Positions 1-51,523 of a stretch of 51,523 nucleotides of DNA are shown piece by piece. The stretch covers positions 2,259-53,781 of the forward strand of contig PLMQ01000030.1 of the NCBI GenBank assembly GCA_003142535.1, written 5' to 3'. The translations under genes and the position numbers were made by a program. The stretch is from Syntrophaceae bacterium. GTDB taxonomy: Bacteria > Desulfobacterota > Syntrophia > Syntrophales > Smithellaceae. Position 1 is the first letter of the stretch; each line of letters opens with the position of its first letter. The notes beneath the pieces were generated by a model that was not told the origin of the DNA, did not search any database, and worked only from the letters and a program-made list of their open reading frames with translations.

Positions 1-200
1 AAGGTCACAAGTCGGAATTGGTGAGTTGAATCCCGCCGCAGGCGGGACGAAAGCGGAGGGTAATGAGACTCAAATTCCGTAACGAAGTGCAGCGGAATTT
101 GTTAGCCGAATTATCCCGTATTAGCAGGGGTATAATACACCGCAGCAAGCTTAGGAATTGGTTTCCAAAGCTTGCTTTGGGGGTTCATACCCGTGATTTC
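1..200 (+). repeat. Family-B interspersed repeat, 5'-truncated by window edge
   Basis: The first 28 bases closely match the last 28 bases of the window (two differences) and the copy at 12325-12496. Shared blocks are AAGGTCACAAGTCGGAATTG, CGGAGGGTAAT and TTTCCAAAGCTTGCTTTGGG, followed by GGTTCATACCCGTGATT. The right part carries a 7-bp hairpin (CCAAAGC-TT-GCTTTGG). It ends just before the ribosome binding site of the first gene. No protein is supported in it. Confidence 0.75.
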
Positions 201-216
201 AATTGGGGGTATATTT

Positions 217-2013
217 ATGAAAAAAGAGAAAATTTTCCGGGAAGAAAAGATAACTCCGGATAGACTACTCTCCATCATCGGCGTATCACCGGCTGACAAT
301 CTACAGGGAATTCCTACCGCTCTGTCCTGGAAAAGTAAAATAGCAGGCCAGCAGGTCAGAGGTTTGTTCGGTTATCAAAAAATATTGGATGCAATCGGCA
401 AGAATGTTTCTGTTTTTGGTCCCTGGGCAATGGCTGCGGCGTGGCAAAGCAGTATGCTGGATACATTCATTACCAGTCCGATCAAGGCACAGGCTCGTAT
501 GGCTGTGGGCTCGGGCAGAAATCCAGACCTCTTCGGAGACATGAACGGCTGGATATATAAAGGTTATTCCCGTCTGCTTTACACCTTAACCGGTTTTTTT
601 ATCAAAGACGGCAAGTTTGACAGGGAAAAAGCGTTAAGGATCTCAACAACGAAAAAGGGCAAAGATTTTCTGGGAAATTATATGGAAGAGTTTGCCCAAC
701 TGGAGCATAACTATAATAATGTTGGCATGACCCGCCTGAAAGCAATGAAAGAACTTTTGAAATGCCTTTTAGTTTTAATTACCGAAACGCCGTTGGAAAA
801 TGGTGTATTGCCTTTTGCCAAACTAAATCCTGATGGAACTTTGGCAATACCGTTTAAAGATTATCTTGCGGAAAACCGTACGAGACTGGAAAATCTCTTC
901 TGCAAGAATGCCTTTGATATAAAAGAATACTCGGAAAGGGCCACTCAGGGGAAAATTGGTTGTTCCCAATATGAATATGTTGAAGGATCGTTAATACACT
1001 GTGTCCAGTTGCGCTATTATCCGTTGCCGGAAGGGGTTAAACGCAACGGCAAAATTATTTACATGGCTACACCGCTCATCAATAAACCGGAACTTTTTGA
1101 TCTGGCCCCCGGCAAATCGGTTATTGAAGGGATGCATAGAGAAGGATACCAGGTATATCTTGTTGACCACGGAGATCCCGGCTGGGAAGAAACGGATCTA
1201 GGTTTGGATTTTTATGGTAAAACACTGCCCGATTATTATCTAGGTCTCATTAAAAAACGGCATCCTCAGGCAGAAATTTATGTAATGGCTTACTGTATGG
1301 GCGGAACGTTGATTCTGCCTTATCTTGCCCGCAGGGCAGAGGAACTTTTAGCTGCGCGTAAACCAATGGACATAAAAAAAGTAGTCCTGATGGCCTCGCC
1401 TATGAAATTTGATGATGAGGATAGCGGACACAAAGCCATGCGCTCGATAATCCGGGGAAGTTATGATCCTCTGCTGATGAAAGAGCTTTTTGGTGATGTT
1501 AATATACCTTCACAGGTTATTGAATCGGGCATGAATGAAATTCAGCCGGGTGTCTACTATACGGTTTTATTAGGTTTTTACGGTCGTGCGGAAATAGGGG
1601 ATGCCATCGAAGATGCTGCTCCATTTCTTTATTGGCTGACACATGGAACTAAATTTCCAGCCAAAGTTCATGCTCAGTGGATACAAAATATTTTTATGGA
1701 TAATCAAATATGGGAGGGCAAGTATTGTCTGCCTTCAACAAATCCCAAATTTGACGGCAAGCCGGTGAATATGGATATACTCAAGAAAGCAGGAGTAATC
1801 ATCCTTGATTATAGAGGTTCCCGCGATCCGATTGCACCCCCCGGTTCCTGTATTGCCAGCGAAACATGGGGTCAGGTAGGTTGCGGGAATGTCGGTTTTA
1901 CCGGTTCTGCCTTGAATCGTACTATTGAAAAAAATATTGGCCATATTTTCGTTGTGAGCCGTAAATATCTGGCTGAATATCTGGAGATGGTGAGTGAATT
2001 TTACCGCGCCTGA
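217..2013 (+). CDS. Poly(3-hydroxyalkanoate) synthase-like alpha/beta hydrolase
   Basis: 598 residues. The ATG at 217 is chosen over an in-frame upstream ATG at 172 because a GGGGG ribosome binding site lies about 7 bases before it and the upstream part is repeat DNA. The C-terminal two thirds resemble PhaC: a lipase-box-like AYCMGG with Cys360 as the expected nucleophile, Asp537 in GSRDPIAPP and His576 in NIGHIF, in the Cys-Asp-His order of PHA synthases. These enzymes polymerise (R)-3-hydroxyacyl-CoA on the surface of storage granules. Length is like class I enzymes (about 590 residues). No phaE, phaR or phasin gene lies beside it, so the substrate and whether it truly makes polymer are inference; an acyltransferase or depolymerase role in the same superfamily is possible. 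Confidence 0.75.
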   Translation: MKKEKIFREEKITPDRLLSIIGVSPADNLQGIPTALSWKSKIAGQQVRGLFGYQKILDAIGKNVSVFGPWAMAAAWQSSMLDTFITSPIKAQARMAVGSGRNPDLFGDMNGWIYKGYSRLLYTLTGFFIKDGKFDREKALRISTTKKGKDFLGNYMEEFAQLEHNYNNVGMTRLKAMKELLKCLLVLITETPLENGVLPFAKLNPDGTLAIPFKDYLAENRTRLENLFCKNAFDIKEYSERATQGKIGCSQYEYVEGSLIHCVQLRYYPLPEGVKRNGKIIYMATPLINKPELFDLAPGKSVIEGMHREGYQVYLVDHGDPGWEETDLGLDFYGKTLPDYYLGLIKKRHPQAEIYVMAYCMGGTLILPYLARRAEELLAARKPMDIKKVVLMASPMKFDDEDSGHKAMRSIIRGSYDPLLMKELFGDVNIPSQVIESGMNEIQPGVYYTVLLGFYGRAEIGDAIEDAAPFLYWLTHGTKFPAKVHAQWIQNIFMDNQIWEGKYCLPSTNPKFDGKPVNMDILKKAGVIILDYRGSRDPIAPPGSCIASETWGQVGCGNVGFTGSALNRTIEKNIGHIFVVSRKYLAEYLEMVSEFYRA

Positions 2014-2024
2014 GCTGTATTGCA

Positions 2025-2099
2025 TATTGCATGGCGGCGGACCTGTGCAAGTCTCCTCCTTGCCGCCTCGATATCATCTTTGATTTAGAAATGGTATTA
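2025..2099 (+). repeat. Family-A MITE, right half only
   Basis: Carries the family right half: CTCCTTGCCGCCTCGATATC, then CATCTTTGATTTAG and the terminal AAATGGTATTA. The left terminal repeat is missing. It lies between the stop of the PHA-synthase-like gene and a piece of family B. Confidence 0.75.
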
Positions 2100-2100
2100 A

Positions 2101-2161
2101 GTAATACCACGCTCCGTGGGACGGGATTTGAGTCCATAACTTGTTCCGGGGTTCATACCCG
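2101..2161 (+). repeat. Family-B repeat fragment
   Basis: Ends with GGGGTTCATACCCG as other family-B copies do. It directly abuts the stop codon (2162-2164) of the hydrolase gene on the opposite strand. Confidence 0.5.
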
Positions 2162-2644
2162 TTATTCTGCCCACAATATTTTTTTCCAATCCAAATTGGA
2201 GAAGGTTTCATGTAAGGAATGGTCATCATCAACCAGATGGTGTTCCATATACCGAAAGGCTTTTTGGGCAATTCCTTTGACGATATAAGGATCAACAATA
2301 TTATCGTTAATTCCATGATATATGATAACCGGAGTTTGCAGAGTCTTTTGCGTATTCAGGTTGAATTCCGGCAGATTCAAGGCCGGAGCCAGTAAAATCA
2401 ACTTTATTATTCGGGATTCATTGGCTACGGAAAATTGAGCAGCCATCAGGCCTCCATAACTGGAGCCCACCAGAATTAAATCATTTTTGGAATTAAGGAG
2501 GCTGGAGAGTTTTTTCATCCGCTCAGCAAAGCTTCCCACATAATCTTCGATAATCATCCCCGGAAAATTTTGTTGAAAATATTGCCCTTTAGTCCCCTGT
2601 GACGTGCTTTCCAGACCATGAATAAAAACCAATTTAGCAGCCAT
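2162..2644 (-). CDS. Small alpha/beta hydrolase (YqiA/UPF0227-like esterase)
   Basis: 160 residues from the ATG at 2644, which follows a GGGGAGAG ribosome binding site; a further in-frame start upstream at 2671 lacks one. The N-terminus reads KLVFIHGLES, the usual strand and oxyanion loop of this fold. The nucleophile elbow GSSYG puts the serine at residue 62; Asp114 (HGINDNIVDP) and His142 (DDDHSLH) complete a plausible Ser-Asp-His triad. Size matches the compact YqiA/YcfP esterase group. It is divergently arranged to the DUF1015 gene. Substrate unknown; esterase activity is inferred from the triad only. Confidence 0.75.
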   Translation of the reverse strand: MAAKLVFIHGLESTSQGTKGQYFQQNFPGMIIEDYVGSFAERMKKLSSLLNSKNDLILVGSSYGGLMAAQFSVANESRIIKLILLAPALNLPEFNLNTQKTLQTPVIIYHGINDNIVDPYIVKGIAQKAFRYMEHHLVDDDHSLHETFSNLDWKKILWAE

Positions 2645-2745
2645 TATATTTGTCTCTCCCCAAATATTCAATTTTGCATTGCCTTGATTATGACAGTATG
2701 TTAGGACTCGCGCAAGAGGAGATTTTTTTCAGAGGAGATTTAATT

Positions 2746-3984
2746 ATGGCTTTAGTTTTACCTTTCCGGGCGGTCCGGCCGCACCGCCAGTTTGTAGCGC
2801 AGGTGGCAGCATTACCTTATGACGTGATGACGCGAGATGAGGCCAGGATTGCCGTTGGGGGCAATCCTTTGAGTTTTATGCATGTTGAGAAATCGGAAAT
2901 TGATGTATCCGACTCGACTAAAAGCAACGAAGCTCTCATATATCAGACGGCTAAAAATAATTTCACCAGAATGCAGGAAGAGGGGATTTTAATGCAGGAT
3001 AAATTACCCTGCTTTTATATTTACCACCAGCAAATGGGTGAGCAAGTTCAGACGGGCATTGTTGGCGTAATCAGCGCCCGGGAATATGATGAGGGGAAAA
3101 TCAAAAAACATGAACTGACCAGGCAGGATAAAGAAGAAGACCGCATCAATCACGTGAACATTGTAGATGCGCAAACAGGTCCGGTTTTTATTACTTACCA
3201 ATCCAGTAACCGGATTGATTCTCTGGTCGCTAAGGTAGTAGCGACCAATCCCGAATATAATTTTACTGCGGAAGATGGCGTAATCCATACAGCCTGGATA
3301 GTAACCGATACACGGCAGATTGAAGAAATAAAAAAAGAATTTCTGTCAATTGAACCCCTTTACATTGCCGATGGCCACCACCGCGCCGCTGCAGCTTCCG
3401 CAGTTGCGAAAATGAGGAGAAAGAAAGAAAATCCACCGGCAATTCAGGAATATGAAAAAGTATTGGTCGTACTTTTTCCTCATAATCAATTAAAAGTTAT
3501 GGATTATAACCGGGCGGTTAAAGACCTGAATGGTTTGACGCCGGAAGAATTTAAAGAAAAAATAAGTTCCCGTTTTATTGTCAAGGAAAACTTTGCCGCA
3601 AAAGCGCCGCAAAGATTTCATGATTTCGGGATGTATTTGCAGGGGAAGTGGTATCAGTTGACGATCAAAGAGGGCGCGTATAATGATCGCGATCCCGTTG
3701 CACGTCTGGATGCGGCGATCCTGCAGGAACATTTGCTGGGGCCGATTCTGGGGATTAATGACCCGCGTACTGATGAGCGCATAAAATTTATTGGCGGTAT
3801 CCGCGGCATGTTCGAGCTGGAAAAGCTGGTGGATAAAGATGGTTATGCTGTAGCTTTTTCTCTTTATCCGACAACAATTGAGCAGGTAATGCAGGTTGCC
3901 GATGCCGGGGCAATTATGCCGCCGAAGTCCACCTGGTTCGAGCCGAAACTTAGAAGCGGAATATTTGTTCACAAACTCAGTTAA
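2746..3984 (+). CDS. DUF1015 family protein
   Basis: 412 residues starting at the ATG at 2746, preceded by AGAGGAG. Hallmarks of the DUF1015 family are present: PYDVM at 24-28, a conserved KKHELTRQDKEEDR stretch at 120-133 and YIADGHHRAAA around 207-217. The DGHHR motif resembles the phosphate-binding motif of ParB-like kinases and nucleases, which hints at nucleotide or serine-phosphate chemistry, but the molecular function is not established to my knowledge. Cytoplasmic, with no signal peptide. Its TAA stop is also the first three bases of a family-A repeat (3982-4127), and the next gene begins at the far end of that repeat. Confidence 0.8.
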   Translation: MALVLPFRAVRPHRQFVAQVAALPYDVMTRDEARIAVGGNPLSFMHVEKSEIDVSDSTKSNEALIYQTAKNNFTRMQEEGILMQDKLPCFYIYHQQMGEQVQTGIVGVISAREYDEGKIKKHELTRQDKEEDRINHVNIVDAQTGPVFITYQSSNRIDSLVAKVVATNPEYNFTAEDGVIHTAWIVTDTRQIEEIKKEFLSIEPLYIADGHHRAAAASAVAKMRRKKENPPAIQEYEKVLVVLFPHNQLKVMDYNRAVKDLNGLTPEEFKEKISSRFIVKENFAAKAPQRFHDFGMYLQGKWYQLTIKEGAYNDRDPVARLDAAILQEHLLGPILGINDPRTDERIKFIGGIRGMFELEKLVDKDGYAVAFSLYPTTIEQVMQVADAGAIMPPKSTWFEPKLRSGIFVHKLS

Positions 3985-4127
3985 TACCCTCGCGCTTTCT
4001 GTGGCTAACTTTGTTGGCTGTGTCGTCGGCTTCCTCAACGTATAACCTGAAGGTCACGGGTTAGTAATACGTTTGTGGAGCCGACTCTTTGCCGCCTCGT
4101 TATCCTTTGAAATCGAAAGGGTATGGT
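3982..4127 (+). repeat. Family-A MITE, subtype A2
   Basis: About 145 bp. Begins TAATACCCTCGCGCTTTC, contains GTCGTCGGCTTCCTCAACGT and AACCTGAAGGTCACGGGTTA, and ends TTATCCTTTGAAATCGAAAG then GGTATGG. Nearly identical in plan to the copy at 22151-22295. The left end coincides with the DUF1015 stop codon and the right end runs into the start region of the methyltransferase gene. Confidence 0.85.
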
Positions 4128-4134
4128 AGGTAAA

Positions 4135-4887
4135 ATGAACGAAGAAACTCTGGACGAAATACTTGACGGGCGTTTGCGTGTTTTTCAGAAGAAAAATGGT
4201 TACCGTTTTTCGCTGGACGCAATTTTGCTGGCCGATTTTATTTCCTTATCGAAGAATTCTCAAGCAATTGATATTGGAACCGGCAGCGGTATTATTCCGC
4301 TGATTCTCGCTCTTAGTTATCCCCATTCCCGTTGGGTTGGGTTGGAAATTCAAGAAGCCCTGAGGGTGCTTGCCCAAAAAAGCGTAACTGTCAATAATCT
4401 GGATGAACGCATTAAAATTGTCCAGGGTGATGCGCGTATATATAAAAAATTATTTACCGCGCATTCTTTCGACGTTGTAACGTTTAATCCTCCTTACCGG
4501 AAAATCAATTCGGGCAGAGTCAATTCGCAGCAGGAAAAGGCGGTTGCCCGTCATGAAATCAAAGGTTCTCTGAAAGATTTTTTGCCGGCGGCAAAGTATT
4601 TGCTGCGGCCTGCGGGAAAAGTTTTTACGATCTATCCGGCGAAAAGATTAATTGAGATGGTATCACTATTCCGCGGTAATGGCATAGAACCGAAAAGGAT
4701 GAAGCTGGTATTTTCGTCTGCGGAAAGTAACGCGGAATTTGTTCTGGTCGAAGCCCTGGCCGACGGCAGGGAAGAACTGAAAATTGAGCCTCCGCTTTAT
4801 ATTTACGATAAAAGTAGAAATTACACTCCACAGATGCATGGCATCTTCAGCGAGCTTGCTCTTTCTGGAACCAGCGGCGACGATTGA
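4135..4887 (+). CDS. trmN6: tRNA1(Val) (adenine(37)-N6)-methyltransferase-like (TrmN6/YfiC)
   Basis: About 250 residues. A class I SAM-dependent methyltransferase: the SAM loop reads AIDIGTGSGIIPL and the catalytic N6-adenine motif NPPY follows at FNPPYRK, about 73 residues later. The N-terminal LDEILDGRLRVFQKKNGYRF is typical of the TrmN6/YfiC family, which methylates A37 of tRNA1(Val). Two in-frame ATG codons (4123 and 4135) are possible; the first lies in the end of the MITE and is only two bases from an AAAGGG, so 4135 is preferred weakly. Its 3' end overlaps the convergent DciA-like gene by 41 bases. Confidence 0.8.
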   Translation: MNEETLDEILDGRLRVFQKKNGYRFSLDAILLADFISLSKNSQAIDIGTGSGIIPLILALSYPHSRWVGLEIQEALRVLAQKSVTVNNLDERIKIVQGDARIYKKLFTAHSFDVVTFNPPYRKINSGRVNSQQEKAVARHEIKGSLKDFLPAAKYLLRPAGKVFTIYPAKRLIEMVSLFRGNGIEPKRMKLVFSSAESNAEFVLVEALADGREELKIEPPLYIYDKSRNYTPQMHGIFSELALSGTSGDD

Positions 4888-5353
4888 TTTCTACTTGCAT
4901 GACGCGCTTAAATATAGCGGCCAATTCGCGATCGGCTAAAGAATCGGTGCATTCGGCAATCATTTTTTTATCCCGCTCTTTCAAGAATGATTTTTTCAGG
5001 TGTAAAATATTTGCATCTGATTTTGCCTTATCATTCGCCAGCTCATGACCGACAGAAAATCTAATTTCCTTTATTGTTTCTTTACCGGCCAGCTTGTTTA
5101 ATTTCCCGCGGATATCCTCTTTCATGAAATGCAGTTGTTGTACCCAGACGGAAGAGATTGTTTTTACAAACAGAGTGCCACCCCTCAAACAATCGGGTTG
5201 AGACTGCTGAGCAATCTGCCGGCCGACGGCTTTCGGCCAGAGCTTCAGCACAGCATTTTCTTCCAGTTTTACAGCCATGCCCCTTCGTTTTAAGGCCTTA
5301 AATAATATTTCGCCGATTGATTGTATGCGGAGCAGTGTTTTTTTCTTACGCAT
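4847..5353 (-). CDS. DciA-like protein (DUF721)
   Basis: 168 residues from ATG 5353 (a TTG at 5371 is also in frame; neither has a clear ribosome binding site). The DUF721 core is visible: basic N-terminus, IGEILFKALKRRG, LWPKAVG near residues 38-44, then LFVKTISSVWVQQLHFMK. DciA proteins help load the replicative helicase DnaB in bacteria without DnaC; extension of that role to this protein is by family. The C-terminal 60 residues are charged and not recognised. The gene ends antisense inside the methyltransferase gene. Confidence 0.65.
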   Translation of the reverse strand: MRKKKTLLRIQSIGEILFKALKRRGMAVKLEENAVLKLWPKAVGRQIAQQSQPDCLRGGTLFVKTISSVWVQQLHFMKEDIRGKLNKLAGKETIKEIRFSVGHELANDKAKSDANILHLKKSFLKERDKKMIAECTDSLADRELAAIFKRVMQVEINRRRWFQKEQAR

Positions 5354-5384
5354 GGTATTTTTATTGCACAATTTAAAACATACG

Positions 5385-5540
5385 TCAATTAAACAGCTTT
5401 AATCTTTCTGAGTAAAGAGAGTCTCTGGTGGAATCAACAAGATAACGATATTGACTTTCAGCGTTTTCCAGCTGTTGCAATTTTTACTCTAATTCTTGAA
5501 TTTTTTGTTCGAGCTGTTCTGGAGTATCGCTGCTTTTCAT
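5385..5540 (-). pseudogene. Fragment of a PAS-domain sensor protein
   Basis: Reading from an ATG at 5540 gives MKSSDTPEQLEQKIQELE, an in-frame TAA (5484-5486), then KLQQLENAESQYRYLVDSTR and DSLYSERLKLFN before a TGA at 5385. A short coiled coil followed by QYRYLVDSTRDSLY is typical of the linker and first strand of PAS domains in sensor kinases. The internal stop and the loss of everything after the first PAS strand mark it as decayed. Too short for firm family assignment. Confidence 0.5.
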
Positions 5541-5559
5541 TTATGCTACCGTGCCGCGG

Positions 5560-6090
5560 CTAAATTAATTTTTTAAATTCTTCCGCAAAAGTTTTATAAA
5601 CTCTGCTGTCGAATAAAATATGCCGGATGACTTTGATACCGGTATTTCCCCTGGCAAAATCAATACACGTTGTCAGCGCCAGATGAGCTGCTTCGTCAAT
5701 GGGGTAGCTATAAACGCCAGTGCTTATAGCCGGAAAAGAAATACTTTGCAAATTATTTTGTAAGGCAATCTTTAAACTTTCCCGATATGCGCTTTGCAGA
5801 AGCTTTGCTTCGTTTTTTGTGCCTCCGCGATGAATTGGTCCTACTGTGTGAATAACGTATTTCGCTTTGAGGTTGCCGCCCGTAGTGATAACTGCCTGGC
5901 CTGTCGGGCAGCCGCCGATCTGGCGGCACTCCGCCATAATTGCCGGGCCCCCAGCGCGGTGAATGGCGCCGTCAACACCGGCGCCTCCGGCGAGACGTTC
6001 GTTGGCGGCATTGACTATGGCATCGGTTGATTCCTCAGTGATGTCGCCGCAGGCAAGGACTATCAATGTTTCATTTATCTTCTCTTCCAT
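5560..6090 (-). CDS. Macro domain protein (ADP-ribose / O-acetyl-ADP-ribose hydrolase-like)
   Basis: 176 residues, a single macro domain. The hallmarks are CGDITEESTDAIVNAANE at the start, the glycine-rich GGAGVDGAIHRAGG loop, GQAVITTGGNLKAKYVIHTV and FPAISTGVYSYP. These match the YmdB/MacroD-type enzymes that bind ADP-ribose and remove ADP-ribose or the acetyl group from O-acetyl-ADP-ribose. It is the downstream gene of a two-gene unit with the phosphoglycerate mutase gene: only 5 bases separate them, and its GGAGC ribosome binding site overlaps the mutase stop codon. Physiological substrate not deducible. Confidence 0.85.
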   Translation of the reverse strand: MEEKINETLIVLACGDITEESTDAIVNAANERLAGGAGVDGAIHRAGGPAIMAECRQIGGCPTGQAVITTGGNLKAKYVIHTVGPIHRGGTKNEAKLLQSAYRESLKIALQNNLQSISFPAISTGVYSYPIDEAAHLALTTCIDFARGNTGIKVIRHILFDSRVYKTFAEEFKKLI

Positions 6091-6095
6091 TGAAG

Positions 6096-7673
6096 CTACG
6101 CTCCACTTACTTTTGTTCCTTCTCCATAAATAAGCATTCGATATGTTTTTTCGATTCTATCCCAGTTCTCTTCCCTGTCCATTGACCAATAGCGGCCGAT
6201 TACCGAGACGACCTTTCCTAATTTCAGAGATATAGTTTTTTCTTCAATTTTTTTGATGTATTGCGCGCCGCTTTCCGGAATTTCTCCGCGCCTTCCCAGC
6301 ATGGAATGCATGTATAGCTCTTTAATTCCCTCCTTTTTGGCCAAATCCATCAGGCCGAAAAGATGATTAATGGAGCCATGTGAACTGAAAAAGGAGACAA
6401 TCCCGATTAGATGCAAAGGTCTCCCCGCATTTTTTGCTTTTCTCATCATGCTTAAAAAGGCATCATTGTCGAAAAAAGTATTATCGGCTATTGCCCAGTC
6501 AATCTTCAGCCGGTCGGAAAAGATTTTACGTCCGGCGCCGATATGCAAATGCCCGGCTTCGGAATTGCCCACGGTGCCTTCCGGCAGACCGACTGCTTCT
6601 CCTGCTGCGTCAAGCTCAGCCATTGGGTGGTTTTTGATAAGATTGTCCATAACCGGTGTGCGGGAGCGGGTAATAAGATTTACTTTCACATTCTCATTGA
6701 GTCCCCAGCCGTCAAGAATTATCAGGAGCAATCTTTTTGCCGGTGCGAAGGAGGTATCTTCAATAAGCGATGAGCCGGTCATCAAACGAGGCGCTTTTAA
6801 TCCCAGAATTTTTAAAACAGTGGGCGCCACATCGGTAAGTTCACCTTTTTTACTGAGAGCAAGTTTTTTATCCGGATGCAGTAAAATAAAAGGGACAGGA
6901 CTGTCAGTATGACCGGTATCCACAGCGCCATCGGGATAAAACCATTTTTCCACAGTACCGTGATCGGCAGTAACGATAACGGGCATACCTTCTTTTTGCG
7001 CCGCTTCAATAACGATGCCGGTGTGTTTATCAACTACCTCTATGGCACGGATTACCGCTGCTTCATTCTCAATATGCCCCACAACATCCACATTGGGAAA
7101 ATTAACAACGATGAAGTTACAATCAGAGTCATGAATTTTATCAACTGTTGCCGCTGATATTTTCTCAATGGACATTTCCGGAGCTTCGTCAAATAGTGCA
7201 ACGTCTTTACGTGTGGGTACAACGATTCGTTCTTCACCCGGAAGAAGTTCCATTTTTTTCCCATTGAAGAAAAAACCTACATGCACTGCTTTTTCTGCTT
7301 CGGTAATTTTTGCCTGCCTAAGATTATGGCTGGAAATAATATCGCTTAACGTGTCGTGCAATGTTTCTTCCGGCGGGAAAGCAACCTGGGCTTTGAGCCC
7401 TTTTTGATATTCAATCATGGTGGCAAAATTCAGGTCGAGACCATCACTGACAGGAAACTCCGAAAAATTATTTTCGGTCAGGCTGCGGGTTAACTCAATT
7501 TCTCTTTCTCCCCTGATATTATAAAAGATGACGGAATCGCCACTTTTTATCCGTCCCACTGGTTTATCCATCATATCTGTTAAAACCAGAGGCAAAAGGA
7601 TTTCGTCTTCCTGGCCGTCTTTATAGGCTCTGCGGACAGAATCCGACATGGGGAAATTGGAAGCTGGCATCAT
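6096..7673 (-). CDS. gpmI: Circularly permuted 2,3-bisphosphoglycerate-independent phosphoglycerate mutase
   Basis: 525 residues, close to the usual 510-515 of iPGM, but the halves are exchanged. Residues 15-304 match the normal C-terminal half: SGDSVIFYNIRGER, EAEKAVHVGFFFNG, NVDVVGH, VTADHG, DTGHT and the terminal MTGSSL. Residues 313-520 match the normal N-terminal half: LLIILDGWGL, GNSEAGHLHIGAGR, SSHGSINHL, GRYWSMDREENWDR and YGEG. Expected metal ligands and nucleophile are all kept: Asp321, Ser371, Asp196, His200, Asp237, His238, His255. Substrate-domain residues kept are His432, Arg494, Arg500, Arg54, Arg57 and Lys128. The usual GRD (Arg153/Asp154) reads GRRG, so Asp154 is replaced by Gly. 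It would interconvert 3- and 2-phosphoglycerate if active. The start is uncertain (ATGs at 7673, 7670 and 7649, none with a good ribosome binding site). Confidence 0.85.
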   Translation of the reverse strand: MMPASNFPMSDSVRRAYKDGQEDEILLPLVLTDMMDKPVGRIKSGDSVIFYNIRGEREIELTRSLTENNFSEFPVSDGLDLNFATMIEYQKGLKAQVAFPPEETLHDTLSDIISSHNLRQAKITEAEKAVHVGFFFNGKKMELLPGEERIVVPTRKDVALFDEAPEMSIEKISAATVDKIHDSDCNFIVVNFPNVDVVGHIENEAAVIRAIEVVDKHTGIVIEAAQKEGMPVIVTADHGTVEKWFYPDGAVDTGHTDSPVPFILLHPDKKLALSKKGELTDVAPTVLKILGLKAPRLMTGSSLIEDTSFAPAKRLLLIILDGWGLNENVKVNLITRSRTPVMDNLIKNHPMAELDAAGEAVGLPEGTVGNSEAGHLHIGAGRKIFSDRLKIDWAIADNTFFDNDAFLSMMRKAKNAGRPLHLIGIVSFFSSHGSINHLFGLMDLAKKEGIKELYMHSMLGRRGEIPESGAQYIKKIEEKTISLKLGKVVSVIGRYWSMDREENWDRIEKTYRMLIYGEGTKVSGA

Positions 7674-7782
7674 TTATACACCGATTAATCAATTAAATAT
7701 ATTTTGGCTGAGGTATTTAACGAAATAATAATAAACTGTAAAGAGAAACTTCAAACGAAAATTATGCGTAGTCCTTTTTGGG

Positions 7783-8010
7783 TTGAAAATTAAGAGGTTA
7801 AATGATAGAGACTCAATCCAGTCATTTCCGCAGGGGAAGCAGGTTGTGTCAGTGCCGCAATCGAGAAAAGAAGAAAGTCATCATAATTTATACGAAGATC
7901 TGTTAAAGGAGCGGGCAGCGGTATTGAGCCGCGCTGGCTACGCGGTGGAAGATGCCATTGATGAGTTGGCCAAAATAGACCGGATGATTAAGAAAAAAAC
8001 AATGAACTGA
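7783..8010 (+). CDS. Hypothetical small protein
   Basis: 75 residues from a TTG start; no ATG is available upstream in frame and the ribosome binding site is weak (GGG only), so the start is uncertain. The C-terminal half (NLYEDLLKERAAVLSRAGYA then VEDAIDELAKIDRMIKKK) is predicted helical and charged. Not recognised. It sits 5' of a broken small frame and pcm on the same strand and may be cotranscribed with them. Confidence 0.4.
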   Translation: MKIKRLNDRDSIQSFPQGKQVVSVPQSRKEESHHNLYEDLLKERAAVLSRAGYAVEDAIDELAKIDRMIKKKTMN

Positions 8011-8236
8011 AATTATTGTTGCGGCACAGTCAAACAACGGAGTTGCAAGCCAGGCAACAACGGTAATTGAAGAAATTAATTTAATTATTGAGCAATTTAA
8101 TTCTGTTTGCGGCAGCGCTCACCTTAAATATTACTATCTGATTGTGACGCGCGAAGCACTGGGTTTACGCCGGCATGATATGATTCAGGAAATATACCGG
8201 ATTCCGGCAAAAAAGAAAAAGATGCAGGTTTTTTAA
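8002..8236 (+). pseudogene. Small gene with probable frameshift at its start, coupled to pcm
   Basis: An open frame runs from 8006 to a TAA at 8234-8236 and encodes TEIIVAAQSNNGVASQATTV, then VIEEINLIIEQF, KYYYLIVTREALGLRRHD and MIQEIYRIPAKKKK. It has no normal start in frame, but an ATG at 8002 is one base out of register; a one-base shift there would give MTEIIVAAQ. The last base of its TAA is the first base of the pcm ATG (8236), the spacing expected for translational coupling, which argues that the frame is or was a gene. Function not recognised. Confidence 0.4.
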
Positions 8237-8889
8237 TGGACAGATTCAGAAAACAGCGGGCACGGATGTTGGAGACTCAGGTAAAAGCGCGCGGTATAAC
8301 TGATGCCCGTGTTTTGAAGGCGATGGAAACTGTTCCGCGCCATCTTTTTATTGACGAAGGTTTGATTAATCAGGCCTATAATGACAGCCCTTTGCCGATT
8401 GGCGGAAACCAGACTATATCTCAACCGTACATTGTTGCCCTGATGACCCAGGCTTTGGAACTGAAGGGTAAAGAAAGAGTGCTGGAAATCGGAACCGGCT
8501 CCGGTTATCAAACGGCTATTCTGGCTGAACTGGCCGATAAGGTATTTTCTATAGAAAGAATAGCTGCTTTGGCTTCGCAGTCCCGCAAAATTCTTGATCG
8601 GTTCAATTATTATAATGTAGCCATTATGGTCGGCGACGGTTCGTATGGCTGGAGAGAAGAAGCGCCGTTTGACGCAATAATAACAACTGCTGCAGCGCCT
8701 GATGTGCCCCGGTATTTAGTTGAGCAACTGGCTGTCGGAGGCAGGCTGGTTATTCCTACCGGCGATCGCGATGTGCAAACTTTATACAAACTGACGCGAC
8801 TTTCGGAAAACTTAAATGACATCAAAAAAGAAGACCTGGGGGGCTGCCGCTTTGTGAGCTTGATTGGGGAGAGCGGATGGAAAGAATGA
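8236..8889 (+). CDS. pcm: Protein-L-isoaspartate O-methyltransferase
   Basis: 217 residues, the normal length. It methylates abnormal L-isoaspartyl residues in aged proteins with SAM. Seen: VPRHLFID, the PCMT signature region PLPIGGNQTISQPYIVALM, and SAM motif I VLEIGTGSGYQTAIL; DAIITTAAAPDVPRYLVEQL is the family motif near the active site. The start overlaps the upstream stop by one base and the 3' end overlaps the LysM/M23 gene by 13 bases. Pcm next to an NlpD-like gene is a conserved arrangement in proteobacteria (surE-pcm-nlpD), although no surE is visible here. Confidence 0.92.
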   Translation: MDRFRKQRARMLETQVKARGITDARVLKAMETVPRHLFIDEGLINQAYNDSPLPIGGNQTISQPYIVALMTQALELKGKERVLEIGTGSGYQTAILAELADKVFSIERIAALASQSRKILDRFNYYNVAIMVGDGSYGWREEAPFDAIITTAAAPDVPRYLVEQLAVGGRLVIPTGDRDVQTLYKLTRLSENLNDIKKEDLGGCRFVSLIGESGWKE

Positions 8890-9806
8890 AAAAAATATTG
8901 GCCTTCTGCTTTTGTATGCTCTTCGTCTTGACATTAATTCTTTCCTGCTCAACGTATTCATCTTACGGGCAAAAAGCGCCGGCAAAGGGTGTTTATCATA
9001 AGATAAAAAAAGGAGAAACTTTCTGGAGTATCGCCCGCGCCTATCAGGTCAAATTGCAGGAGCTGGCCGAAGTCAATAATATCAGCAATCCCGAGTTGAT
9101 TGAAGAAGGTTCTGTCCTTTTCATTCCTGCTGTGAATCAGGTCATTGATGATGTTATGACGGCAGCCAAAGCAATGGATGCTCAGACCAAGGCTGCCAGT
9201 TCCGATATTGGTACTAATATCAAAACTTCGGCAGATTATAATGGTGCAACCGGAGAAAAGAAAATATCGCCGGTTACAGTAACTACGGATAAACTGAAAA
9301 CGGCCAATGTTAAACCTGAGGAAGAAACCACGCCCAAAGGCGTAACTGGGGCCGGTAAACCTGCCGGTGAAAAGGCACAACCCAAAATTAAGAAAAAATC
9401 GCCTGCCGAAGAAAAAGATGAAGTTAGATTTGAAAAAAGACGGTTCATCTGGCCGGTGCGCGGCAGCGTGAAAACACGTTTCGGCATTCAACCCAATAAG
9501 ACCTATTATAACTGGATTAAGATTGCCTCTGTTGCCGGAATGAAAGTAAAAGCGGCAGCGTCGGGTATAGTTATTTTCTCCGCCAAGTTGAAAGATTACG
9601 GTGAAACAATTATTATCCGCCATGAAGATAACTATGCAACTGTTTACACCCATCTGAAAAAAAGATATGTGAAAACTGATCAAAATATAAAAAAGGGAGA
9701 GGAGATTGCCTTACTCGGTGAAGTAGATGAAGCCGGGAGCGTTTATATGAATTTTGAAGTGCGGCTGAAAGGTAAGGCACGCAATCCTCTGTTTTTCCTT
9801 CCTTAA
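8877..9806 (+). CDS. NlpD-like LysM/M23 lipoprotein, catalytically degenerate
   Basis: 309 residues. A signal peptide with lipobox TLILSC (Cys24) predicts an outer-membrane lipoprotein. A LysM peptidoglycan-binding domain follows (YHKIKKGETFWSIARAYQVK to LFIPA, about 39-85), then a charged linker and a C-terminal M23/LytM domain (about 190-309, FIWPVRGSVKTRFG to FEVRL). The zinc ligands are missing: the usual HxGxD segment reads YYNWIK and the HLHFEVR histidine is replaced (YMNFEVR). That matches NlpD/EnvC-type proteins, which activate N-acetylmuramoyl-L-alanine amidases at division rather than cut peptidoglycan. A second in-frame ATG at 8886 is possible. Confidence 0.8.
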   Translation: MERMKKILAFCFCMLFVLTLILSCSTYSSYGQKAPAKGVYHKIKKGETFWSIARAYQVKLQELAEVNNISNPELIEEGSVLFIPAVNQVIDDVMTAAKAMDAQTKAASSDIGTNIKTSADYNGATGEKKISPVTVTTDKLKTANVKPEEETTPKGVTGAGKPAGEKAQPKIKKKSPAEEKDEVRFEKRRFIWPVRGSVKTRFGIQPNKTYYNWIKIASVAGMKVKAAASGIVIFSAKLKDYGETIIIRHEDNYATVYTHLKKRYVKTDQNIKKGEEIALLGEVDEAGSVYMNFEVRLKGKARNPLFFLP

Positions 9807-9850
9807 TAATTGCCTCGGCAACCTTGCCAGATAACAAGTAATGCCTATAT

Positions 9851-10026
9851 TATACCAATTCTAAATCAAAGCGCTATCTTTGTTGTCAGCGCCTGCCCCG
9901 CGCATGTAGGGGTTGTCGGCTTCCTCAGCGTATGTACAACGCGTGACCTTTAGGTTGTTCACTGCGCTCCTGAAATTCGAGTTTCACTGCCGCCTTGATA
10001 TCATCTTTGATTTAGAAATGGTATTA
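9851..10026 (+). repeat. Family-A MITE, subtype A1, enlarged
   Basis: 176 bp. Starts TATACCAATTCTAAATCAAA, contains GTTGTCGGCTTCCTCAGCGT and ends CATCTTTGATTTAGAAATGG then TATTA. Longer than the 126-bp form because it carries an extra GTGACCTTTAGGTTG segment and a CCTGAAATTCGAGTTTCAC segment resembling the end of family B, so it looks like a mosaic. Confidence 0.85.
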
Positions 10027-10057
10027 TTAACCAAACCAATATATTTTAAAGAGATGA

Positions 10058-11206
10058 ATGATGAATAATAATTTTGAACAAGGGCCGATCAGACCGCCCA
10101 GCGAGGCAACAAGCCTTCTTGTCCGTGTAACGAGAAATTGCCCCTGGAATAAATGCAATTTTTGCCACACCTACAGCGGCAATAAATTTGAACTGCGCAG
10201 TGTGGATGAAGTTAAAAAAGATATTCAGGCAATGAAAGATATCGCTGATCAGATTACGCAGATTTCCCGGAAGCTGGGTGAGGAAGGCCGGGTCAGCAGA
10301 AATGTATTGAGGTATATTTACAACAACAATGATCAATACAATGAACTTTTCCATAACATAGCGGCATGGCTTTATTTTGGCGGGGAAAACGCATTTTTAC
10401 AGGATGCCAATTCCTTAATTTTAAAAACACCTGAGCTTTTGGAAATTCTGAATTTTTTGCGTGAAAAATTTCCACGGATCGGAAGGATTACATCATATTG
10501 CCGTTCGCATACAGCCGCGAGAAAAAGTGTCGATGAGTTCAGTCAATTAAAAAATGCCGGGCTTACGCGGATTCACATTGGTATGGAAAGTGGCAGTGAT
10601 AATGTCTTGGCTTTGATCCGTAAAGGCGTTACTGCGGAAGACCACATCAAGGCCGGATTAAATATTAAACAATCCGGTATAGAACTCAGCGAATATGTCA
10701 TGCCGGGTTTAGGTGGCTTGCAATGGACTCGCGAACATGCGCGGCAAACAGCTCGGGTTCTTAATGAGATTAATCCGGATTTTATTCGTCTGCGGACTTT
10801 ACATGTAGTGCCCGGTACCGGCTTGGATGATTTAAGGCAAAAGGGAGAATTTTCAATACTGACTGATGAAGAAGTTCTCCAGGAAATTCAGCTTTTTATC
10901 TTGAATTTGAATGTTCGGGAAACAGTACTGGCAAGCGACCATATCTTGAATCTGCTGGAAGAGCTGGAAGGAAAGCTGCCGGAAGATAAACCGAAGCTTT
11001 TATCCGTTATTCAAAGATATTTTGATCTGTCCGCTCAAGACCGGCTGATTTATCGCCTGGGGAGGCACAGCGGTTCTCTGAGGAAAATCAGCGATCTGGA
11101 AGATACAGAAACTTATCTGCGGCTGAAATCTGTCATAGATCAATACAGCGATCAGGGTGGTGACATAGATGAAGATATGGTGGAGATAATGAATAATTAC
11201 ATTTGA
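10058..11206 (+). CDS. Radical SAM protein
   Basis: 382 residues. The 4Fe-4S ligands are Cys28, Cys33 and Cys36 in RNCPWNKCNFCHTY, a CX4CX2C spacing rather than the classic CX3CX2C. Later motifs (YFGGENAFLQD, YCRSHTA, GLTRIHIGMESGSDNVLALI, YVMPGLGG and FIRLRTLHVVPGTGL) fit an Elp3/HemN-like radical SAM barrel. The C-terminal 90 residues are helical with no recognised domain. It stands alone between two family-A repeats. The substrate cannot be deduced. Confidence 0.8.
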   Translation: MMNNNFEQGPIRPPSEATSLLVRVTRNCPWNKCNFCHTYSGNKFELRSVDEVKKDIQAMKDIADQITQISRKLGEEGRVSRNVLRYIYNNNDQYNELFHNIAAWLYFGGENAFLQDANSLILKTPELLEILNFLREKFPRIGRITSYCRSHTAARKSVDEFSQLKNAGLTRIHIGMESGSDNVLALIRKGVTAEDHIKAGLNIKQSGIELSEYVMPGLGGLQWTREHARQTARVLNEINPDFIRLRTLHVVPGTGLDDLRQKGEFSILTDEEVLQEIQLFILNLNVRETVLASDHILNLLEELEGKLPEDKPKLLSVIQRYFDLSAQDRLIYRLGRHSGSLRKISDLEDTETYLRLKSVIDQYSDQGGDIDEDMVEIMNNYI

Positions 11207-11413
11207 CGGCTCTGTGAAAAATTTCCGGTATTTCCGGATATACATCTGTGTAGTTTACCCGGCGTATGCCAGATAGCTCAGAGGATATCAAATATATCTC
11301 TTAATAATCATAAATAAAACAAATACTTGAAACTGAAACCATCTCCTCTTTTGTTTCGGCAGGCGAAAAGGAGAACAATTAATTTCCTGGGAATTGCCTC
11401 TGTTCTTAACAGC
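11207..11413. other. Intergenic stretch without gene
   Basis: No credible coding frame. The only structure seen is an imperfect hairpin near 11341-11374 (TCTCCTCTTTT pairing with GAAAAGGAGA) lacking a good T run, perhaps a weak terminator for the radical SAM gene. Confidence 0.4.
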
Positions 11414-11702
11414 TAATACCAATTCTAAATCAAAGCGCTATCTTTGCTGGCAGCACCTGCCCGGCAAATAACCTGAAGGTCACAAGTGCCTGGGTCGTCG
11501 GCTTCCTCAGCGTATGTACAACGCGTGACCTTTAGGTTATACGCCTCGTCGCCTCCCCCTTGCCCCGCTTACGCGGGACAGTTCAACTAACGAATCCCAG
11601 CTTGTGACCTCTTGCCACCTTTAGGTGGTTAGGTTGTTCACTGCGCTCCTGAAATTCGAGTTTCACTGCCGCCTTGATATCATCTTTGATTTAGAAATGG
11701 TA
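11414..11702 (+). repeat. Family-A MITE interrupted by family-B-like segments
   Basis: 289 bp. Intact A1 ends: TAATACCAATTCTAAATC on the left and ATCATCTTTGATTTAGAAAT then GG on the right. Between them lie AACCTGAAGGTCACAAG, GTGACCTTTAGGTTA, CCCCGCTTACGCGGGACAG and CCTGAAATTCGAGTTTCAC, segments shared with or resembling family B. The plan suggests one repeat inserted into another, or recombination between families. Confidence 0.8.
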
Positions 11703-11755
11703 AATAGGGAGTCTGGTTAACTACTCAGTTTTTTTGTCATATCTTCTAAAAGGTA

Positions 11756-11790
11756 TTAGTCATTGACTAAAAAGTGAAATGATGTTATTC
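11756..11790 (+). promoter_or_regulatory. Possible carD promoter with overlapping palindrome
   Basis: A perfect palindrome TTAGTCA-T-TGACTAA (11756-11770) overlaps a possible -35 box TTGACT (11763-11768). A weak -10 candidate TTATTC follows at 16 bases. It lies 55-70 bases before the carD start. The promoter call is weak; the palindrome is certain. Confidence 0.35.
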
Positions 11791-11825
11791 TTTTTTTTTA
11801 CGCACGGAAAGGCAGGTAAAATAAA

Positions 11826-12311
11826 ATGTTTAAAGTAGGGGATTTGGCGGTATATCCGGCGCAGGGCGTTGGAGTCATTGAAGCTATTGAAAACAGGGAA
11901 GTAATGGGCAAAAAACAGCCCTTTTATATTATGAAGATCATGGGTAACGGCATGAAGATAATGATCCCAACGACTAGTGCTAAAGCCGTTGGTTTGCGTG
12001 AAGTTATCATGGAGAAAGAAATACCCAGAGTTTATGAAATCCTGCGGAATAAAGATGTTACCATCGATAAACAAACATGGAATAAGCGTTACCGGGAGTA
12101 TCTGGAAAAAATTAAGACGGGCTCTGTTTTTGAAATTGCCAGTGTTTTGCGGGATCTTTTTATTTTAAAAAGCGATAAGAATCTTTCCTTCGGTGAAAGG
12201 AAAATGATGGATACAGCCAAAAATTTACTGGTTAAGGAAATATCTGTGGCCACCAATAGGCAGGAAGATAAAGTTGAGCAAGACTTACAGATGATTTTCA
12301 CTGTGCAATAG
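11826..12311 (+). CDS. carD: CarD/CdnL family transcriptional regulator
   Basis: 161 residues. The N-terminal RNA-polymerase-interacting (Tudor-like) domain reads FKVGDLAVYPAQGVGVIEAI and YIMKIMGNGMKIMIPTTSAK; the helical C-terminal DNA-contacting part follows (TWNKRYREYLEKIKTGSVFE, LSFGERKMMDTAKNLLVKE). CdnL/CarD proteins bind the RNAP beta subunit and stabilise open complexes at housekeeping promoters. In deltaproteobacteria it often precedes the PIN/TRAM and IspDF genes, as here. The start is supported by AAAGGCAGG 10-15 bases upstream. Confidence 0.9.
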   Translation: MFKVGDLAVYPAQGVGVIEAIENREVMGKKQPFYIMKIMGNGMKIMIPTTSAKAVGLREVIMEKEIPRVYEILRNKDVTIDKQTWNKRYREYLEKIKTGSVFEIASVLRDLFILKSDKNLSFGERKMMDTAKNLLVKEISVATNRQEDKVEQDLQMIFTVQ

Positions 12312-12324
12312 ATTCTGTTTATTA

Positions 12325-12496
12325 GTGAAACTCCAATTCCGAAAGCGAAGCGCATAACCTAAAGGTCACAAGTCGGAATTGATAAGTTGAATCCGCCTAT
12401 GGCGGACTACGCAATACCGCGTAGCGGAGGGTAATACCCAGCAGCATTCTGCGGAATAGGTTTCCAAAGCTTGCTTTGGGGTTCATACCCGTGATT
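12325..12496 (+). repeat. Family-B interspersed repeat, most complete copy
   Basis: 172 bp. Starts GTGAAACTCCAATTCCGAAA, then CATAACCTAAAGGTCACAAG, CGGAGGGTAAT, GGTTTCCAAAGCTTGCTTTG and ends GGGGTTCATACCCGTGATTG. It contains the hairpins CCGCCTATGGCGG, CCGCGTAGCGG and CCAAAGCTTGCTTTGG. It begins 13 bases after the carD stop. The rest of the gap to the next gene (12497-12650) holds no gene. Confidence 0.85.
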
Positions 12497-12663
12497 GCAT
12501 ATCTTAGATAAGGCTCTTTGAAAATTAAAAACAAGAAAATTGCCTTTACCATTTGTTTTCTAATAAGAAATCGCAAGTGATTCCTCCGCTTTGAAAAGAG
12601 CAGTGGTTTTAATCAGAAATTGCATAAATAATAACAAATATTACTGGAAAGGAGGTGAGGCGG

Positions 12664-13701
12664 TTGATCATCAGAACTCTATTGATCTTGGCATGTTCAA
12701 TTAGTGGTTACGCTATAGCCTACTATATGGCAGCTCCCAATTCATCATATTTGATTTTTGAATCAATTATCGGCTTAATTATAGGATTATCGGTTGCCTT
12801 ATTAGTTATAAAACTGGAGAAAGACATTCGTAAACTTTCCCTGAGAATCATTATCGGCGGCGTGATCGGTATGATCATCGGTTTGCTGATCGCATTAATT
12901 ATGGGTTTTGGCTTAAATATGGTCAGCAAAATCAGAGAAAATCAGCAGGTTGTTCCATGGATTTATATGCTGCTGACTGGTATCTTAGGCTACCTCGGTC
13001 TTGTTCTGGGTTCCAAAAAAGTGGAAGAATTTAATTTCCGCGGATCAGGCGCGAAGATGAGTTCAGAGTTCCGCATTCTGGATACCAGTGTAATTATTGA
13101 CGGCAGAATTGCCGATATTTGTGACTGCGGATTCATGGAAGGAGAATTAATCGTTCCCCGTTTCGTATTGAATGAATTGCAGTTTGTTGCCGATTCATCT
13201 GATTCGATGAAAAGATCGCGAGGCAGGCGCGGGCTGGACATCTTAAACCGCATGCAAAAAAGTTCGGCTATCAACATAGAAGTTATTGATCAGGATTTTC
13301 CTAAAATCAAAGGTGTTGATGGAAAGCTGGTCGCGCTGGCCAAGAAGATTAACGCGAAGCTTTTAACTAATGATTATAACCTGAACAAAGTAGCGGAATT
13401 GCAAGGTGTCCGCGTTCTCAATGTCAATGAACTGGCCAATGCCATGAAACCGGTTGTTTTACCCGGTGAACAAATGATGGTGAAAATTATCCGTGAAGGC
13501 AAGGAACTGGGGCAGGGCGTCGCTTATCTGGATGACGGCACAATGATAATCGTGGATAGCGCGCAGAAAATGCTCAATATGAATGTGGAAGTTATTGTAA
13601 CCAGCGTGTTGCAGACGACAGCCGGCAGAATGATTTTCTCGGAATTGAAAGAAGTGGCGGAAAAGAAGAATCAGCAGAATCAACAGAATTCCAAAGCTTG
13701 A
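12664..13701 (+). CDS. Membrane PIN/TRAM domain protein (YacL-like putative RNase)
   Basis: About 345 residues. The TTG at 12664 is preferred because a full AAAGGAGGTGA ribosome binding site ends 5-8 bases before it; the GTG at 12655 lies inside that site. The N-terminal 115 residues form about four hydrophobic helices. A PIN domain follows with the expected acidic residues (RILDTSVIIDGRI, FVLNELQ, VDGKL, LLTNDYNLNKVAELQGVRVL), then a TRAM RNA-binding domain (PGEQMMVKIIREGKELGQGV). The C-terminal tail is rich in Lys, Gln and Asn. This is the YacL layout, predicted to be a membrane-anchored ribonuclease. A rho-independent terminator follows. Confidence 0.85.
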   Translation: MIIRTLLILACSISGYAIAYYMAAPNSSYLIFESIIGLIIGLSVALLVIKLEKDIRKLSLRIIIGGVIGMIIGLLIALIMGFGLNMVSKIRENQQVVPWIYMLLTGILGYLGLVLGSKKVEEFNFRGSGAKMSSEFRILDTSVIIDGRIADICDCGFMEGELIVPRFVLNELQFVADSSDSMKRSRGRRGLDILNRMQKSSAINIEVIDQDFPKIKGVDGKLVALAKKINAKLLTNDYNLNKVAELQGVRVLNVNELANAMKPVVLPGEQMMVKIIREGKELGQGVAYLDDGTMIIVDSAQKMLNMNVEVIVTSVLQTTAGRMIFSELKEVAEKKNQQNQQNSKA

Positions 13702-13730
13702 TATTAAGGATAGGAAAAAAACAATTGCCA

Positions 13731-13764
13731 AAAAGCCCGGGAAAATAATTTTCCGGGCTTTTTT
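13731..13764 (+). terminator. Rho-independent terminator
   Basis: Stem AAAAGCCCGGGAAAA pairs with TTTTCCGGGCTTTT (one bulged base) around a TAA loop and is followed by a T run. It lies 30 bases after the PIN/TRAM gene. Confidence 0.92.
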
Positions 13765-13770
13765 AATATG

Positions 13771-13847
13771 TAATACCATCGTTGAGGAAGCCGATCCCGC
13801 AAAGAGCGGGACTAACAAAGATAGCGCTTTGATTTAGAATTGGTATA
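13771..13847 (-). repeat. Family-A MITE, internally deleted, reverse orientation
   Basis: Reads TAATACCATCGTTGAGGAAG, a GATCCCGCAAAGAGCGGGAC hairpin and AACAAAGATAGCGCTTTGAT, ending TTAGAATTGGTATA. Both outer ends are kept but the middle is shortened. It ends 5 bases before the ispDF start codon, leaving no recognisable ribosome binding site of chromosomal origin. Confidence 0.8.
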
Positions 13848-13851
13848 AATT

Positions 13852-15027
13852 ATGAAAACAATAGCAATAATACCCGCTGGTGGTTCCGGCAAGAGATTGA
13901 AAACGGATATTGCCAAACAATATTTGCTGCTAGATTCGTTTCCGGTAATCGTGCACACCCTCCGGGTATTTCAGCAGGCGGTGGTTATTGATGAGATTAT
14001 ACTGGTTGTGCCGGAAAATGATATTAAGTTTGTCAGTGAAGAATTTATAAAAAAATACGATTTAACTAAAGTTACAAAAATTATTGCCGGTGGCAGCGAA
14101 AGACAGGATTCGGTCAGAAACGGACTTGCTGCGGTTGATGATAATTGTGATATTGTGCTCGTCCATGATGGTGTGCGTCCATTTGTTACGGAGAAAATGA
14201 TTAATGAAGTTATTGCAGCAGCAAAGACAGAGCAGGTAGTATCCATCGGTGTAAAAGCCAAAGATACAGTCAAGGAAACCGGTGATAATGATCTGGTTTT
14301 GAAAACCATACTAAGGAATAATTTGTGGCTGACGCAGACTCCGCAGGCGTTTCAATTTGCTGTTTTACAAAAAGCTTATGATGTGGCCTACAGAGATAAT
14401 TATTACGGGACTGACGATGCCTCTTTAGTCGAGCGCATTGGCATTAAAGTTAAAATGATTGCCGGCTCCAATGATAATATAAAAATTACGACACCGGAAG
14501 ATCTGTTGATGGCAAGTGCTTTACTCAAAAGCAAATCAGGATGCGAAATGCAAACACGCGTTGGTTATGGTTATGACAGCCATCGTTTTGTTGCCGGAAG
14601 AAAACTTATTCTGGGTGGAGTGGAAATTCCTTTTGATAAGGGGCTACAGGGTCATTCCGATGCCGATGCGCTGATTCACGCGATTTGCGATGCGCTTTTA
14701 GGTGCGGCAGGTGCGGGGGATATCGGCCGGCATTTTCCGGATACAGATCCCCGATATAAAGATATTTCCAGCCTGCTGCTGCTTTCCCGTGTCGGGGAGA
14801 TAATTGCCGCTAAAGGTTTTACGATCAATAATATTGATGCGACAATAATCCTGGAGAAACCTAAAGTTGCTCCATTTGCTGAACAAATCATTGCCCATAT
14901 CGCCGACACTTTGCATTTAGCAGCGGCGGATATAAATATCAAGGCCAAAACAAACGAAGGCATGGGCTTTGTGGGCAGAGGCGAGGGTATAGCCGTTGTG
15001 GCTGTTGCCACAGTGAATAAGGGATAG
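13852..15027 (+). CDS. ispDF: Bifunctional IspD/IspF enzyme
   Basis: 391 residues, two enzymes of the MEP isoprenoid pathway fused. Residues 1-228 are IspD (2-C-methyl-D-erythritol 4-phosphate cytidylyltransferase): IIPAGGSGKRL, KQYLLLD, LVHDGVRPFV and TQTPQAF. Residues from about 233 are IspF (2,4-cyclodiphosphate synthase): RVGYGYDSHRF, LGGVEIP, GLQGHSDADALIHAICDALL and AGDIGRHFPDTD with the metal-binding Asp and His residues. The fusion is known in alpha-, epsilon- and some deltaproteobacteria. The start codon lies next to a MITE end and has no clear ribosome binding site. gltX follows after three bases. Confidence 0.95.
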   Translation: MKTIAIIPAGGSGKRLKTDIAKQYLLLDSFPVIVHTLRVFQQAVVIDEIILVVPENDIKFVSEEFIKKYDLTKVTKIIAGGSERQDSVRNGLAAVDDNCDIVLVHDGVRPFVTEKMINEVIAAAKTEQVVSIGVKAKDTVKETGDNDLVLKTILRNNLWLTQTPQAFQFAVLQKAYDVAYRDNYYGTDDASLVERIGIKVKMIAGSNDNIKITTPEDLLMASALLKSKSGCEMQTRVGYGYDSHRFVAGRKLILGGVEIPFDKGLQGHSDADALIHAICDALLGAAGAGDIGRHFPDTDPRYKDISSLLLLSRVGEIIAAKGFTINNIDATIILEKPKVAPFAEQIIAHIADTLHLAAADINIKAKTNEGMGFVGRGEGIAVVAVATVNKG

Positions 15028-15030
15028 CTT

Positions 15031-16593
15031 ATGGATAAATACAGAGTAAGATTTGCACCATCTCCCACCGGGGAACTGCACGTGGGTAACGCCCGCACAG
15101 CGCTCTTTAATTGGATGTTTGCCCGCCATCACGGCGGCACATTTGTTTTGCGCATTGAAGATACGGACGAATCGCGCAGTGCTCTTTCTTATCAGGTAAA
15201 TCTGCTCAATGACCTTTCCTGGCTGGGATTGGATTGGGACGAAGGCCCGGAAATAGATAGTTCTTATAGCCAGTTGAATTCAACAGGATATCGAGGCGGC
15301 GAGGAAGAGGCGACGCAGTCGTATGACACAATACGTCGAGGAGCCGATGACGCTGCCAACAAAGATAGCCGAATGAAGGCAACTGGGTATTATGGTCCGT
15401 ACAAACAGAGTGAACGCTTAAATATATATAATGAACATCTGCAGAAATTGGTGGCCGCTAATCTTGTTTATCCCTGCTATTGCACCGAAGCAGAACTTGA
15501 TGAAGAACGCCAGGCGCTGATTCTGAGCAAGCGCATGCCGCGCTACATGGGCAAATGCCGCAATTTCACGGAAGCACAGAGGAAAGGAAAAGAAGCTGCG
15601 GGACTCAAACCATCGTTCCGTTTTAAAGTACCGGATGAGACAATCGAGTTTACCGATTTAATCCGCGGCGCGATGAGGTTTGAAGGCGCGGCTATCGGCG
15701 ATTTCATTATCGTTCGATCCAACGGGATGCCCGCTTACAATTTCGCCGTTGTTATTGACGATCACCTTATGGGCATCACACATGTCATCCGAGGAGAAGA
15801 TCATTTATCCAATACCGCTTTACAAATTATGCTCTATAAAGCATTCGGCTTTGCGCCACCTACCTTTGCGCATCATTCTTTAATCTTGGGTAAAGACCGC
15901 GCCAAACTCAGCAAACGTCATGGTTCCGTCTCTGTCGGTGAATTCCGCAAACAGGGAATTTTGCCCGAAGCGCTGCTGAATTATCTGGGGCTTTTGGGAA
16001 GCTCTTTTACTGATGGTCGTGAGGTTTTGACTCGCGAGGAAATGATTACCGGTTTTGCGTTGGAGCGCGCCTCCAAAAGCGGTGCGATATTCGATGAAGA
16101 AAAACTCCACTGGCTCAATGCCATCTATATCCGTAATCGTCCTACGGAAGATTTGGTAAAACAGTTGAACCCGTTTTTGGAACAGGCTGGCTATAAAATT
16201 GGTGAGATTGATTACGCATGGTTTAATCAGGTTATTGATCTTGTTAAAAATGATTTGACGACACTGGCCGAAATCGGCAGCCACATTGATATATTCTTTG
16301 ATGGTCGATATGCAATTACTGTCGGAGCAAAACAGATACTGGAAAAAGAAAGCGCGGTTCAGGTTGTCAAAGTCTTTGCTGAGTATTTAAAAACTGCCGC
16401 AGGCAATCCGCAGGAAATCTATTTAGCTGCCATTAAATACATTAAAGAAAAAACAGGCGCCAAAGGCAAGGACTTATTCATGCCCATCCGCGCCGCGCTC
16501 ACAGGCTGTGTCCACGGCCCGGAACTGGATAAAGTTTTTGCAATACTAGGTAAAGATGCAGCTTTAAAAAGAGTGAAGTCTTTTACTGGTTAA
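15031..16593 (+). CDS. gltX: Glutamyl-tRNA synthetase with in-frame MITE insertion
   Basis: 520 residues. Class I synthetase that charges tRNA(Glu): HIGH-type motif PSPTGELHVGN (11-20), RIEDTD, VIRGEDHLSN and KMSKS-type AKLSKRHG. It is about 40 residues longer than usual. The extra piece, residues 79-120 (SQLNSTGYRGGEEEATQSYD, TIRRGADDAANKDSRMKATG and flanking Tyr), is encoded by a complete family-A repeat (about 15265-15392). Removing 42 codons leaves DEGPEIDSS joined to YGPYKQSERL, the canonical GluRS sequence. The insert falls in a loop of the catalytic domain between two conserved blocks and keeps the frame open, so the enzyme is probably functional. Confidence 0.95.
   Translation: MDKYRVRFAPSPTGELHVGNARTALFNWMFARHHGGTFVLRIEDTDESRSALSYQVNLLNDLSWLGLDWDEGPEIDSSYSQLNSTGYRGGEEEATQSYDTIRRGADDAANKDSRMKATGYYGPYKQSERLNIYNEHLQKLVAANLVYPCYCTEAELDEERQALILSKRMPRYMGKCRNFTEAQRKGKEAAGLKPSFRFKVPDETIEFTDLIRGAMRFEGAAIGDFIIVRSNGMPAYNFAVVIDDHLMGITHVIRGEDHLSNTALQIMLYKAFGFAPPTFAHHSLILGKDRAKLSKRHGSVSVGEFRKQGILPEALLNYLGLLGSSFTDGREVLTREEMITGFALERASKSGAIFDEEKLHWLNAIYIRNRPTEDLVKQLNPFLEQAGYKIGEIDYAWFNQVIDLVKNDLTTLAEIGSHIDIFFDGRYAITVGAKQILEKESAVQVVKVFAEYLKTAAGNPQEIYLAAIKYIKEKTGAKGKDLFMPIRAALTGCVHGPELDKVFAILGKDAALKRVKSFTG
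15265..15392 (-). repeat. Family-A MITE inside gltX, translated in frame
   Basis: Reverse orientation relative to the 24952 copy. The core GATATCGAGGCGGCGAGGAA, GAGGCGACG, CGTATGACACAATACG and GACGCTGCCAACAAAGATAG matches the copies at 29048 and 24952; the right end GGTATTA is intact and the left end TATAGCCAGTTGAATTC is a diverged terminal repeat. The central CGTAT...ATACG inverted repeat is kept. Net added length is 126 bases, 42 codons. Confidence 0.9.
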
Positions 16594-16740
16594 TTTGTTT
16601 GGCCTACAGGTCGGTTTTATAGAAATCTCTTGACTGCATCTACAAGTATTTAATTCCAACAAATTATAATAATTAATATTACGGATTGACAGCTGCTAAC
16701 GCAAAGATCAACTGCCGTCCGCGCCATGGGTTTAATTATC

Positions 16741-16769
16741 TTGACACACAGATGACGTATTCATATACT
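16741..16769 (+). promoter_or_regulatory. Sigma-70-type promoter of the acyl-CoA operon
   Basis: TTGACA at 16741-16746, a 17-base spacer and TATACT at 16764-16769, 58 bases before the hydroxyacyl-CoA dehydrogenase start. A TATAATACCAATCC just after it resembles the outer end of family A and may be a remnant. Confidence 0.7.
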
Positions 16770-16826
16770 TTTTATAATACCAATCCAGATTCTCATCAAA
16801 TAAATATCGAAAGGAGATGTCCATCC

Positions 16827-17999
16827 ATGGAAGCACAAGACATCAAAACAATTGCCATCGTCGGAGCAGGTGATATGGGCCACGGCATTGCCGAAGTATG
16901 CGCAATGGCCGGGTTAAAGGTAAATCTTTACGATATCAAACAGGAATTTGTGGATAAGGGCAGAAATAAAATAAAAGAAAGTCTGGAAAAACAGGTGGCC
17001 AAGCAAAAAATGACGGCGGAGAATTGCAGTAAAATAATTAACAGCATCCAGGGATTCACCGTCCTGAAAGATGCGCTAAAAAATGTTGATTACATGATTG
17101 AAGCCGCTCCGGAAATTCTTGATCTTAAAATCAAGATATTCAAGGAAGCTGATGAGAATGCACCGCAGCACGCTATCCTTGCCACCAACACTTCCAACAT
17201 GAGCATTACCATGATGGCAGAGGCGACACTCAGACCGGATAAGGTTATCGGGGTTCATTTCTTCAATCCGCCGGTCATGATGTTTCTGGTGGAAGTTATC
17301 CGCGGTGAGAAGACATCTGCCGAAACTATGAATGTAAGTTATGATCTGATTAAGAGCATGAAAAATTTCCGGGGGGCGATGGTTCCGGTGCGGGTAGAGA
17401 AAGATGTGCCGGGATTTATCTTCAACAGGATTAATGCGCCGGTTGGATTATATCTGGATATGTTGTTGGAGAAAGGCCTGGCCAATCCGGAAGCCGTAGA
17501 TGCCAAAATCAGGTCATTAGGAGCGCCGATGGGCCCTTACGAAACCATGGATTTTGCCGGACTGGACGTTTACTGCCACGGTACGGAATATTTCGCCAAA
17601 ACCCTGTCGCCGGAATTCCAGCCGAGTGGCTGGCTTAAGAAAATGATTGCGGAAGGAAATCTGGGCAAAAAGACCGGTAAAGGCATTTACACCTGGCCCG
17701 GAGGCGCAAGACCGGCGATAGACATGAGTAAGGCTGATCCCAACTTTGATTTCATGGATATTGTATGTCTTCAGGTAAATGAGGGCACTAGACTTCTGGA
17801 TGATGCCGTGACCAATAGTGCCGCCGAAATCGATAAAGCCATGGTTAACGGTAGCGGTTCACCCTTCGGTCCCTTCGCCCTGGCCAAGGGAATGGGCTGG
17901 CCAAAAGTGGCCGAACGCTGTGAGGCTATCGCGAAGAGGTTGGGTGTTCAGTGGTTTATACCTACCGATACATTGAAAAAAGGCAATATTCAGATTTAA
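16827..17999 (+). CDS. 3-hydroxyacyl-CoA dehydrogenase
   Basis: 390 residues from ATG 16827, which follows AAGGAGATG; upstream in-frame codons lie in the promoter. NAD(P)-dependent oxidation of (S)-3-hydroxyacyl-CoA, or the reverse reduction. N-terminal Rossmann motif IAIVGAGDMGHGIAE; EAAPEILDLK and ATNTSNMSIT precede the catalytic HFFNPP segment. Two C-terminal 3HCDH domains are present rather than one (PGFIFNRI... and FMDIVCLQVNEGTRLLDDAV ending GPFALAKGMGW), as in the longer single-function enzymes of anaerobic aromatic and fatty acid degraders. Followed at 41 bases by an enoyl-CoA hydratase, so the two form an operon for beta-oxidation or its reverse. Confidence 0.92.
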   Translation: MEAQDIKTIAIVGAGDMGHGIAEVCAMAGLKVNLYDIKQEFVDKGRNKIKESLEKQVAKQKMTAENCSKIINSIQGFTVLKDALKNVDYMIEAAPEILDLKIKIFKEADENAPQHAILATNTSNMSITMMAEATLRPDKVIGVHFFNPPVMMFLVEVIRGEKTSAETMNVSYDLIKSMKNFRGAMVPVRVEKDVPGFIFNRINAPVGLYLDMLLEKGLANPEAVDAKIRSLGAPMGPYETMDFAGLDVYCHGTEYFAKTLSPEFQPSGWLKKMIAEGNLGKKTGKGIYTWPGGARPAIDMSKADPNFDFMDIVCLQVNEGTRLLDDAVTNSAAEIDKAMVNGSGSPFGPFALAKGMGWPKVAERCEAIAKRLGVQWFIPTDTLKKGNIQI

Positions 18000-18040
18000 G
18001 TAATGTTCTTAAGCAAAGGAATAAAATTAAGGAGGTTAGT

Positions 18041-18808
18041 ATGAGTTATAATAATATCATTGTGGCGACAAAAGATTTTATAAGTACCATTACACTCAAC
18101 CGCCCCCCGACGAATTCTATTAATCTGGGCATTCGGGAAGAACTAAACCTTGCTGTTACGGAACTGGAACAGAGCAAGGATACCCGGGTTGTAATAATCA
18201 CCGGCGCCGGAGAAAAGGGTTTTTGTGCCGGCATGGATGTAGCGGACATTGCGAACATTGCCAAAGGACCAAGCGGCAATGATGTATTGAACAAGATAGA
18301 GCGTTCCACCAAACCGTTCATTGCCGCGATCAACGGATATGCGCTGGGCGGCGGATGTGAAATGTCGCTGGCCTGCCATTTCCGTTTTATGACGGACAAT
18401 CCCAAGGCGTTAATCGGCTGTCCGGAAGTTAATCTCGGCATCAGCCCCGGGTGGGGTGGAATCCAGCGTTTGCCAAGGCTTTTGGGAAAATCCAAAGCGG
18501 TGGATATGATTCTCTTCAGTAAAAGGCTTCCGCCTCCGGAAGCGCTGGCCATTGGTCTGGTGGACAAGGTTTTCCCCGCGGCCGACTTAATGAAAGAGAC
18601 AATGGTATTTGCCCAGGCGCTGGCCAATCGACCGCCCCTTGCCGTTGCTGCCGTACTTGAAGGCATGAGCGTTGGGCTGGAGAAGGGTCTGGCAGAAGGC
18701 TTGCGCGTTGATCAGGAATGGTCAAGCAAGCTAAGCAAAAGTAAGGATGCTATAGAAGGATTCACCGCATTTTTTGAAAAGCGCGAACCGTTATTCAAGG
18801 GAGAATAA
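18041..18808 (+). CDS. Enoyl-CoA hydratase/isomerase family protein
   Basis: 255 residues from ATG 18041 after an AAGGAGG ribosome binding site. Crotonase fold: the oxyanion-hole residues lie in GFCAGMDVADI and INGYALGGGCEMSLAC. Both glutamates used by hydratases are present (Glu107 in GGGCE and Glu129 in GCPEVNLG), followed by SPGWGGIQRLPRLLG. It would hydrate 2-enoyl-CoA to 3-hydroxyacyl-CoA, the substrate of the upstream dehydrogenase. Its TAA stop is also the first three bases of a degenerate family-A repeat. Confidence 0.92.
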   Translation: MSYNNIIVATKDFISTITLNRPPTNSINLGIREELNLAVTELEQSKDTRVVIITGAGEKGFCAGMDVADIANIAKGPSGNDVLNKIERSTKPFIAAINGYALGGGCEMSLACHFRFMTDNPKALIGCPEVNLGISPGWGGIQRLPRLLGKSKAVDMILFSKRLPPPEALAIGLVDKVFPAADLMKETMVFAQALANRPPLAVAAVLEGMSVGLEKGLAEGLRVDQEWSSKLSKSKDAIEGFTAFFEKREPLFKGE

Positions 18809-18872
18809 AAGATCGCAACTTTCTTTGACTAAGTTTATTGAACATGTAGTCGGCTTCTTCTTCGTATGGCTA
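18806..18872 (+). repeat. Degenerate left half of a family-A (A2) MITE
   Basis: CTTTCTTTGACTAAGTTTAT then TGAACATGTAGTCGGCTTCT and TCTTCGTATGG aligns without gaps over about 50 bases to CTTTCTGTGGCTAACTTTGT... GTCGTCGGCTTCCTCAACGT of the A2 copies, with roughly a dozen mismatches. The right half is absent. It encodes the C-terminal tail of the DUF2784 gene on the other strand. Confidence 0.65.
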
Positions 18873-19206
18873 GGGCATAAAAGATGATGTTTATGGTAAT
18901 GACTAGCCCGCCGAGGATTTGTTGCATCGTCGCTGTCATGTTTTCGGGGTAGATAATCGGGAGCAGATACTGCGCGATAAAGTCGCCGCTATAGGAACCG
19001 CCGTCGGCAAGTTGGCGGAGGTAATTTTCGAGCGGGGTTAAGGGACAAATCCAGCCGAAGATTTCCACGGCCGCTCCCCATGCTATCGCCGGAAGATGCA
19101 CAAAAGCCATTCGCGGCCAACAGATGACAAACAAACCGCCGCAGACAACAAATACGATGAACAGAAAATGCACTGCAATAACTGTATTGGCAAGTAGGTT
19201 GTACAC
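18835..19206 (-). CDS. DUF2784 family membrane protein
   Basis: 123 residues. A GTG start at 19206 is supported by AGGGG five bases upstream. Three to four hydrophobic helices with the family pattern: LLANTVIAVHFLFIVFVVCG, RMAFVHLPAIAWGAAVEIFG, then CPLTPLENYLR and FIAQYLLPIIYPE. Function unknown; an inner-membrane protein. It lies 16 bases downstream of the carboxyltransferase gene on the same strand. The last dozen residues (AIRRRSRLHVQ) are encoded by the MITE remnant at 18806-18872, so the native C-terminus was replaced or extended. Confidence 0.85.
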   Translation of the reverse strand: MYNLLANTVIAVHFLFIVFVVCGGLFVICWPRMAFVHLPAIAWGAAVEIFGWICPLTPLENYLRQLADGGSYSGDFIAQYLLPIIYPENMTATMQQILGGLVITINIIFYALAIRRRSRLHVQ

Positions 19207-19222
19207 ATCTGCCCCTAAAAGA

Positions 19223-20794
19223 CTAAAGAGGAATATTATTATGTTTCTTGGGTAAACGTATCTCTTTCTTATCTTTCAGCGCATCCAGCAGGGTCACAAT
19301 TCTTTTTCGGGTATCGCGTGGGGCGATGATTTCTTCAATAATGCCCAGTGACGCGGCAAAATATGGATTATTGAATTTATCTTCATACGCGGCAATAAGT
19401 TCCGCTCTTTTTGCTTCGGGATCAGCCGCCGCGGCGATTTCGCTGCGATAAATAATGTTGCAGGCTCCTTCCGCACCCATGACGGCGATCTCCGCAGTCG
19501 GCCACGCCATCACATAGTCTGCGCCTAATTGTTTGCTGCACATTCCTATATAGGCTCCGCCGTAGTCTTTGCGGGTGACAACGGTGATCTTCGGTACTGT
19601 TGCTTCTGCGTAAGCATGCAGCAGTTTGGCTCCGTGGCGGATGATGCCGTTCCACTCCTGATTGGTGCCGGGCATATAGCCGGGCACATCGGCAAATGTC
19701 AAAAGCGGAATGTTAAAGGCATCGCAAAAACGGATAAAACGGGATGCTTTGTCGGATGCGTTTACATCCAGAGCTCCAGCCGTAAAGCGTGAGTTATTGG
19801 CAATAACGCCAACCGGTTTTCCCATGATGTGGATTAACGCGACAATCATATTCTGCGCCCATAATTCATGCAGCTCAAATACTTCGCCATTATCCGCAAC
19901 CGCCTTGATTATTTTTTTCATATCATAAGTGCGCGCCGCCTTATCCGGAATAACATCATCCAGTTCCGGGCAGCTTCTCTCGGCGCTGTCAGTGCAATCA
20001 ACTAAAGGCAGGAGTGAGTGGCAGCTATCCGGCAGGTAGGAAAGCAGGTTTTTTATTTTTTCGATGCAATCGGTATCGTTCTCCGTAACAAAGTGGCAGA
20101 CGCCGCTTTTTGTAGCATGGGCTACCGCCCCGCCCAGTTCATCATGCGTTACTTCTTCACCGATGATGGCCTTGATAACATCCGGTCCGGTGATATACAT
20201 ATAGCTGCTGCCTTTAACCATAAAAACCCAGTCGGCAAGAGCCGGTGAATAAACGGCGCCGCCGGCAGTCGGCCCCATGATGGCTGTTATCTGCGGAATG
20301 TAACCGGAACCGATTGTGTTGCGATAGAAAATTCCGCCATAACCATCAAGCGCCGGGACGCCTTCCTGAATGCGCGCGCCTCCGGAATCATTCAGCGCGA
20401 TAAAAGGCTTTTGCGCGGCAATGGCCATGTCCATCACTTTCCATATTTTTTTGGCGTGCATTTCCCCCAAACTACCGCCGGAACTGGTGAAATCCTGCGC
20501 GGCCGCAAAAACTGTGCGCCCGTTGACTTTGCCGAATCCGGTAATAACTCCGTCGGAGGGGATTTCTTTTTTGTCCAGGTCGAAGAGGCTGGAGCGGTGT
20601 TGAACAAAAAGCTGCACTTCCTGAAAAGTACCTTCATCAAATAAAATTGCCAAACGCTCGCGAGCGGTCAGTTTATTGGAGTCATGCTGTTTCTTAGTCT
20701 GTTTTTTGCCGCCCATCAGTTTTAAGGCTTCTTTTTTTTCACAGAAAGCGCTTATTTTTCCTTTAGTTGTATTTTTCTGTAAGTCAGCGCCCAT
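19223..20794 (-). CDS. Acyl-CoA carboxylase carboxyltransferase subunit (propionyl-/glutaconyl-CoA type)
   Basis: 523 residues from ATG 20794 preceded by TAAGGAG. Biotin-dependent carboxyltransferase with both crotonase-like halves: LTARERLAILFDEGTFQEV, DFTSSGGSLGEMHAKKI, LNDSGGARIQEGV, ITAIMGPTAGGAVYSPALAD and, in the second half, LTFADVPGYMPGTNQEWNGI, RKDYGGAYIGMCSKQLGADY and AVMGAEGACNIIY. It moves carboxyl between carboxybiotin and an acyl-CoA; homologues are PccB, MmdA and GcdA. No biotin carboxylase, biotin carrier or decarboxylase membrane subunit is adjacent, so direction and substrate are open. Transcribed convergently to the hydroxyacyl-CoA operon and divergently from pgk. Confidence 0.88.
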   Translation of the reverse strand: MGADLQKNTTKGKISAFCEKKEALKLMGGKKQTKKQHDSNKLTARERLAILFDEGTFQEVQLFVQHRSSLFDLDKKEIPSDGVITGFGKVNGRTVFAAAQDFTSSGGSLGEMHAKKIWKVMDMAIAAQKPFIALNDSGGARIQEGVPALDGYGGIFYRNTIGSGYIPQITAIMGPTAGGAVYSPALADWVFMVKGSSYMYITGPDVIKAIIGEEVTHDELGGAVAHATKSGVCHFVTENDTDCIEKIKNLLSYLPDSCHSLLPLVDCTDSAERSCPELDDVIPDKAARTYDMKKIIKAVADNGEVFELHELWAQNMIVALIHIMGKPVGVIANNSRFTAGALDVNASDKASRFIRFCDAFNIPLLTFADVPGYMPGTNQEWNGIIRHGAKLLHAYAEATVPKITVVTRKDYGGAYIGMCSKQLGADYVMAWPTAEIAVMGAEGACNIIYRSEIAAAADPEAKRAELIAAYEDKFNNPYFAASLGIIEEIIAPRDTRKRIVTLLDALKDKKEIRLPKKHNNIPL

Positions 20795-20831
20795 CGGTAT
20801 ATTCTCCTTATAAATTATATTTTGTTTTAAC

Positions 20832-20860
20832 TTGACCAATAATTACAGGTAAGCTATTAT
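20832..20860 (+). promoter_or_regulatory. Sigma-70-type promoter of pgk
   Basis: TTGACC at 20832-20837, a 17-base spacer and TATTAT at 20855-20860; the pgk start is about 110 bases downstream. Confidence 0.55.
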
Positions 20861-20881
20861 CCCGCGCAATCGGGCGATAAT
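20856..20881. promoter_or_regulatory. Imperfect palindrome overlapping the pgk -10 and start site
   Basis: ATTATCCCG and CGGGCGATAAT are near-perfect inverted repeats around CGCAAT, in the divergent gap between pgk and the carboxyltransferase gene. Position on the -10 and expected transcription start suits a repressor operator. The regulator is unknown. Confidence 0.4.
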
Positions 20882-20968
20882 ATTTTACAAATCATATGAT
20901 TTAAAAAGCAAAACAATGAAATTCAATCTAATATTAACCTGTTTATCAAAAACTGGCAAGGAGGATTG

Positions 20969-22153
20969 ATGAAATATATCGATCAAATTAAACTCAAAGG
21001 TAAAAGGGTAGTGTTCCGGTTTGACTTTAATGTTCCTATGGATGCCAGTCAGAACATTACTGACGATACGAGAATTCGTGCGGGTTTGCCTTCATTGAAC
21101 TATGCTTTGGATGAGGATGCGATGGTTATTATAATTTCTCATTTGGGGCGCCCCAAAGGGAAAAAGGTTGATGAATTGAGCTTGGTGCCGGTTGCAAAAC
21201 GGTTATCCCGTCTTTTGGGCAAGCAGGTACTGATGGCCAAAGATTGCATAGGGCCGGAAGTCGAAAAGATGGTGCAAGAGTTGAAGCCCGGCTGCGTATT
21301 GATGCTGGAAAATTTACGCTTCTACGAAGGAGAAGAAAAAAATGATGATGAATTTGCCGCAAAACTGGCAGCCTTTGCGGATGTATATATTGATGATGCC
21401 TTTGGCAATGCCCACCGGGCGCATGCTTCCAATGTGGGGATTACAAAATATGTGAAAGAATGCGGCGCCGGCTATCTGATGAAAAAAGAACTTAATTACT
21501 TTCAAAAGCAATTGGAAAAACCGGCCCGCCCGTTTGTCGCGATTATCGGTGGCTCCAAAGTATCGGATAAATTAACAACACTGATTAATCTGATTAAAAA
21601 AGTTGATAAATTGATTATCGGCGGCGGTATGGCCTTTACCTTCTTAAAGGCACAGGGCTTTGAAGTGGGGAAATCTCTGGCGGAAGACCATCTGCTTCCG
21701 CAAGCAAAAGACATTCTCGACCAGGCCCAGAAGCTGGGCGTAAAATTATATCTGCCCATTGACTGTGTTATCGCGCAAAATAAATCCGCGGAAGCAGTGA
21801 CAAAAATTGTTCCGATACAGGAAATATATCCGGAATGGATGGGCCTGGATATTGGCCCCGCCACAATTACGCTTTTCCGGGAAGTAATTGCCAATGCCAA
21901 AACAATTGTCTGGAACGGACCGATGGGTGTGTTTGAAATTGATGCTTTTAGCCGCGGCACTTACGCGATGGTTCACGCTATGGCCAGCTCTCACGCCCTG
22001 ACCATTGTGGGCGGAGGCGATACTGATGTAGCTGTTCAGAAAACAGGAGAGAGCGATAATATAACTTACATATCAACGGGCGGTGGCGCTTCACTGGTAT
22101 TGCTGGAAGGCAAAGTGCTTCCGGCGGTTGCGGCGCTGGAAAAATGCGCGTAA
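20969..22153 (+). CDS. pgk: Phosphoglycerate kinase
   Basis: 394 residues, normal length. ATG 20969 follows AAGGAGG. Transfers phosphate between 1,3-bisphosphoglycerate and ADP in glycolysis/gluconeogenesis. Motifs: [81 protein letters not shown] and the C-terminal GGGDTDVAV and STGGGASL. Monocistronic, with its own promoter and terminator. Its TAA stop is also the first three bases of a family-A repeat lying between stop and terminator. Confidence 0.97.
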
Positions 22154-22295
22154 TACCATTTCGCTTTCTGTGGCTAACTTTGTTGGCATCGTCGTCGGCT
22201 TCCTCAACGTATAACCTGAAGGTCACGGGTTAGTAATACGCTTGTGGAGCCTCCTCCTTACCGCCGCGTTATCCTTTGAAATCGAAATGGTATTA
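22151..22295 (+). repeat. Family-A MITE, subtype A2, complete
   Basis: 145 bp. TAATACCATTTCGCTTTCTG at the left and GAAATCGAAATGGTATTA at the right form terminal inverted repeats (TAATACCATTTCG). The interior carries GTCGTCGGCTTCCTCAACGT and AACCTGAAGGTCACGGGTTA. The first three bases are the pgk stop codon. Confidence 0.9.
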
Positions 22296-22302
22296 AAATA
22301 GT

Positions 22303-22332
22303 AAAGGGGAAGCAAAAACTTCCCCTTTGTCT
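22303..22332 (+). terminator. Rho-independent terminator of pgk
   Basis: Stem AAAGGGGAAG / CTTCCCCTTT with a six-base loop, followed by GTCTTTAT. It lies about 150 bases after the pgk stop because the MITE sits between. Confidence 0.8.
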
Positions 22333-22373
22333 TTATCGCTCTTAATATAAATTTACCCACGGTTCAAAAGGTC

Positions 22374-23117
22374 ATGCGCAATTTTAAAATTATTCTGGAA
22401 TATGACGGTGCGGCCTATTGCGGCTGGCAGCGGCAGGATAATGGAATTTCCATCCAGGAAGTTTTGGAAAAAACAATCGGACTAATTACTGGCGAAGAAA
22501 TAACTGTCATTGGTTCCGGCAGGACAGATGCCGGAGTGCATGCCTTAAATCAGGTGGCGAATTTCCAAAGTGGCACCCGTTTGTCTGCCGAAATTTTATA
22601 CAGAGGGATTAACGGTTTATTGCCTCCCGATATTGCAGTCAAAGAGCTGGAAGAAGCCGCTCTGGAATTTCATGCCCAGCATGATGCCCGCGGCAAAATT
22701 TATATCTACAGGATTTATAACAGCCGTTTGCGCAGACCGGTGGGAAGAAACTATTTCTGGCAGATAAATTATCCGCTTGATTTGGCAAGAATGGAAAAAG
22801 CGTCTCAGTATTTAATCGGCAGGCATGATTTTTCCTGTTTTTGCGCCACCGGTAGTCGCGTTAAAGACAGGGTGCGGACGATAACAGACATTGCTTTTAA
22901 AAAAAATGAAACCGGCATGCTGGAAATTACTGTGGCCGCGGAAGGATTTTTAAGATACATGGTGCGCAACATTGTGGGCACGCTGGTGGAGGTTGGCGGA
23001 GGTAAATATCCACCGGAAGAAGTAGTGAAAATAATTGATTCAGGCGATCGCAATTGCGCAGGAGTAACAGCGCCGGCACATGGTCTTTTTTTAAAGGAGG
23101 TCAAATACTGCAGATGA
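22374..23117 (+). CDS. truA: tRNA pseudouridine(38-40) synthase
   Basis: 247 residues, normal length. Isomerises uridines 38-40 in the tRNA anticodon arm. The catalytic aspartate is Asp52 in GSGRTDAGVHALNQVA; NFKIILEYDGAAYCGWQRQ and FLRYMVRNIVGTLVEVG are the other family signatures. The stop TGA overlaps the ATG of the next gene (ATGA at 23114-23117), so translation is coupled to rfbD although the functions are unrelated. Ribosome binding site weak (AAAAGG). Confidence 0.95.
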   Translation: MRNFKIILEYDGAAYCGWQRQDNGISIQEVLEKTIGLITGEEITVIGSGRTDAGVHALNQVANFQSGTRLSAEILYRGINGLLPPDIAVKELEEAALEFHAQHDARGKIYIYRIYNSRLRRPVGRNYFWQINYPLDLARMEKASQYLIGRHDFSCFCATGSRVKDRVRTITDIAFKKNETGMLEITVAAEGFLRYMVRNIVGTLVEVGGGKYPPEEVVKIIDSGDRNCAGVTAPAHGLFLKEVKYCR

Positions 23118-23959
23118 AAATATTATTGCTGGGGCATAAGGGGATGCTGGGTAATGACCTGCTGATAGAGCTTGGTTGCCGTCATGAAGTTACCGGAATG
23201 GATATTGACGAAATTGATATTGTTTCGGCAGCGCAATGCCGGGAAGCTGTTGATGAAATAACACCGGAAATAGTTGTGAACGCCGCCGCTTATACCAATG
23301 TTGACGGCTGCGAAAAGGCAAAAGACGAATGCTTTGCCGTGAATGCCGAAGCAGTCAAAAATATAGCGGAAGCGTGCCGCGGGAAAAATATTTGCATTGT
23401 TCATTTCAGCACTGATTATGTTTTTGACGGGAGCGGCACCGAACCTTATAAAGAAGACCATCCCTGTAATCCGATTAATACTTATGGCGCCTCCAAACTG
23501 GCCGGTGAGCGCTATCTACAGGACTTGGCAAAAAAATATATTTTGATTCGCACAGCGTGGTTATACGGCAAAAACGGCAAAAACTTTGTGCGGACGATAA
23601 TGGAAAAGGCCAGGATAGTAGGTCAACTGGAAGTCGTTGACGATCAGGTCGGTTCGCCGACATATACAAAAGACCTTGCGGCGGCTGTTGCTCTTTTGAT
23701 TGACGGAAAAGCCACAGGCATATTTCATATAACGAACAGAGGTAGTTGCAGCTGGTATCAGTTTGCCGTAAAGATATTGCAGGAGAGTGGAATGACTGGA
23801 GTGGACGTAACTCCTATAAAATCAGATAAACTGGTAAGATTAGCCAAGCGCCCCGCTTATAGTGTATTGAGTATGCAAAAATTTATTCAGAAAACGGGGA
23901 AGATAATGCAGCCCTGGCAATTGGCACTGCAGGATTATTTAAAAAACGTGAAGCATTAG
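23114..23959 (+). CDS. rfbD: dTDP-4-dehydrorhamnose reductase
   Basis: 281 residues from ATG 23114 (AAAGGAGG about 15 bases upstream, overlapping the truA stop). Extended short-chain dehydrogenase: MKILLLGHKGMLG nucleotide-binding loop, VVNAAAYTNVDGCE, FSTDYVFDG, and the catalytic Tyr124-x3-Lys128 in NTYGASKLAGE; TAWLYGKNGKNFV and DQVGSPTYTKDLA are specific to RfbD/RmlD. It makes dTDP-L-rhamnose for surface polysaccharide. The other rml genes are not in the window. A strong terminator follows. Confidence 0.92.
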   Translation: MKILLLGHKGMLGNDLLIELGCRHEVTGMDIDEIDIVSAAQCREAVDEITPEIVVNAAAYTNVDGCEKAKDECFAVNAEAVKNIAEACRGKNICIVHFSTDYVFDGSGTEPYKEDHPCNPINTYGASKLAGERYLQDLAKKYILIRTAWLYGKNGKNFVRTIMEKARIVGQLEVVDDQVGSPTYTKDLAAAVALLIDGKATGIFHITNRGSCSWYQFAVKILQESGMTGVDVTPIKSDKLVRLAKRPAYSVLSMQKFIQKTGKIMQPWQLALQDYLKNVKH

Positions 23960-23982
23960 CGGTTAAATATCTTTATAAAGAG

Positions 23983-24015
23983 AAAGGCAGGGTGTAATTT
24001 ACCCTGCCTTTTTTT
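23983..24015 (+). terminator. Rho-independent terminator after rfbD
   Basis: Perfect stem AAAGGCAGGGT / ACCCTGCCTTT followed by a T run. Confidence 0.92.
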
Positions 24016-24070
24016 GAGTAACAATTTTTAATTAATTCGGACGATGCGGGATTTCCGTGATTTTTGTTAA

Positions 24071-24628
24071 TTACGCGAAAGATCTGTCAAATAATTCTTT
24101 TATCGCTTTTTTTCCGTTTTCTTCGAGAAAGCGCGTTCCTGTTCCGGTAAAGTGATTTTGTGTGATTGCTGGCGCATCACCTTTCTTTAGTTCAACCCAA
24201 TCAATCCGGTTCCAGCTGAACCAGCCATTACGTTTCTGATCAAAGACATGCAGCGGTTTGTTGCAAATTTTACTAAACTCCGCGCCCCAGCCTGTTCCGC
24301 CCTTGACGGTCTTGTCTTCCAGTATCCCACCGATTACAAAAATTTCCTGCCCACTGTTAATCTGGTACCAGATGCTTTGCAAAATTTTTCGGAATGTTTG
24401 ATTATCGGTATAACGGCGATTCATTAATTTTGATACATATTCCAGGCTGACATCGCCGTTTTTCAGTTCTTCATGATTGAGAACACGTAAGCCGCGTTCA
24501 CGAACTATACTATGTCCTTCAAATGTAAAATTTACTTCTTCGATTTTAAAACGTTCGGCATTTGCGCCGAATTCTGCTTCAGCCCCCTGAGCTCCGCCGC
24601 TAAAGAGAATGCAATCTTCCTTTTTCAT
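24071..24628 (-). CDS. SLOG/LOG-like Rossmann protein, function unknown
   Basis: 185 residues; the ATG at 24628 follows GAGGG. The N-terminal ILFSGGAQGAEAEFGANAER resembles the GGAxGAD loop of SLOG-superfamily (DprA/LOG-like) nucleotide-binding proteins; FVIGGILEDKTVKGGTGWGA later looks like the second glycine-rich loop. Central VSKLMNRRYTDNQTFRKILQ and a Trp-rich NGWFSWNRIDW are unassigned. Soluble, with no signal peptide. Membership is inferred from motif shape only; an enzyme acting on, or sensor of, nucleotide-like ligands is the likeliest guess. Confidence 0.55.
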   Translation of the reverse strand: MKKEDCILFSGGAQGAEAEFGANAERFKIEEVNFTFEGHSIVRERGLRVLNHEELKNGDVSLEYVSKLMNRRYTDNQTFRKILQSIWYQINSGQEIFVIGGILEDKTVKGGTGWGAEFSKICNKPLHVFDQKRNGWFSWNRIDWVELKKGDAPAITQNHFTGTGTRFLEENGKKAIKELFDRSFA

Positions 24629-24951
24629 TACTGTTTCCCTCTTTCTTTATTTCAGTTTTATAATTAGTAATCGGATAGTATTAACCATTGTTCGCGGGTG
24701 CTTACATATCAGAGAAAAAGATTAAATGCTAATAATTTTAAGCAAATACCAAAGAAGGTATTTTCATAGCCACTAAATGGTAATTTTAATGGAATTATGT
24801 AAGCATCTGTTTATATGCAGAAATATTTACCAGTCGCTTTTATATAGGTAAAAGTTAACTAAAACTTTTAATTGTGACGGAAAATTCAGCAAATTTTTCT
24901 GATGCAAAATGATGAAACAAGACATATACTACTCAAGTATTGAAAAACATA
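24629..24951. other. AT-rich intergenic stretch without gene
   Basis: About 320 bases of AT-rich DNA between divergently transcribed genes. No coding frame, tRNA or clear terminator seen; it ends at the family-A repeat at 24952. Confidence 0.5.
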
Positions 24952-25077
24952 TAATACCAATTCTAAATCAAAGCGCTATCTTTATTGGCAGCGTTATCGG
25001 CTTCCTCAACGTATGTTCAATACGCCTCCTTGCCGCCTCGATATCATCTTTGATTTAGAAATGGTGTAAAAAATATG
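24952..25077 (+). repeat. Family-A MITE, subtype A1, reference-length copy (126 bp)
   Basis: TAATACCAATTCTAAATCAA at the left and CATCTTTGATTTAGAAATGG at the right are terminal inverted repeats of about 20 bases. The centre has CGTAT-GTTCA-ATACG. Its 126 bases equal the net insertion in gltX. Confidence 0.92.
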
Positions 25078-25142
25078 ATTCGTCGTTAATTTACAATGTT
25101 ACGTGGACATGTTTTATTTTGACCAACTGATTGGAGGTTTTT

Positions 25143-27890
25143 ATGCGGGCGTATTTTAAAGTGCTGGCGGTTATTACTGTTTTATTGGCAATTGTCGTAT
25201 TGCAGAGCTGCCTTGTAGCCACACAGGGTACTATTATAACTCCCGAAATCAGATCGTTGTATGAGGGCGACTACACAATCGACCCTTACATGAAAAGCAA
25301 TATTCCCAAGTCCGTTGCAGTTTTGCCTTTTGTTGATTTGTCTACAAGCAAGGATGGCTCTGATATTGTGCGGCGCGGCTTCTACAATCATTTCAGTTCC
25401 CTGCCTTTTAAGGATATGGAATTATATAAGGTGGATAGTTTACTGAAAAAAGCCGGGCTTACCGACCCCGAAACGATCAGTAAAACATCTCCGCAGGAAT
25501 TAGGTAAGATTCTTGGAGTTGATGCGGTCATCTTCGGCGAAGTTTCCAATTTTGATAAATTTTTTGCCGTTCTTTATTCTCAGGTTGCCGTTGGTGCGAA
25601 TGTTAAAATGTATGATACCAAAACAGGTAATTTTCTATGGAGCGGCAAACACGTTGCGCGAAAACATGAAGGTGGCATATCCACCAATCCGATAGGCCTG
25701 ATAGCAACAGTGATTGCTACGGCAATGAATGTGCGGGATATTCAATTGCTGCGTGCCAATGACGACCTGTTCCGCGAGATGGTTAAAACAATACCGGTGC
25801 CGTCAATTACCGAGATGCTGCGACCTCCGACAATTACTCTTTTAACTCAGGATACCAAAGGTCTGCCGAAAAAAGCGGGTGATGAAATAAAAGTAGTCAT
25901 TCAGGGCGCTCCCAAAATGCAGGCCTATTTTGATATAGGCGAATACAAGAAGCACATTGATATGCAGGAAGTGGAGCCCGGCGGATATTATGGGGTTTAT
26001 AAAGTATTGCCCGGTGATAACATCAATAAAGCGATTGTTATAGGTTATCTGACTGACGATGCCGGGAATACAACTCAATGGGTGGACGCAATCGGTTCCG
26101 TAACGCTCGATACGACACCGCCGGATAAACCGAAAAATCTATCGATTGTCGGACGCAATGCCCTGGTTATGTTAAACTGGGTAAAACCGGCGGCGGCTGA
26201 TCTGGCCGGCTATAAAATATATCGTTCCAGTACGCCGCTCAGCAGTTATGCGGAAATTGCCAAAACAGAGATAAATGAGTACCGTGATGCTGGCCCGGGA
26301 CTTGTCAATTCCCAAAAATATTACTATCGAGTCTCTGCCTACGATTATGCCGGCAATGAAAGCGAGATGACACAGATAACAGGTATGCCCATTGCTTCCG
26401 GGCCTACAGCCGTGTCCGGTGTGATCGAAGCCGATACAATCTGGTATTCCGGAGCGAGCCCCTATATTCTGGAGCAAGATGTAATTGTCAAAGACAAAGC
26501 GCTTCTGACAATTGAGCCCGGAACCGAAATCAGATCCCGAGGCGGTGCGTTGATTATTGAAGGAAGACTGAACGCTCAAGGAGATAATGAACATATCATT
26601 AGTTTCGAATCTGCGCAGGATGGAAAGCTCTGGGGCGGGATTACATTTGCCAGCGTTAAAGACAAAGAAAATATTATCAAATTTGTCCGTATTAAAAATG
26701 CCCGGACGGCAATCATCTGCCAATCTTCTTCACCGCGAATTGAAACGTCCGAGTTTACGCAAAATGATGAAGTTTTGAAAATCCAGAGCGCATTTTCCAA
26801 ACCGGTCATAACAAATAATTCTATTTATAAGAACAGGGGAATTGCTTTATCGGTGAGTGATGGAGCCGTGCCGTTAATCAAGGAAAATTCCATACAGGAT
26901 AATGATAATACCGGTTTAATGGTTCAATCGGCGGCGCCGGAATTTATACAAAATGTGATAGCCAGAAACAGTAATAACGGCATCGTGATACGAGGTGCGG
27001 GCGTAAATATCAGCCAGAATAATATTGTAGATAACAAACCTTATAACATTGTGGGTGATATGACCGGCGCTTCTGTGAAAGCCCTCGATAACTGGTGGGG
27101 GACATCCAAAGTTCCGGAAATACTGGCCGGGATACGGGGTAAAATTGATATTAGTTTTGTGCTGGATGCTGCCTATCCGGAAGGAAAGACACAAGCAATA
27201 ACCGTTCTGGAGAAAAAATTGGGCGGTGCTATTAAGGCTGATGCCTATTTAATTTTATCCAACAGCCCCTATCGGGTGACGAAAGATGTTGTGATTGATA
27301 ACGGAGCGACGCTTTATATTGAACCGGGTGTAGTAATTGAATTTGAGCAAAAAACGTCTTTGATCACGGAAGACGGCGGAATTGTCGCTCGCGGAACTAG
27401 AGATAATCCCATAACATTCACGGCAGCCGCCTCGTCACCGGCACCGGGTTTTTACAACAATGCCGTGCGCATATCCAGACAAACAAAAGTCAATAGTTCT
27501 TTTGCTTACTGCATTATCAAATACGCGACAACAGCCTTTGATATTTACGCCGGAGCACCGGAAATTTCTTATTGCCAGATTATGTATTCGGCGCAAAATG
27601 GTATTTTCTGCCGCAACGATGCTTCTCCGGAACTGTTCTATAACACTTTTGCCGAAAATCACGGCGAGGGGGCCATTAAATGCGTTGGCATGGCCAATCC
27701 CAAAATAAATAACAATAATTTTATTGACAATACGGTTGCCATTCAGAGTTTTTCCACAATTTATATTGATGCCCGCAAAAACTGGTGGGGAGCTAACCCG
27801 CCGGATCAAAACATGATTTGGGGAGAAAACATCAACATTAAACCTTGGCTGCAAAAAGAAGAAACCAGGGCTTTTCCGGGGAAAAAATAA
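25143..27890 (+). CDS. Surface lipoprotein: GNA1162-like (DUF799) + FN3 + parallel beta-helix
   Basis: 915 residues; ATG 25143 follows TTGGAGG. Signal peptide with lipobox VLQSC. Residues about 25-230 resemble DUF799/GNA1162 lipoproteins (SVAVLPFVDLSTSKDGSDIV, LGKILGVDAVIFGEV, MYDTKTGNFLWSGKH). Residues about 230-325 look like an Ig-like domain, about 325-420 a fibronectin type III domain (DTTPPDKPKNLSIV to YYYRVSAYDYAGNES). From about 425 two right-handed beta-helix units follow, each opening with a similar motif (LLTIEPGTEIRSRGG; TLYIEPGVVIEFEQK) and each closing with a NWWG motif. Beta-helix parts usually bind or cut polysaccharide; no catalytic residues are evident, so an adhesive or structural role is possible. 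Confidence 0.75.
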   Translation: MRAYFKVLAVITVLLAIVVLQSCLVATQGTIITPEIRSLYEGDYTIDPYMKSNIPKSVAVLPFVDLSTSKDGSDIVRRGFYNHFSSLPFKDMELYKVDSLLKKAGLTDPETISKTSPQELGKILGVDAVIFGEVSNFDKFFAVLYSQVAVGANVKMYDTKTGNFLWSGKHVARKHEGGISTNPIGLIATVIATAMNVRDIQLLRANDDLFREMVKTIPVPSITEMLRPPTITLLTQDTKGLPKKAGDEIKVVIQGAPKMQAYFDIGEYKKHIDMQEVEPGGYYGVYKVLPGDNINKAIVIGYLTDDAGNTTQWVDAIGSVTLDTTPPDKPKNLSIVGRNALVMLNWVKPAAADLAGYKIYRSSTPLSSYAEIAKTEINEYRDAGPGLVNSQKYYYRVSAYDYAGNESEMTQITGMPIASGPTAVSGVIEADTIWYSGASPYILEQDVIVKDKALLTIEPGTEIRSRGGALIIEGRLNAQGDNEHIISFESAQDGKLWGGITFASVKDKENIIKFVRIKNARTAIICQSSSPRIETSEFTQNDEVLKIQSAFSKPVITNNSIYKNRGIALSVSDGAVPLIKENSIQDNDNTGLMVQSAAPEFIQNVIARNSNNGIVIRGAGVNISQNNIVDNKPYNIVGDMTGASVKALDNWWGTSKVPEILAGIRGKIDISFVLDAAYPEGKTQAITVLEKKLGGAIKADAYLILSNSPYRVTKDVVIDNGATLYIEPGVVIEFEQKTSLITEDGGIVARGTRDNPITFTAAASSPAPGFYNNAVRISRQTKVNSSFAYCIIKYATTAFDIYAGAPEISYCQIMYSAQNGIFCRNDASPELFYNTFAENHGEGAIKCVGMANPKINNNNFIDNTVAIQSFSTIYIDARKNWWGANPPDQNMIWGENINIKPWLQKEETRAFPGKK

Positions 27891-28013
27891 GCTCGAATTC
27901 TTGTTGCAACATTAAAGGGATTTTGTTACTTTTCAAAAATAAATTTCGAATAGAGAGTTTGATTAGTTTGTCCGGGGCGATCAGTCTCAGGCGAATAACC
28001 AAAGGAGGATAAT

Positions 28014-28892
28014 ATGAAGTCAAGATTTGTGTCCGCAATGGTAATTACTGGCCTGTTGCTCCTTTTTTCAGGAGTAGGTATTTGTCAAGATAAAGTCAGC
28101 ATGTCTGATTGGGTGGAAAAAGTAAATCAGGGTTCTGTAAACTGGTCGGCAGGTTACATTGAAGCTGTCGGCATTGGCGCCCCGGCTGATAAATCAATCG
28201 GCAAGGCCAACGCCCGGCCAATGGCACTGCGTGCCGCCAAAATAGATGCTCTGCGTAATCTGCTGGAAATTACAAAAGGTGTGCAGGTTGATTCGACCAC
28301 AACAATAAAAGATTTCACTGTAGAAAGCGATGTTATCAATACACAAGTCAATGGTCTGGTTAAGGGTGCCGTAGTTGTAGATCAGCAATACATGTCGGAT
28401 GGTACGGTAGAAGTTAAGTTAAGAATGCCTCTTTACGGTAATCTGGCGCAAATAATTATTCCGCTGGCGATTGAAAAACGTAAAGATTTAACGCCTCCGG
28501 AAGCACCTGCCGCACCGGCACCTGCAACGCCCGCACCGGCGGCTCCGCCTGCAGCTTATACCGGAATGGTTGTGGACGCCCGTGGCATACAGGCTCGTCC
28601 GGCCATGTCTCCCCGTGTTTTGGATGAAGACGGCAACGAAGTTTACGGTTCGGCCAATGTTGATCGCGAATTTGCTGTTCAGCAGGGTATGAGCGGCTAT
28701 GCCCGTGACCTGAATGCTGCACAAAGTAACCAGCGCGTTACCAATAATCCGGCGACAATTAAAGCGATAAAAACAAGCGGCGCCGGTAAAGCCGATCTGA
28801 TTATCAGTAATGCCGATGCCCGCCAAATCAAAGCATCAGCGGAAAATGCTTCTTTCATGAAGAAGTGCCGCGTTATGATTGTTCTGGATTAA
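28014..28892 (+). CDS. Secreted LPP20-like protein
   Basis: 292 residues with a Sec signal peptide (MKSRFVSAMVITGLLLLFSG then VGICQ). AAGGAGG precedes the start. Residues 50-160 (YIEAVGIGAP, ARPMALRAAKIDALRNLLE, VKGAVVVDQQYMSDGTVEVK) match the LPP20/FlgT-N-like envelope domain. A Pro-Ala-rich linker (about 162-185) leads to a C-terminal domain starting YTGMVVDARGIQARPAMSPR that is often paired with it. It lies 123 bases after the beta-helix lipoprotein on the same strand, and both probably act at the outer membrane. Function unknown. Confidence 0.7.
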   Translation: MKSRFVSAMVITGLLLLFSGVGICQDKVSMSDWVEKVNQGSVNWSAGYIEAVGIGAPADKSIGKANARPMALRAAKIDALRNLLEITKGVQVDSTTTIKDFTVESDVINTQVNGLVKGAVVVDQQYMSDGTVEVKLRMPLYGNLAQIIIPLAIEKRKDLTPPEAPAAPAPATPAPAAPPAAYTGMVVDARGIQARPAMSPRVLDEDGNEVYGSANVDREFAVQQGMSGYARDLNAAQSNQRVTNNPATIKAIKTSGAGKADLIISNADARQIKASAENASFMKKCRVMIVLD

Positions 28893-28938
28893 TTAAATTC
28901 CAGTAACCGGTCGATGAAGGCCGGATATTAATAGCCAG

Positions 28939-28982
28939 AAGGCCGCAGTCACGGTATTATTCAGTGGCTGCGGCCTTTTTTC
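28939..28982 (+). terminator. Rho-independent terminator
   Basis: Stem AAGGCCGCAGTCAC pairs with GTGGCTGCGGCCTT (near perfect) around GGTATTATTCA, followed by a T run. Confidence 0.92.
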
Positions 28983-29047
28983 TGATAGCAGATTGGTTTT
29001 TATCAGGATACCTTTATGGGCTGTGTCACTTGCTTGCTGCCGGGGTC

Positions 29048-29174
29048 TATACCATCTTAAATCAAAGATGATATCTAGGCGGCAAGGAGGAGGCAACGAG
29101 ACGTATTGTACATACATTGAGGAAGCCGGCGACGCTGCCGACAAAGATAGCGCTTTGATTTAGAATTGGTATTA
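29048..29174 (-). repeat. Family-A MITE, subtype A1, reverse orientation
   Basis: TATACCATCTTAAATCAAAG, GATATCTAGGCGGCAAGGAG and GACGCTGCCGACAAAGATAG, ending GCTTTGATTTAGAATTGGTA then TTA. This is the orientation of the copy in gltX and the best guide for aligning it. Confidence 0.9.
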
Positions 29175-29253
29175 GGTATCATGATAAATTCAGCATGATG
29201 TATAGCACGTATTATCCATAATGGTGTAGTCCTCGAAAAGGAAAATAAGAATT

Positions 29254-31041
29254 GTGTCTGGTCACATTGTCATTTTATCTGAAGATATAGCCAATAAAAT
29301 AGCTGCGGGCGAAGTGGTAGAAAGGCCGGCATCTATTGTCAAGGAGCTGGTGGAAAATTCCATTGATGCCGGTGCGGACGATATTCGTGTGGAATTAGAA
29401 AAAGGCGGCTATCAGTCTATTTTGGTAATGGACAATGGTTCGGGAATAGAGCGCGAAGATGTGGCGCTTGTTTTTGAAAGACATGCCACCAGTAAAATTC
29501 ATGATTTTGCCGATATTTACAATATATCGTCTTTCGGTTTTCGCGGCGAGGCGATGCCCAGCATTGCTTCCGTTGCGCATGTCGAATTACTGACTCGCCG
29601 CAAAGATGATCCGGCCGGGACAAAAGCCAGCGTCACCGCGGGTATAATAAAGGAAATAGTCCCCATCGGTTGCCCTGCCGGAACTCAAATATTTGTAACG
29701 AAAATATTCGAAAATGTTCCCGCGCGCCGGAAATTCTTAAAAACAGAAGCGACAGAGCAATCCTTGTGCATTGATGCCATTACGCGTTTGGCCTTAGCCC
29801 ATCCGGAAATTCGCTTTAAAGTAATGGTTAATGGCCGGGAGTTTTTTGCCGCGCCCGCAGCAAAGGATACAAATGAGAGGATTTCTATGGTTATGGGTGC
29901 TGATTTTTCCGCCCATAGTATTTCGGTCAATGCCCAAAAAAATAATGCCGTTTTAGCCGGATTCATTTCCCGACCGGAATTTACACGTTCCAATTCCAAA
30001 AATATTTTTTTGTTTGTTAATAAGCGCTTTGTCCGGGATAATAGCGTAACTCATGCCGTAATGTCGGCATACCGCCAAATTATCGAGGCACGGCGGTATC
30101 CCGCAGCTGTTTTATTCCTGGACCTGCCGCCTGCGGATGTTGATGTAAATGTTCATCCGGCAAAAATGGAAGTACGCTTTAAAGATTCACGTAGTATTCA
30201 TGATCTTGTTTCCCAGACAATTGCGCAGAGCCTGGCGACTGCGCCAACGGATAAAGGCAATTTTGCTTACCGTTTGACAATGCGGGAAAAAATGCCGGCA
30301 CCGGCACTCCGGCATCCTCAGGAGAAATTTTTATCTGATTCGTCAGGCTTATTTTCCCGGCAAAATATGCAGCAGGCAATTTCCGCCGATTTGCTTTCGC
30401 GTTCAGTTGCCGGCAAAGAAAAACAGCTAAATATTGCGGAATCCGCCGGGAGCAAAGATGTATCTTTTGCGAACGCCAGATATTTAGGACAGTTTGCCGA
30501 TACATATCTGGTTTTTGCCGGGCCGGACGGTCTTCTGGTTATCGATCAGCATGCCGCCCATGAACGAATAATTCTGGAAAGATTAAAAAAATCATCAGCG
30601 CAAAGAATCATCAGTCAGCCGCTGCTTCTGCCGGAGGTTGTCAGTTTGAATCCCGGCCAGATAAATCTCTTTGCCGGATCCATTGATTTATTGCAGGAGT
30701 TGGGTCTGGAAGTCGAAATTTTCGGGCGCGATGCTGTTGTCGTCAAAGCACTTCCTGCAATTTTACCGAACATTCAGCCGCGCGAAGTGATTGCTGATAT
30801 TGCCGATCAGTTAAGCGAGCAAAATCAAATGCCGGATTTGCTCGAAAGAAAAGAAAAAATATTGGCAGCGCTTGCCTGCCGTGCGGCAATAAAAGCGAAC
30901 ACTGTTTTATCCGCGGCCGAAGTGGCAGCTCTTTGCCGCGACCTGGAAGAAACACCATATAATCTTACCTGCCCTCATGGTCGGCCGGTCAGTGTCAATT
31001 TTTCTTTGAGCGAAATCGAAAGAATTTTCAAGAGGAAATAG
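29254..31041 (+). CDS. mutL: DNA mismatch repair protein MutL
   Basis: 595 residues from a GTG start with GGAAAATAAG upstream. N-terminal GHKL ATPase: IAAGEVVERPASIVKELVEN, DNGSGI, RHATSKI and SFGFRGEAMPSIASV. The C-terminal part carries the endonuclease motif DQHAAHERIILE starting at Asp431, with ACRAAIKAN and CPHGRP (Cys573), so this is a nicking MutL, as in bacteria lacking MutH. Followed by miaA, a common pairing, but a family-B repeat separates them. Confidence 0.96.
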   Translation: MSGHIVILSEDIANKIAAGEVVERPASIVKELVENSIDAGADDIRVELEKGGYQSILVMDNGSGIEREDVALVFERHATSKIHDFADIYNISSFGFRGEAMPSIASVAHVELLTRRKDDPAGTKASVTAGIIKEIVPIGCPAGTQIFVTKIFENVPARRKFLKTEATEQSLCIDAITRLALAHPEIRFKVMVNGREFFAAPAAKDTNERISMVMGADFSAHSISVNAQKNNAVLAGFISRPEFTRSNSKNIFLFVNKRFVRDNSVTHAVMSAYRQIIEARRYPAAVLFLDLPPADVDVNVHPAKMEVRFKDSRSIHDLVSQTIAQSLATAPTDKGNFAYRLTMREKMPAPALRHPQEKFLSDSSGLFSRQNMQQAISADLLSRSVAGKEKQLNIAESAGSKDVSFANARYLGQFADTYLVFAGPDGLLVIDQHAAHERIILERLKKSSAQRIISQPLLLPEVVSLNPGQINLFAGSIDLLQELGLEVEIFGRDAVVVKALPAILPNIQPREVIADIADQLSEQNQMPDLLERKEKILAALACRAAIKANTVLSAAEVAALCRDLEETPYNLTCPHGRPVSVNFSLSEIERIFKRK

Positions 31042-31043
31042 GT

Positions 31044-31175
31044 CAATCGCAGGTATGAACCCCAAAGAAAGTTTTGAAAATATATTCGTGAGCTCGCGGT
31101 GGGGTATCATACCTTCCGCTGTGCGGGATTGTTCAACTTGCCAATTTCGCTTCGCTCGCGGAATTGGAGTTTCAC
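31044..31175 (-). repeat. Family-B repeat between mutL and miaA, reverse orientation
   Basis: CAATCGCAGGTATGAACCCC, AAAGAAAGTTTTG, then AACTTGCCAATTTCGC, CGCTCGCGGAATTGGAGTTT and CAC. It begins 3 bases after the mutL stop and ends one base before the miaA ATG. Confidence 0.8.
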
Positions 31176-31176
31176 A

Positions 31177-32127
31177 ATGAATAAATTGCCACTGGTAATT
31201 ATCAATTCTCCTACAGCAACGGGCAAAACTAAACTGGCGATTGATCTTGCTTTGGAAGCCGGTGCTGAAATTATCAGCGCTGATTCATTGCAGGTTTATC
31301 GTTATCTGGATATCGGGACAGCCAAACCAACCAGCGCTGAGAGGAATAAAGTTAAACATCATTTAATTGATGTAGTTGAGCCCGACGAAGAATATAATGC
31401 CGCCATTTTTACCGATCAGGCACGCTCAATTATAAAAAATCTGGCTGATGAGGGGAAACCGATTATTATTGTAGGCGGCACTGGCCTTTATATACGGGCG
31501 TTGCTCAAAGGAATCATTGAAACACCGAAGGTTGATGAAAATATTAGAACTTATTACCGTAGTCTTCGTGATCTGCAGGGAAAAGAATATCTATATAATC
31601 TATTGCGCCAAAGAGATCCCGCAGCGGCAAAAAGATTTAATCCTAATGATTCCGTGCGTGTCATCCGTGCGCTGGAAGTTTTGGAACAAAGCGGCGAATC
31701 AATAGTCTCTATTCAGCAGAGACATTCTTTCAGCGATTGCCCCTATAATACATATAAAATCGGTCTGACTTTTGATCGCGCGGAATTGAAGCAAAAAATT
31801 GCCGAAAGAACGGATAAAATGATTGCAGCCGGTCTTCTGGACGAAGTTAAAAGCCTTTTGCGACGCGGTTATAGTGAAAATATCAAGCCATTGCAATCAT
31901 TAGGTTATAAACAGACAATAGAATTTTTGCAGGGGAAATATGATTGGGATAGGGCGGTGCAATTAATTAAGCGCGATACATGGCTTTATGCCAAACGGCA
32001 GATGACCTGGTTTGCCGCCGATAAAGAAATTAACTGGTATCATTCTGAATTATCAGGCAAAATTATGCAAGATGTTAAGTGTTTTTTGGAAAAAACCGGC
32101 GGGGTTGATAAGTGCAATATTGCTTGA
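31177..32127 (+). CDS. miaA: tRNA dimethylallyltransferase
   Basis: 316 residues from ATG 31177. Upstream in-frame codons (from 31099) translate repeat DNA and are not part of the protein. It adds the isopentenyl group to A37 of tRNAs reading UNN codons. P-loop SPTATGKT (11-18), then AEIISADSLQVYRYLDIGTA, HHLIDVVEPDE, IIVGGTGLYIRALLKG and LGYKQ. The GGAG seven bases before the start belongs to the end of the family-B repeat, so the repeat now provides the ribosome binding site. Confidence 0.94.
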   Translation: MNKLPLVIINSPTATGKTKLAIDLALEAGAEIISADSLQVYRYLDIGTAKPTSAERNKVKHHLIDVVEPDEEYNAAIFTDQARSIIKNLADEGKPIIIVGGTGLYIRALLKGIIETPKVDENIRTYYRSLRDLQGKEYLYNLLRQRDPAAAKRFNPNDSVRVIRALEVLEQSGESIVSIQQRHSFSDCPYNTYKIGLTFDRAELKQKIAERTDKMIAAGLLDEVKSLLRRGYSENIKPLQSLGYKQTIEFLQGKYDWDRAVQLIKRDTWLYAKRQMTWFAADKEINWYHSELSGKIMQDVKCFLEKTGGVDKCNIA

Positions 32128-32227
32128 CTTCAGCAGCCTCTGCGGATAATTATATGAACCAGTGATGAGGTAAAAAATCATTTTTTTTGAAGGCACAAGA
32201 GGCTTTTAAAGGAAGGAGAATTATATC

Positions 32228-33394
32228 ATGTTACATCAAACGATGATTAACAAATTAGTCATTCTCATTATGATTGTTACAGCGGTTTTGTTTTTGGCCT
32301 CCTGCGGACCTAAGGCACGCGTGGCAGAAAGTCAGTTGGATACCCCGGAACATCATATGTACACAGGTCTGCGGCTGCTCAACCAGGAAAAGTATGCTGA
32401 CGCCCAGAGGGAATTTGAGCTGGCCATTCAGCTCAAAGCCAAATATTCCAAAGCATATACAGGCATTGCTCTGGTCAATCTCGGCACAGGCAATTTTAAT
32501 GCGGCCTGGGAAAACCTCAACTTGGGCTTGAAATATGCTACTGCTGATGAGGAAAAGGTTTTTGTCAATGTCGGCAAGATTCGTTACTATACCCAAAGCA
32601 AGTCGGAAAAAAAGTGGCTTAAATTAGCCAAGGAACAATTTGATGAAGCTATCGCTCTGGACCCCAAATCTTCCGCCGCTTATTATTTCATGGGACTAGC
32701 CTATAAAGCAGGGTTGGAATTTAATTTAGCCGGACAGATGTTTACCAAAGTTCTGGAGCTAAAAACCGATTATCTGAGCGAGGCGGATGCCCAGTGGAAT
32801 CTGATGCAGAAAATTCAACGCGCCATGCCCGGAACAGTAACGGGAAAACAAATTGCGATTCTTGACAGCATTACCCGTGCTGATGCTGCGGCATTATTCA
32901 TGGAAGAATTAAAAATTGATGTGCTTTACAAAAAACGCACTCCAAAAACATTTGATACATCTTTCCGTGACCCGGAAAAAGCTAAGGCCAAACCACAGAA
33001 GCTTGCAGCAAAAGATATTGCCGATCATCCTTTAAGGGCTGATATCGAAGCAATTCTGGAAATCGGTGTGCGTGGCCTCGAGAACTATCCGGATGGAAAT
33101 TTCCATCCGGCGGACATAGTTACTCGTGCCGCTTACGCCATGATGCTGGAAGATATATTAATAAAGGTCAGCGGCGATTATGCCATGTCGACGAAATTCA
33201 TTGGTTCAACCTCTCCATTCCCTGATTTAAGATCTGAATTGCCTTATTTCAATGCCATCATGGTGGTTACGTCCCGCGGCATTATGGGAGCGAAGGATTT
33301 GACTACGGGTGAATTTGCACCGCTCAATCCGGTACCTGGTGTGGATGCTCTGCTGATCATCAAGAAGATTAAGGAAGAGCTGAAATTCAATTAA
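32228..33394 (+). CDS. TPR lipoprotein with S-layer-homology region
   Basis: 388 residues. Signal peptide with lipobox FLASC. Residues about 40-200 hold three to four TPR-like helical repeats (HHMYTGLRLLNQEKYADAQR, AAYYFMGLAYKAGLEFNLAG). The C-terminal part from about 215 reads ITRADAAALFMEEL, DIADHPLRADIEAILEIGVR, GLENYPDGNFHPADIVTRAA and FPDLRSELPYFNAIMVVTSR, matching SLH repeats. Probably an envelope protein with protein-protein and cell-wall contacts. Ribosome binding site GGAAGGAG. Confidence 0.75.
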   Translation: MLHQTMINKLVILIMIVTAVLFLASCGPKARVAESQLDTPEHHMYTGLRLLNQEKYADAQREFELAIQLKAKYSKAYTGIALVNLGTGNFNAAWENLNLGLKYATADEEKVFVNVGKIRYYTQSKSEKKWLKLAKEQFDEAIALDPKSSAAYYFMGLAYKAGLEFNLAGQMFTKVLELKTDYLSEADAQWNLMQKIQRAMPGTVTGKQIAILDSITRADAAALFMEELKIDVLYKKRTPKTFDTSFRDPEKAKAKPQKLAAKDIADHPLRADIEAILEIGVRGLENYPDGNFHPADIVTRAAYAMMLEDILIKVSGDYAMSTKFIGSTSPFPDLRSELPYFNAIMVVTSRGIMGAKDLTTGEFAPLNPVPGVDALLIIKKIKEELKFN

Positions 33395-33418
33395 TTTAAT
33401 TTCACATATGAATTAAAT

Positions 33419-33451
33419 ACAGGCGGGACAGTATTGTTCCGCCTGTATTTT
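33419..33451 (+). terminator. Rho-independent terminator
   Basis: ACAGGCGGGACA pairs with TGTTCCGCCTGT around GTAT and is followed by ATTTTGATT. Confidence 0.8.
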
Positions 33452-33627
33452 GATTAGTACTTGCTGAATAGTATATCAAGAAAATAGCGCAAAACACTGT
33501 ATGTTTATATTAAGACGGACAGGTTAGTATAAATATTTAAGAACGATAAGAAATAAAAGGCTTTGTATAAGACGCACACAACATATGGACTTTTTGGGAT
33601 GTCATCAAAACTGGAGTGTAAAGATAC

Positions 33628-36285
33628 ATGACTAAAAGAGAGTTAAGTAAATCGTTTGAACCGCAGGAAGCGGAGAAAAGGTTATACGAATACTGGCTTA
33701 AGAGAAATTTGTTTCATGCGCAGGATGAAAGTGAAGCCAAGGCTTTTTCCATTGTAATTCCACCCCCCAATGTAACAGGAATGTTGCACATGGGACATGC
33801 TTTAAATAATACTTTACAGGATGTAATAATCCGCTTCAAGAGAATGCAGGGTTACAACACTCTCTGGATGCCGGGAATGGATCATGCCGGCATTGCCACT
33901 CAGAATGTCGTGGAGCAGGAGTTGGCCAGAGAAGGAAAATCGCGCCATGATTTGGGACGCGAAAAATTTATTGCCCGTGTCTGGGAATGGAAAGAAAAAT
34001 ACGGTGGCGTCATTATCAATCAATTAAAAAGATTAGGCTGTTCCTGTGATTGGGACAGGGAGCGCTTTACAATGGACGAGGGCCTGTCTAAAGCGGTGCG
34101 CGAAGTCTTTGTCCGTCTTTATAATGAAGATATGATTTATCAGGGCGATTATATCGTCAACTGGTGCCCGCGCTGTCATACGGCCATTTCCGATCTGGAA
34201 GTGGAATTCAAGCAGGATCAAAGTTTTCTCTGGGATATTCGTTATCCTTTTGCTGATGGCAAGGGAGAAATAATTGTCGCCACAACCCGTCCCGAGACAA
34301 TGTTGGGCGATACGGCCGTTGCGGTTAATCCGAATGATGACCGATACACAGATGTAGTGGGCAAATATGTAATTCTTCCCTTAATGAATAAAAAGATTCC
34401 CATTATTGCCGATGATTATGTAACAGCCGATTTTGGTTCCGGTGCCGTAAAAATTACACCGGGTTCTGATCCCAATGATTTTGCCATCGCCCAGCGTCAT
34501 AATCTGGAAATTATCACGATTATTGACGGCCACGGTATCATCAATGAACAAGGTGGAGTCTATAAAGGACTGGATCGCTATGAAGCAAGGCAGAAAGTAA
34601 TTGCTGATCTGGAAAAGGGTAAGTATCTGGTTAAAACAGAGCCTTATATCCATAGCATTGGCCAGTGTTACCGCTGCAAGACGGATATCGAGCCGATGGT
34701 TTCCAAGCAGTGGTTTGTGAAAATAAAACCGCTAGCCAAGCAGGCCATTGCGGCAATTGTCAAGGGCAAAACAAAAATCGTCCCCGGTACCTGGGAGGCC
34801 ACTTATTTTGAATGGATGAATAATATCCGCGATTGGTGCATCTCCCGTCAGCTGTGGTGGGGACATCGTATTCCCGTCTGGTATTGTGCTGGCTGCAATA
34901 AAGTAATCGTTTCCACAACTGATCCCGATAAATGCCCGGATTGCGGCGGTACTAAACTGAGGCAGGACGAAGACGTTCTCGATACGTGGTTTAGTTCCGC
35001 GCTCTGGCCGTTTTCGACATTAGGTTGGCCGAAAAAAACAAAAGCGCTGAAAACATTTTATCCGACATCATTGCTTATTACCGGTTTCGACATTCTTTTC
35101 TTTTGGGTGGCCCGGATGATGATGATGGGAATCTATGTGATGAAAGAAGTCCCCTTTAAAGATGTTTACCTGCACGCGCTGGTGCGTGATGAAAAAGGGG
35201 AAAAAATGAGCAAGTCCAAGGGCAATAGCATTGATCCGCTGGTGATGATTGATAAATACGGTACGGACGCTTTCCGCTTTACCCTGACGGCGTATACGGC
35301 GCAGGGACGCGATGTGCGCATGTCCGAAGAAAGAATTGAAGGATACAAATTCTTTGTCAATAAAATATGGAACGCGGCCAAGCTGACATTGGTCAATCTG
35401 GAAGATTTCGACGAGAAAAGTGCGGTGATCGCGGAGGATTCGCTTCCCGATAAATGGATTAAAGCAAGACTCAACAGAGCTATCGAAGAAGTGACGGGCA
35501 GTCTGGATGAATACAGGTTCAATGATGCCGCCGCCGCCATTTACCGTTTTGTCTGGCATGAATTCTGCGACTGGTATCTGGAATTGAGCAAGCCCGCTTT
35601 CTATAGCAAGGTCAGTCCGGAGCAGCGGCGGGCGACACAACGCACTTTGCAAGATATATTCAAAACCATGTTACATCTTTTGCATCCCTTTATGCCTTTT
35701 GTCACTGAAGAACTCTGGCAGGTGTTAAACAGAAGCGATGAAAAATCGATTATGGTCAGTTCCTTCCCGGAAGCCAATAAGGAATGGGAGAATGCCTCCG
35801 CCGAAAAGGAGATGGAACTATTGATGGATATTATTACCAGCGTGCGTAATATCCGCGGAGAAATGCGGATACCGCCTTCGCAAAAATTACAAGTTATGAT
35901 TTCCGTTCCCGATAAAGAAATAAAAGGTATGGTCGATGCGGGAAAGGATTATCTGGTGAATCTGGCAAATCTGGAGACGTTGACTGCGGAGGTAGCTTTG
36001 GTAGAACCAAAAGGAGTGGCAACCGGAGTTATCGGCTCACTACTGGTTTTTGTCCCACTCGCCGGAATTGTAGATATTGCCGGGGAAAAGGCGCGCCTGC
36101 AAAAAGAGATTGTCAAAGTTAAGAAAGATTTGGAACAATGCTCGCGAAAGCTCTCCAATCAGGACTTTATGGAAAAAGCTGCCGCGGCCATCATCAAAAA
36201 GGAAGAAGAAAAATTAAAAGATTCTCAGGATCGCCACGCGGCGCTGGAGAGTGCTTTCAATAAGCTGAAAGATATTGAAGGTTAA
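33628..36285 (+). CDS. valS: Valyl-tRNA synthetase
   Basis: 885 residues, complete. HIGH motif HMGH at 54-57 in PPPNVTGMLHMGHALNNT, KMSKS at 526-530, and the editing domain (TTRPETMLGDTAVAV). A zinc-ribbon-like CAGCNKVIVSTTDPDKCPDC lies before VLDTWFSSALWPFSTLGWP. The C-terminal coiled coil (KARLQKEIVKVKKDLEQCSR) grips tRNA(Val). The ribosome binding site is modest (GGAG about 12 bases before ATG). Upstream, 33452-33627 contains no other gene; no tRNA-like or leader structure was recognised. Confidence 0.97.
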   Translation: MTKRELSKSFEPQEAEKRLYEYWLKRNLFHAQDESEAKAFSIVIPPPNVTGMLHMGHALNNTLQDVIIRFKRMQGYNTLWMPGMDHAGIATQNVVEQELAREGKSRHDLGREKFIARVWEWKEKYGGVIINQLKRLGCSCDWDRERFTMDEGLSKAVREVFVRLYNEDMIYQGDYIVNWCPRCHTAISDLEVEFKQDQSFLWDIRYPFADGKGEIIVATTRPETMLGDTAVAVNPNDDRYTDVVGKYVILPLMNKKIPIIADDYVTADFGSGAVKITPGSDPNDFAIAQRHNLEIITIIDGHGIINEQGGVYKGLDRYEARQKVIADLEKGKYLVKTEPYIHSIGQCYRCKTDIEPMVSKQWFVKIKPLAKQAIAAIVKGKTKIVPGTWEATYFEWMNNIRDWCISRQLWWGHRIPVWYCAGCNKVIVSTTDPDKCPDCGGTKLRQDEDVLDTWFSSALWPFSTLGWPKKTKALKTFYPTSLLITGFDILFFWVARMMMMGIYVMKEVPFKDVYLHALVRDEKGEKMSKSKGNSIDPLVMIDKYGTDAFRFTLTAYTAQGRDVRMSEERIEGYKFFVNKIWNAAKLTLVNLEDFDEKSAVIAEDSLPDKWIKARLNRAIEEVTGSLDEYRFNDAAAAIYRFVWHEFCDWYLELSKPAFYSKVSPEQRRATQRTLQDIFKTMLHLLHPFMPFVTEELWQVLNRSDEKSIMVSSFPEANKEWENASAEKEMELLMDIITSVRNIRGEMRIPPSQKLQVMISVPDKEIKGMVDAGKDYLVNLANLETLTAEVALVEPKGVATGVIGSLLVFVPLAGIVDIAGEKARLQKEIVKVKKDLEQCSRKLSNQDFMEKAAAAIIKKEEEKLKDSQDRHAALESAFNKLKDIEG

Positions 36286-36315
36286 TAAATTTGACTATCG
36301 TGAGACGGAAACACG

Positions 36316-37161
36316 ATGACACACGGATTGATTCCCAAACAAATCAGAAAAATTATTGAAGCGGCGTTGATCGAAGACATCGGCACCGGTGATATTACTA
36401 CAACCGCCATTGTCAGCCGAGATAAAATGGGCCAGGCTAAGGCTGTAGCTAAAGATGATTTCATTGTGGCCGGTATTGATATATTCCGGGACGTCTTCAT
36501 CTTTCTGGATGAAAGTATCCAGGTTAAATACCTGATTGGCGATGGTCAAAAAGCAAATAAAGGCAATACAATAGCGGAAGTTTCGGGGAACTTGTTTTAT
36601 ATTCTGCAGGCCGAGCGTGTCGCTCTCAATATATTCCAGCGCATGTGCGGGGTCGCCACTTTGACCTCTAAATATGTGGAAGCCGTCAAGGGATCAAAAG
36701 CAAAAATTATGGATACCCGCAAAACTCTGCCCGGCCTGAGGTTGCTCGATAAAATGGCTGTAGTTATCGGTAGCGGATTTAATCATCGGATGGGGCTCTA
36801 TGACGGTGTCCTGATTAAAGATAATCATATTGATGTAGCCGGTGGCATTACCGCTGCGGTAAATGCGCAAAAAACTCATTTAAAAAAAGCCATTAAAATA
36901 GAAGTCGAAACAAAGAATCTGCAGGAAGTTCAGGAAGCTCTGGACTGCGGCGTGGACATAATCATGCTGGATAACATGCCAATTGCTGCTATGAAAGAAG
37001 TCGTATCTTTCATAGCCGGTAGAGCGCTGGTGGAAGCATCCGGCAATGTCAGTCTGCAGAATGTTGCTGCAATTGCCGCGACCGGGGTGGATTTTATTTC
37101 TGTCGGTGAACTCACTCATTCCGCACGCGCTGCTGATATTTCTTTAAAAATTTCAACATGA
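36316..37161 (+). CDS. nadC: Nicotinate-nucleotide pyrophosphorylase (carboxylating)
   Basis: 281 residues, normal length. Converts quinolinate and PRPP to nicotinate mononucleotide, CO2 and PPi in de novo NAD synthesis. Seen: ALIEDIGTGDITTTAIV, ERVALNIFQRMCGVATLT, DTRKTLPGLRLLDKMAVVIG, NHRMGLYDGVLIKDNHI, IEVETKNLQE and DIIMLDNMP, all family signatures. Lies 30 bases after valS and is probably cotranscribed. Confidence 0.96.
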   Translation: MTHGLIPKQIRKIIEAALIEDIGTGDITTTAIVSRDKMGQAKAVAKDDFIVAGIDIFRDVFIFLDESIQVKYLIGDGQKANKGNTIAEVSGNLFYILQAERVALNIFQRMCGVATLTSKYVEAVKGSKAKIMDTRKTLPGLRLLDKMAVVIGSGFNHRMGLYDGVLIKDNHIDVAGGITAAVNAQKTHLKKAIKIEVETKNLQEVQEALDCGVDIIMLDNMPIAAMKEVVSFIAGRALVEASGNVSLQNVAAIAATGVDFISVGELTHSARAADISLKIST

Positions 37162-37251
37162 ATTATGCCGATAATATGTTTCACAATGGTTCAATCATCC
37201 GTCGTCCCCAAGCATGCGCCGGGGTTCCCTGCCAGACAGATGTTGATTGTT

Positions 37252-37554
37252 TTAAAATAATAAAGTTTGGTTCAATGTATAAGATTGAACCAGCAAAACT
37301 AGTATGGTGTCCCCGGAATTTCCTAATTTCCTAAGCGGGCGTATGCGGTCTTGCTCGCTTGTAATGCCCTCAATGCGGTTTGAAGAGACAGCGCTTTCTA
37401 TGAGCGCATGTTCACGCAATGTCTTTAGGCGCTGTGGCGACTGTTTGGCAAAAAGCTCCTGTCGGCCCTTCGCCTCGCCGAGATCTGCAAGATACCATGC
37501 AGCAACTTCAGGCATGGTCGCAGGTTGTGTCGCGAAAATGCGCAGGGTCATCAT
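37252..37554 (-). pseudogene. Fic-family protein remnant (N-terminal part)
   Basis: The frame encodes MPEVAAWYLADLGEAKGRQE, LKTLREHALIESAVSSNRIE and GITSEQDRIR before running into unrelated residues and a stop. SSNRIEG fits the (S/T)xxxE(G/N) inhibitory helix of Fic AMP-transferases, and EHALIESAVSSNRIEGI is characteristic of their N-terminal domain. The Fic core with its HPFxxGNG motif is absent, so this is a truncated remnant. Break point near 37330. Confidence 0.6.
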
Positions 37555-37739
37555 GGATAAACACTACAAATAATCATAAGCTTGATCTTTCCATTGTCTA
37601 TCTTTCTCATCCAACTCCCCGCAGGTGCTGACATTAATCAATCCTTACAACTCTCGCAGATCAACGAAACCCTGAAGCCTATGACGTTATTATACTAAAT
37701 GCATTAGAAGTATTCTTTAGCCGTCATATAACAGCCTGA

Positions 37740-38288
37740 TTATGGGTCCAGGCGAATTTCATACTCGTTGCTTCCGGACATGCGTGTTTCACCCGGCCTT
37801 CTTTTCTGCGCCTTAAGGGTATATCTCTTTCCTAAAGGCGAACCAGTATCGGTTTTCCCGACCGTCGCAACCCCGGCCTTTTCATCACTCTTTTTCACGG
37901 AAGACTCTTCCAGCGAATAAACTATGCGAAACAGCCCGCATCCCTTGGACTGCCGACCGCAATGAACTACTTTGCATGTGACCAACATCTTGTCGCTGAT
38001 CGTTTTGAGAAATTTATTAACCCGCTTCACTTCGTTCCTTTGCAGATCTGGACGCAATGCTGGCTCAAGGAAGAATACGGAACCAACACTCGCTTTCTCA
38101 CTATCCAATGTCTTGGCATTGGCAAAAATCTGCTGAAGTTTCTCAACACCATCCCCGGAAAGGGTTGACTTGGCAGCAGCCATCAGGGCAGCGAGATTAA
38201 CACTGCATTTCTCGCTAACAGCGAGGTTTGCGTCAGCCACCGCAGCAGTGAATACTAATATAATTGCCAGGACCAATATCTTTTTCAT
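37740..38288 (-). CDS. Hypothetical secreted protein
   Basis: 182 residues. Strong ribosome binding site (GGGAGG) and a clear Sec signal peptide (MKKILVLAIILVFTAAVADA). The mature part has several cysteines (CSVN, VTCKVVHCGRQSKGCGLFRI) that could form disulfides, and a polar C-terminus. Not recognised. It lies in a small island between nadC and birA together with the Fic remnant. Confidence 0.6.
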   Translation of the reverse strand: MKKILVLAIILVFTAAVADANLAVSEKCSVNLAALMAAAKSTLSGDGVEKLQQIFANAKTLDSEKASVGSVFFLEPALRPDLQRNEVKRVNKFLKTISDKMLVTCKVVHCGRQSKGCGLFRIVYSLEESSVKKSDEKAGVATVGKTDTGSPLGKRYTLKAQKRRPGETRMSGSNEYEIRLDP

Positions 38289-38303
38289 TCTTACCTCCCT
38301 TTG

Positions 38304-38331
38304 GGGTCAGACTTACTTTATTGACACTGTT
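38304..38331. other. Possible REP or IS-end remnant
   Basis: GGGGTCAGACTTACTTTATT then GACA, just upstream of the hypothetical secreted gene, resembles the GGGGTCAGAC-type boundary sequence I associate with REP/IS-derived elements. Single copy here; weak. Confidence 0.25.
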
Positions 38332-38373
38332 ACTATTTCGGAAACAATTGCAGTTCGCACCGCCATCAGAACT

Positions 38374-38431
38374 TGTCCATATTATGGACACATAAGCAGA
38401 ACATGTCCAAAAAATCACATATTGGGGACAT
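38374..38431. promoter_or_regulatory. Two operator-like TGTCC/GGACA palindromes
   Basis: TGTCCATA-T-TATGGACA (38374-38390) is a perfect palindrome. A second, wider ATGTCC...GGACAT pair lies at 38403-38431. Both are 85-140 bases upstream of the hypothetical secreted gene at 37740-38288. Confidence 0.4.
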
Positions 38432-38612
38432 TTCTATCATATCTTTTTGATAAGAACTTGCTTTCACTGGAAGTGAGTATAAGGTAGCCACGCTTGTACG
38501 TCAATGAAAAATGACCACAAAATGCTTTAGCAGGATGTTCCAAAAATATTCTGCAAAAACAACTTGAACAAATCAACAGAGAACTATAAATCTATAATAG
38601 TTGAGGCACAAT

Positions 38613-39404
38613 ATGGATTGGAATTTAGAAATACTGGAAAAAAGCCTAGCCGGTAAATTAATTGGCCATAAGGTATATTATTATCCGGAAATTGGTTCCA
38701 CCAATGATGAAGCTTATCGTTTGGGTGTGGATGGTGTCCCGGAAGGCTCGGTCGTAATTGCGGAGAGTCAAACCAAGGGAAAAGGCCGCAATGCCCGGAG
38801 TTGGTATTCTCCCGCCGGCTTGAACATTTATACATCCGTAATTTTACGTCCCCCAATAGCACCGTCTGCGGCGCCGCAAATATCACTTGTGGCGGGTGTT
38901 GCGGTAGCTGAACAGCTGGAGCGATACTGTGCAGGAAGAGTTAAACTGAAATGGCCTAACGATATTCTCCTCACAGGTAAAAAAGTATGCGGGATTCTGG
39001 CGGAAATGAAGACGGCCGCAGATTCAATTGACTTTGTCATTATCGGCATCGGCTTGAACGTCAATATGCAGCTCCATCAATTTCCAGTGGAAATTCAGAC
39101 AATAGCCACGTCCCTGCGGGAAGTTATAGGATATGAAATACCACGGCAGGAGCTGATAATCGGTATTTATGAAAATATGACAAAATGGTATAAGCAATTT
39201 CTGGAAGACGGCTTTGAGCCTATCCGCAAAAAATGGCTGGAGTATTCAGCAATGGCCGGTCAAAGAGTACAGGTTGTTTTTAGAGATAAAAAAATATGCG
39301 GCGAGGCTTTAGGCATTGATGAACAAGGTTCGTTAATTTTGCTGGATAAAAACGGGAAAACGATTAAAGTATCGGCGGGCGATGCGACAATTTTAAAGGA
39401 GTGA
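38613..39404 (+). CDS. birA: Biotin--[acetyl-CoA-carboxylase] ligase, no DNA-binding domain
   Basis: 263 residues. Attaches biotin to carrier domains, which the carboxylase system at 19-21 kb would need. Biotin-binding [37 protein letters not shown] and GIGLNVNM are visible. The N-terminal helix-turn-helix of E. coli BirA is missing, so it is a ligase only, not the bio repressor. ATG 38613 is preferred over an in-frame TTG at 38601. coaX follows five bases after the stop. Confidence 0.93.
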
Positions 39405-39409
39405 TAGGT

Positions 39410-40192
39410 ATGTTATTAGTAATTGATGTCGGCAACACCAATACGGTTTTGGGTTTGTATGATGGCGATAAACTGGTGCATGACTGGCGCATTCGCACGG
39501 AGATTGACCATACCATTGATGAATATGGTGTGCTTATTTTAAATCTGTATCAATCCAGCCGCATGAAAATTAATGAGATCAAATCGGTCTCGGCAATTAT
39601 TATTTCCTGTGTTGTCCCTCCCATGCTTAATATTCTGGAGCCGCTTTGCGTTAAGTACTTTAATTTAAAACCGTTGATTGTCGGACCGGGGATTAAAACG
39701 GGGATGCCAATATTTTATGACAATCCTAAGGAGGTAGGTGCCGATAGAATTGTCAATGCCGTCGCCGCTTATGATAAATATAAGCAGGATTCCATTATCG
39801 TTGATTTTGGAACGGCAACCACCTTTGATTATGTTTCCCAAAAAGGTGAATACATGGGTGGCTGTATTGCTCCGGGAATAGTGATTTCCAGTGAAGCCCT
39901 TTTTGAGAGAGCAGCAAAGCTGCCGCGTGTCGAATTCAGCAGACCGAAAACAGTTATCACCAAAGATACCGTGAGCGCGATTCAAGCAGGCATTATGTTT
40001 GGTTATGCGGGTCTGGTGGACGGTATTGTGGAACGAATGAAAGCGGAAGTGAAATCCCAACCGCTGGTTATTGCTACGGGAGGCTTAGCGCGAATAGTGG
40101 CGCCGGAGACGAAGAGTATCGATAAGATTGAAGAGATGCTGACTCTGGAAGGTTTGCGCATAATTTACAATTTGAATACAAAATCATGTTAA
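39410..40192 (+). CDS. coaX: Type III pantothenate kinase
   Basis: 260 residues from ATG 39410, with AAAGGAG eight bases upstream. ASKHA-fold kinase, first step of CoA synthesis: [66 protein letters not shown] and ATGGLA. birA-coaX is a common pairing; here coaE overlaps the 3' end by 7 bases, so two CoA steps are coupled. Confidence 0.96.
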
Positions 40193-40821
40193 ATGTAGGA
40201 TTGACAGGTGGTATAGCCTGCGGGAAAACAACTGTGGCGCAGATGTTCGTTCGCCACGGGGCTTGCCTGATTGATTTGGATAAACTGGCGCAAGCTATTG
40301 TAGCGCCCCAACTTCCCGCGTGGCAGGAAATTGTCGAATTATTCGGCAACAACATCCTTTTGGTTGACGGCAGTATTAACCGCAACAAATTGGCCAAAAT
40401 TGTTTTTACTGATAAAGAAAAATTAAAAAAACTCAACAACATTGTCCATCCGCGTGTGCTCGGTGAATGGTCAAAAAGTCTGGGAGATATTGAGAAAAAA
40501 AATAAAAAGGCTATCGTGATTTCCGAAGTTCCTCTGCTGTTTGAGGCAAATCTACAAAATATGGTAGATTTATCTATTCTCGTTGTAATTTCACCGGAGG
40601 AGCAGATTAACCGGTTGATGACGCGCAACGGCCTAACGGAGGAGGAAGCGAAAAAAAGATTGGAAAGCCAGCTGCCGATTGAAGAAAAAATTAAAATGGC
40701 CGACATTGTCATTGAAAACAGAGGCGCGCCGGCAGAGACGGAGAAAATAGTGGCGAAGGTTTGGAAAGAACTCTTAATCCGTGAGGAAAATAAAAGGAAA
40801 AATTATTTTGGAGGGAAATAA
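40186..40821 (+). CDS. coaE: Dephospho-CoA kinase
   Basis: 211 residues. Last step of CoA synthesis. P-loop [56 protein letters not shown] and [20 protein letters not shown] are all family motifs. Starts inside the coaX gene and its last base overlaps the carbonic anhydrase ATG (40821), indicating translational coupling through four genes. Confidence 0.96.
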
Positions 40822-41438
40822 TGATTGGAAAGAATGTGGTTACTGATTTTTGCGCGATGGCTTCCGAGCCAGTAATTGACCCCACTTGCTATATTCACCC
40901 CCTGGCGGCGGTTATCGGCAATGCTATTCTTGGTAAAAATATCATGGTGTCGCCGGGGGCTTCTGTACGCGGCGATGAAGGTCAACCTCTGTTTATCGGC
41001 GATGATTCCAATGTACAGGATGGCGTCGTAATCCACGCCCTCGAGACAGAAATGAATGGTAACCCTGTAGAAAAAAATATGATGGATGTCAACGGAAAGA
41101 AATACGCAGTCTATGTCGGCAGCCGCGTATCGCTGGCTCATCAGGTGCAGATTCACGGCCCGGCGGTTGTTCTGGATAATACTTTTGTCGGAATGAAATC
41201 GCTGGTGTTTCGGTCTTATGTGGGACGCAATTGTGTTTTAGAGCCCGCAGTAGTCCTTATGGGTGTCAAGGTTGCCGATGGCCGTTACGTGCCTGCCGGA
41301 TCGGTTATTAAAACACAGGCCGATGCGGATAGTCTGCCTGTCGTCACTGAAAACTATCCAATGAAAGATTTGAATAAGGGTGTTGTCCACGTTAATATTA
41401 ATCTGGCGCGAGGTTATTTGGCCGCGGAGAAAAAATAG
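40821..41438 (+). CDS. cam: Gamma-class carbonic anhydrase (Cam subclass)
   Basis: 205 residues, left-handed beta-helix hexapeptide protein with a C-terminal helix. Hydrates CO2 reversibly. It resembles Methanosarcina thermophila Cam rather than the shorter CamH group: SPGASVRGDEGQPLFIGDDS, NVQDGVVIHALE and SLAHQVQIHGPA. Metal ligands are His72, His107 and His112; the Cam-specific residues Arg50, Glu53 and Glu75 are present with the same spacing. No signal peptide, so cytoplasmic. It could supply or remove bicarbonate for the carboxylase/decarboxylase chemistry of the cell. AGGAAAA/GGAGGG upstream. Confidence 0.9.
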   Translation: MIGKNVVTDFCAMASEPVIDPTCYIHPLAAVIGNAILGKNIMVSPGASVRGDEGQPLFIGDDSNVQDGVVIHALETEMNGNPVEKNMMDVNGKKYAVYVGSRVSLAHQVQIHGPAVVLDNTFVGMKSLVFRSYVGRNCVLEPAVVLMGVKVADGRYVPAGSVIKTQADADSLPVVTENYPMKDLNKGVVHVNINLARGYLAAEKK

Positions 41439-41476
41439 TCGGCTTGTGTATTTCGCGTGAATCAGAATTGCAATAT

Positions 41477-42214
41477 ATGAGAAAAACGGCAACAATTAAT
41501 GAGATAATTGTAACAGCAAATAGAAAACAGAATCGCTGTCTTTCCTGCGGAACTGCGGAAAACATGAAAAACCGTAAGTACTGCTCGATTCATTGCCGCC
41601 AGAACCTGAGACAAAAGCTGAATACCAGAAGCGGTCTGCTGCAGGCCCTCAATACACGTTATGCGACGTTTTACTTTTCCGATACATCAATCATTATGGA
41701 TGTTCTCCCTCACGGATGTAAAGAAATATTCAGATACACGCAAACTAGGACTTCCGGCCAAAAGCCTGCCGAGGACTTCAGCAAAATGACGAATATACTG
41801 GGTAATGCCTGGTGGGAAGAAGAAAAACGTACCAACAGAAAATATCTGGCTTCACGGTGCGTTCTGGAACTGGCGACCAGATATACAGTATCAATTACGT
41901 CGGTCAGGCCGGGGGTAATTAAGAATCCCAATGTCAAAACGGAATTCCTAAATTATCTGGGAATTGATAAAGCTGATCTGCGGTCTGCAGATTTGCGCAA
42001 AATCATTAAAAATGCTTATCGCCGGCAGGCAAAAGTTCATCATCCCGATAGCGGCGGCCATGCCATCAGATTCCGAAAGCTGCATGATGCCTACAAAGAG
42101 CTTTTGTGCTGGGCGGAAAATCCTACTTTTACGCGCCGCCGCGGTTTTCCCGACAGATGGTTTTATGACGGGGAAAATAAAAAATGGGTGCAGCCCATGC
42201 CGGTTCATGATTAA
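41477..42214 (+). CDS. Zinc-ribbon and J-domain protein
   Basis: About 245 residues from ATG 41477 (an in-frame TTG at 41444 is possible; the ribosome binding site is weak). The N-terminal CLSCGTAENMKNRKYCSIHC gives a C-x2-C-x11-C-x3-C zinc ribbon (Cys21, 24, 36, 40). The C-terminal LRKIIKNAYRRQAKVHHPDS and FRKLHDAYKELL form a short J-domain with HPD at 189-191, the DnaK-stimulating motif. The middle 120 residues are unassigned. J-domain at the C-terminus and no G/F or C-terminal DnaJ parts: a type III J-protein that may deliver a special client. Confidence 0.75.
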   Translation: MRKTATINEIIVTANRKQNRCLSCGTAENMKNRKYCSIHCRQNLRQKLNTRSGLLQALNTRYATFYFSDTSIIMDVLPHGCKEIFRYTQTRTSGQKPAEDFSKMTNILGNAWWEEEKRTNRKYLASRCVLELATRYTVSITSVRPGVIKNPNVKTEFLNYLGIDKADLRSADLRKIIKNAYRRQAKVHHPDSGGHAIRFRKLHDAYKELLCWAENPTFTRRRGFPDRWFYDGENKKWVQPMPVHD

Positions 42215-42229
42215 CAATCAATTTTACTA

Positions 42230-42811
42230 TTAATAAGCTTTTAAATCTTCCGGTGTATTGATGTTCAGAAATAACTGTCCGTCCTGATTGAATGGGGCTA
42301 TTTTTCCTTCAGGTATTTTCAGCAGCCGCATTTCTTTGTAAAAACCGGTTATTTTCAGCTTGTGAGCCGTCAGTAATCTTTTAATCGGCAGAAGACATTT
42401 CTTAGAATAAATGGCGCACAGTGGTTGCAAGCCATCAGCCGGTTCGGGAACAATTATATCGTGTTTACCTATCTGCCCGATCAGATAACGGATGAAATCT
42501 TTGTTTAAGAAAGGCATGTCGCAAGGGGTGATAAGAGAATAATCATGGGAGGTATGAAATAAACCCGTATAAATTCCGCCCAGCGCCCCCTTCTCTTTGT
42601 AAATATCAGTAACGATAATGGCATCAGAAAATTCCATGTAAGCCAGAGGATCGTTAGTGACAATGATTATTTCAGAAAAAATTTCACGATAGACTTTCAG
42701 AATTATGTCAATCAGACGCGTGCCGTTGATCGCCAGGAAAGCTTTCGGTGCTCCCATGCGGAAATTATGACCACCGGCCAAAATTATTCCGCTTGTGTTT
42801 ATTTTTGTCAT
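42230..42811 (-). CDS. mobA: Molybdenum cofactor guanylyltransferase
   Basis: 193 residues. Transfers GMP to molybdopterin, as required by formate dehydrogenases and other Mo/W enzymes. Nucleotidyltransferase motif GIILAGGHNFRMGAPKAFL, then IIVTND, EKGALGGIYTGLF, LITPCDMPFL, QPLCAIYSK and the C-terminal NINTPEDL are diagnostic. The usual GGxSxRMG reads GGHNFRMG. Convergent with the J-domain gene, 15 bases apart. Confidence 0.9.
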   Translation of the reverse strand: MTKINTSGIILAGGHNFRMGAPKAFLAINGTRLIDIILKVYREIFSEIIIVTNDPLAYMEFSDAIIVTDIYKEKGALGGIYTGLFHTSHDYSLITPCDMPFLNKDFIRYLIGQIGKHDIIVPEPADGLQPLCAIYSKKCLLPIKRLLTAHKLKITGFYKEMRLLKIPEGKIAPFNQDGQLFLNINTPEDLKAY

Positions 42812-42970
42812 AGAAAATATTACCAGCCTTGCAGGGGTAACGTTAAAAGGAAAATAATTTAATCTTTTTAATCACACAAATTCTTGAACTGCAATTGCAT
42901 TTTTTTCTTTTCCTGATTTGAGATACGCAATCGTTAAACTAAAAATCATATGAAAATATTAATATTTTTA

Positions 42971-42997
42971 TTGACACTGGAAATAGAACCCTATATT
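42971..42997 (+). promoter_or_regulatory. Probable promoter of the OFA transporter gene
   Basis: TTGACA (42971-42976) and TATATT (42992-42997) with a 15-base spacer; a 17-base spacing to TATTGC is an alternative. AT-rich upstream sequence. Confidence 0.45.
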
Positions 42998-43039
42998 GCT
43001 CTCTCGATTAAGTATTTCATCAATTAGGGGAGGTATTAG

Positions 43040-44272
43040 ATGAGTGAGGGAACAAAAGTGTTCGGTATGCCTGCAGAAAGCGGCAGATGGTTGTACGTAG
43101 TTCTGGGATTGGTCATGAATATATGTCTGGGCGCAGTATATGCTTATAGCATCTTCCTGGGTCCGGTGAAGAAAGCTTTTGATGTTTCGGCTTTCATGGC
43201 AAATCTGCCTTTTATGGTATTTCTTTCCTTTTTCGCCATTCTTATGTTTTTCGGCGGCCGTATCATGGAAAAACTGGGGCCGCGCAAGCTCATCATTATC
43301 GGCGGCATTATTGTGGGATTGGGCTGGCTGCTTTCCAGTTATGCTTCCAATATCTGGATACTGACACTTACTTACGGTGTCATTGCCGGATCAGGCGTCG
43401 GATTGGTTTATGGTTGCCCTGTTGCCACAGCAGCCCGCTGGTTTCCAGACAAAAAGGGATTGGCTGTCGGTCTCATGCTGGCCGGTTTCGGCGGCTCGGC
43501 ATTGATTACCGGTAAGGTCGCAAGCCTAATGATTCCTGCTGTAGGATTATCTTCCACGTTTTTATACTTTGGAATAATATTTGGTATTGTTTTAGTGATA
43601 CTGGGGCTTCCTTTCCAGTTTCCGGCCGCCGGCTGGAAACCTGCAGGATGGACACCGGCTGCCGGTTCTGTAGCCGCTACCGATTTTGCACCGGGCGAAA
43701 TAATAAAAACACCTGTATACTGGGGACTCTTTTTATGCTTTATGATTGGTTCTATTGCCGGCTTAATGGCAATTGGAATTTCCAAACCGGTGGGTAACGA
43801 GATTATTAAAATCTCCGGTGAAACAGCCGCAACTCTGGTCGGTGTTTTCGCCTGTTTCAATGCCTTGGGTCGTCCGCTTTTTGGTTTTATTACCGATAAA
43901 TTTACCGCCCGTAAGGCGGCAATGCTTAACCTGCTGATCATCCTGGTGGTTTCGATCTTAATGATCAAGGCCGGTGAAGGCGACACCAATATTTATATAA
44001 TAAGTTTTATTGGCTTCTGGCTTTGTCTGGGCGGCTGGCTGGCTATAGCACCGGCGGCAACGGCCACTTTCTTCGGTATGAAAAATTACGCCCGTAATTA
44101 CGGTGTTGTATTTTTCGCTTATGGTTTTGGCGCGATAATCGGCGGCATTATTTCCGGTCAGGCCAAAGATGTATTCGGAACATATACATACGCATTCTAT
44201 CCCACTGCATTATTGGCTGCTATCGGAATTGTGCTATGTTTTCTCTTTGTCAAACAGCCTAAAAAAGCATAA
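43040..44272 (+). CDS. MFS transporter, oxalate:formate antiporter (OFA) family
   Basis: 410 residues, about 12 membrane helices. AGGGGAGG precedes the start. OFA-type features: YVVLGLVMNICLGAVYAYSI in helix 1, GGRIMEKLGPRKLIIIGGII (MFS loop 2-3 motif), GVGLVYGCPVATAARWFPDK and KKGLAVGLMLAGFGGSAL, and in the second half FNALGRPLFGFITDKF. Family members exchange small carboxylates such as oxalate, formate or lactate. A substrate cannot be fixed from sequence; in a syntroph a monocarboxylate carrier is plausible. Own promoter and terminator. Confidence 0.85.
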   Translation: MSEGTKVFGMPAESGRWLYVVLGLVMNICLGAVYAYSIFLGPVKKAFDVSAFMANLPFMVFLSFFAILMFFGGRIMEKLGPRKLIIIGGIIVGLGWLLSSYASNIWILTLTYGVIAGSGVGLVYGCPVATAARWFPDKKGLAVGLMLAGFGGSALITGKVASLMIPAVGLSSTFLYFGIIFGIVLVILGLPFQFPAAGWKPAGWTPAAGSVAATDFAPGEIIKTPVYWGLFLCFMIGSIAGLMAIGISKPVGNEIIKISGETAATLVGVFACFNALGRPLFGFITDKFTARKAAMLNLLIILVVSILMIKAGEGDTNIYIISFIGFWLCLGGWLAIAPAATATFFGMKNYARNYGVVFFAYGFGAIIGGIISGQAKDVFGTYTYAFYPTALLAAIGIVLCFLFVKQPKKA

Positions 44273-44295
44273 TACGCTATTAGTGATTTGTGCAG

Positions 44296-44332
44296 AAAGA
44301 AGCCCCCTGTGCAGAAAAAGGGGGCTTCTTTT
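44296..44332 (+). terminator. Rho-independent terminator after the MFS gene
   Basis: AAAGAAGCCCCC pairs with GGGGGCTTCTTTT around TGTGCAGAAAAA. Confidence 0.9.
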
Positions 44333-44350
44333 ATGATTGAAACTGACTGG

Positions 44351-44548
44351 CAATCACGGGTATGAACCTCAAAGCAAGTTTTGGAAAACGATTCCGTTTT
44401 GCAGCATAATTATATTGCCCCGCTAAGCTTCGCACGCGGGATTAATTCGACTTACAGATATTGCTGCACTGCGCTTGTAATATCTGAGTTTCATTAATTC
44501 AACTAACCAGTTTCCATGCACTGCGTTTTTGAAATTGGAGTTTCACTA
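44351..44548 (-). repeat. Family-B repeat, reverse orientation, diverged
   Basis: CAATCACGGGTATGAACCTC and AAAGCAAGTTTTGG at one end, GAAATTGGAGTTTCAC at the other, as in the 31044 copy. The interior carries an extra copy of the CTGAGTTTCATTAATTCAAC-type segment. It lies at the 3' side of both flanking genes. Confidence 0.75.
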
Positions 44549-44577
44549 ACAAAACTTTTAAAAACTTCTGACAGTTA

Positions 44578-47500
44578 TTAGTGAATTATCTTCCTATCAA
44601 TAACTACGGGTTGAACGCCCTCCCGCTCCACCATCGTATTTACATCCGGGTTGTCTCTGAAACGCAGAACGTTCAGCATAAAAATTTCCAGTTTGTTGAG
44701 TACATTGGGGGGCAGAAGATTGCCGTCAATTTCAATGGAAATCATCGGATATTTACGCTCCCGGGCCCAGGGAGTAAACAAACCTTCAATGACGCGGCCT
44801 ATAAGACAGGCGAAGGGGGATATGTTGACAATGCCGGAATATCCATCCATCATTGCCGTTGCCGCCACTCCGCTGGAGATGCTTATTTCCGAATAAAGTT
44901 CATGGCTTACAAAATGCTTTTCGGTATTTTTCATAATTTCGTTTATATCGTGCGGAGTTTTCGGAATCAGGTTTGTGGAACCAAGAGTATCACTGACCTT
45001 TTTTGCAACATTATGTTTGTATGCCTGTTCAATATTCCAATTAATCAGGTCCATAAACTCTCCGGCGAATACCCGGCGATACCAGGGAATTAATTTCAAT
45101 TTCTTTTTCAGTTCATATTTCCGGACAAAATCGCAATAATATATCCACTCAGCGACATTCGATACCTTACCGATTATTCCGCGCCGGCTGAAATGGTCAA
45201 TCAGTTCATCCACGGCAAAGTCGTCACGCCGGACATAAATTTCACCGACGATGAGCACCTTGGAACAATCTTCCATCCTTTTTTTCAGCGGGATTAGCGC
45301 AATCTCATCTGCTATTTCTTGTAAAACAGGCAGCACCTGTTTCACATCAGTTTCGGCGACACTGATCATTTTATGCCAGAGCTTATCGTATATTCCCATA
45401 GCACGTACAGGATCGGCCGCGCATGTTCTCAGCGATGTTTCCACATCTTTCATGTAATCGCCGATAACAACTGCCCACCAGGCATTTTTGGAAAATTCTG
45501 CGCCCAGTTCATTATAAGAATTATCCGAATCCATGGTGAAGACAACAACGTTATCCAGGCGCAAATCCTTGAACAGGTTTTCATAAAAAACAAAATACTG
45601 GCCGGTGCGGCAGGGGCCGGTAGTTGTCGGAACAAACAGCAGATAAATTTCGTCTTTGCGGTATTTCTCCGAGGCAAGATACTTCAGGACGCTTCCCAGA
45701 ACAAGATGAGAAGGAACGCACTCTTTGCCGGAGGCATGATTCCGCGCCAGCTGGAGAGTGTGAATATCCGGAACGGGCATTGCTTCCGCATTGACGCCGA
45801 AGCCTCTGATAGTCGCGGCAATCAGTTCTACGGAAAGCCTTCCCATGCTGGAAAGCAGCAGCTTGACCCGCGGATTGTTGCGAATGGGAATCTTTTCATT
45901 GGTTATATTATTTTTTATATAAATATCTTCGCCCTTGCTGTTGACGAATCTCAGGCCGTTATCATATCTCTGTTGCTTGATATCGGTGAATTTAGATCTA
46001 TATCCTTCAATAATATCAAGAAATGCTTCAACGCGTGTATCTACGCCGGCATCGGCAGTGTGCGAATCCAGTTCCAGAATCAGGAAGGGTTTGGTGCCCA
46101 TCATCCACTTGAGATAATGCAGCATGAAAGAATCAGGCGCGCAGGAAAAATTTGATATATAAGTGACAAAAATATTATCCTCGTCTTTGAGAAGCATACC
46201 CGCCTTCATGTCCTGCTGGCCGTAATACCAGTACATATTAGGATAGATGGGTTTATCCGCAAAAGGCAAAATATCAAAAGGAATAACTGAGAACCCTCTG
46301 GTGGAGAATTTACGGGGGATGCCCATATTGGCATCGGTCGTGAAAGCATTATAAGGACGTCCTAAGAGGGCAATGACCGACCGTTTGGATTTTCGGGCTT
46401 CGGCCAGCGCCATTTTTCCTAACTCATCGGCCTTAGCAAAATATTCCATCTGCATTTTGTAAGCGATGTCAAATGCTTTTCTGGCTTCTCTTTCCGGGAA
46501 GCCAAGCTTAACTCCCATTTCGATAAAAGATTCGCTGGCCTTTTCCACGCCGTACATGAAGCTAACAATAGGGGTTAAGTATTTATCTTCAGGAATTTCC
46601 GGGAATGCTTTTTTTATATAATAGGGAAGACCCTGCGTAATCGGGCAGAAGTTTGCCGGAGAGTCCTTTTCATAACTTTCCATGTCTTTAAAATGAGGCA
46701 GGAAGATGTAATCCAGATTGCGGTCGAAGATATCCTGAACAGCACCGTGGGCAATTTCCGCCGGATAACAATAGCTGCTTTCGACGCGGGCTGTTCCCTC
46801 ATGGGATATATTTCGAGAAAGAGAAGTTTCGACTCCTAAAGAGTGGAAAAACCAGGAATAAAGGGGCCAGAGCGTATAGATGGAAAAGCAGCGCGGTATG
46901 CCGACAACATATTCCTTTCTCTTTATCAGATCGTGGGGATTAGGGGCGCATACATTAAAAAGCAAATCGTTGCGCTGTTCTATGTAGTCAAATACCTCGG
47001 TTTCATTGAAGGTCTTTTTCTTGCGGATATTGGCGTATTTATTACATCTGCCGCCGAACATATATTTGTTATTATTCACCTGGAGAACGCGGATCGGGCA
47101 GTAGTTGTCGCAGGCTTTACATTGGAATTCTTTTTCATAGATAATTTCGGTAGCAAGAATCTTATCAATATCGTAGGAAGCTTTGGTCAAAAAGCCGTCA
47201 TTTAATTTCTGCTTGGCCAGTATGCCCACGCCAAAACAACCCATCAGTTCAGGATCAGGCGGAACGAGTATGTCTTTATTTAGCAGCATGGCAAAAGCAA
47301 GCGGTATGGCTTTGTTTTTCGCCACGCCGCCCTGCAGGACAATTTTATTGCCGATTGTTCTGTTGCCGACAACCCGGTTTAAATAATTGGAAACGATGGA
47401 TGTGACAATTCCGGCAGTGATGTCTTCACGGGAGGCGCCCTGTTGAATAGCATTGCGAATATCGGAATTGATAAAAGCGGAACAGTGTTCGCCGAACTTC

Positions 47501-48888
47501 AGCGGTTCTTTAGCCTTAATGGCAATATCGCCGATTTCCCAGGCATTGGCGATGTTCAAATCGCCCTGAGCCGATTCTTCCAGAAAGGAGCCCGTACCCG
47601 CAGAACAAGCTTCATTCATGGCATAGTCAATCGGCACTTTATTTTTCAGGAAAACATATTTGGCGTCCTGTCCGCCGATTTCGAAAATTGTGTCAATATC
47701 ATCTTTATAAAAAGTGGTGCCGACGGCATGGGCGATAATTTCATTATAAACAGCCGGAGTTTCCAGAAACACGCCCAAAATTTCTCTGGATGAGCCGGTT
47801 GTTGAGGCTAAACTTATACTGATCTGGCCATCACCGATATCTTCCTTAATTTGTTTTTTCATTTCCACGAAACAGTTCTTTAGTGCCGCCACCGGGTCGC
47901 CGTGGGTGCGTCCATAGAATGATGCTGTGATCTCATCTGTTTCTATATCTATCAGGCAGGCTTTCGTTGTTGTCGATCCACCATCAACGCCAAGGATATA
48001 TTCGCGGCCGGCAATAACTTTTCCTTTTTTTGAAGGGAGATAAGTTACTCTTGTTTCGGCGGTATTCAAATTTTTAAAGCGCTTGAACTGAACCTTACCT
48101 GTCTTAAAAAGCTTATTGATCGGTGGTAGAACACTACCGGAATTTTTTGCCAGAAGAGCCGCTCCATATGCTTCAAAATATGGTGCCTGCGGGGGAACAA
48201 TAAATTCGATACCCGGCATTCTCTCCCGGATAAAGCGCAGAATATATTGATTCAGCGTGACGCCGCCAACCAGAAGTACCTTGCCTTTGGAGATTCTCGC
48301 CCTTTTCAAAAAATCAATGACTTTTGTTGCCATTACATCACTGAGCGACAAAACGATATCGCCTTTTTGCGCCTCACCTTTATTCAAACGGTGTGTGCAG
48401 TCGCTTTTCATGAAAACAGAACATCGCGAAGAAAGCTTCATTACACAGCTATGTTCGGGAATAGAATTGATTTCATCAATGTTCATATTCATTCTGCCCA
48501 GCTGCTGTTTGAAAAACTCGCCGGTACCGGAGGCGCATTTGTTTCCGGAAAAACTCATAATTATTTTTTTATTTTTATCTATGGTATAAACGACCAAATC
48601 CTCACCACCCAGAGAGACCAGTGCATCTATGTCATAATTCATATGCTGAAGCGCTTCTTCAATACAAATAGGTTCAATCACGCTGTTGATATTTAAAAGA
48701 CGTCTTCCTTCAGTGCCGGTGGAAAGTGCTTTAATGTCGGCAGGTATATTTTTGGACGATAATATTTTTTTGAGAGTGTAAAGAAAATTTCCTTCATGCG
48801 GTTCCACTTCGCTCCAGAGAATGCTGTCACCCTCCAGCATGGTCACTTTAACATTGGATGAACCGATATTAATTCCTAAACTGTGCAT
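44578..48888 (-). CDS. Giant acyl-CoA dehydratase activase (tandem BadF/HgdC ATPases + DUF2229 + dehydratase-like domain)
   Basis: 1436 residues from ATG 48888, preceded by TTGGAGG. Two complete ASKHA ATPase units: residues 1-250 (GINIGSSNVKV, VSLGGEDLVV, CASGTGEFF with Cys118, and RCSVF with Cys156) and 296-560 (GVDGGSTTTKACL, EIGGQDAKY, CSAGTGSFLEE with Cys428, and HCSAF with Cys469). In HgdC the equivalent two cysteines of each subunit hold a shared 4Fe-4S cluster, so here a pseudo-dimer could form within one chain. A four-Cys cluster (590, 593, 597, 615) leads into a DUF2229 region, then a 2-hydroxyacyl-CoA-dehydratase-like domain. Such proteins use ATP to push an electron to a low potential. 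The partner dehydratase or reductase is not in the window. Confidence 0.85.
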   Translation of the reverse strand: MHSLGINIGSSNVKVTMLEGDSILWSEVEPHEGNFLYTLKKILSSKNIPADIKALSTGTEGRRLLNINSVIEPICIEEALQHMNYDIDALVSLGGEDLVVYTIDKNKKIIMSFSGNKCASGTGEFFKQQLGRMNMNIDEINSIPEHSCVMKLSSRCSVFMKSDCTHRLNKGEAQKGDIVLSLSDVMATKVIDFLKRARISKGKVLLVGGVTLNQYILRFIRERMPGIEFIVPPQAPYFEAYGAALLAKNSGSVLPPINKLFKTGKVQFKRFKNLNTAETRVTYLPSKKGKVIAGREYILGVDGGSTTTKACLIDIETDEITASFYGRTHGDPVAALKNCFVEMKKQIKEDIGDGQISISLASTTGSSREILGVFLETPAVYNEIIAHAVGTTFYKDDIDTIFEIGGQDAKYVFLKNKVPIDYAMNEACSAGTGSFLEESAQGDLNIANAWEIGDIAIKAKEPLKFGEHCSAFINSDIRNAIQQGASREDITAGIVTSIVSNYLNRVVGNRTIGNKIVLQGGVAKNKAIPLAFAMLLNKDILVPPDPELMGCFGVGILAKQKLNDGFLTKASYDIDKILATEIIYEKEFQCKACDNYCPIRVLQVNNNKYMFGGRCNKYANIRKKKTFNETEVFDYIEQRNDLLFNVCAPNPHDLIKRKEYVVGIPRCFSIYTLWPLYSWFFHSLGVETSLSRNISHEGTARVESSYCYPAEIAHGAVQDIFDRNLDYIFLPHFKDMESYEKDSPANFCPITQGLPYYIKKAFPEIPEDKYLTPIVSFMYGVEKASESFIEMGVKLGFPEREARKAFDIAYKMQMEYFAKADELGKMALAEARKSKRSVIALLGRPYNAFTTDANMGIPRKFSTRGFSVIPFDILPFADKPIYPNMYWYYGQQDMKAGMLLKDEDNIFVTYISNFSCAPDSFMLHYLKWMMGTKPFLILELDSHTADAGVDTRVEAFLDIIEGYRSKFTDIKQQRYDNGLRFVNSKGEDIYIKNNITNEKIPIRNNPRVKLLLSSMGRLSVELIAATIRGFGVNAEAMPVPDIHTLQLARNHASGKECVPSHLVLGSVLKYLASEKYRKDEIYLLFVPTTTGPCRTGQYFVFYENLFKDLRLDNVVVFTMDSDNSYNELGAEFSKNAWWAVVIGDYMKDVETSLRTCAADPVRAMGIYDKLWHKMISVAETDVKQVLPVLQEIADEIALIPLKKRMEDCSKVLIVGEIYVRRDDFAVDELIDHFSRRGIIGKVSNVAEWIYYCDFVRKYELKKKLKLIPWYRRVFAGEFMDLINWNIEQAYKHNVAKKVSDTLGSTNLIPKTPHDINEIMKNTEKHFVSHELYSEISISSGVAATAMMDGYSGIVNISPFACLIGRVIEGLFTPWARERKYPMISIEIDGNLLPPNVLNKLEIFMLNVLRFRDNPDVNTMVEREGVQPVVIDRKIIH

Positions 48889-49058
48889 TAATGAAACCTC
48901 CAAACAATAAAAAAGTATGACAAAAAACCAATAGTTGATAATACGATTGAGTTTCTACGTCAAGCATCATATAAAAATATTTTAATTTTGGGATTGTTTT
49001 ATCAGGTAAATTAATAACTGAGGGCAATTGCAAATTATAATAAGCTGTTGAAAGAATT

Positions 49059-49109
49059 AATTAATAACACTCTTTATACCGCAAAGATGCGTAAAGACTG
49101 TTATTAATT
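49059..49109 (-). terminator. Long hairpin after atpB, probable terminator
   Basis: AATTAATAACA and TGTTATTAATT form an 11-bp outer stem, with an inner CTTTA...CGC / GCG...TAAAG pairing. On the minus strand it is followed by the T-rich AATTCTTTC. The rest of the gap 48904-49151 contains no gene. Confidence 0.5.
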
Positions 49110-49151
49110 TTATTCGATCCACTTTTTATCAGGTAGAGTAATGAAGACGAA

Positions 49152-49796
49152 TTAATGCCCTTCTTCCAGCGCCCCCGATATGTACATCATTGCCAGTAGC
49201 ATGAAAACAACTGTTTGAATAATGGAAGTAAAAATCATCAATACGAAAATAGGCAATGGAACAAGGAATGGGACCAGCATCAGAACAACGAAGAGCACGA
49301 GATCTTCACCCGCGATATTTCCGTACAACCGCATGGTCAGAGAAAGCGGACGTACAAAATGACTGATGATTTCAATCGGCAGCATCAATGGAATGAGCCA
49401 CCAGACTGGCCCCATGAACTGCTTGAAATATTTCAGACCATGCGTTTTTACGCCTACGACGTGTGTAGAGAAAAAAACGACCAGCGCCAAGGCCGCGTTG
49501 GTGCTGATGTTGGAGGTCGGCGATTCAAAACCGGGAACGATACCAATCAGATTGGAGACAAGAATGAAAATACCCAATGTGGCGATCAAAGGGAAAAATG
49601 TGCGACCGTGATGCCCCATGGTATCATTGACGAGGGAATCAAAACCGCCGATGAGAACTTCCATGAAATTTTGAAAGCGTCCCGGATAAACTGCCAAATG
49701 TCGGGTAGCGACAAATGATAATAACGTCAGCAAAATGACGACAAGCCAGGTATACATAACATGTGCCGGGATGTAATGGTTTTCCAGGAAGAGCAT
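49152..49796 (-). CDS. atpB: F-type ATP synthase subunit a
   Basis: 214 residues. ATG 49796 is preferred over an in-frame TTG at 49802 because GGAGG lies ten bases before it. Five to six membrane helices; the essential proton-channel arginine lies in [20 protein letters not shown], and the C-terminal [18 protein letters not shown] is typical. With the c-ring it forms the proton path of the F0 sector. Last gene of the atpZ-atpI-atpB set; the c-subunit gene that usually follows is absent. Confidence 0.95.
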
Positions 49797-49798
49797 GT

Positions 49799-50194
49799 TC
49801 AACTAACCTCCTCAGTAGAGTTTTTTTTTGCCAGAGCGGTAATTAATGTGACTGCAATGTTGATCACCACCACGGAAAGTCCGATAAGCAGGCCGATGAC
49901 GTTTACAGTGTCATAGGCAATCAGAAAATACAGAACAATGGCAGTTATGGCCAGACGGATGTAATATTTAACCATTACCGGCCCTTTGACGTTTCCACTC
50001 AAATTATTAAAAAGACCGCGCAGGCTGTGGCCCAACCAATGAAAATTAAGGATACTGATGAACCCGCCGATTAACACGCCCAAAGCAAATTTTAATGGAG
50101 TAAAGATTATTGATACAACGAAAAGAATAGCCAGAATTATCCAGTTGGCTATTTCAATTCTTTTTAGGAGCGGGTCTTTTGCGATGTGGTTCAC
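49799..50194 (-). CDS. atpI: ATP synthase subunit I-like membrane protein
   Basis: 131 residues, GTG start, four predicted helices ([80 protein letters not shown]). The position before atpB and size fit the AtpI assembly factor group that aids c-ring formation. Overlaps the atpZ 3' end by 41 bases and ends two bases before the atpB start. Confidence 0.8.
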
Positions 50195-50438
50195 TTTTTA
50201 AGCTCTTTATAATCTGTTCTTCATCCGGAAAGTTTTTTTTAATTAAAACATATATATTACGGAACCCGGCAGCGATTCCAATTAACAGTAGAAGAAAAGT
50301 GAAAACGTGTCCCGAATCAAATTTTTTATCTAAATAAACTCCGAGTAAAAGACATCCAAAAATTGCCAGAACCATTGCTATGCCGATACTGCTGGCGTAT
50401 GCCATTTGCACTGCATAATTTTTGGTTTCTTTATCCAT
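50154..50438 (-). CDS. atpZ: AtpZ/AtpI-family protein
   Basis: 94 residues, two membrane helices (YASSIGIAMVLAIFGCLLLG and FTFLLLLIGIAAGFRNIYVL) and a basic C-terminal tail. The pattern GIAxxxAIFGxxLGxxLDxxF and GIAAGFRNIYxLIKK is that of AtpZ, a small companion of the F0 genes, perhaps involved in cation transport or assembly. The start follows a GGAGCGCTCC palindrome that includes the ribosome binding site. Confidence 0.8.
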   Translation of the reverse strand: MDKETKNYAVQMAYASSIGIAMVLAIFGCLLLGVYLDKKFDSGHVFTFLLLLIGIAAGFRNIYVLIKKNFPDEEQIIKSLKSEPHRKRPAPKKN

Positions 50439-50497
50439 TTTATGGAGCGCTCCGTAACATGAAAACTAGTCAAAGTCAAACAAAAACTGACCGCCGT

Positions 50498-51523
<1,026 letters not shown>

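Follow-up and report, generated by a model that had tools for sequence, protein, structure and literature searches.

Cofactor-independent phosphoglycerate mutase (iPGM) is a glycolytic enzyme that interconverts 3- and 2-phosphoglycerate without 2,3-bisphosphoglycerate. In iPGM, as established for the Geobacillus stearothermophilus enzyme (1ejj), the transferase domain is an insert within the phosphatase domain; the domain limits presumably lie at about residues 76/77 and 310/311. Among the enzymes of central metabolism, natural circular permutants are a rarity; the usual route to them is a tandem duplication followed by loss of the outer halves. Nine residues contact the substrate in the Bacillus enzyme, namely, S62, H123, R153, D154, R185, R191, R261, R264, and K336 (PMC3886921). 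A 2010 survey of bacterial mutases brought up Syntrophus aciditrophicus solely on account of three archaeal-type genes; the word permutation is absent from the main text of the survey (PMC2964296). The initial annotation of the locus presented here knew of no described circular permutant of iPGM; likewise, we found no report of a permuted iPGM in the searchable literature.

Swapped halves in a single reading frame

The window is the whole stretch of DNA that we analyzed (51,523 nucleotides from a Syntrophaceae bacterium). An open reading frame on its minus strand (positions 6096 to 7673) encodes 525 amino acids plus a stop codon, in a single frame without internal stops. In phmmer searches, residues 12 to 304 of the protein matched residues 219 to 509 of 1ejj (191.2 bits), and residues 313 to 520 matched residues 4 to 211 (187.6 bits). 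The E value was about 1e-112, which indicated that the likeness was not due to chance. Pfam placed Metalloenzyme at residues 99 to 293 and iPGM_N at residues 391 to 521. The protein passed the TIGR01307 equivalog model with 478 bits in two stretches (cut-off, 330.65 bits) and failed the apgM model TIGR00306 with 34.6 bits (cut-off, 320). As the initial annotation had proposed, the C-terminal half of iPGM comes first and the N-terminal half second; both are complete and exchanged, and nothing substantial is missing relative to 1ejj. The two ends of the protein were also found where they had been predicted, at neighboring positions of the normal enzyme (1ejj about 219 and 211), and they flank a single transferase-domain loop (1ejj 211 to 219). 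The same order was kept in relatives, as described below. For practical purposes, it is certain that the frame encodes a circular permutant of iPGM.

All segments of the protein are encoded on the minus strand. The chain begins with the C-terminal half of the transferase domain (residues 1 to 101; positions 7371 to 7673; 1ejj about 213 to 310), which carries R54 and R57 (R261 and R264 in 1ejj). This is followed by a large part of the phosphatase domain (residues 102 to 305; positions 6759 to 7370; 1ejj 311 to 509) with K128, D196, H200, D237, H238, and H255. A short linker (residues ~306 to 313; positions 6735 to 6758) bridges the former C and N termini and leads to the N-terminal part of the phosphatase domain (residues 314 to 385; positions 6519 to 6734; 1ejj 5 to 76), which contains D321 and the nucleophile S371. 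The chain ends with the N-terminal transferase half (residues 386 to 525; positions 6099 to 6518; 1ejj 77 to 211), where H432, R462, G463, E464, R494, and R500 are located. The order is transferase-phosphatase-transferase, whereas that of ordinary iPGM is phosphatase-transferase-phosphatase. Because the new termini lie in a transferase loop and the old termini are joined, the phosphatase domain runs without a break and is enclosed by the transferase domain, which is the reverse of the normal arrangement. The length of the linker differs between permuted relatives; in one permuted homologue (L053:4668-6722 / L079:1168-3222), it has an insert of ~48 residues.

An AlphaFold model of the permuted protein, built with a 59-sequence alignment, had a pLDDT of 90.1 and a pTM of 0.85. 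Using aligners that keep chain order, residues 7 to 307 of the model superposed on residues 214 to 505 of the Staphylococcus aureus iPGM 4nwj (291 residues, 1.9 Å, Z of 22). Residues 313 to 525 were not superposed together with residues 7 to 307 because such aligners keep chain order, and this is expected for a permutant. The second half modeled alone reached a pLDDT of 55 and was left out of use.

Distribution, descent, and gene neighborhood

The initial annotation had suggested searching genomes for the same order of halves, and single-frame genes of the permuted order were indeed found in Syntrophales, in two more Desulfobacterota families (f40 and f22), and in the phylum WOR-3. By our own count in whole-genome searches, 51 of the 108 Syntrophales genomes of at least 90% completeness carried a complete permuted copy. 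Among close and order-level relatives, the gene was present, whole or as a piece at a contig end, in 31 of 59, and it was present in 7 of the 147 WOR-3 genomes. An independent sequence collection yielded 39 loci, chiefly from Syntrophaceae and Smithellaceae MAGs.

The host genome is a draft of 70 contigs, and an assembly or binning step might have put a normal gene together with its halves exchanged. This explanation was ruled out by the occurrence of the same order in many independent genomes, and we regard its probability as negligible: the same junction region is present in dozens of independent assemblies, among them one with all of its 3,179,300 bases in a single contig (G453, from the genus group of Syntrophus MAGs), and the permuted proteins form one clade with residues of its own.

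The permuted proteins have a single origin. We restored 69 distinct permuted proteins to the normal order and aligned them with normal-order iPGMs. In the resulting tree, the permuted proteins formed one clade (support, 100) with a stem of ~1.1 to 1.2 changes per site; both the phylum's classical iPGMs and a divergent normal-order iPGM lay outside this clade. The WOR-3, f40, f22, and Syntrophales proteins formed separate groups within the clade. The tree resolved the branching between these groups poorly and hence did not distinguish vertical descent from transfer. Close pairs of permuted genes had dN/dS values of 0.08 to 0.23, which indicated purifying selection. We read the family as the product of one ancient permutation event. 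A tandem duplication with loss of the outer halves, the route named in the initial annotation, fits the gene and is the standard one, but no intermediate was seen: the new pocket signature did not occur in any of the normal-order sequences aligned here, and the best normal-order matches in the phylum were ~43 to 46% identical.

Five bases downstream of the permuted gene is a macro-domain gene on the same strand (positions 5560 to 6090; Pfam PF01661), and neighbor maps showed that such a gene adjoins the permuted gene in most Syntrophales carriers and is a partner in Syntrophales only. On the plus strand, a small divergent gene (positions 7783 to 8010) encodes 75 amino acids and is homologous to a conserved small upstream gene of relatives, where it lies between the permuted mutase and pcm (49% identity over 49 amino acids). 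One relative showed weak likeness to DUF6665. The Syntrophales layout consists of the macro-domain gene after the permuted gene and, head to head with the latter, the small conserved gene and pcm, followed by a LysM/M23 gene. None of these neighbors was found near the permuted gene in f40, f22, or WOR-3, and nothing was shared there; the neighborhood is therefore a poor guide to the reaction. At positions 44578 to 48903, the minus strand of the window also encodes a 1,441-amino-acid BadF/BcrA-type CoA-enzyme activase with DUF2229, a type that is typical of activators of anaerobic 2-hydroxyacyl-CoA dehydratase or benzoyl-CoA reductase.

Active site, companion mutases, and possible reactions

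The seven metal and nucleophile residues of the phosphatase domain that the initial annotation had noted as present were all matched to 1ejj counterparts: D321, S371, D196, H200, D237, H238, and H255 correspond to D12, S62, D403, H407, D444, H445, and H462, respectively. The serine nucleophile and the six metal ligands were invariant in all 69 permuted proteins, as were eight of the nine substrate-contacting residues. The ninth, D154, was Gly in 69 of 69 (G463 here), and the next residue was an invariant Glu (E464). Several motifs had also been exchanged and fixed in the permuted family: SDGGVHS became SFFSSHGS, DGRDT became GRRGE, NFRxDRA became NIRGERE, ADHGN became ADHGT, and AHT became GHT. 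Judged from these alignments, the family has evidently kept the catalytic machine and rebuilt the rim of the pocket. The complete replacement of D154, together with the SFFSSHGS, GRRGE, and ADHGT changes, speaks against an unchanged reaction.

The permuted gene is not the sole mutase gene of the cell, a role that was ruled out by two apgM-type genes in the host. One encodes a PRK04135-type protein (573 bits), and the other encodes a PRK04200/TIGR02535-type protein (557 bits). These archaeal-type genes are located at L105:298-1524 and L106:256-1464; the annotation of L105 is ambiguous, since it passes the mutase model PRK04200 as well as TIGR02535, the model of a "proposed homoserine kinase." No other iPGM was found in the host genome, and no gpmA scored above the cut-off there. 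Some Syntrophales encode the divergent normal-order iPGM (L107, L108, L109, L110, L113, L114, and L115), which is ~35% identical to the permuted protein. In 50 relatives of at least 90% completeness, this iPGM and the PRK04135-score-class apgM were largely mutually exclusive (Fisher P of 3e-5, with kinship ignored), the apgM classes being split by score and confirmed on the host's two genes only. The permuted gene occurred with either of them. Because other mutases are present and the permuted gene is found regardless of their type, the permuted enzyme does not look like the only glycolytic mutase of the cell; it either is redundant as a mutase or has a shifted substrate.

With a probability of roughly 85%, we consider the protein to be an ancient natural iPGM permutant that has the same clamp and the same chemistry and acts on phosphoglycerate or a close phospho-hydroxy-acid; closure of the fold, activity, and substrate are the parts that we infer. 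The permutation inside the transferase loop (1ejj 211 to 219), with the old ends fused, would turn the fold topology inside out, such that the transferase domain would be assembled from both chain ends and interrupted by a continuous phosphatase domain (residues ~102 to 385). The protein would still fold into the two-domain clamp of iPGM and likely keeps the phosphoserine two-domain mechanism. In this mechanism, the phosphate would pass to Ser371 of the phosphatase domain, assisted by the two metal ions, the bound acid would be held in the transferase pocket by R54, R57, K128, R462, R494, R500, and H432, and the phosphate would then be given back to another hydroxyl. Glu464, which is beside the lost Asp154 position, is a candidate replacement carboxylate. 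Because Asp154 is Gly throughout and the pocket is fixed in a different form, the substrate is probably either phosphoglycerate or a close relative of it; we regard the choice between phosphoglycerate and a related phospho-acid as about even.

The initial annotation had taken the protein for a phosphoglycerate mutase. This is plausible, and we give slightly less than even odds to a plain mutase in which the permutation was neutral, E464 or another group replaces D154, and the cell has several redundant glycolytic or gluconeogenic mutases, this enzyme among them. The eight retained substrate residues and the score above the TIGR01307 equivalog cut-off point this way, as do a few genomes (G028 and G044) with no other clear mutase except a PRK04200/TIGR02535-type gene. 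However, the D154G and pocket changes are absolute across the 69 proteins, and nearly all carriers also encode an apgM, gpmA, or normal-order iPGM. A second normal gpmI combined with loss of conserved sites in relatives had been named beforehand as an argument against mutase function, and half of that combination was found, as a normal-order iPGM exists alongside the permuted one in some relatives (genus g6 and family f22).

A shade less probable, in our judgment, is a neofunctionalized permutant, that is, an enzyme that acts as a mutase or phosphotransferase on a different small phospho-acid in cells whose glycolytic role is covered by other mutases. The long stem, the fixation of a new pocket signature, and the presence of the gene whatever other mutase the genome encodes are in keeping with such a shift, but the residues that hold the phosphate and carboxylate (arginines, lysine, and histidine) are the same as in iPGM, and no metabolic operon suggests another substrate. 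Equally tentative is the view that the proteins are a distinct family of the metalloenzyme superfamily, with the domain nesting inverted and the pocket rebuilt for a different phospho-acid. The other mutases in the genome would be in keeping with a decaying or regulatory pseudo-enzyme, but the open frames, the invariant catalytic residues, and the low dN/dS make this reading very improbable.

Consequences and comparison with known enzymes

Databases will label the permuted family gpmI because it passes TIGR01307. The label misses both the order of the halves and the loss of D154 and is thus an annotation hazard; it may have led to errors in the metabolic pathways reconstructed for syntrophic bacteria. 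If the family has acquired a new function, then a new mutase or phosphotransferase reaction of syntrophic and WOR-3 bacteria is filed under the wrong name. The permuted iPGM exchanges the inserted and host domains and likely keeps a mechanism in which the two domains must open and close, so it offers a natural test of domain connectivity in iPGM dynamics.

Among known enzymes, apgM (TIGR00306; PRK04135 and PRK04200 types) belongs to the same metalloenzyme superfamily and has two members in the host, but it is about 400 amino acids long and has the normal order. The divergent normal-order iPGM (e.g., L107 and L115) belongs to the iPGM family and is found in the same bacterial families, at times in the same genome, and L107 passes TIGR01307. 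Unlike the permuted protein, it keeps D154 and the normal order and forms its own clade. GpmI (TIGR01307; G. stearothermophilus 1ejj/1o98 and S. aureus 4nwj) shares with the permuted protein both halves (~35 to 45% identity per half), the two-domain composition, all seven metal and nucleophile residues, and all but one of the nine substrate residues. In contrast to GpmI, the permuted protein has its halves swapped, an uninterrupted phosphatase domain that lies within the transferase domain, Gly in place of D154, and several pocket motifs replaced.
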